36,564 nt of DNA. Source: Desulfonatronovibrio sp. (GTDB lineage Bacteria > Desulfobacterota > Desulfovibrionia > Desulfovibrionales > Desulfonatronovibrionaceae). Position 1 is the stretch's first letter; every line of letters starts with the position of its first letter. The DNA lies in assembly GCA_007121655.1 (NCBI GenBank), contig SKKD01000016.1:1-36564 (forward strand), in the 5' to 3' direction. Below are positions 1 to 36,564 of the stretch, in pieces. Under the pieces are notes generated by a model. That model worked only from the letters and a program-made list of their open reading frames with translations. It was not told the DNA's origin and did no database searches. Made by a program: the position numbers and the translations under genes.

Positions 1-29
1 ACCCGCTCTGCCAATTGAGCTACCGGGAA
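1..29 (-). tRNA. tRNA, 5' portion only (truncated by window start); isotype not determinable
   Basis: Reverse complement TTCCCGGTAGCTCAATTGGCAGAGCGGGT matches a tRNA acceptor 5' strand, the TA at positions 8-9 and a D-arm (GCTC...GAGC). The anticodon lies outside the window. Confidence 0.85.
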
Positions 30-30
30 C

Positions 31-75
31 AAATAAAACATCTTTCGCAGGCAAGGTTACTTCCCTGCGAAAGAT
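31..75 (-). terminator. Intrinsic terminator of the betaine transporter operon
   Basis: Perfect 12-bp stem ATCTTTCGCAGG (40-51) / CCTGCGAAAGAT (64-75), followed on the minus strand by GTTTTATTTGTT. It sits between the substrate-binding protein stop and the tRNA. Confidence 0.75.
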
Positions 76-127
76 TTGGCTTTTATGACAGCTTAATTCA
101 TATGTCAATATTTTTTTCAGGCAACAG

Positions 128-982
128 TTATCTGCCAAGCCACTCGTTGACCAGTTCGGGATTGTCGTTGATAAAGGTCTTGGCGCTTTCGTAAGGGTCT
201 GCTCCCCTCTCCTGATTCATGACCATGACAGTGGCCATTTGTTCCTGAGTCCAGTAGAAATTATCCAGGAAGTTGTACACCTCTGGCATATCATCTTTCA
301 GACCTTGACGAACGATGGTCGCGATATATTCTTCATCGCCGTAAACGTTCTTGGGATCTTCCAGATACTTCAGGTTCCAGCGGCCGAATTTCCAGTGGGG
401 AGACCAGCCGGTCACTGCAACCCATTCCTCGTTTTGAATAGCGTCCAGTAAAGCCGCGGCCATGGTTGCACCACTGCCCTCAACCAGTTCGATATTGGTC
501 AGCTCGTATTCTTCTATCACATCCTCTGTCAGTCTCATTATACCGGCTCCCGGATCAATTCCTACTATCCTGCCTCTGAATTTGTCGGCATGATCATTCA
601 TTTCGTCGATGGATTCGATGGTTACGTACTCAGGAACAACCAGGCCGATCTTGGCGCCGTGAGCCAAAGGACCAAGATTTTCAACCTGACCTTCCAGTTG
701 TTCATAATAAGAGGCATGCGTCACAGGCAGCCATGCTGTTACCATGCCGTCGGCATCTCCAGTGGATATGGCCTGCCACATTGCCGCTGCGCCTACAGGA
801 AGGACTTCAACATTATAGCCGAGTTCTTCCTGCAAAACCGCCTGTGCGACATAAGTGCTGGCTACGGCACAATCCCACTCCACATATGTAAGGGTAACAT
901 TGCCCTGTGCCTCGGCCTTGGCCGGGGAAAAGCCCATCAGCAGGGCCAGCATCGAAAATACAAACAATCCTTTCTTAAACAT
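128..982 (-). CDS. proX: Glycine betaine/proline ABC transporter substrate-binding protein (OpuAC/ProX type)
   Basis: 284 aa with signal peptide; OpuAC-like sequence (VEWDCAVAST..., VTGWSPHWKF...); third gene of an ATPase-permease-SBP operon. Confidence 0.88.
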   Translation of the reverse strand: MFKKGLFVFSMLALLMGFSPAKAEAQGNVTLTYVEWDCAVASTYVAQAVLQEELGYNVEVLPVGAAAMWQAISTGDADGMVTAWLPVTHASYYEQLEGQVENLGPLAHGAKIGLVVPEYVTIESIDEMNDHADKFRGRIVGIDPGAGIMRLTEDVIEEYELTNIELVEGSGATMAAALLDAIQNEEWVAVTGWSPHWKFGRWNLKYLEDPKNVYGDEEYIATIVRQGLKDDMPEVYNFLDNFYWTQEQMATVMVMNQERGADPYESAKTFINDNPELVNEWLGR

Positions 983-1069
983 AATTACCTCCTGGTTATC
1001 AATTTACAAAAAAAACCTTGTAATAAGGTTAACTTCGCCAGGGCGGCGAAGATACGCAACTTCTGAATT

Positions 1070-1903
1070 CTATTGTTTAGCCAGCTTCTGCAGGACCCTG
1101 TCCAGAATTATAGCCACAATAACAATGCCGATACCGGCTTCAAAGCCTGCACCGGGCTGAAGCCTCTGAATGGCTCTCCATACTTCTCCTCCCAGGCCTC
1201 GGGCACCGATCATCGCAGCAATAACCACCATGGACAGCGCCAGCATGATTGTCTGGTTGACCCCGCCCATAATAGTGGCCTTGGCCAGGGGAAGCTGAAT
1301 TTTGAAAAGCTTCTGCCACCTGTCCGCTCCAAACGCATCAGCACATTCAACAAGCTCTTTAGGCACCTGTCTGATGCCAAGAGTGGTGAATCTGATGGCC
1401 GGCGGCATGGAAAAAATTACCGTTGCAAAGATAGCCGCCACTCTTCCCAGACCGAAAAAGGGTATGGCCGGTATCAGATAGACAAAGGCCGGCAACGTCT
1501 GCATAAAATCCAGCACGGGACGGACAACATTAAAGGCGTGGGTGTTGAGAGCGCAGAATATACCAATGGGAATGCCGATTGAAATGGCTATAAGGGTAGC
1601 AACCAGTACAAGTGACAGAGTACTCACTGTCGCAGACCACAGACCAAGATTCCAGATCAGCCCCAGACCCAGGAAGGTAAATACGCTTACCCCTCTTTGC
1701 CTGGTAAGATAAAAAACTATGGCGGTCAGAATTAATATCATCAAAATGGGATGAACGGCCATCATGCCCGATTCCATTACCCGTATGCCCTGATCCGCCA
1801 CAGCAGAAAAAGCCTTGGTGGCAAAGGCCAGGTGTGTGACCAGAAAATTCAGGACAGCCTCTATGGCATCTCCCAGGGGGATTCTTGGAAGTTCAAAACT
1901 CAT
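1070..1903 (-). CDS. proW: Glycine betaine/proline ABC transporter permease (ProW/OpuAB type)
   Basis: 277 aa multi-TM protein with BPD-type permease motif (ECADAFGADRWQKLFKIQLPLAKATIMGGVNQTIMLALSMVVIAAMIGARGLGGEV). Confidence 0.92.
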   Translation of the reverse strand: MSFELPRIPLGDAIEAVLNFLVTHLAFATKAFSAVADQGIRVMESGMMAVHPILMILILTAIVFYLTRQRGVSVFTFLGLGLIWNLGLWSATVSTLSLVLVATLIAISIGIPIGIFCALNTHAFNVVRPVLDFMQTLPAFVYLIPAIPFFGLGRVAAIFATVIFSMPPAIRFTTLGIRQVPKELVECADAFGADRWQKLFKIQLPLAKATIMGGVNQTIMLALSMVVIAAMIGARGLGGEVWRAIQRLQPGAGFEAGIGIVIVAIILDRVLQKLAKQ

Positions 1904-3093
1904 GGGTTACCTCCGCGCTCGGCAATGGCCGCCATAAGGATGCCCTTGACGATTATGCCTTTTAGCTTGTCGTTTTCATCAACAACCGCCACAGGATGAG
2001 AAATCCCCTGCATCAGGGCGAACAGTTCCGAAGCGGCCGTGCCCGGGGATACTTTAGCGATATCTTTGACAATGGCAGGCTCGAGACTCTTTTCTCCTTT
2101 TTCTATCAGCCCGGCTACCTGGTCGGCAAAGACAATTCCCTGCAGCCTGTTCCCCTTATCCAGGACAAACAGGGAAGCTATTGCGTTGTTCTTCATCTTG
2201 CGCATGGCCGTTCTCGGACCATCCGTACCCAGATAGGCTACGTCCTGTGACTTCTTCATGATTGTCTCAGCTGTCAGAACCTTGGTGATATCCACTTCTT
2301 CAACAAATTTGGCCACGTACTCGTTGGATGGATTCATCAGGATGTCTTCAGGGGTGCCGATCTGGACTACAGCTCCGTCCTTCATAAGCACAATCCTGTC
2401 CCCAAGCTTCAGGGCCTCATCAAGATCATGGCTGATAAAGACAATTGTTTTGCGCATGGTTTGCTGGAGACTTATGAGTTCGTCCTGCATGTCTCGCCTG
2501 ATTAGGGGATCCAGGGCGCTGAAGGCCTCATCCATGAGCAGCATGTCAGGATCAAGGGCCAGCGCCCTGGCCAGACCGACTCTTTGCTGCATTCCTCCGG
2601 ACAATTCATAGGGAAATTTATCTCCCCAACCTTTAAGTCCTACAAGTTCCAGCGCCTTTTCAGCCTTTTCCCTGCGTACGGTTTTGTCCGCGTTCTGGAT
2701 CTCCAGGCCGAATTCAACATTATGGATTACATTGCGGTGAGGAAAAAGGGCAAAATTCTGGAAAACCATGCCGAATTTTTCCCGCCTGAATTCGCGCAAC
2801 TTTTCCTTGTTCAGCTTGCGCACATCCTGACCGTCCACGATAATCTCTCCGGAGGTAGGCTCAAAAAGGCGGTTGATACAACGAACCAGGGTGGATTTTC
2901 CGCTTCCGGAAAGCCCCATCACAACTACTATTTCGCCTTCGTTTACATTGAATGAAACATTGTTGACTCCGACCACCGACCCTGTTTTGGCCTGAATCTC
3001 ATCTTTGGCCTTGCCTTGTTCAAGCATGGCCAAAGCTTTTTTGGGATGGTCCCCGAAAATCTTGGTGACGTTTTTAAGTTCAATTTTTGCCAT
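1900..3093 (-). CDS. proV: Glycine betaine/proline ABC transporter ATP-binding protein with C-terminal CBS domains (ProV/OpuAA)
   Basis: 397 aa; Walker A GLSGSGKST, signature LSGGMQQRVGLARALA, Walker B LLMDEAFSALDP, CBS-like C-terminus. Stop overlaps the permease start. Confidence 0.93.
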   Translation of the reverse strand: MAKIELKNVTKIFGDHPKKALAMLEQGKAKDEIQAKTGSVVGVNNVSFNVNEGEIVVVMGLSGSGKSTLVRCINRLFEPTSGEIIVDGQDVRKLNKEKLREFRREKFGMVFQNFALFPHRNVIHNVEFGLEIQNADKTVRREKAEKALELVGLKGWGDKFPYELSGGMQQRVGLARALALDPDMLLMDEAFSALDPLIRRDMQDELISLQQTMRKTIVFISHDLDEALKLGDRIVLMKDGAVVQIGTPEDILMNPSNEYVAKFVEEVDITKVLTAETIMKKSQDVAYLGTDGPRTAMRKMKNNAIASLFVLDKGNRLQGIVFADQVAGLIEKGEKSLEPAIVKDIAKVSPGTAASELFALMQGISHPVAVVDENDKLKGIIVKGILMAAIAERGGNP

Positions 3094-3209
3094 TAATAAA
3101 CCTGTGGTTTTGGTGTAAAAAATACAGTATTGCCTGATTACATTCTAACTAATTAACATAATGACCGATAATGTCAAGACATCGTATTTTAGCTACTGCA
3201 CCAGGCTGA

Positions 3210-3252
3210 GTGTATTCATTATAAATTACATACGTAATATTATTGAATACAC
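3210..3252. promoter_or_regulatory. Palindromic element in the divergent proV/lysS intergenic region (candidate operator)
   Basis: Perfect 9-bp outer arms GTGTATTCA (3210-3218) / TGAATACAC (3244-3252) around an inner inverted repeat ATTAC-ATAC-GTAAT. Confidence 0.5.
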
Positions 3253-3500
3253 TTTCCTCTTTTTTCAAAATCTTTTTTAAAACGTTAGATTTTACTTTTT
3301 ATCAGATGCATGAATAAATTTTTTCCATTGCTTAAAGTGCTTTCATCTGATCATTTAGAAATAGCCACCTGTTCAACGAAAGAGTTTGAGAAGATCAGGC
3401 CGGGCAAAAAGCCATTTTCTTGACGTTTCAATCAAATTTCAATAATTGTAGAGTTTATTTACCTGATCTGGGCAAAATCCCAGCTAACCAAGGATTCAAC

Positions 3501-5012
3501 TTGAACAAACAAAAACAGAACGAACCAAGCGAAAGCCAGATTATTCAACATCGCCGGCAAAAAGCCAGACTGCTTACAGAAAACCAGGTGCCGTTGTTTC
3601 CCAACTCCTTTCGCAAAAAATTCGATATCTCATATATCATCGCTGAAAACAGCGAGTTAAGCGCAAAAGAGCTTGAAAATCCGGGCAAAATTTACAGCGC
3701 AGCCGGCAGAATCATGGCCCTGCGCTCATTTGGAAAGGTCACTTTCATTCAGATCCAGGACCACACGGATAGAATTCAGGTATTTGTCCAGCGCGACATA
3801 CTGGGCCAGGATAATTATCAGATATTCAAAAAATTCGACATTGGGGATATCGTCGGAGTTGAGGGAGACCTTTTCAGGACTAAAACCGGGGAGCTGACCA
3901 TAAATGCCGGTAAAATCACCCTTTTGTCCAAGTCCATGCGTCCCTTGCCGGAGAAATACCACGGCCTGAAAGATGTTGAGACAAGGTATCGTCAGAGATA
4001 TATTGATCTGCTGGTGAATCCAAGGGCCAAGGAGATATTCGTGGCCAGAACCATGATCGTCAAGCATCTCCGCGATTTCCTGGACCATCAGGGCTTCATG
4101 GAGGTGGAAACGCCCATGATGCAGTCCATTCCCGGCGGCGCAACCGCCAGACCATTCCAGACTCATCACAACGCCCTGGACATGAAGCTTTACCTGCGGA
4201 TTGCTCCTGAGCTCTACCTGAAAAGGCTTTTGGTGGGAGGCTTTGAAAAGGTTTATGAGATAAACCGCAATTTCCGCAATGAAGGGATCTCAACCCAGCA
4301 TAATCCCGAATTTACAATGCTCGAATTCTACTGGGCTTACGTGGACTTTAATGAGCTTATGTCTCTGACCGAAGAAATGCTTTCCGCCCTGGCTTTAAAA
4401 ATGTTTGACAGCACCAGAATCATTTATCAGCAAAATACCATAGACCTCACTCCTCCCTGGACCAGGCTCTCCTTTTATCAATCGCTGGAGACAATCGGAG
4501 GGCTGAAAAAAGAAGATTACCAGAATCCGGAAAATGCAGGATTACTGGTCAAAAAACTGGGAGAAAATGTACAGACCGGTGAAAAATTAGGCAAAATGCA
4601 GGCCAAGCTTTTTGATATTCTGGTTGAGCCCAAGCTGATTCAGCCTCACTTTATCTATCACTATCCAACCGATATCTCTCCTCTTTCCAGAAAAAACGAT
4701 GATGACCCAACCATTACCGACAGATTTGAGCTTTTCATTGCCGGCAGGGAAATGGCCAATGCCTTCTCTGAATTAAATGATCCCTGGGACCAGAAGGAAC
4801 GTTTTGAGGACCAGACCAGGGAAAAGGACGCCGGCGATGACGAAGCCCACTTTATGGACGAGGATTACCTGAGAGCCCTTGAATACGGAATGCCCCCCGC
4901 CGGAGGCGAGGGAATAGGCGTTGACCGCCTGGTTATGCTCTTTACCGACTCGGCCTCCATCCGCGAGGTAATTCTCTTCCCCTTACTACGTCCGGAGGCT
5001 GCAAGCAGCTGA
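3501..5012 (+). CDS. lysS: Lysyl-tRNA synthetase, class II
   Basis: Class II motifs (FMEVETPMMQSIPGGATARPF, FRNEGISTQHNPEFTMLEFYWAY, GEGIGVDRLVMLFTDSASIREVILFPLLRPE). The ORF is open from TTG 3420; TTG at 3501 (LNKQKQNEPS...) is the more likely start. Confidence 0.93.
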   Translation: MNKQKQNEPSESQIIQHRRQKARLLTENQVPLFPNSFRKKFDISYIIAENSELSAKELENPGKIYSAAGRIMALRSFGKVTFIQIQDHTDRIQVFVQRDILGQDNYQIFKKFDIGDIVGVEGDLFRTKTGELTINAGKITLLSKSMRPLPEKYHGLKDVETRYRQRYIDLLVNPRAKEIFVARTMIVKHLRDFLDHQGFMEVETPMMQSIPGGATARPFQTHHNALDMKLYLRIAPELYLKRLLVGGFEKVYEINRNFRNEGISTQHNPEFTMLEFYWAYVDFNELMSLTEEMLSALALKMFDSTRIIYQQNTIDLTPPWTRLSFYQSLETIGGLKKEDYQNPENAGLLVKKLGENVQTGEKLGKMQAKLFDILVEPKLIQPHFIYHYPTDISPLSRKNDDDPTITDRFELFIAGREMANAFSELNDPWDQKERFEDQTREKDAGDDEAHFMDEDYLRALEYGMPPAGGEGIGVDRLVMLFTDSASIREVILFPLLRPEAASS

Positions 5013-6241
5013 TGACTTTTGAACTTTTTATAGCCATGCGCTACCTCCGGGCCAAAAGAAAGCAGGCATTTATTTCCGTCATCTCACTTGTATCCATTAT
5101 GGGCGTGGCCCTGGGCGTGGCCGCACTGATCATTGTCCTGGGAGTGATGAACGGATTCAGCCAGAACCTCCGGGATAAAATTTTGGGAATAAACGCTCAT
5201 GTCATGGTGGGCGACTATACCGGAGGCATTGCAAATTACGATGCGCTATCCAGACAACTGAACTCACTGCCGGGAGTCAGGGGTTCGGCACCCTTTATTT
5301 ATACCGAAGTCATGGTAAGCGCTCCAGGGGGAGTAAAAGGAGTGGTTCTGCGGGGGATTGATCCCGGAGAATCTTCGGAAGTTCTGACCCTTGACCAGGA
5401 AATGATTCTTGGGCGGGTAGGCGATCTTGACAATGAAAAGGAATTTCCGGGCATAATTATTGGTCAGGAACTTTCCTCCACAATAGGTGTGAATTTCGGA
5501 GATACCGTCAACGTTCTTTCTCCCTCCGGCTCCAGGACTGCTGCAGGCTTTACCCCCCAGATAAGTGTTTTTGAAGTTCGCGGAATTTTTAAAACCGGCA
5601 TGTATGAGTATGACAGTTCTTTTGGCTATACCTCCATCAATGCTGCTCAGTCCATCCTGGGATTCAGGGAAGACATGGTTACCGGCATGGAGGTCAGGGT
5701 TCACGATGTTGACCGGGCTCATATAGTCTCGGCAACCATTGACGACTTCCTTGGAGGCTATCCCTATTACGTGCGCAACTGGATGGAAATGAACCAGAAC
5801 CTTTTCGCCGCTCTTCAGCTGGAAAAAATCGCCATGGGCATAATACTGGCCATGATAGTTCTGGTTGGATCATTCAGCATTGTCACCGCCCTGGTCATGC
5901 TGGTCATGGAAAAAACCAGGGATATTGCCATTTTGATGTCCATGGGAGCCACCAGGTCCCTGATTCGAAGAATTTTCACCCTTCTGGGAATGCTCATCGG
6001 AGCCGTGGGCACGGCTCTGGGCTTTATATTCGGCCTGGGGATCAGCCATCTGCTCAAGGAATACCAGTTTATCCGGCTTCCTGCTGATGTTTACTATCTT
6101 GATCACCTTCCTGTCCTCCATCAGACACAGGATCTGATAATCATCGGGCTGGCGGCCATGTTTCTCTGCTTTCTGGCGACTATCTATCCGGCCCGCAAGG
6201 CTTCAAATCTGAACCCGGCTGACGCTTTAAGATATGAATGA
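5012..6241 (+). CDS. lolC: Lipoprotein-releasing ABC transporter permease (LolC/LolE family)
   Basis: 409 aa; N-terminal FELFIAMRYLRAKRKQAFISVISLVSIMGVALGVAALI and C-terminal FtsX-like region ending YPARKASNLNPADALRYE. Start overlaps lysS stop (TGATG). Confidence 0.92.
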   Translation: MTFELFIAMRYLRAKRKQAFISVISLVSIMGVALGVAALIIVLGVMNGFSQNLRDKILGINAHVMVGDYTGGIANYDALSRQLNSLPGVRGSAPFIYTEVMVSAPGGVKGVVLRGIDPGESSEVLTLDQEMILGRVGDLDNEKEFPGIIIGQELSSTIGVNFGDTVNVLSPSGSRTAAGFTPQISVFEVRGIFKTGMYEYDSSFGYTSINAAQSILGFREDMVTGMEVRVHDVDRAHIVSATIDDFLGGYPYYVRNWMEMNQNLFAALQLEKIAMGIILAMIVLVGSFSIVTALVMLVMEKTRDIAILMSMGATRSLIRRIFTLLGMLIGAVGTALGFIFGLGISHLLKEYQFIRLPADVYYLDHLPVLHQTQDLIIIGLAAMFLCFLATIYPARKASNLNPADALRYE

Positions 6242-6923
6242 TTATTTATACAAACTGGAAAAGGTCAGTAAGGCCTTTTCCCAGGCAACAGAGTCCATAG
6301 AGATTCTTAAAGAAATCGATCTGTACATAAAGGATGGCCAGTCTCTGGCAATCCTGGGAGCTTCCGGCTCGGGTAAAAGCACCCTGCTGCACATCCTGGG
6401 AGGACTGGACAGTCCTGACTCGGGCAGAGTGTTTTTCAGGGATAAGGACCTGACGGCAATCTCACCAGAACAACAGGCGGCCCTGAGGCGGGAACAGATC
6501 GGTTTTATCTTTCAGTTTCACCACCTTCTCCCCGAATTCAGCACTGTGGAAAACGTGGCCATACCTGCAATTTTAAGCGGTCTTGATAAAAAATCAGCCA
6601 GACTGAAAGCCCTTGAAGCTCTTAACCAGGTAGGACTTGAAGGCAGGGCTGATCAGAGCGTAACCACACTTTCCGGAGGAGAAAGCCAGAGAGTGGCCAT
6701 TGCCAGGGCCATTATTTCCGGACCTAAGGTTCTCCTGGCGGATGAACCCACAGGAAACCTTGACGTGCACAAGGGTCGGGATATAGGAGAACTTCTTTTA
6801 AGACTCAACCGGGATCTCGGAATGACATTGATCGTGGTTACTCACAACCTCGATCTGGCTTCAAATATGAACCTTAACTACGAACTAAGATCAGGTAAAC
6901 TTTATGCTGTCAAAGAACAATAA
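6234..6923 (+). CDS. lolD: Lipoprotein-releasing system ATP-binding protein LolD
   Basis: Walker A GASGSGKST, FQFHHLLPEFSTVENVAIPA, LSGGESQRVAIARAI, LLADEPTGNLD. Overlaps the preceding permease. Confidence 0.94.
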   Translation: MNDYLYKLEKVSKAFSQATESIEILKEIDLYIKDGQSLAILGASGSGKSTLLHILGGLDSPDSGRVFFRDKDLTAISPEQQAALRREQIGFIFQFHHLLPEFSTVENVAIPAILSGLDKKSARLKALEALNQVGLEGRADQSVTTLSGGESQRVAIARAIISGPKVLLADEPTGNLDVHKGRDIGELLLRLNRDLGMTLIVVTHNLDLASNMNLNYELRSGKLYAVKEQ

Positions 6924-9576
6924 GTATCCGCTGATTATTTCCTTTTTCATTTTATGGATAGGACTTGCCTGGATTTTCCCCTCACAGGCCATGTCCCGGG
7001 AAAGTACAGCTGTTCTCCCCTTTGAAATCAATGCCCCTGAGGATCTGGCCTATCTGGAAACAGGACTTCCCACCATGCTTATCAGCTCCCTCCGGGATAA
7101 AGGGCTTAATGTCGCTGAACTGGAAAGTATAAGAAATATTATTGCCAGGGAAGAAATCAGGCATCTGGATATTGCCGGGTCCAGGAAACTGGCTCTCATG
7201 GCTGACAGCCGATACGCCGTATATGGAAGCTTCAGCAAAGTGGATGAATTTATCAGTCTTGACGTTCGTCTTGTGGACGGTTTTGCAGAAAAAGAAACCG
7301 TTTCTTTTTATATTGTCAGGGAAGGAGTTATAAATATCCTGCCCGCGGTGGAAGAACTTGCCGACAGGATTTACCAGGAACTGCTCAGAGAAGATAGAAT
7401 CACATCCATAGAAATCCGGGGCGTGAATATCCTGGATCCGGATGTCATCCTCCTTCGCATGCGCATGCAGGAAGGGGATGTATTTGAGCCTGAAATGCTC
7501 AATGAAGAACTTAGAAGAATTTTTGATCTGGGTTATTTTGATGATGTTCGCCTTGAAGTAAATGACACCCCGCAGGGCAAAGAAGTCCTGATTATCGTGG
7601 AAGAAAAGCCCCTGATCCAGAATATAAATATACAGGGAGCTTCTAATGTTAAGGAAAGAGACGTGCTTGAAGCCCTGACCACCAGAACCGGATCGGTGGT
7701 CAATCCCAGGATCATAAGCGAGGATCTGGCCAGAATCAGGGAAATTTACAGGGGCAAAGGTTACTACAATGCCACTGTCGATTATGACATCAGCCATATT
7801 GATGAGCGCACCGCAAACCTGAATATTCGGATCAATGAAGGTAACAGGCTTTTCATCCGGGGAATTGAAATTCAGGGCGCGGAAAACATAAGTCAAAGAG
7901 AGCTTCGCAATGAAATGGCCTTAAAAAAACGAGGCGTGTTTTCCTGGCTGACAGGCTCAGGAATCCTGCGCGAAGAACTCCTGGACCGCGATGCCGCAGT
8001 CATTGAAGGCCATTACGCCAACAAGGGCTTTATTGACGCCCGCGTAGGCCAGCCTGTTATTGAATATGAAGAGGATGGAATATATCTGACTTTTCAGGTG
8101 GAAGAAGGCCTGCGATACAAGGCCGGGCCAGTAGATTTCCGGGGAGATCTTCTGGTCAGCATTGAAGAACTCAGGGAAATTATTGCCATGGATGACCTGG
8201 CTCACGAGGACAGGTATTTTGATCGCTCAGTCATGCGTAATGATCTGCAAAAGCTGGTCGATTTCTATACTGACTTCGGTTATGCTTTTGCCGATGCCGA
8301 TGCCGATATGAATGTGGACCGGGAGAACAGACTGGTCAATACAACCTATGTTCTGGACAAGGGCAGCAAAATATATATCAACAGGGTCCATATTGAGGGT
8401 AATGTAAAGACCAGGGACAATGTCATCCGCAGAGAAATGAGACTGTCCGACGGCGACCTTTTCAGCGGTACGGACCTGCGCCGGTCCAATGAACGGCTGC
8501 ACAGGCTGGACTACTTTGAAACAGTGGAGATAGAACCCGTTCCCACTCCGGAAGATGACGAAATCGACCTGGTAGTCCGGGTCAGCGAACAACCCACCGG
8601 CATGCTCTCGGCCGGAGCCGGCTATTCATCTTATGACAAGCTGTTTTTTACCGGCATGATTCAACAGCGCAACCTTTTCGGCAAGGGGTATTCCCTGGGA
8701 TTCAGCGGTTCTTTCGGAAGCAGAACCACCATGTTTGACCTGAGCTTTTGGAATCCTTATTTCAGGGACAGCAATCTGGGCCTGGGTACGGATCTTTACT
8801 GGATTGATGATGATTTTTTTACCTACGACAAGCAGACCAGAGGAGGCCGGCTCAGGTTTTCCTACCCTCTGGGAGAATACAGCACCATGTACTGGCATTA
8901 CCGCCTGGATCGGTATACTATTGAAAATATCACAAGCGACGCCCACCGGGATATTGTGGACCTCGAAGGCGAAAACTGGTCCAGCGCTCTCTATCTTGCC
9001 GCCACCAGAGACACCACTGACAGAAGGTTAAACCCTTCCAGGGGTACTGTGAATACATTGTCAATGGAATACGCCGGAGGTCTTATCGGAGGAGACGACA
9101 ACTTTGTAAAATATATCTACAGATCGGATTATTATCGTCTTCTTTTCTGGAAAGCCATCTTTCACTGGCGGGGGCAGGCTGGTTATGTTATGCAGAATAC
9201 CAGCGAAAAGATACCTAACTTCGAACTGTTTACCCTTGGGGGTATAAACAGCATCAGAGGTTATCCGGCCAGAGAAGTTGCTCCAAGGTTTGATGACGGC
9301 GAGATCAAGGGCGGAAATAAACATTTTTTTACCAATCTGGAACTTATATTCCCCCTGAATGAGGATCTTGGCATTATGGGGCTGGTCTTTTTCGACGCCG
9401 GAAATGCCTGGGATTCCGACGAATCAGTTGATATGGATCTCTTCAAGAGCATTGGAGCAGGCATCAGGTGGTATTCACCACTGGGCCCCATCCGGGTGGA
9501 GTATGGATACGGCCTGGACAAGCTGGACGGCAAAAGTCAGAGCAGGGTTGAGTTCAGCATAGGACAAACTTTCTAG
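6904..9576 (+). CDS. bamA: Outer membrane protein assembly factor BamA with an extra N-terminal domain
   Basis: 890 aa; tandem POTRA domains from about aa 165, then an Omp85 barrel with GGINSIRGY and a terminal F (VEFSIGQTF). Aa 30-155 resemble CsgG/FlgO/TolB-like folds. Confidence 0.93.
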   Translation: MLSKNNKYPLIISFFILWIGLAWIFPSQAMSRESTAVLPFEINAPEDLAYLETGLPTMLISSLRDKGLNVAELESIRNIIAREEIRHLDIAGSRKLALMADSRYAVYGSFSKVDEFISLDVRLVDGFAEKETVSFYIVREGVINILPAVEELADRIYQELLREDRITSIEIRGVNILDPDVILLRMRMQEGDVFEPEMLNEELRRIFDLGYFDDVRLEVNDTPQGKEVLIIVEEKPLIQNINIQGASNVKERDVLEALTTRTGSVVNPRIISEDLARIREIYRGKGYYNATVDYDISHIDERTANLNIRINEGNRLFIRGIEIQGAENISQRELRNEMALKKRGVFSWLTGSGILREELLDRDAAVIEGHYANKGFIDARVGQPVIEYEEDGIYLTFQVEEGLRYKAGPVDFRGDLLVSIEELREIIAMDDLAHEDRYFDRSVMRNDLQKLVDFYTDFGYAFADADADMNVDRENRLVNTTYVLDKGSKIYINRVHIEGNVKTRDNVIRREMRLSDGDLFSGTDLRRSNERLHRLDYFETVEIEPVPTPEDDEIDLVVRVSEQPTGMLSAGAGYSSYDKLFFTGMIQQRNLFGKGYSLGFSGSFGSRTTMFDLSFWNPYFRDSNLGLGTDLYWIDDDFFTYDKQTRGGRLRFSYPLGEYSTMYWHYRLDRYTIENITSDAHRDIVDLEGENWSSALYLAATRDTTDRRLNPSRGTVNTLSMEYAGGLIGGDDNFVKYIYRSDYYRLLFWKAIFHWRGQAGYVMQNTSEKIPNFELFTLGGINSIRGYPAREVAPRFDDGEIKGGNKHFFTNLELIFPLNEDLGIMGLVFFDAGNAWDSDESVDMDLFKSIGAGIRWYSPLGPIRVEYGYGLDKLDGKSQSRVEFSIGQTF

Positions 9577-9754
9577 AAAAAGCCGCAGAGCAATAAGAAT
9601 ATCTGACTTCATCTTAACCGGGCAGAACACAAAAAAACCCGGGGGTGAAACATTTGCTCATAAGTCTTGTTTTTCGAGGTTAAATGTGGATTGCAGATCA
9701 TCCCTGCGTCATTAAAAGTATTGTAAATATTAAAAAAATGAGGAGAAAATAGTA

Positions 9755-10273
9755 ATGAAAAAAATAGTAATGCTTATGCTGGTATTTATCATGTTTTCAG
9801 GCACCGCCCTGGCCTCGGGCAAAATGGCTTATGTTGAGGTACAAAGAGTTCTGGAAACTTCGGAGCCCGGAAAAACAGCTCTGGGCCAGTTGACCAAAAG
9901 ATTTGAGGATATGCGTTCAGAACTCGATCAGGAGCGGGCTGAACTGGAAAAAATGCGGGAAGAAATGCAAAGGCAAAGCCTGGTTTTGAGCCAGGAAGCC
10001 CAAGAGGACCTTGAGCGCGAGCTTCGCACCAAAGTACAGGAATTTCAGGAAATGTTTCAGTCCTACCAGGTAAGGATGCAGCAGGAAGAACAGGTTTTGT
10101 CTGAACCCATAATTGACCTGCTTTTTGAAGTGATCAACGAATACGGAGAAGAAAACGAATACACAATAATCTTCGACGCCCAGGGCAGTGGAATAATTTA
10201 CGCCAGTGATGCCTTGAACGTGACCGACAAATTGATTGAAAAACTGAATCAGGCCTGGGCAACTAAAAACTAA
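9755..10273 (+). CDS. skp: OmpH/Skp family periplasmic chaperone
   Basis: 172 aa, signal peptide, 'GKMAYVEVQRVLETSEPGKTALGQL', charged coiled coil; lies between bamA and lpxD. Confidence 0.88.
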   Translation: MKKIVMLMLVFIMFSGTALASGKMAYVEVQRVLETSEPGKTALGQLTKRFEDMRSELDQERAELEKMREEMQRQSLVLSQEAQEDLERELRTKVQEFQEMFQSYQVRMQQEEQVLSEPIIDLLFEVINEYGEENEYTIIFDAQGSGIIYASDALNVTDKLIEKLNQAWATKN

Positions 10274-10347
10274 GGGCCTGAAGCTGTGAGAGATGGGTTT
10301 TCGGGTGGGCACTGTTCACTGCCGATATAACAAAAACAGAGGCAACA

Positions 10348-11382
10348 ATGCTACTTTCAGAACTGGCGTCCTTGCTAAACCTCAGGCACACCGGTGACGA
10401 CTTTAAAATTCGGGGGGTCAACACCCTGCAGGATGCCGGGCCGGATCAGGTCTCTTTTCTGGCCAATTCCAAATATGCACCCCTGCTGGATAAAACCAGG
10501 GCAGGCGCGATTATTGTGGAAGAAGAACATGCCTCCAGGATTTCCAGAGCCCTGATAAGCTCCAACCCCTACCTGGACTTTGCCAGAGCAGTTAAACTTT
10601 TTGATCAGGCCCAGGGTTTTTTAGAGGGGCACTCTGACCAGGCCTTTGTCCACGAGACAGCGCGTATTAACCCGAAGGCAGTCATCCATCCCATGGCCTT
10701 TATCGGTCCGGGGGCGATAATCGGTTGCAACACCCGTATTTTCCCTTTTGTCTACATTGGGGAAAATTGCCGCATCGGTGATGATTGCCTCGTTTATCCT
10801 AATGTTAGCATCATGGCGTCTTCAGTAATCGGGCACCGGGTCATAATTCATTCCGGAGCCGTTATCGGATCCGACGGTTTCGGGTTCGTCCCGAACGGAC
10901 CTCTCAGGCAAAAAATCCCCCATATCGGAGCGGTGGCCATCGAAGACGATGTTGAAGTAGGAGCAGGAACCACAATTGACCGGGCCACCCTTGGGCAAAC
11001 GGTTATCGGAAAAGGAACCAAAATCGACAACCTGGTTCAAATCGCTCATAATGTTCAGATAGGTGAAAACTGCGTGGTCATTTCTCAGGTGGGCATTTCC
11101 GGCAGCTCGAAACTGGGCAGAAATGTAATCCTGGGTGGACAGGTCGGTGTTGCCGGCCACCTGGAAATCGGTGACAATTCGCGGGTGGCGGCTAAGTCCG
11201 GTGTCGGCAAATCCATTCCTCCGGCTACTGACTGCGGAGGAATTCCTACCATGAACCACTCTTCATTCCTCAAAAACGCGGTATTAATGCCCAAGCTTCC
11301 CCAAATCTTTAAACGCGTTAAAAAACTTGAAAACGAGCTTAAATCCATGCAGGAAAAATTAAATCAAGGAGAAAGCAAGTGA
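10348..11382 (+). CDS. lpxD: UDP-3-O-acylglucosamine N-acyltransferase LpxD
   Basis: 344 aa; left-handed beta-helix hexapeptide repeats; HSGAVIGSDGFGFVPNG, KIDNLVQIAHNVQIGENCVV. Confidence 0.95.
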   Translation: MLLSELASLLNLRHTGDDFKIRGVNTLQDAGPDQVSFLANSKYAPLLDKTRAGAIIVEEEHASRISRALISSNPYLDFARAVKLFDQAQGFLEGHSDQAFVHETARINPKAVIHPMAFIGPGAIIGCNTRIFPFVYIGENCRIGDDCLVYPNVSIMASSVIGHRVIIHSGAVIGSDGFGFVPNGPLRQKIPHIGAVAIEDDVEVGAGTTIDRATLGQTVIGKGTKIDNLVQIAHNVQIGENCVVISQVGISGSSKLGRNVILGGQVGVAGHLEIGDNSRVAAKSGVGKSIPPATDCGGIPTMNHSSFLKNAVLMPKLPQIFKRVKKLENELKSMQEKLNQGESK

Positions 11383-11843
11383 AACCGCCAGTCCAGGGAG
11401 AGATCGTAAGCAAAGACATCCTGGATCTGCTCCCCCACAGATACCCCTTTCTGCTGGTGGACAGAGTCCTGGAATTTGAGCCTTATAAATATATAAAGGC
11501 CATTAAAAATATTACCCTGAACGAACCTCATTTTCAGGGGCATTTTCCCATGTATCCGGTTATGCCGGGGGTGCTTATTCTGGAATCAATGGCTCAGACC
11601 GGCGGGATCATGGTTATAAAAAGCATCAAGGAAAGAATGGAGGGCAAAATTTTTCTTTTTGCCGGCCTGGACAAGGTTCGTTTTCGCAGGCCGGTTTTTC
11701 CCGGGGATCAGATGATCCTGGAGGTTGTTTACGGCCGGCACAAAATGAGCCTGTGGAAAATGGAAGCCAAGGCCTTTGTTGACGGAAATGTAGCGGCCCA
11801 GGGTATATTTTCTGCTGCAATAGTTGACAGGGAAGATCAATAG
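11379..11843 (+). CDS. fabZ: 3-hydroxyacyl-[acyl-carrier-protein] dehydratase FabZ
   Basis: LLPHRYPFLLVDRVLE and HFQGHFPMYPVMPGVLILESMAQTGG motifs. Start overlaps lpxD stop. Confidence 0.96.
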   Translation: MKPPVQGEIVSKDILDLLPHRYPFLLVDRVLEFEPYKYIKAIKNITLNEPHFQGHFPMYPVMPGVLILESMAQTGGIMVIKSIKERMEGKIFLFAGLDKVRFRRPVFPGDQMILEVVYGRHKMSLWKMEAKAFVDGNVAAQGIFSAAIVDREDQ

Positions 11844-12655
11844 TGACGGCTCGAATCCATTCTACAGCAATAATTGATTCCGGATGCGAAATCGGGAAAG
11901 ATGTGGTTATAGGTCCCTACACCATTATTGAGGGCAACACCATGCTCGGAGACGGCACCAGAGTTGATGCCTTCGCCCAGATCAAGAACTATACGTCTCT
12001 GGGCAGAAATAACCATATATATTCATATGCCTGTATAGGCGAATCTCCTCAGGACATAAAGTATAAAGGGGAGGAAACCTGGCTCAGAATTGGCGACAAC
12101 AACAAGATACGGGAATACGCCACTCTCAACCGCGGTACGCCGGACGGAAAAGGCATCACCATTATCGGCTCCAACTGTTTTTTAATGGCCTACACCCATG
12201 TGGCTCATGACTGCGAATTGGCCGACAATGTAATCATGGCCAATGGAGCGACACTGGCCGGGCATGTAAAACTCGATTACAGATCGGTGGTCGGCGGGCT
12301 TTGCGCTGTGCACCAGTACGTGCATATCGGTGAATATTCTTTTATCGGCGGGAAAAGCGGGGTAGCCCAGGACATTCCCCCTTTTATGCTGGCCGCTGGT
12401 GAACGGGCTAAGCTTTACAGCCCGAACATCATCGGAATGCGCAGGGCCGGATTCGACCGGAAGGAAATAGCAGCCGTTAAAAAAGCCTTTCATGCCATCT
12501 GGGGACAGGGACTTAACAGAGAAGAGGGCATGAAAAGGGCGGAACAGGAATGGGGAAGCTTCAAAGCCGTGGAAAAGCTTTTATCATTCATAAAGTCCAG
12601 TGTCAGAGGTGTCGCCGCCCCTGACCGGTCAGCCGGAAAAAATGACGCAACCTAA
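11843..12655 (+). CDS. lpxA: UDP-N-acetylglucosamine acyltransferase LpxA
   Basis: Hexapeptide repeats; IREYATLNRGTPDGKGITIIGSNCFLMAYTHVAHDC; C-terminal NIIGMRRAGFDRKEI. Start is GTG. Confidence 0.95.
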   Translation: MTARIHSTAIIDSGCEIGKDVVIGPYTIIEGNTMLGDGTRVDAFAQIKNYTSLGRNNHIYSYACIGESPQDIKYKGEETWLRIGDNNKIREYATLNRGTPDGKGITIIGSNCFLMAYTHVAHDCELADNVIMANGATLAGHVKLDYRSVVGGLCAVHQYVHIGEYSFIGGKSGVAQDIPPFMLAAGERAKLYSPNIIGMRRAGFDRKEIAAVKKAFHAIWGQGLNREEGMKRAEQEWGSFKAVEKLLSFIKSSVRGVAAPDRSAGKNDAT

Positions 12656-13499
12656 GATCCTTGGACTTGTTGCCGGAGGGGGACAATTTCCCCTGCTTGT
12701 GGCGGCAGGAGCCAGAAAAAAAGGCTACTCAGTGGTCGCTGTGGCTTTCGACAAGGAGACTTCTACGGCCATCAATGAAGCCGCCGACAGGGTAATCTGG
12801 GTCAAGCTGGGTCAACTTGGCAAATTGATCAGATTTTTTCAGAATGAGAACGTCTCGGATGTTGTTTTTGCCGGTCCCATAAACAAGCCGGGAGCCTTTG
12901 ATATCCGTCCCGACCTTCGGGCCATAAAACTTCTTCTGGGACTTAAAAGTCGAAACGATAACGCTCTTTTATCCGCTGTGGCCGCAGAACTGAGCGCTGA
13001 AAATCTGAAGGTTGTTTCAGCCCTCAAGTTTGTGCCTGATCTTTTCTCCCCTCCCGGTTTTATCTCTAGCCGAAGACCGCGAAAGGGCGAAAAGGATGAC
13101 ATTCTTTTCGGATGGCCTCTGATCAAGGAAATCGGCGCTCTGGACATCGGCCAGTGCATTGCGGTCAAGGAAAAAGTGGTCGTTGCGGTGGAGGCTATAG
13201 AAGGTACTGATGAAACCATCCTTCGGGCCGGAAACCTGGCCGGCAAAAACTTTACAGTAATCAAGACCTTCAAGCCCGGACAGGACAGCCGGATTGATCT
13301 CCCCGCCCTGGGCCTGGGAACCGTTGAAACCATGATCAGGGCCAAAGCTTCCTGCCTGGCTTACGAATCAGGCTCCAGCCTTTTTTTCGACATGGACAAA
13401 GCAGTTCAACTGGCTGACAGGCATAAGATCGCCGTAGTGGGAATTGATCCCGGCCTGCCGGTCGACATTCAGTTGGAGCCAAATTCCGCATCCCGCTAG
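12642..13499 (+). CDS. lpxI: UDP-2,3-diacylglucosamine diphosphatase LpxI (DUF1009)
   Basis: LGLVAGGGQFPLLVAAGARKKGY N-terminus and FVFAGPINKP-like segment; follows lpxA with a 14-nt overlap. ATG at 12642 preferred over the tracked 12600. Confidence 0.9.
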   Translation: MTQPKILGLVAGGGQFPLLVAAGARKKGYSVVAVAFDKETSTAINEAADRVIWVKLGQLGKLIRFFQNENVSDVVFAGPINKPGAFDIRPDLRAIKLLLGLKSRNDNALLSAVAAELSAENLKVVSALKFVPDLFSPPGFISSRRPRKGEKDDILFGWPLIKEIGALDIGQCIAVKEKVVVAVEAIEGTDETILRAGNLAGKNFTVIKTFKPGQDSRIDLPALGLGTVETMIRAKASCLAYESGSSLFFDMDKAVQLADRHKIAVVGIDPGLPVDIQLEPNSASR

Positions 13500-13605
13500 T
13501 TCTCCGGGTTTCGTCATGTCCTTTCCTCAAATCTATATTTCATTTGCGAATCCTGTAAGAATATCTTATGTTTTGCAAAACATAATTCAACCAGGAGGAG
13601 ACATC

Positions 13606-15345
13606 ATGGCCAAGCTTCTTCGCATTAACAGCAAAAACAAAAAGATCGCCTATGAAGAATTGACGGGTCCCTATGCCGGATTAGGCGGCAGAGGGCTTAC
13701 TTCACGAGTGGTGCGCAGGGAAGTTCCTCCTGCCTGCCACCCCTTGAGCGCGCAAAACAAACTGATTGTCGCCCCGGGACTGCTTACCGGCACCACGGCA
13801 GCCAATACCGGACGTCTCTCCGTCGGAGGCAAATCTCCCCTTACCGGAACCATTAAGGAATCCAACGCCGGCGGAACATTCTCCCAAAAATTAGCCAAAA
13901 TGGACATAATGGGCTTGATTCTGGAAGACAAGCCTGATCCGGGTTCTCCCTTTCAAACTCTGTTCATCAACAAGGATGGGGCTGAGTTGATTGAGATACC
14001 TGAGATCACCGGCCTGGGCACATATGATGCTTCAGCCAGACTATTTGAAAAATTCGGAACCAAAGTCGGTATCATGGTAATCGGGCCTGCCGGAGAAAAC
14101 ACCAGACTCGCTTCTTCCATCCAGTTTACCGATCCCAGGGGAAAACCAAGCCGGGCCGCTGGACGAGGCGGGCTGGGCGCGCTTATGGGGTCCAAAAAGA
14201 TCAAGGCAATTGTAATTGATTCCGAAGGATCCAAGGCACCGGAAATGGCTGACAGGGAAGCATTCAAGGCCGCGGCCAAAAGGTGGGCTGAAATACTGGT
14301 CAACCATCCGGTTACGGGACAGGGCCTTCCATCTTATGGAACATCAATTCTTATCAACATCATAAACGAGGCAGGAACCCTGCCAACCAAAAATTTTCGA
14401 AGCGGAAGATTCGACAAAGCCTCGGATATCAGCGGCGAAAAAATGGTTGAATTTATCAACAAAAGAAAGGGCATAGCCAGGGAAGGATGTCATGCCGGAT
14501 GCATTATTCAGTGTTCCCAGAGCTACAATGATGAAAATGGCGAATACCTGACTTCGGGATTTGAATATGAAACAGTCTGGGCATTCGGTTCCAACCTGCT
14601 TATCAGCGATATTGATCATATTGCCATGCTGGACCGGCTCTGTGACGATCTGGGGCTTGACACCATCGAAACCGGAACCACTCTGGCCATGGCAATGGAA
14701 GCCGGGATCCTTCCCTGGGGAGACGGCCTCAAGGCGATTGAACTGCTTAAAAGAGTACATGATCCCAAAGATTATCTGGGCGCAATCATAGGCAACGGAA
14801 CCTCATTTACGGCTGAAGCTTTTGGAGTGGACAGGGTTCCGGTAGTCAAAAAACAATCCCTGCCGGCTTACGATCCTAGGGCTGCCAAGGGAGTAGGTGT
14901 AACATACGCCACCACTCCCATGGGCGGCGACCATACAGCTGGATACGCCATATGCCAGAACATTCTCAAGGTTGGCGGGGACATTGACCCACTGGGCAAA
15001 GAAGGAAATATCGAAATCTCGAAAAATCTGCAGATCGCAACCGCGGCAGTGGACGCCACAGGCTTCTGCCTGTTTGTCGCCTTTGCCGTGCTTGACACTG
15101 ATGATTCACTGGATACAATCGCCAAACTCATCAGCTCCAGATTCGGCAAAAACTTTACCGCTGAGGACATTGCCAAGACCGGCATTGAAATCCTGAAGGA
15201 CGAATATTCTTTTAACCGGGATGCCGGGTTTACGGCAGCCCATGACCAGCTGCCCGACTTTTTCATAAATGAGGAACTCCCTCCACATAATGTTAAATGG
15301 GATTTTACCGCCGAGGAACTGCAAAAGGCAAAGATTGAGATATAA
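13606..15345 (+). CDS. aor: Aldehyde:ferredoxin oxidoreductase family protein (tungstopterin enzyme)
   Basis: AOR family sequence (GGRGLTSRVV, NTGRLSVGGKSPLTGTIKESNAGGTFSQKL, GRGGLGALMGSKKIKAIVI, EGCHAGCIIQC). Strong SD AGGAGG before ATG 13606; the tracked 13444 start overlaps lpxI and is unlikely. Confidence 0.9.
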   Translation: MAKLLRINSKNKKIAYEELTGPYAGLGGRGLTSRVVRREVPPACHPLSAQNKLIVAPGLLTGTTAANTGRLSVGGKSPLTGTIKESNAGGTFSQKLAKMDIMGLILEDKPDPGSPFQTLFINKDGAELIEIPEITGLGTYDASARLFEKFGTKVGIMVIGPAGENTRLASSIQFTDPRGKPSRAAGRGGLGALMGSKKIKAIVIDSEGSKAPEMADREAFKAAAKRWAEILVNHPVTGQGLPSYGTSILINIINEAGTLPTKNFRSGRFDKASDISGEKMVEFINKRKGIAREGCHAGCIIQCSQSYNDENGEYLTSGFEYETVWAFGSNLLISDIDHIAMLDRLCDDLGLDTIETGTTLAMAMEAGILPWGDGLKAIELLKRVHDPKDYLGAIIGNGTSFTAEAFGVDRVPVVKKQSLPAYDPRAAKGVGVTYATTPMGGDHTAGYAICQNILKVGGDIDPLGKEGNIEISKNLQIATAAVDATGFCLFVAFAVLDTDDSLDTIAKLISSRFGKNFTAEDIAKTGIEILKDEYSFNRDAGFTAAHDQLPDFFINEELPPHNVKWDFTAEELQKAKIEI

Positions 15346-15348
15346 CAT

Positions 15349-15385
15349 AAAGCCGGGCGCATACTATAAGCTTGCGTCCGGCTTT
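15349..15385 (+). promoter_or_regulatory. Intercistronic hairpin between aor and the moaD-like gene
   Basis: 13-bp stem AAAGCCGGGCGCA (15349-15361) / TGCGTCCGGCTTT (15373-15385) with one G-U pair and an 11-nt loop; no U-tract after it. Confidence 0.7.
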
Positions 15386-15410
15386 AAAACAAACGGTGAA
15401 CAAAACAAAT

Positions 15411-15635
15411 ATGAGAATCCAGGTTTCCTGTTTTGCCACCCTTTCGAGGTATGCACCAACGGATGGCTTTCTCGAAATAAAAGAGGGTGCCACTCCGATC
15501 GATGTAATTGACCAGCTTTCAATACCAAGGGAAGAAGTAAAAATCGTCTTTGTCAACGGCCAGAATTCCGGAAAAGAGATTGAACTCCAGGAAGACGACC
15601 GGGTCGGAATCTTCCCGGCGATCGGAGGCGGCTGA
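15411..15635 (+). CDS. MoaD/ThiS family sulfur carrier protein
   Basis: 74 aa ubiquitin-like protein ending PAIGGG (C-terminal GG). ATG 15411 (MRIQVSCFATLSRYAP) preferred over the tracked 15372. Confidence 0.85.
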   Translation: MRIQVSCFATLSRYAPTDGFLEIKEGATPIDVIDQLSIPREEVKIVFVNGQNSGKEIELQEDDRVGIFPAIGGG

Positions 15636-15639
15636 TTCC

Positions 15640-16479
15640 TTGAAGCATTCCCCATTCATCACTGCACTGAAAAAAAACTCCCGCGCACTGCAGCACCATC
15701 CTTTCTCATGCATTTCCAGTTCCAGCCTGATCCAGCTGGCCTCCGCCCACAACGTGACCTGCTTCCAGGCCCAGCTGTCGGCACTTCAAAATAAAATCCT
15801 GCCGGAAAGATATCTGAGAAACTTCAATGCATTAACCCTTAATGATCAGATAAGGCTGGCCGGGTCCAGGATTTTACTGGTGGGTCTTGGAGGTCTGGGT
15901 GGGTATATTCTGGAGATTCTGGCCAGATCAGGGGTGGGAACTTTTGTCCTGGCAGACGGGGACTGTTTTGAGGAAAGCAACCTCAATCGACAGATCCTTG
16001 GAACTGTTGACACCCTTGGAAAATCTAAAGTAAAAGCTGCAAAAGTCCGGCTTAAAAAAATTAATCCCTTCTGCCGCTGCCAGATCCATCCCTATTTTCT
16101 GAGCAGGAAGGATTTGCCCGGGCTGATGAAAAATATTGATCTTGTGGTGGATGCTCTAGGGGGGGTTGAATTCAGACCAGTACTCCTGGAAGAATCTTCC
16201 AGGGCCGGAATTCCGCTGATTACAGGCTTTCTGGCTGGAACAACAGGTCTTGTCTCAACCGTTTATCCGGGAGGTAAAAGTCCCGGTGTTTTCTGGCGCG
16301 GGGAAAACAAGGATGGCGCAGAAAACATCCTTGGCAACATGGCTCAGACAGTCAGTCTGATTGCTTCCGTCCAGGCTGCTGAAACCATAAAGCTGCTGAC
16401 GGGTAAAGACTCCGGCCTCGCAGGAAGAGTGTTTCTGGTCGATTTTGAAACCTTGACCTTTGATTTGCTTGAATTGTAA
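15640..16479 (+). CDS. HesA/MoeB/ThiF family E1-like adenylyltransferase
   Basis: LLVGLGGLGGYILEILARSGVG nucleotide-binding motif, D-x-SNLNRQIL, KAAKVRLKKINP. Probable TTG start 15640 just after the moaD-like stop. Confidence 0.85.
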   Translation: MKHSPFITALKKNSRALQHHPFSCISSSSLIQLASAHNVTCFQAQLSALQNKILPERYLRNFNALTLNDQIRLAGSRILLVGLGGLGGYILEILARSGVGTFVLADGDCFEESNLNRQILGTVDTLGKSKVKAAKVRLKKINPFCRCQIHPYFLSRKDLPGLMKNIDLVVDALGGVEFRPVLLEESSRAGIPLITGFLAGTTGLVSTVYPGGKSPGVFWRGENKDGAENILGNMAQTVSLIASVQAAETIKLLTGKDSGLAGRVFLVDFETLTFDLLEL

Positions 16480-16569
16480 GGAAGTTTATTGTGATGTAGA
16501 CAATATCCGGACGAAAAGAGAATCTTGATATGCTGCCCGTGGGACAACAAACTATTGACAGAGAATATT

Positions 16570-17235
16570 ATGGACACACCAGATAAAAAAATTAATGTAG
16601 TCCTGGCTTCCCGAAACAAGGGCAAGATCAGGGAAATAGATCGCGTCTTGAAATCAGTTCTCCCCGATATTGAGGTAAAAAGTCTTGATGAATATCCTGA
16701 AATAGGTGACATTCCAGAAACAGGTTCTACTTTTGAAGAGAATGCCCTGATCAAGGCCCGGACAGTTTCCCGGAAAACAGGGCTTATAGCCATAGCCGAC
16801 GATTCAGGACTGGCAGTGCCGGCTCTGAACGGAGAACCCGGGGTTTACTCTGCAAGATACGCAGGGGAAAAAGCCACTGACCAGGAAAATAACTCCAGAC
16901 TGTTAATCGAAATGAAAGATTTTAAAGGCAATGAGCGCAGGGCCGCCTTTGTCTGTGCTTTGGCCGCAGTGTCCCCTGGAGGGCATAGGCTTCTGGTAAG
17001 AGAAGAATGGGAAGGAATGATCGCCTTTGAACCACGCGGAGATAAGGGCTTTGGTTATGATCCCCTGTTTATTGATCCGGTTCTTAACCTCCACGGCGCG
17101 GAGATGAGCGCTGAACAAAAAAACGCCCGCAGCCACCGGGGCAAAGCCCTTAAAAAACTTGCAGCCCTATGGGAAGACTTCATTGACCAACAAAATAATG
17201 CATCAAACCAAGTGGGTTTTACGGATTTACAATAA
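16570..17235 (+). CDS. rdgB: XTP/dITP diphosphatase (RdgB/HAM1)
   Basis: VVLASRNKGKIREI, TGSTFEENALIKA, ADDSGLAVPALNGEPGVYSARYAG, GFGYDPLF motifs; ATG at 16570. Confidence 0.94.
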   Translation: MDTPDKKINVVLASRNKGKIREIDRVLKSVLPDIEVKSLDEYPEIGDIPETGSTFEENALIKARTVSRKTGLIAIADDSGLAVPALNGEPGVYSARYAGEKATDQENNSRLLIEMKDFKGNERRAAFVCALAAVSPGGHRLLVREEWEGMIAFEPRGDKGFGYDPLFIDPVLNLHGAEMSAEQKNARSHRGKALKKLAALWEDFIDQQNNASNQVGFTDLQ

Positions 17236-17399
17236 CTAACTTGCAGGCATTACAAAAAAAGATTTCATCAATTTGATTCCCAAGACGGACAAAATGTTTA
17301 CCATAAAAGACATGAAGACAGGAAAATAAATAATTATATCCTCTTCATGGCCTTCATGGCAAAAAGCTCAATGTTCAAAATACCCGTTGGAGCATAAAT

Positions 17400-19223
17400 A
17401 TGTGCGGAATAATTGCCTATGCAGGGCACAGGCCGGCGGTGCCTGTCCTTATTCAGGGACTTAAAAGCCTGGAGTACCGGGGATATGACTCAGCAGGCCT
17501 GGCCTTTGTTCACAGGGAAAGTCTTCATCTTTTCAGGGCATCAGGAAAACTTGAGGCTCTTGAGACCAAGCTCGACTCGGACCATGTGCTCCATGCCACC
17601 TCGGGTATCGGCCATACCCGCTGGGCCACCCACGGCCTGCCCAATGAAACCAATGCGCATCCACATTTGGATATTAATGCCCACCTGGCCATTGTACATA
17701 ATGGCATCATTGAAAATTTTCAGGATTTGAAAACAATGCTTGCCGGTTTCGGATGCAGTTTCCGTTCTGAAACCGACACTGAAGTGTTGGTTTGTCTTAT
17801 TTCCCAGCGTTTGAAGGAAGGCGGCTCGATTCCGGAAGCGATTTCATGGGCTTTAAACCTCATTGAAGGCTCATATGCCTTTGCCCTTATCTCCAAAAAT
17901 CATCCCGGAACCATCTGGGCGGCCCGCCAGGCCAGTCCTTTGATTTTCGGTCAGGGCACAGGAGAAAACTTCGTAGCCTCGGATATACCCGCTTTTCTGC
18001 CCTTTACCAGGGATGTAATATTTCTGGAAGATAATGAACTTGTGGAAATGAACTCTGATCAATGGACTGTTTATGACGCAAGAACCCTTGAACCGATTAC
18101 CAAAGACATTCAGGCCATATCCTGGGACGTCCAGGCCGCGCGCAAGGGTGGTTACAAACATTACATGCTCAAGGAAATTTTCGAGCAGCCCCAGGTAATA
18201 AGGGATTGCATGACAGGCAGAATCGAACGCAAAACCTGGAATATTCAGCTTCCGGAAATAGAGAGTCTGCCCATACCTAAAAGGCTGCATATTATTGCCT
18301 GCGGAACATCCTTTCATGCCGGGCTCTGGGGAAAATACCTCATGGAAAACCTGGCCCGGATTCCCGTTGACGTGGAAATCGCATCTGAATTCAGATACAA
18401 GCCTCTAGTTACTGAAGAGGACAAGGTCTACCTGACCATCAGCCAGTCAGGAGAAACCGCAGATACCTTAGCAGCCCTCGCCCTGGTAAAAAAGCACGGT
18501 TTTCCGGTTTTGGGTCTTTGTAACGTGGTTGGTTCAAGCATAGCCAGGGAATCCGATCATGTTATTTTCACCCAGGCAGGACCAGAGATAAGCGTGGCCT
18601 CAACCAAGGCCATGTGCAGCCAGCTTGTCCTGATTTTTTTGTTGTCTTTATACTGGGCCAGGCGTAAAAAACTGCTTGATTCCCAAGCAGTTGAAAATGC
18701 GGTTGGTTCTTTAACCGCCCTGCCTGACAAGTTGGAGCTGGAATTGCCTGTCATGCGGGAAAGGGCCGCCGTCATCAGCAGGACATACTCTGCGTCCAGG
18801 AGCTTTTTCTTTCTAGGGCGCGGAATATATTATCCTCTGGCCCTTGAGGGTGCATTAAAGCTCAAGGAGATATCCTATATTCACGCTGAAGGATATGCTG
18901 CCGGGGAACTCAAGCACGGGCCCATAGCCCTGATTGATCCTGATTTTCCCACCCTGGCCATTGCTCCTGACGACTCTCTGCTTGGGAAAATTAAATCCAA
19001 CCTCAAAGAGATTCAAGCCAGAAAAGGAAAGATCATTGCCTTAACTCAGGATGGTACAGGATTAAATGTAGATGATGAGTGGACAATCCCCAAAACCTGG
19101 GGCGCTTTGAATTCTTTTTTTATTTTACCTGCCCTGCAGTTGTTTGCTTATGAAACAGCGGTTTATCTGGGCAAAGACGTGGACCAGCCCCGAAACCTGG
19201 CCAAAAGCGTCACAGTAGAATAA
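17400..19223 (+). CDS. glmS: Glutamine--fructose-6-phosphate aminotransferase (isomerizing)
   Basis: MCGIIAYAGHR N-terminus, GIGHTRWATHG, two SIS domains, C-terminus DQPRNLAKSVTVE. Confidence 0.97.
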   Translation: MCGIIAYAGHRPAVPVLIQGLKSLEYRGYDSAGLAFVHRESLHLFRASGKLEALETKLDSDHVLHATSGIGHTRWATHGLPNETNAHPHLDINAHLAIVHNGIIENFQDLKTMLAGFGCSFRSETDTEVLVCLISQRLKEGGSIPEAISWALNLIEGSYAFALISKNHPGTIWAARQASPLIFGQGTGENFVASDIPAFLPFTRDVIFLEDNELVEMNSDQWTVYDARTLEPITKDIQAISWDVQAARKGGYKHYMLKEIFEQPQVIRDCMTGRIERKTWNIQLPEIESLPIPKRLHIIACGTSFHAGLWGKYLMENLARIPVDVEIASEFRYKPLVTEEDKVYLTISQSGETADTLAALALVKKHGFPVLGLCNVVGSSIARESDHVIFTQAGPEISVASTKAMCSQLVLIFLLSLYWARRKKLLDSQAVENAVGSLTALPDKLELELPVMRERAAVISRTYSASRSFFFLGRGIYYPLALEGALKLKEISYIHAEGYAAGELKHGPIALIDPDFPTLAIAPDDSLLGKIKSNLKEIQARKGKIIALTQDGTGLNVDDEWTIPKTWGALNSFFILPALQLFAYETAVYLGKDVDQPRNLAKSVTVE

Positions 19224-19225
19224 AC

Positions 19226-21031
19226 ATGCTTAAAAAATTTATTTGCCTGACTTTATTGATGATTTTCTGGACTGGAGTTTTGTCCGGCCAGGCCTTTGCG
19301 TCTGACTATCAAAAGGGAATCGATGCTTTCAACGCCCTGCTAAAAAATGAAAACAGGGCTAAATATCGTTCCCACTGGCTTGATATTGCAGAAATTTTCC
19401 AGCAGGCCTACCAGAGAAATCCCGCGGCTGAGGACGCTCCCAAATCACTTTTTTATCTTGGACGGACTTATGAGGAGCTTGGCAAAAGGTCATATCTTAA
19501 ATCCGACTTTGAAACGGCGGAAAAATATTACGACCAGTTGATCCGAGGTTTTTCAAATCATTCATGGGCGGACGACGCCCAGTTCAGGAAAGCCGGGATA
19601 CATCTGAACCATTACAGGGATCCGGCCCAGGCATACATTGAGTATTTGCGGGTGGTCTATAATTTTCCCAAGGGGGACATGCGCCCCAAAGCCCAGGAAG
19701 TACTTAAGGAACTCGACAGAGCCAACCTGGAAAAAATCCGGAAGTCCACTGCAGAATCTTCCGCATCTGAGTCCGGATCCCGAACCGCCGGCCAGATCCA
19801 GAGCCTCGAGTCCAGAACCATTGTGGAAGAGTCCCTGGTGGAAAGCATCGCCCTGCCTTCCTCCCCACCAGTTGTGCCATCCACTGCCGCACCATCTCTA
19901 TCTGATAAGGCCAGGCTCATAAACATCAGGCATTGGAGCAACGATGAATACACCAGGGTTGTCCTGGATCTTGACGCTCAGACAAAATATCACCACCAGC
20001 TGCTGAAACCGGATCCCGAGCTTGGCACTTCCCACCGGTTGTTTGTTGATCTTGATCATACGCTTTTATCTGCTGAAACCCCGGGTGAAGAAAACGTGGC
20101 TGACGGCATATTAACCAGAATCCGCTCTGCTCAGTTCTCCAGAGATAAATCAAGGGTTGTCCTGGACATTCAGGATCTGGATGATTTCAGGATTTTTGCA
20201 CTGGAAAATCCTTTCCGCATTGTAGTCGACGTTTATGCGCCGGACAAAAGAAAGTCTGTCGAAGCAGGTGATTCGATAGCTCATGTGACTATTGATCCTG
20301 GAAGCAGAGATCTCACTGCCCAGAGCCTTGTGGAACAGCTGGGACTCAAGGTCAAAACCATAATGCTTGATCCGGGACATGGCGGAAAGGATCCTGGTGC
20401 GGTGTTCAACGGCGTAATGGAGAAGGATATTGTCCTGAGGATGTCTAAAATTCTTGGACGAATGCTCCAGGAAAAAGGCTTTGAAGTCCTTTATACCAGG
20501 ACCACTGATGTATTCGTTCCCCTGGAAGAAAGAACTGCCATGGCCAATTCCAAAAATATCGACCTTTTCATTTCCCTGCATGCCAACGCGCATCGCAACA
20601 GAAGCGTGAGAGGGTTTGAAGTTTATTATCTAAACTTTGCCCAGACCCAGGACGCCATGCGCGTGGCTGCCAGGGAAAACGCCGTTTCGACCCAGAAAAT
20701 TTCAGACCTGCAGTACATTCTCACAGACCTTATGTTAAGTTCAAAAATTAACGAATCCCGTGATCTGGCCAATAAGATACACGGAATCACACTGACCCAT
20801 GTTCATTCCAGGTACTCGGGAGTGAATGATAACGGTGTCCGCCAGGCGCCTTTTTATGTGCTCATGGGAGCCAGAATGCCTGCCATACTTCTGGAAATGG
20901 GGTATATGACCAATGAACAGGACCTGAAACTTCTGCTCTCTGATGATTTTCTAAGGCACATGGCCGGAGGACTTACTCAGGGAGTGTTAGCCTATAAGGA
21001 TAAAATCGAGCAGTTTGCCAGGCTTGATTAA
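19226..21031 (+). CDS. amiC: N-acetylmuramoyl-L-alanine amidase (TPR-like N-terminus, AMIN domain, Amidase_3)
   Basis: KTIMLDPGHGGKDPGAVFNGVMEKDIVL, LFISLHANAH, ILLEMGYMTN catalytic motifs; AMIN-type central region; signal peptide. Confidence 0.9.
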   Translation: MLKKFICLTLLMIFWTGVLSGQAFASDYQKGIDAFNALLKNENRAKYRSHWLDIAEIFQQAYQRNPAAEDAPKSLFYLGRTYEELGKRSYLKSDFETAEKYYDQLIRGFSNHSWADDAQFRKAGIHLNHYRDPAQAYIEYLRVVYNFPKGDMRPKAQEVLKELDRANLEKIRKSTAESSASESGSRTAGQIQSLESRTIVEESLVESIALPSSPPVVPSTAAPSLSDKARLINIRHWSNDEYTRVVLDLDAQTKYHHQLLKPDPELGTSHRLFVDLDHTLLSAETPGEENVADGILTRIRSAQFSRDKSRVVLDIQDLDDFRIFALENPFRIVVDVYAPDKRKSVEAGDSIAHVTIDPGSRDLTAQSLVEQLGLKVKTIMLDPGHGGKDPGAVFNGVMEKDIVLRMSKILGRMLQEKGFEVLYTRTTDVFVPLEERTAMANSKNIDLFISLHANAHRNRSVRGFEVYYLNFAQTQDAMRVAARENAVSTQKISDLQYILTDLMLSSKINESRDLANKIHGITLTHVHSRYSGVNDNGVRQAPFYVLMGARMPAILLEMGYMTNEQDLKLLLSDDFLRHMAGGLTQGVLAYKDKIEQFARLD

Positions 21032-21957
21032 TCACATTCCTGTTGACCGGGAAGATCCCTGCTGTTTACTCCCCCAAGCCGGTCTCCATCCCATGAAGCC
21101 GTGTCTTCTTCGGGCTCAACATGAATAGTGACCTGGGAATTGGGAAGTTCGTTCTCGATATCTCTTTCTATAAAACAGCAAATGGTATGACCTTCTTTGA
21201 TAGTTTTATTTCCGGGCAGCAACAGGTGAAAATCAATAAACCTTCTGGAGCCGGACTTTCTTGATCTGAGACCATGATATTCAGCATAATTTCCTGCGTG
21301 CTTCCTGATGGCCTGTTCAACTATTTTGATCTCATTATCAGGCAGGGCCGCATCCATCAGACCTTTCAGGGATCTCTTGATCAGGCTGAATCCCGATCTG
21401 GTGATGTTTAAGGCCACAACTATGGCGATCAGGGGATCAATAATCACCCAGTCCGGCCTGAGCATTATAATTCCTATGCCGATTATTACCCCGACTGAAG
21501 TCCAGACGTCAGCCATCAGGTGTTTCGCATCGGCCTCCAGTGTTATGGAATCAAAATGACTGGCAGCCCGAAGCATAACTCTGGCCACAACAAGGTTGAT
21601 GAGGCCGGCAACAACCGATATGCCAATGCCCCAGGCGAGGTTTTCCAGAACAACAGGGTTGGCCAGGCGGCTCAGGGCAGAGTAAACAATGCCTGCCGCG
21701 GCCACGAGAATCAAACCTCCTTCCAGGCCTCCCGCAAAATACTCCGCCTTGTCATGTCCGTATGTGAATTTCTGGTTTGCAGGCCTGTAGGCTATGGTCA
21801 GGGCTATTACCGCGGCAACGCTGGCAGTCAGGTTGACAAATGTTTCTATAGCATCGGATAGAAGCCCTACAGACCCGGTAATCCAGAATGCCCCGAATTT
21901 CAGGGTCAGTGTGACAATGGATGCCAGGACGGATAATAAAGCAACGTTTCTCGGCAT
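21028..21957 (-). CDS. Cation diffusion facilitator family transporter
   Basis: TM1-2 GSVGLLSDAIETFVNL, LEADAKHLMADVWTSVGVIIG, C-terminal cytoplasmic domain FIDFHLLLPGNKTIKEGH. Confidence 0.92.
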   Translation of the reverse strand: MPRNVALLSVLASIVTLTLKFGAFWITGSVGLLSDAIETFVNLTASVAAVIALTIAYRPANQKFTYGHDKAEYFAGGLEGGLILVAAAGIVYSALSRLANPVVLENLAWGIGISVVAGLINLVVARVMLRAASHFDSITLEADAKHLMADVWTSVGVIIGIGIIMLRPDWVIIDPLIAIVVALNITRSGFSLIKRSLKGLMDAALPDNEIKIVEQAIRKHAGNYAEYHGLRSRKSGSRRFIDFHLLLPGNKTIKEGHTICCFIERDIENELPNSQVTIHVEPEEDTASWDGDRLGGVNSRDLPGQQECD

Positions 21958-22108
21958 AAGACCGACATCCCCCTGGATGAAGGAGATTGAATTTATTTAA
22001 CGGATCTTGGCCCTTTATTGAGCTCGATATTGCCGATAATTATTGACAATTAAATTCTTATCTGAAACAGACAGGTATATTATTCTGTTAGCGGGTGTTT
22101 TAAAGATT

Positions 22109-22804
22109 ATGTCTAAATCCTGGGTAAAGTCAAAGTTTCCTGAATTTGTAAGAGATGTACTTCGTGATTTTTGTCTTGTAAGTCAACGCCTTTTTACTGA
22201 ATTTTCCAGGTACGATCAAACAGGTCAGGTGAGTTTCAACTTTTTCCGGGATCTTTTGGGAGAAGAGATGAACAAGGGCCAGCTCTGGAGGCTTAAGGAT
22301 ACATCGCATATTCTTTTCCGCTCGGAACTTTCTCCTGATCGTACCGGTCTTTATCTTGACTGGTGCATAGGATACATTTTTCATGAATGCATGAAGCTGA
22401 GGGAAGACTCTTATCAACAGGAAAACTATCTTCCCTGGTTTGAGATGATGCACGGCAAAGCAAATCTTCCCCCTGAGGAAACATTAATCAGTAAGGAGCT
22501 GTTTACCGTCCTGGAACAAACCTGTGAAAGCATTGAACGGGAAGTTTCCAGAATTCGTTTTATACTTTTTCACTGCAGAAGACTTTTTACCATGTTTCTT
22601 CCAACCCATCAGGATAATCCCCTGCTTGCCAGGTTTTTTTTCGCTCAGGAAGAACTGGTTAAGGAGGTATTTAAATCTTCATATGACGAGTTGATCCATA
22701 GCATTTACCAGGACAAGCCGGCCAAGCTTTATCATCTGGCAGCCCAAAGCCTGGAGCAGGGAGGGTGGCTTGAAGAAGCGGCTCTTGCCCGTCAAAGAAT
22801 TTAG
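22109..22804 (+). CDS. Hypothetical protein
   Basis: Long ORF in a plus-strand position with codon usage like neighbours; ATG 22109 (MSKSWVKSKFPEF) likely. No recognised motif. Confidence 0.7.
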   Translation: MSKSWVKSKFPEFVRDVLRDFCLVSQRLFTEFSRYDQTGQVSFNFFRDLLGEEMNKGQLWRLKDTSHILFRSELSPDRTGLYLDWCIGYIFHECMKLREDSYQQENYLPWFEMMHGKANLPPEETLISKELFTVLEQTCESIEREVSRIRFILFHCRRLFTMFLPTHQDNPLLARFFFAQEELVKEVFKSSYDELIHSIYQDKPAKLYHLAAQSLEQGGWLEEAALARQRI

Positions 22805-22883
22805 CTTGACTTTTCAGAGAATTATAAATATTTTCCACCTATAAATGCAATTACATTTTTAATCTTTACAATGGAGGAAGGGA

Positions 22884-23378
22884 ATGAAACGCTACTTTGT
22901 GCTTGCGATTTTGTTGCTGGCCATGCTTGGCTTTGGTTGCGCCAAAAAACCGGCTACTCCTGAGCCTGAACCCCCAAGAGAAGAGGCCAGGATAGAGACC
23001 CCTACTCCTCCTCCTGCTCCCCAGCCTCAGCCCATAATCACTGACGAACCTACAGCAAGAGATATTTATGAACGCAATTACGCCCAGCTTCCCACAGCTC
23101 ACACAGTGGTCAAAGGAGAGTGTCTATGGTGGATTGCCGAATACGAACAGGTTTATAATGATCCGTTTATGTGGCCTCTGATTTTCAGGGCAAACCGAAA
23201 TCAAATCGACAACCCGGACCTTATTTATCCAAATCAGGTCTTCCAGATTCCCAGGGCATTCAGCCTGGACAATATTCAGGAAAGCCGGAGAATGGCTGGT
23301 GCCCCCGATCCATATCTTCCTCCCCATACCGCTACTTTGCCTGCTGATATAAGGGCTGAACTCGGCTGGGGATTTTAA
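22884..23378 (+). CDS. LysM peptidoglycan-binding domain lipoprotein
   Basis: SD GGAGG; lipobox LGFGC; Pro-rich linker; HTVVKGECLWWIAEYEQVYNDPFMWPLIFRANRNQIDNPDLIYPNQVFQIP is LysM-like. Confidence 0.88.
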   Translation: MKRYFVLAILLLAMLGFGCAKKPATPEPEPPREEARIETPTPPPAPQPQPIITDEPTARDIYERNYAQLPTAHTVVKGECLWWIAEYEQVYNDPFMWPLIFRANRNQIDNPDLIYPNQVFQIPRAFSLDNIQESRRMAGAPDPYLPPHTATLPADIRAELGWGF

Positions 23379-23397
23379 ACCTGCTTTTTTTCATCAG

Positions 23398-23429
23398 ACC
23401 CCGGTCGATGAGACCGGGGTTTTTTTTTG
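23398..23429 (+). terminator. Rho-independent terminator after the LysM lipoprotein gene
   Basis: ACCCCGGTC-gatga-GACCGGGGT followed by TTTTTTTT. Confidence 0.95.
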
Positions 23430-23573
23430 TCCTCTCAAGGTTTGATTAAGCTCTCTTTTTACTGTCAATAGTGATTACTTGAACGCCTGAGTTTTAATTT
23501 CTTGCTCCGAATGCCTTTTCATGATAGTTTATTTTTTTAGGTCGAATTCTGGGTGGAGCGATTTTTTTTATTT

Positions 23574-23650
23574 CATTGCGAGGGAAGCGAAGCTATCTCA
23601 ATCATTTATCATGAGATTGCCACGATAATCCTTCGGGTTCTCGCATTGAC
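23574..23650. repeat. Imperfect palindromic intergenic element (probable dispersed repeat)
   Basis: CATTGCGAG...(23574) pairs imperfectly with CTCGCATTG; inner GCTATCTCA pairs imperfectly with TGAGATTGC. Resembles CATTGCGAG-GAAGCGAAG-type dispersed repeats. Confidence 0.65.
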
Positions 23651-23715
23651 AGGTTTATCAAACAGTTACGGGAAAAACCCCCTTTATCCAGGTGAATGAT
23701 AGTTGAGGAGAATTT

Positions 23716-25551
23716 ATGTTCGATTCTTTGTTTCATAAAAACCCTGCCAGGCAGAAATACGACTTTGATGAGGTTGAAAAACCTGAGCTTCTCAGGGAAA
23801 TATATCCGTACAATAAAATTTGCAGAGTGGCCTTTGACGATTCATTTGTCATGCCCAGGCCGCCTGAACAAATTTTTATTACCGACACTACATTCCGTGA
23901 TGGTCAACAGTCCAGGCCCCCTTTTACTGTTCAGCAGATAGCAGAAATTTTCGAGCTTATGCACAGACTGGCAGGGCACTCAGGCCTGATTCGCCAAAGC
24001 GAGTTTTTTCTTTACTCCGACAAGGATAAAAAAGCGGTTCATGCCTGTCTGGACAAAGGCCACAGGTATCCCGAGGTCACCGGATGGATCAGGGCCAACA
24101 GGAAAGACCTTAAGCTGGTTAAGGAAATGGGCCTGAAAGAAACCGGAATGCTTACTTCTGTATCTGACTATCACATTTTTTTAAAACTGGGGAAATCCAG
24201 AAAACAGGCTGGTGAAGACTATCTGAAGCTGGTTGAAGCCGCCCTTGACTGGGGCATTATTCCCAGATGCCATTTTGAGGACATCACCCGTGCGGACATC
24301 TACGGATTCTGTGTTCCCCTGGCCCAAAAGATGATGGAGCTTTCCAGACAAAGGGGCTTGCCGGTCAAAATCAGGCTATGCGACACCATGGGATACGGAG
24401 TGCCCTATCCCGGAGCATCTCTGCCCAGAAGTGTTTCCAAAATTGTGCGCACCTTCACCGACGAAGCCCAGGTACCCAGCGAATGGCTTGAATGGCACGG
24501 GCATAATGATTTTCACAAGGGATTTATAAATGCCACGACAGCCTGGATTTACGGATGTTCCGGTGTCAATGCCACCTTGTTCGGATTTGGAGAGCGTACC
24601 GGAAACGCTCCCCTGGAGGCATTGGTTATTGAGTATATTTCCCTGACCGGGGATGATGACGCGGCCTACACCCCGATTATAACCGAACTGGCCAGATATT
24701 TTAAAAAAAACCTGAACGTGGAAATTCCTGCCAATTACCCCTTTGCCGGCAGAGACTTTAACGCGACCAGCGCGGGAATTCATGCTGACGGCCTGCTCAA
24801 AAATGAGGAAATATACAATATCTTCAACACAAGACATATTCTGAACAGGGACGTTCCCATCATCATCACCGACAAAACCGGACGGGCCGGGGTGGCCTAC
24901 TGGATCAATCATAACCTCAGCCTGCCTGAAGATCAAAGAGTTGATAAGCGTCATCCTGCCGTAAAAAAGGTATACGAAAAGATCATGGGTTCCTATGCCA
25001 GAGGCAGGACTACCAACTACTCCCATGAAGAAATGCAAAAACTTGTGCGCAGGTATATTCCCGACCTGTTCCTGTCCTCCTTTGACCAGCTTAAAAACCT
25101 TGCTCACAAGGTGCTCAAAACCATAATGATCGAGCTGGCTTCCAATCCGTCCATGGCAACCATGGACAAGGATAGTATCGACCTTGTAATTAATGATTTT
25201 CTAAACGAATATCCTTTTATCCAGTATATGTACGTTACAGACATTAACGGGTGCCTGCTCACCTGGAGTGTTAGTGACATTGGAGATATATCCAAATATC
25301 GCCAGGTCCCGGAGAATGCCGATCTCTCAGATAGAGAATGGTTTATCCGTCCGGTAAAAACCGGCAAACTGCATATCACTGATTTTTATAAATCTTTTTT
25401 TACAGGCAAACTCTGTTTGACTGCTTCAACTCCAATATTTACCAGTGACGATGAAATTGTGGGAATACTTGGTGCTGACATCCGCTTTGATGAACTGGTC
25501 AAGATCCAGGAAGGACTGGCTGATGATCAGGAAATGCTTCAGGATTTTTAG
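23716..25551 (+). CDS. HMGL-like (2-isopropylmalate/homocitrate synthase family) protein with C-terminal Cache/PDC-like sensor domain
   Basis: FITDTTFRDGQQSRPPFT, RLCDTMGYGVPYPG, EWHGHNDFHKGFINATTAWIYGCSGVNATLFGFGERTGNAPLE; C-terminal ~140 aa with DREWFIRPVKTGKLHITDFYKSFFTGKLCLTASTPIFTSDDEIVGILGADIRFDELVKIQE. SD GAGGAG upstream. Confidence 0.88.
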   Translation: MFDSLFHKNPARQKYDFDEVEKPELLREIYPYNKICRVAFDDSFVMPRPPEQIFITDTTFRDGQQSRPPFTVQQIAEIFELMHRLAGHSGLIRQSEFFLYSDKDKKAVHACLDKGHRYPEVTGWIRANRKDLKLVKEMGLKETGMLTSVSDYHIFLKLGKSRKQAGEDYLKLVEAALDWGIIPRCHFEDITRADIYGFCVPLAQKMMELSRQRGLPVKIRLCDTMGYGVPYPGASLPRSVSKIVRTFTDEAQVPSEWLEWHGHNDFHKGFINATTAWIYGCSGVNATLFGFGERTGNAPLEALVIEYISLTGDDDAAYTPIITELARYFKKNLNVEIPANYPFAGRDFNATSAGIHADGLLKNEEIYNIFNTRHILNRDVPIIITDKTGRAGVAYWINHNLSLPEDQRVDKRHPAVKKVYEKIMGSYARGRTTNYSHEEMQKLVRRYIPDLFLSSFDQLKNLAHKVLKTIMIELASNPSMATMDKDSIDLVINDFLNEYPFIQYMYVTDINGCLLTWSVSDIGDISKYRQVPENADLSDREWFIRPVKTGKLHITDFYKSFFTGKLCLTASTPIFTSDDEIVGILGADIRFDELVKIQEGLADDQEMLQDF

Positions 25552-25560
25552 GAGGACATT

Positions 25561-26010
25561 ATGCTGAAAAAATTTGCTTTGTTGACTTTGGTCCTGTTTC
25601 TCTCCGGTTGCGCCCATATTACCGGAGATCCGGAAAAAGAAACTGTGTATGAACCCGTTGCTGCCCCGCCCGAAAGTGAATCAATCACTCATAAGTATTA
25701 TGATTTCGAGGATATACCCATTCCCAGAGAGATGAAAATTAATGCCAGGGATTCAATTCTCTTTGAATCACAAAACATGAGATCCGGCATGCTGTCTTTT
25801 TCCGGCAGAGTGGATAGCGATTCCCTCTTCAATTACTTCCAGGTAAGCATGGCCGATGAAGGTTGGAAGCTCATCAGTTACATTAAATACGGCACCTATA
25901 TCCAGACCTTTGAAAAACCGGACAGACTGTGCATAATCCGCATTATTGAAAGATCGTTCAGTTCTGAACTGCAAATTTGGATTTCCCCCAAATTATCCCC
26001 AGGCAGGTAA
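25561..26010 (+). CDS. Hypothetical lipoprotein
   Basis: Signal peptide with lipobox LFLSGC; SD GGAGG; starts 10 nt after the HMGL-Cache gene. Confidence 0.82.
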   Translation: MLKKFALLTLVLFLSGCAHITGDPEKETVYEPVAAPPESESITHKYYDFEDIPIPREMKINARDSILFESQNMRSGMLSFSGRVDSDSLFNYFQVSMADEGWKLISYIKYGTYIQTFEKPDRLCIIRIIERSFSSELQIWISPKLSPGR

Positions 26011-26044
26011 GGGTGGAAAATTACTTATCAGACAAACCGGACCA

Positions 26045-27268
26045 ATGATGCTTCCCGATCCTTATCCCTTATTCAAGCTCTTCAGCGGTAAAAGAGTCCA
26101 CCTGGGTCTGAGTGGCAGCGTTGCTGCCTATAAGACTGTGGAACTTCTCCGGCTCCTGCGCGAATCTTCTGTGGATGCCGGTGTGACCTTCACCCGGTCC
26201 GCATTGGACTTTCTAGGTCCCCTGACCTTAAGCGCCCTGGGAGCTGATCCGGTTTTCAGCCCCCGAAGCAATGATTCCATGGATCCCTATTCCCATCTGA
26301 CCCCGGCCCAATCCGCCGACTCCTTTATGGTTGTCCCGGCCACAGCCAATATTCTAGCCAAGGCCGCCCACGGCCTGGCTGATGACCTGCTGTCAACCCA
26401 GATCCTGGCCTTCAGCAAACCCGTCTTTTTCTCTCCGGCCATGAATCCGGTCATGTGGTCCAGTCAGGCAACCCGTGACAACATTGATTTGTTGAGATCC
26501 CGGGGTCATATCATCATCGAACCTCATGAGGGCATAGTAGCCTGCGGCGATCAGGGTCAGGGGCGTTTGGCACCGCTGCCTGTAATATATTACCACCTCC
26601 TTAGAGCCCTTTCCCCGCAGGACATGGCCGGAAAGAATGTACTAGTTACCGCAGGACCTACCCATGAATATTTCGACCTTGTGCGTTATTTCAGCAATCC
26701 TTCCTCAGGCCGCATGGGACTGGCCATTGCCCTGACCTGCTGGCTTCGCGGTTCAAATGTAAATTTTGTCCATGGCCCCATGTCCTCTCTTTTCAGTCTG
26801 CCTGGGTTTGAGCTTATGCCCGTAACCAGCGCCAAAGAGATGCAGGAGGCATGTTTGTCATCCTGGGATAATTGTGATGCGGGCTTCTTTACCGCCGCAG
26901 TTTCGGATTTCTCACCCGCGCCCAGCAAAGATCCCAAGTTTAAAAAAGATAACATTAAGTCCTTTCATCTTGAGATGATTTCAAACCCTGATATCCTTTC
27001 CCACCTTTCCGCCCGGAAAAATAAAAACCAGCTGGTTATAGGGTTTGCCGCTGAAGCAGTCGATCTGGAGGTCAATGCCGGCTTGAAACTGGCTAAAAAA
27101 AACCTGGACATGGTGGTTGCCAACCTGGTCGGCCCTGATTCCTCTCCTTTCGGCAGCAGTGACAACCAGGTCATGGTCATGGATAGGAACGGCCGGACCG
27201 AATCATGGCCATGTCTGGCCAAAGCGGATGTAGCCTGGAGGTTGGTTGATTGGCTCTCTCTGGTTTGA
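26045..27268 (+). CDS. coaBC: Bifunctional phosphopantothenoylcysteine decarboxylase/phosphopantothenate-cysteine ligase
   Basis: GLSGSVAAYK, VVPATANILAKAAHGLADDLL, SPAMNPVMW, VACGDQGQGRL, VLVTAGPTHEYFDLVRYFSNPSSGRMG. Start near 26045 rather than the tracked 25946. Confidence 0.94.
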   Translation: MMLPDPYPLFKLFSGKRVHLGLSGSVAAYKTVELLRLLRESSVDAGVTFTRSALDFLGPLTLSALGADPVFSPRSNDSMDPYSHLTPAQSADSFMVVPATANILAKAAHGLADDLLSTQILAFSKPVFFSPAMNPVMWSSQATRDNIDLLRSRGHIIIEPHEGIVACGDQGQGRLAPLPVIYYHLLRALSPQDMAGKNVLVTAGPTHEYFDLVRYFSNPSSGRMGLAIALTCWLRGSNVNFVHGPMSSLFSLPGFELMPVTSAKEMQEACLSSWDNCDAGFFTAAVSDFSPAPSKDPKFKKDNIKSFHLEMISNPDILSHLSARKNKNQLVIGFAAEAVDLEVNAGLKLAKKNLDMVVANLVGPDSSPFGSSDNQVMVMDRNGRTESWPCLAKADVAWRLVDWLSLV

Positions 27269-27879
27269 GTTTTTATCAGTCTCTTCTTAGAGATGCGGGC
27301 ATCAGTCATGTCTTGTCTTCAGGTTCGCAGAACAGACATGCCGGGACCCATCCTGCTCTTCCGGATCCGGTGGAGGTTCATGTAAGCCCGTCAGTCGCTC
27401 CGCCTTCCAGAGACCAAAGACCGGTTGCGGATTCTAATAACAACATCCCTTCCATTTTCCTGAAATACCGGAGACCTGCGTATTGTGTCTGGTCTTATTT
27501 TAATTTGCCCCGGGACATTCAAAAGGGATTTACAAATTCAAGATGCGACTTAGTAAACAACATTATTAATAATTTACAATGGAAAAGACAAACTTATACT
27601 TTCTGGCCCATGTCCTCTCTGAAAGAAGATGTAATCATCCCGGATACTGATCTTTTTTTTAAAGGAATAAACGTGATAAAGCCGGTATACATTTTTATTT
27701 TCGGATCAGGGGCCTTTCAATCTTTATTCACTGATCGCGATTATACTTACGGACAGCATACCTTGAATGGCTACCGGGTCATCTCCCTGCCTGATTTCGA
27801 TTCCCTGTTGCCGGATAACCGTTTTTTAAAAAATCTGGTCTGGAATATTCTTAAAATGTATGCACCGCCTCATTCTTAA
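27250..27879 (+). CDS. Hypothetical protein (start uncertain)
   Basis: Open frame directly downstream of coaBC, co-oriented, ending 13 nt before the nfeD ATG. No confident family; start codon unclear (TTG candidates). Confidence 0.6.
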   Translation: MALSGLSFYQSLLRDAGISHVLSSGSQNRHAGTHPALPDPVEVHVSPSVAPPSRDQRPVADSNNNIPSIFLKYRRPAYCVWSYFNLPRDIQKGFTNSRCDLVNNIINNLQWKRQTYTFWPMSSLKEDVIIPDTDLFFKGINVIKPVYIFIFGSGAFQSLFTDRDYTYGQHTLNGYRVISLPDFDSLLPDNRFLKNLVWNILKMYAPPHS

Positions 27880-27894
27880 ATTTACAGGAAAAAC

Positions 27895-29184
27895 ATGAAG
27901 CTTTATAAAATACTAATACTTATCTCACTATTTATTTTATCGGCCTATTCTTTATCTGCAGAAACCCCTGCCAAGCATAAAATTCTGGCAGTGGATATGG
28001 AGGGTCCCATAACCCCTGCCCAGGAAGAACTGCTCCAGGATGCCCTGAGCCAGGCCGAGGACAACGAATATATAAATCTGCTGATCCGTCTGGATACCCC
28101 GGGCGGCCTGGCGGAATCCATGCGCAACATGGTCAAACTCATGCTGAGTGCTGAAGTACCGATCACTGTATGGGTAGCACCTCCTGGAGCAAGGGCGGCA
28201 TCAGCCGGAGTGTTCCTGGTAGCTGCCGCTGACCTGGCTGTGATGAGCACACAGACAACCATCGGCTCAGCTTCACCTGTGGACATAACAGGAGGCGAAC
28301 CTGATGACACCATGTCCAAAAAAATTGTTAATGAACTCTTGAGCCTTATCAGAGCAGTGGCCCATGAAAAGGGCAGGAATGTCGAGTGGTACGAGCTGGC
28401 TATTCTGGAGAGCGCCAATCTTGAAGCTGAGGAAGCACTACAGTTAAGAGTAATTGATCTTATCGCAAACTCCCAGGAAGACTTGCTTACTCAACTAGGC
28501 AAGAGGGGTGTTGAGATTCATGGTGAAGAAATTTTCTTTGAACCCGGAGATATTGAAATTGTGGTTTTCGAGCCGGGTCTCAAGTATAAAATTTTGTCCT
28601 GGCTTTTACATCCACAGATAGCTTATCTGCTGTTCCTTGCCGGCATGGCCGGACTTTTCTTTGAGTTTTCCAATCCCGGTGCAATATTTCCCGGGGTGGT
28701 AGGAGCCTTTTGTCTGGTCCTGGGCCTGTATTCCCTCTCCATATTGCCCACCAGTGTTACCGGGATTCTTTTACTGATTTTAGGATTTATTTTTATTATA
28801 ATTGAGGTTAATGTACCCACATTCGGCTTGCTAAGCGTGGCTGCTTTGGTTAGTTTCTTTTTTGGTTCATTGTTTTTATTTGACCCCAGTTATCCATATT
28901 TTCAGCTGCCCATTATGACCATTCTTCCCATTACAATAATTCTTACTTTACTTTTGCTTCTACTGGCATATCTTATCGGTAAATCCCAGTTGGCGCCCAG
29001 GAGCGCTGATTCCGGCATCCAGGCTGATACGGTAAAGGTAATGCGCTGGGATGGCGATCAGGGTCAGGTCAAGGTCAGGGGAGAAATCTGGAACGCGAGA
29101 TCAGCTGAACCTCTGGATTTAAAGCCGGGTCAGGAAGTCAAGATTGACAGAATTGAGGGGATGACCATACATATTAAGGCATAA
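27895..29184 (+). CDS. NfeD family protein (membrane-bound ClpP-class serine protease)
   Basis: LLIRLDTPGGLAESMRNMVKLML, PGARAASAGVFLVAAADLAVMSTQTTIGSASPV; TM region and C-terminal OB-like domain. Confidence 0.93.
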   Translation: MKLYKILILISLFILSAYSLSAETPAKHKILAVDMEGPITPAQEELLQDALSQAEDNEYINLLIRLDTPGGLAESMRNMVKLMLSAEVPITVWVAPPGARAASAGVFLVAAADLAVMSTQTTIGSASPVDITGGEPDDTMSKKIVNELLSLIRAVAHEKGRNVEWYELAILESANLEAEEALQLRVIDLIANSQEDLLTQLGKRGVEIHGEEIFFEPGDIEIVVFEPGLKYKILSWLLHPQIAYLLFLAGMAGLFFEFSNPGAIFPGVVGAFCLVLGLYSLSILPTSVTGILLLILGFIFIIIEVNVPTFGLLSVAALVSFFFGSLFLFDPSYPYFQLPIMTILPITIILTLLLLLLAYLIGKSQLAPRSADSGIQADTVKVMRWDGDQGQVKVRGEIWNARSAEPLDLKPGQEVKIDRIEGMTIHIKA

Positions 29185-29238
29185 AAGCCTTTTTATAAAG
29201 TTTTTAATAATGTACCAACCCTTTTTCAGGAGGATTTC

Positions 29239-30033
29239 ATGCTTACCTATGCCTTACCGATTATTATTCTGGTAGTTCTATTTCTGATGAATGCTATCAG
29301 AATTCTCAATGAATATGAAAGGGCGGTAGTTTTCCGCCTCGGAAGGTTTTTAAACATTAAAGGACCGGGACTGATCATCCTTATCCCCGTGCTCGATAAG
29401 ATGGTCCGTACTCAACTCAGAATCGTAACCCTTGATGTTCCTCACCAGGAAGTAATCACTCAGGATAACGTCAGCATCAAAGTCAGCGCTGTAGTCTATT
29501 ACCGGGTAGTTTCCCCCAAGGGAGCGATCCTTGAAGTTGAAGATTTTCATTACGCCACTTCTCAGCTTGCCCAGACAACCCTCAGAAGCGTGTGCGGCGC
29601 TGCAGAGCTGGACGAAATATTGTCCCAGCGCGATAAACTAAACGCCAAGATCCAGTCGATACTTGACGACCAGACTGACGCCTGGGGGATCAAGGTAACT
29701 TCAGTTGAAATCAAGTACATAGATCTGCCTCAGGAAATGCAGAGGGTAATGGCTCGACAGGCAGAAGCTGAAAGAGAAAAGAGAGCCAAGGTAATTGCGG
29801 CTGATGGGGAGTTCCAGGCTGCCGCCAAACTGGCTGATGCAGCAAAAATTATATCCGATTATCCAGCGGCTCTGCAGCTGAGATATCTGCAAACCATGCT
29901 GCAGATGACCTCGCAGTCCAGCAATTCGACAGTAATCCCGATACCCATTGATATGTACACTGTGCTTAAGAATGTTGTCAGCAGTCCGGGTCAGCCCCCT
30001 GTCCCCGAAAAACCCCTGTCCGACAAGGCCTGA
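29239..30033 (+). CDS. SPFH/stomatin-like protein (slipin)
   Basis: [59 protein letters not shown]; adjacent to nfeD. Confidence 0.95.
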
Positions 30034-30067
30034 TAAGCCCGGCATTAATTAGTGAACGGTATAAGAC

Positions 30068-30352
30068 ATGAATTTCATGACATTAAAACATGAACTTGAA
30101 AAGGTATACGCGGACATCACCAAAAGCATAGGTGCCAACTCTCTGCCTGCATTGGAAACCATGCAGGAGTTTACACGGCTGGCCCGAATGATGCCCATTC
30201 TGGCGGAGGATGAGTGGATCGGAGAGGCAGAGGATTTTGCTCATCTGGCAACACAGATCTTCCTGGCCGCCAAGAAAAACGATTTTAAAACCGTTGTTCA
30301 GCTTTCTGATTCACTGGATGACGCCCATCGCTTACTGCCGCAAGACCTCTGA
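30068..30352 (+). CDS. Small hypothetical protein
   Basis: 94 aa alpha-helical ORF following the slipin gene; closes before a terminator-like hairpin. Confidence 0.72.
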   Translation: MNFMTLKHELEKVYADITKSIGANSLPALETMQEFTRLARMMPILAEDEWIGEAEDFAHLATQIFLAAKKNDFKTVVQLSDSLDDAHRLLPQDL

Positions 30353-30356
30353 TTAG

Positions 30357-30397
30357 CAACTGGCGCCTGAAATAAAACCCGGGCGCCTGTTGTTTTA
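30357..30397 (+). terminator. Probable intrinsic terminator after the slipin operon
   Basis: CAACTGGCGCC ... GGCGCCTGTTG (one mismatch) followed by TTTTATT. Confidence 0.65.
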
Positions 30398-30567
30398 TTA
30401 TCCGTCGGACTATTGTCCAGGTTCGATTGAAAAATCTTCAGATGGACCGGATATTTGTGACTACCCCCAGTTTATTACCGCTAAGAGAAATATGAGCCAC
30501 AGAAACACGCTCTGAAGCAGTCTGTTATTCGCAATATACATACTTTAGAGACAATTGCGAGCAGTGC

Positions 30568-30978
30568 TTACTTTACTTTTATTGTCCTTTTCTTCCACAA
30601 CTGCATTTCCTGCATTTTTTTGCGCCTGTCTCTTGCCAGCGATTTAGCTACCAGAGATGTATTCTTCTTAAAGCCCCATTTTGTTTTATATCCTTCAGGA
30701 GTAAGATCATGTTTTGCAAGATGTTTTTTTGTCAGGACCTTGTATTGTTTTCCGCATTCCAGACATATGATACTTTTTTCTCTGATTGATTTACCGGGAT
30801 CCACTGCTGGTTCTTGCTGCTCGGAAACAATCTCTTCGTCAGAGATGATGGACCTTATTCCCCTGGTGACATTTACAATCATGGAATTAATTTCTTCTTC
30901 TGTCATATTGCGGACGCTTGCCTGAGCTTTTACAATTTCCAGGGCCTGTTTAAGATAATCTTCCATAGCTGCCTCCAA
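30568..30978 (-). CDS. MucR/Ros family transcriptional regulator
   Basis: IICLECGKQYKVLTKKHLAKHDLTPEGYKTKWGFKKNTSLVAKSLARDRRKKM matches the Ros/MucR zinc-finger region. Confidence 0.9.
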   Translation of the reverse strand: MEAAMEDYLKQALEIVKAQASVRNMTEEEINSMIVNVTRGIRSIISDEEIVSEQQEPAVDPGKSIREKSIICLECGKQYKVLTKKHLAKHDLTPEGYKTKWGFKKNTSLVAKSLARDRRKKMQEMQLWKKRTIKVK

Positions 30979-31356
30979 TGTTAGTTTCTTTATAAAATAA
31001 GACTAAACTATATAACATATTACGGTAAGTGTAAAGTTAAAACAAAATGAAACAATGGATAGATAAAAAAGTGCAGTGTAAATCACTTCCATACCCATGT
31101 GTGACAATAGTATAAGAAAGCTGCTGGTTCAGCCGGATCATAATCAGTAAATAAGTGGATCCTTGATATGATCATTTATTGAGAAAGATGAAAAAGCAGA
31201 AATATGAACAACAAAGAGTATCGGGGAGATATTAGGATGTGTTATTTTGTGGGAACCAGTGTTTTGATCGGTATGTGTATGAATTTTTGTGAAAAATATT
31301 TCCAGCAGCCCGCTGAATCAGAACTTTATCCAAGCACGCTGCCAGATGTTTTTAAA

Positions 31357-31384
31357 CTGGGGGCGAATCCAGGTTCGCCCCCAG
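31357..31384 (-). terminator. Hairpin downstream of acs (probable terminator)
   Basis: Perfect 11-bp stem CTGGGGGCGAA-tccagg-TTCGCCCCCAG, 6 nt after the acs stop; only a short T-tract (TTTAAAAA) on the minus strand. Confidence 0.7.
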
Positions 31385-31390
31385 GGACAT

Positions 31391-33310
31391 TTAATCCTCC
31401 AGAGTAGAGATGTCGCCGACTTCTTCGCCCAGCTCCTGGGCCTTCAGGACTCTGCGCATTATTTTGCCGCTTCTGGTTTTCGGCAATTTATCCCTGAACT
31501 CGATGCTTTTTACCACGGCTACAGGTCCGAGTTCCTTACGCACGTGGGCCTTAAGATCCTTAATAAGCTGATCCGGGTCCGCATTTTCTGCGTCCTCGTT
31601 CAGGGTAACAAACGCCTTGGCCACTTCATGCTTGATTTTATCGGGTATGCCGATGACTGCGGCCTCAGCAACGAGCTTATGAGAAACAAGAGCGCTTTCA
31701 AGCTCAGCAGTACCCACCCTGTGGCCGGCAATATTGAGAACATCATCAGAACGTCCCTGAATCCAGAAATAACCATCTTCATCCTTCCGGGCCACATCTC
31801 CGGCCAGAAAATAACCGGGAAATTTTTCCCAGTATGTCTTCTTGTATCTATCAGGATCCTTGTACAGAGTCCTGAGCATGGAAGGCCAGGGATGCTTGAT
31901 GACCAGGTAACCGCCTTTGCCTGGAGGCACGGGTTTGCCATCCTCACCCAGGACATCAGCTTCAATGCCTGGCAGGGGCTTGCATACGGAACCCGGTTTA
32001 AGCAGGGATATGGGCAGTGGACTGATCATGAATGAACCGGTCTCGGTCTGCCACCAGGTATCCATTACCGGACACTCGGAACGGCCGATATTTTTGTAGA
32101 ACCACATCCAGGCTTCAGGGTTGATGGGCTCGCCTACGGTACCCAGAAGCCTCAGGGTGGAAAGGTCGTGTTGCTTGGGGTACTGGGCTCCATAACGCAT
32201 GAGCATACGAATAAGAGTCGGGGCAGTATAAAAAATATTCACTCCGTACCTGGCCACAATATTCCATAGACGGTCGGCCTGGGGGTATAAAGGATGACCT
32301 TCAAACATGATGGTGGTGGTGCCGGCCATGAGCGGACCATAAATCACATAACTATGTCCGGTGATCCATCCGGCGTCTGCTGTACACCAGAAGATATCCG
32401 TTGGTTTTATGTCGAACACCCAGTTCAGGGAACGGTGCACCCCGACCATGTAACCGCCGTGGGTATGGACAATTCCCTTTGGTTTCCCGGTAGTCCCGGA
32501 ACTGAACAGCAGAAAAAGCATATCCTCAGAGTCCATCACCTCGGTTTCGGAAATCGGACTTTCCCGGCGAACCAGGTCTTCATACCAGATATCGCGCATC
32601 TCGGTCATTTCTATCTCTACATTGGCCCGGTGAACCACAACCACTGTATCTATGCAGTCGCAGCCGCCAACCAGAGCCTCATCCACAATGCTTTTCAGAT
32701 TGATGACCCGGCCATTGCGGTAAAATCCGTCAGCTGTGATTACCAGCTTGGCCTGGGCGTCATCAATACGGTCACGCAAAGCCTTGGCGGAAAATCCTGC
32801 AAAGACCATGCTGTGCACTGCACCCACTTTGGCAACTGCCAGAAGGGCGATCATGGTTTCCGGCAAAGGAGGCAGGTAAAGAACGACCCGGTCGCCCTTT
32901 TTTATCCCCAGTGATCTCAGAGCGTTGGCGAATTTGTTGACTGCCCGGTACAGCTCGTAATAGGTCATTTTTTTGGAATCACCGGGCTCTCCTTCCCAGA
33001 TCAGAGCCAGCTTGTTTTTGTTGGCGGTTTCAATGTGTCGGTCAAGGGCATTATAAACAATATTGCACTTGGCGCCTGTAAACCACTTGAAAAACGGAGC
33101 TTCAGAATCATCCAGAACCTTATCCCATTTCTTGAACCAATCAAGTTCCTTGGCTGCCTCCTCCCAATAGCCGAGATAGTCATCCCTGGTTTTCTTCATT
33201 ACCTCAGAATACTCCTGAGGATTGATGTTGGCCTCTATTACCATCTGGGGAAGGGGACGAAAAACTCGTTCTTCCTGTAGTAGCGAATCAAGGGATCCAT
33301 TGCCTTCCAT
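31391..33310 (-). CDS. acs: Acetate--CoA ligase (acetyl-CoA synthetase)
   Basis: LLFSSGTTGKPKGIVHTHGGYM, WWQTETGSFMISPLP, RSDDVLNIAGHRVGTAELESALV, KTRSGKIMRRVLK. Confidence 0.97.
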   Translation of the reverse strand: MEGNGSLDSLLQEERVFRPLPQMVIEANINPQEYSEVMKKTRDDYLGYWEEAAKELDWFKKWDKVLDDSEAPFFKWFTGAKCNIVYNALDRHIETANKNKLALIWEGEPGDSKKMTYYELYRAVNKFANALRSLGIKKGDRVVLYLPPLPETMIALLAVAKVGAVHSMVFAGFSAKALRDRIDDAQAKLVITADGFYRNGRVINLKSIVDEALVGGCDCIDTVVVVHRANVEIEMTEMRDIWYEDLVRRESPISETEVMDSEDMLFLLFSSGTTGKPKGIVHTHGGYMVGVHRSLNWVFDIKPTDIFWCTADAGWITGHSYVIYGPLMAGTTTIMFEGHPLYPQADRLWNIVARYGVNIFYTAPTLIRMLMRYGAQYPKQHDLSTLRLLGTVGEPINPEAWMWFYKNIGRSECPVMDTWWQTETGSFMISPLPISLLKPGSVCKPLPGIEADVLGEDGKPVPPGKGGYLVIKHPWPSMLRTLYKDPDRYKKTYWEKFPGYFLAGDVARKDEDGYFWIQGRSDDVLNIAGHRVGTAELESALVSHKLVAEAAVIGIPDKIKHEVAKAFVTLNEDAENADPDQLIKDLKAHVRKELGPVAVVKSIEFRDKLPKTRSGKIMRRVLKAQELGEEVGDISTLED

Positions 33311-33693
33311 AAAATCCTCCTTTGTCTCAACAAAAATGCTAAGAACTCTATCTTTTAGTCTGGTTGAAAAAATAATATTTCAAATAAAAATACGTCCGTT
33401 AAAACCTGATGCTAATATATATAAACCTATTGAAACCAAACTGAAATTTTAATCGGCTAAAGGCAATTAAGTCTAGTTAAACGGTGACTTCAGGATCAAA
33501 ATCCCGAGAATTATCTATTATTATGGGTTAAACTTGTATATCCCAGCAAGCCAGTTAAAATCTACCAATTGCTGCGTCCCGCAAAAATTTCAGATTCTTA
33601 CGCATCTCTAAATGCGCTTCGACCTTGTTTTTTTTGCTCATTGCTCTGGGAATTTTTCAAAAGCCTGTGAATTAGAAACTTTTCAATATACTG

Positions 33694-34557
33694 CTATAAC
33701 CCCAGGATCTGTTTGAGTTCACTGATTCTTCTTCTGCTGATGGGAAGCTCAATCTTCTTGCGCCCCGCAGTCCTGAGCATGAAGTTGCTTCCAGGCAGTG
33801 AGGCTATTTCATTAACCATTTCAAGATTAACCAGGTATTTGCGATGCACCCGGAAAAAACCATGCTTGCTCAGCCTTTCTTCAAGATTTTTCAAACGGTA
33901 AGAAGTCAGAAATTTTTCCTGTGAAGTATGCACAAAGCTGTAGTCTTCATATGCCTCAACAAACACGATCTGATTGTAGGGCACCAGGATCATTTTCCCT
34001 TCCATATTTATGGGCAGCTTTTCAATCTCCAGGCGGGTCTTTTGATTTATATTCCAGGCCTGCCTGAGAGCTGATAAAAATGAATCCTCCTCGGTTTCAT
34101 TGAGGCTGAGCTTGACTGTTTCTTCTTTCAGGTCATGCTGGTACCTGGAATTATCAGGCTTGTCCCTGTCGACTATTCTGGTTTGAGCCGTGTATCTGTG
34201 CAGTCTTTCAACAGTTTTCCGGACCCTGGACCTGGAAAATGGCCAGACCAGATAATCAGTAGCCCCAACCTCAAAGGCCTTAAAGGCCAGCAACTCGTCA
34301 TCAGCCAGGAAAACTATATTGGGCCTTTGCTTCCTTTGATTGAGAATCTGGGTAAGCTCAATCCCGTCTACACCATTGGGCAGGTTTATCCCCAGGAAAA
34401 AAACATCATAAGAGATACTCTCAAGAAGCTCCAGGGCCTCAAACGAAGTCATGGCCTCACCCAGAATTTTCACCCGGCTCTCTCCGGACAGATATTCCCG
34501 AAGCTTTATGGTTACCTCTCGTTCAGGATGAATAATAAGGGCTTTTAAAAAAGGCAT
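33694..34557 (-). CDS. LytTR-family DNA-binding regulator with degenerate receiver domain
   Basis: N-terminal receiver-like fold (ALIIHPERE..., YDVFFLGINLPNGVDGIEL, GATDYLVWPF); C-terminal LytTR (IVFVEAYEDYSFVHTSQEKFLTSYRLKNLEERLSKHGFFRVHRKYLVNLEMVNEI). Confidence 0.9.
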   Translation of the reverse strand: MPFLKALIIHPEREVTIKLREYLSGESRVKILGEAMTSFEALELLESISYDVFFLGINLPNGVDGIELTQILNQRKQRPNIVFLADDELLAFKAFEVGATDYLVWPFSRSRVRKTVERLHRYTAQTRIVDRDKPDNSRYQHDLKEETVKLSLNETEEDSFLSALRQAWNINQKTRLEIEKLPINMEGKMILVPYNQIVFVEAYEDYSFVHTSQEKFLTSYRLKNLEERLSKHGFFRVHRKYLVNLEMVNEIASLPGSNFMLRTAGRKKIELPISRRRISELKQILGL

Positions 34558-34658
34558 GGATCCCTGACCTTTTAATGAATAACGGGGCTGTTTTGCTCAA
34601 TGTAAATATATACTGACTGACTGTTAACCCGAATTCATTTGAGATGACAAGTCTTAGT

Positions 34659-34940
34659 TTAGCCGATACTTAATTCACCTGTTTCAGTTTCTCCGTCCTC
34701 ACCATCATACCATTCCAATTCTATCTCCAGGGATTTTTTAAGGGTATCCCGTCCTGACTTGGTTTCCTCTTCTACTTTGAATTCAAGAGTAACGGTCTTG
34801 GGAATTACCAGATAAATTTCCTCCTTGCCGTGAGAAAGCATTATCCGACCGGATTCAAGCTTGTCAGCAACGGTTCTCAGTATGGATGCAACCTCAGAAG
34901 TTTGTTTTTTTTCTTCGCTTTTAAAGAGTACCTTTTCCAC
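34659..34940 (-). CDS. amphi-Trp domain-containing protein
   Basis: 93 aa: KVLFKSEEKKQTSEVASILRTVADKLESGRIMLSHGKEEIYLVIPKTVTLEFKVEEE...LEIELEWYDGE, matching the small amphi-Trp family. Confidence 0.8.
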   Translation of the reverse strand: MEKVLFKSEEKKQTSEVASILRTVADKLESGRIMLSHGKEEIYLVIPKTVTLEFKVEEETKSGRDTLKKSLEIELEWYDGEDGETETGELSIG

Positions 34941-35171
34941 GTCATAACTCCTTTTTATTCATTTAATAAATCAAATGATGCCTTTTCTGCCTTTATCAAC
35001 AGCTTCGGGATATGAAACTTATTGAGACACGGTCTATACAGCGCCCCTTTCGGGATTTTCTGAAATTAATATAAGCAGCAATCCAGACCGAACAATACAA
35101 ATTACATTTGCAGTCAAGCATAAACCTTTCATCCGGTGCTGCAATAAGATCTTAGAAGCCATGATGATTGG

Positions 35172-36167
35172 CTACCTGTACTTAATTGCACTGATCCGCA
35201 TAAGCTTATCAAAGGAGTGCAGAGCTTCAATACGTCTGAATGTACCGGTTCGCCCTCTCATAACCATGGAACTGGTCAGGGCTCCCTCACCGGTAAACTG
35301 AACGCCCTTTAAGAAAGTTCCGCCGGAAATGCCGGTTGCTGCAAAAAATACATCATCATTTTTAACCAATTCTTCCAGGGTAAGTACATGGTTAAGGTTA
35401 TATCCTGCATCAATCACGGCCTTTTTCTCATCTTCAGACTGGGGATCCAGCATCCCCTGCATTTCACCGCCCATAACCCGGATTGCCGTGGCGGCCAGCA
35501 CTCCTTCCGGGGTGCCTCCGGTACCCATCATAACATCAACATCTCCACCCGGAGTAACAGCCATCAGCGCACCTGCCACATCACCGTCAGTGTGCAGCTG
35601 AATCCTTGCCCCTGCCTTGCGGATATCATGAATCAACTTTTCGTGCCTAGGCTTGTCCAGAACAAAAACAACCAGGTCGTCCACCGACTTTCCTATAGCT
35701 TTGGCTACTTTTCTTAAATTCTCAGCCACAGGCCTTTTTATATCGACATGGTATTTGGCCTGGTAAGGAACCACGAGTTTTTTCATGTAATAGGCCGGAC
35801 CTGGATCGTACATGGTTCCCTTTGGGGCAAGGGAAACTACTGCAATGGCATTTGGCCTGCCAAATGCCAGAAGCCTGGTGCCTTCAACCGGATCCACAGC
35901 CACATCCATCTCAGGCCCTTTTCCCGTACCCAGCTTTTCTCCTTTAAAAAGCATTGGGGCTTCATCCTTTTCCCCTTCTCCGATCACAACGGTTCCCTTT
36001 ATATCAAGAACATTAAAGCTAAGCCGCATGGCATCGACCGCAGCCTTGTCTCCTTCAATCTTATTGCCCCGACCCAGCCAGCGTGATGATGCCAGGGCAG
36101 CAGCCTCAGTAACACGAACCAGATCAAGGGCCAGATTCCGGCCTGGTACTTCCTGAATCATGATCAC
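35172..36167 (-). CDS. glpX: Fructose-1,6-bisphosphatase class II (GlpX)
   Basis: KAAVDAMRLSFNVLDIKGTVVIGEGEKDEAPML, VDPVEGTRLLAFGRPNAIAV, GTGGTPEGVLAATAIRVMGGEMQGML; SD AAGGAG. Confidence 0.95.
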   Translation of the reverse strand: MIMIQEVPGRNLALDLVRVTEAAALASSRWLGRGNKIEGDKAAVDAMRLSFNVLDIKGTVVIGEGEKDEAPMLFKGEKLGTGKGPEMDVAVDPVEGTRLLAFGRPNAIAVVSLAPKGTMYDPGPAYYMKKLVVPYQAKYHVDIKRPVAENLRKVAKAIGKSVDDLVVFVLDKPRHEKLIHDIRKAGARIQLHTDGDVAGALMAVTPGGDVDVMMGTGGTPEGVLAATAIRVMGGEMQGMLDPQSEDEKKAVIDAGYNLNHVLTLEELVKNDDVFFAATGISGGTFLKGVQFTGEGALTSSMVMRGRTGTFRRIEALHSFDKLMRISAIKYR

Positions 36168-36174
36168 TCCTTGG

Positions 36175-36188
36175 TGTTAAGTTTAACA
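36175..36188. promoter_or_regulatory. 14-bp perfect palindrome just upstream of the glpX Shine-Dalgarno (candidate operator)
   Basis: TGTTAA-GT-TTAACA (6-bp arms) 8-21 nt upstream of the glpX ATG. Confidence 0.4.
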
Positions 36189-36379
36189 AACTAACTTTTC
36201 ATTTATCGGAATAAGCCTTAGTTTATTTTCATCCGGAAGGACTGTTTACCTCAGGAATGCAAATTTGACAAATTAGGCTGATATGTTTGATATTCCTGAT
36301 GATGACTCTTTATAGATATAACAATAATAGTAAGAGACAAAAGATCAAGTGACTCCCTTTGGAGTTTCTCGGAAATCAA

Positions 36380-36564
36380 ATGAAATTCTGGGCATCTATA
36401 AAAACCGGAGCCAGAGAATATGTAAGCTGGGTTACTCCCAATTTGGCGGTAGGGCCCGCTCCCATGTCTTATGATCAACTTGAACGGCTGAAAGCGGCCG
36501 GAATTAATTCTATTATCAACCTTTGTGCTGAATTTCCCGACCTGCCTCAGATTGAAAAAAATGA
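36380..36564 (+). CDS. Tyrosine/dual-specificity phosphatase-like protein, N-terminal part (truncated by window end)
   Basis: Translation MKFWASIKTGAREYVSWVTPNLAVGPAPMSYDQLERLKAAGINSIINLCAEFPDLPQIEKN resembles the N-terminus of DSP-like phosphatases; catalytic CX5R is outside the window. Confidence 0.65.
   Translation, partial: MKFWASIKTGAREYVSWVTPNLAVGPAPMSYDQLERLKAAGINSIINLCAEFPDLPQIEKN

Follow-up and report, generated by a model that had tools for sequence, protein, structure and literature searches.

The locus raises the question of what a condensing enzyme of the HMGL family does when it carries, at its C-terminus, a domain of the kind otherwise found as a sensor in receptors and kinases. 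The gene, here termed a putative Re-citrate synthase-Cache fusion, is located on the plus strand at 23716..25551 of the window, by which we mean the whole 36,564-nucleotide stretch analysed (contig SKKD01000016.1 of Desulfonatronovibrio sp.). All features of the window described below lie on the same strand. The open reading frame is complete in the window, with an ATG at 23716 and a stop codon at 25549-25551, and encodes a protein of 611 residues (70.0 kDa).

Domain organization of the fusion protein

The catalytic part starts with an HMGL-like TIM-barrel domain at residues 53-305 (23872..24630; Pfam, E = 5.1e-29), followed by a post-barrel helical subdomain at residues 320-450 (24673..25065) as found in homocitrate and isopropylmalate synthases, which was delineated from a weak HCS_D2 match and the AlphaFold2 model. 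In the same model, a long helix at residues 455-475 (25078..25140) links the enzyme to the sensor, a Cache (PDC) domain at residues 469-597 (25120..25506) recognised both by Pfam and by fold prediction. The dCache_1 profile matched these residues with E = 1.9e-13 and 50.9 bits, compared to a cut-off of 45, and the MCP-like_PDC_1 profile matched residues 523-594 with E = 1.6e-11. Since both Cache models were matched in 62 of 62 aligned homologs, the match is no chance event. The initial annotation, made from the letters of the DNA, had proposed an HMGL condensing enzyme with a C-terminal Cache/PDC-like domain, and the profile matches and the predicted PDC fold bear this out. Its sensor region, placed at about 25110-25550, stands as a Cache on the plus strand, with the bounds now narrowed to those given above and the helix set apart ahead of it.

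The whole protein was modelled by AlphaFold2 with a pLDDT of 88.4 (input of 62 homologs), while the C-terminal domain folded alone reached a pLDDT of 90.7 and a pTM of 0.85. The best solved structures for the full model were homocitrate synthases, headed by 6ktq. For the C-terminal domain alone, the nearest solved fold was the KinD sensor, followed by WalK, Tlp3, DctB, PctC and CitA, with PctA also among the matches; modelling, which had been put forward earlier as a check, returned a Cache/PDC fold closest to the sensor domains of receptors and kinases. Similarly, phmmer searches against the PDB matched the first 400 residues to citramalate, homocitrate and isopropylmalate synthases, and the last 150 residues to the sensor domains of KinD, Tlp3 and PctA.

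No membrane segment or signal peptide was detected in the whole protein, where the highest 19-residue hydropathy was 0.85, in line with the cytosolic location assumed from the outset. The Cache is here without its usual setting, which is extracytoplasmic with flanking membrane helices. The usual LeuA regulatory domain, already noted as missing in the initial annotation, was likewise not found, as the Pfam search gave no LeuA_dimer match in the 611-residue protein.

Identity of the condensing enzyme

No NCBIfam model scores the fusion protein above its cut-off, for which reason automatic names drift to homocitrate or isopropylmalate synthase. We are highly confident that the enzyme half is instead a Re-citrate synthase (EC 2.3.3.3), an identity to which four independent lines point, namely genome content, replacement of Si-citrate synthase, operons and a characterised ortholog. 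Re-citrate synthase is an uncommon type of the enzyme that serves glutamate synthesis in many anaerobic bacteria. For this particular protein, citrate formation is very probably the reaction catalysed, as judged from sequence and genome evidence.

The host genome encodes its own LeuA (adjoining pssA/psd) and its own CimA (adjoining aspartokinase on another contig), both full length and over the NCBIfam cut-offs, as well as aconitase (NF005558) and NADP-isocitrate dehydrogenase (NF005425), also over their cut-offs. No Si-citrate synthase was detected in this genome, an absence that alone is weak because the genome is 89.6% complete. Across larger sets, the fusion and Si-citrate synthase substitute for each other. 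Among 150 genomes of the order, 81 contained only the fusion, 61 only the Si-type, four both and four neither (fusion in 85, PF00285 in 65), and among 197 genomes around locus L028 the corresponding numbers were 79, 92, 19 and 7; the Fisher p-values for these sets, 6e-32 and 6e-28, respectively, ignore shared ancestry, and the Si-type was counted by PF00285, which takes in 2-methylcitrate synthase as well. Counted by genus, the fusion occurred in 23 and PF00285 in 15 of the 36 genera of the order, with sets that barely overlap, and PF00285 was missing in 22 of 30 fusion-bearing genomes picked across phyla. For Omnitrophota, either Si- or Re-type citrate synthase, but never both, has been described (PMC8542988).

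The gene surroundings in other lineages point to the same pathway. In Syntrophorhabdia, genes for a split aconitase-family enzyme and NADP-isocitrate dehydrogenase (IDH) come after the fusion, which in Elusimicrobia is followed by malate dehydrogenase, aconitase, IDH, fumarase alpha and fumarase beta, in that order. Genes for aconitase-family enzymes or IDH are also located near the fusion in Desulfovibrio, Nitrospirota, Omnitrophota and Erginobacter loci. For the aconitase-family neighbour in some of the Desulfovibrio loci, the best-fitting model is the hydratase PRK11413.

The initial annotation had assigned the catalytic part to the isopropylmalate/homocitrate-type synthases, and the best NCBIfam matches, to the NifV and LEU1 models, as well as homocitrate synthase 6ktq as the best structural match, would agree with an isopropylmalate, citramalate or homocitrate synthase under control of the Cache. 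We nevertheless consider such an enzyme very improbable. The scores lie far under the cut-offs (130.8 vs 462.9 bits for NifV, 89 vs 598.7 for LeuA and 59.8 vs 450 for CimA), the host has LeuA and CimA of its own while the fusion protein is devoid of LeuA_dimer, and the fusion gene stands in for Si-citrate synthase and neighbours aconitase and IDH genes. The earlier assignment is countered by genome content, by the mutual exclusion with Si-citrate synthase, by the TCA operons and by the 55%-identical, Cache-bearing ortholog described below. Isopropylmalate, homocitrate and citramalate roles were rejected on the sub-cut-off scores, the separate LeuA and CimA, and the operon context. A more specific candidate, a citramalate (isoleucine) enzyme with an isoleucine-binding Cache, was dropped with the finding of CimA beside aspartokinase.

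At the residue level, the HMGL-superfamily membership expected of a Re-citrate synthase is reflected in a catalytic domain with the metal and catalytic motifs present. The catalytic Arg61 and the metal-binding Asp62 sit in DTTFRDGQQ, the metal ligands H261 and H263 in HGHND, and GFGERTGN is found too. The alignment of 62 homologs shows no or almost no variation at R61/D62, H261/H263, GxGERxGN and PRCHFED. Within PRCHFEDI (residues 183-190, 24262..24285), R184, H186, E188 and D189 are invariant in all 62 homologs, and H186 aligns with Tyr144 of Leptospira citramalate synthase, which we take to be the residue contacting the methyl group of pyruvate. The presence of a polar histidine at this position suggests a pocket that would fit a dicarboxylate substrate.

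A probable ortholog from Syntrophus aciditrophicus

A genome in the order of locus L044, evidently that of S. aciditrophicus SB, encodes an ortholog that is 55% identical over 603 residues, aligns end to end, has a length of 629-634 residues and includes the full Cache. The same genome has three HMGL matches, of which the other two are 29% identical with frames of 574 and 563 residues, and it gave no match to PF00285, so that it is without a detected Si-citrate synthase. The Re-citrate synthase of S. aciditrophicus was reportedly purified by Kim et al. in 2013, with its substrates, metal and stereochemistry described, and it is said to be a tetramer with a tagged subunit of 72.9 kDa (about 73-kDa). 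The mass computed for 629 residues plus a Strep-tag is 72.8-73.0 kDa, a subunit size that of the three genes only the Cache-bearing one can give.

The S. aciditrophicus Re-citrate synthase, which is a known and isolated enzyme (PMC12016533), is a probable ortholog of the window protein, and the HMGL plus Cache layout is common to both. Prior characterisation of the fusion, with its substrate known, had been named in the initial annotation as an outcome that would speak against its proposal; this is largely the situation for the enzyme half, but not for the sensor half. What is known is the kind of enzyme, a Re-citrate synthase, while the sensor domain on Re-citrate synthase has, as far as we found, so far gone unrecognised.

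Re-citrate synthases of the Clostridioides/Heliomicrobium/Dehalococcoides type, represented by HM1_2993, resemble the fusion in reaction and superfamily but belong to a separate lineage, HM1_2993 sharing just about 28% identity with the enzymes of S. aciditrophicus and C. kluyveri (PMC12016533). The plasmid search yielded Cache-less relatives from Deinococcus only. These are 36-39% identical (L084, L085) and lie divergent beside a Si-type citrate/2-methylcitrate synthase, the one at L084 being annotated as two ORFs.

Distribution and modularity

A genome scan by species returned several hundred relatives, the best 80 of which have the catalytic part in common. The 62 aligned homologs, all of which match both dCache_1 and MCP-like_PDC_1, come from about ten phyla, and the fusion is on this account an old and stable architecture and no local accident. 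Names in the tree include Thermodesulfobacteriota, Nitrospirota, Spirochaetota, Lentisphaerota, Elusimicrobiota, Fibrobacterota, Auribacterota and Margulisiibacteriota. One genome of the same genus as the window (G061) holds two full-length copies of the fusion, on contigs C79 and C94. A strongly diverged copy is present in a Desulfovibrionales genome with Si-citrate synthase (G093, L113:1850-3826), which reads FREGQQ instead of FRDGQQ and has a C-terminus not recognisable as a Cache.

Three orthologs lacking the Cache were encountered among the relatives. Behind the one at L111 (455 residues) come malate dehydrogenase and fumarase, behind the one at L112 (460 residues) comes IDH, and the one at L083 (Firestonebacteria) adjoins IDH, malate dehydrogenase and fumarase genes; no Cache motif was found in the bases behind these three genes. 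In the tree, the L112 and L083 proteins form a nested pair (100/99) and that of L111 is located elsewhere within the fusion clade, with bootstrap values that are not fully settled. The simplest reading of the tree would be at least two losses of the Cache with the TCA operon kept. Since the Cache-less orthologs seem to do the same job, the Cache appears to be dispensable for catalysis, which would fit a regulatory add-on.

Gene neighbourhood

Just upstream of the fusion gene, at 22103-22801 (+), lies an unannotated protein of about 233 residues with no Pfam match. It recurs upstream in a dozen Desulfovibrionales loci (L005, L006, L022, L052, L086-L088, L090-L092, L113) at 37-68% identity, also adjoining the diverged paralog in G093, and is possibly a functional partner of the fusion. 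The fusion gene is further flanked by two genes for lipoprotein-like proteins, one at 22884-23375 (+) that matches LysM weakly and a small one at 25561-26007 (+). In related loci, relatives of both occupy the corresponding positions, with coaBC coming next.

An ORF resembling aspartyl-tRNA synthetase (aspS) lies close to, or immediately upstream of, the Re-citrate synthase gene in 38 loci of several lineages, including L015-L020, L027-L036, L041, L043, L049 and L060, and is itself often preceded at some distance by a hisS-like gene. The aspS arrangement seems to be present also at the S. aciditrophicus-like locus L114.

The Cache pocket and its candidate ligands

Six pocket positions, R540, W542, F543, Y558, S560 and D588, were assigned by alignment with PctA. 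The first three lie in a REWF stretch (25333..25344), the next two in Y558-K-S560 (25387..25395) at the positions of PctA Y144 and D146, and D588 (25477..25479) at that of PctA D173. Of these, W542, S560 and D588 are invariant in the 62 homologs. Identity averages 95% over the pocket columns and 53% over the remainder of the domain; of its 129 columns, 23 are conserved at 80% or more, and these include all six (p = 2e-5). R540 aligns with the arginine replaced in the KinD R131A structures and with R126 of PctA, which binds the ligand carboxylate, and the position of PctA D173 is the amine contact of amino-acid receptors (dCache_1AA). In KinD, a pyruvate-bound structure, the equivalent of D588 is an alanine. 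The published amino-acid motif minus its first aromatic residue was found in 71 of 76 homologs and the whole motif in 11 of 76; the window protein is without this first aromatic.

Taken at face value, these residues would form a putative pocket that suits a small acid of the alpha-amino or alpha-keto type. The Cache is, in our judgement, likely to bind a ligand and to act allosterically. An amino acid such as glutamate is put forward more tentatively as this ligand, the glutamate family being the first candidate because the pathway feeds glutamate.

The Cache might instead bind a carboxylate (pyruvate, citrate or 2-oxoglutarate) and not an amino acid, an alternative that we regard as possible if somewhat doubtful. 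KinD, which was solved with pyruvate, is closest both in fold and in sequence among solved structures and shares a Y-x-S-x-x-T-G stretch with the fusion Cache, DctB (succinate) and CitA are among the Cache matches, and the first aromatic of the amino-acid motif is mostly missing in the homologs. However, D588, at the amine-contacting position of dCache_1AA, is invariant in the fusions although it is replaced by alanine in KinD. It is rather unlikely, in our estimate, that the Cache of a Re-citrate synthase merely serves as an oligomerisation or structural module without a ligand. PDC domains commonly dimerise, and with Cache-less orthologs occurring in TCA operons the effect of the domain could be structural, but conservation favours the pocket positions over the domain as a whole, including the arginine that corresponds to KinD R131 and PctA R126.

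Comparison with known sensors and proposed regulation

Regulatory domains at the C-terminus of HMGL condensing enzymes are known from LeuA and CimA (LeuA_dimer) and from Sulfolobus homocitrate synthase (RAM, according to the title of 6ktq). LeuA_dimer senses leucine or isoleucine, and C-terminal domains of the LeuA/CimA/RAM type sense the end-product amino acid. The fusion differs from these in that its C-terminal fold is a Cache, which is unrelated to both LeuA_dimer and RAM. The dCache_1 receptors PctA and Tlp3 and the KinD sensor are alike to it in fold and in the pocket Arg/Trp/Tyr, and the Asp is as in PctA. These proteins are, however, extracytoplasmic and membrane-anchored and govern chemotaxis or kinases, whereas the fusion Cache is soluble, consists of a single module and sits on a metabolic enzyme. 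The nearest soluble Cache-like precedent is YkuI_C of B. subtilis, located behind an enzymatic (EAL) domain, for which a weak Pfam match was obtained in 18 of 62 homologs together with a PDB match to 2bas. Unlike in the fusion, the partner enzyme in YkuI is a c-di-GMP phosphodiesterase-family domain.

Allosteric control by the Cache, as suggested in the initial annotation, is plausible. In the proposed scheme, the enzyme would condense acetyl-CoA and oxaloacetate to citrate as the first step of an oxidative half-TCA path to 2-oxoglutarate and glutamate, in an anaerobe that would be without an ordinary Si-citrate synthase. The cytosolic Cache would act as an allosteric module at the place taken by LeuA_dimer in LeuA and CimA. 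Its ligand would most probably be a small alpha-amino or alpha-keto acid formed downstream; the glutamate family ranks first here and 2-oxoglutarate or pyruvate second, and occupancy would be passed to the catalytic core via the helix at residues 455-475, resulting in end-product control, a direction of regulation that we infer.

No report on the control of a Re-type citrate synthase was found, nor any on a Cache joined to citrate synthase or on a cytosolic Cache-enzyme fusion in the open-licence literature, which is no proof of novelty. We give even odds to the complete proposal, that in anaerobes from about ten phyla an intracellular Cache switches citrate synthase allosterically by sensing glutamate or a related amino or keto acid. 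If true, this would be a third type of C-terminal metabolite sensor on LeuA-type condensing enzymes, beside LeuA_dimer and RAM, and would place in the cytosol a superfamily that is elsewhere known from receptors at the cell surface. Carbon enters the TCA cycle through citrate synthase, and a sensor with a conserved pocket would provide sulfate reducers, syntrophs and many uncultured phyla with a direct metabolite switch on the flow of carbon to glutamate.
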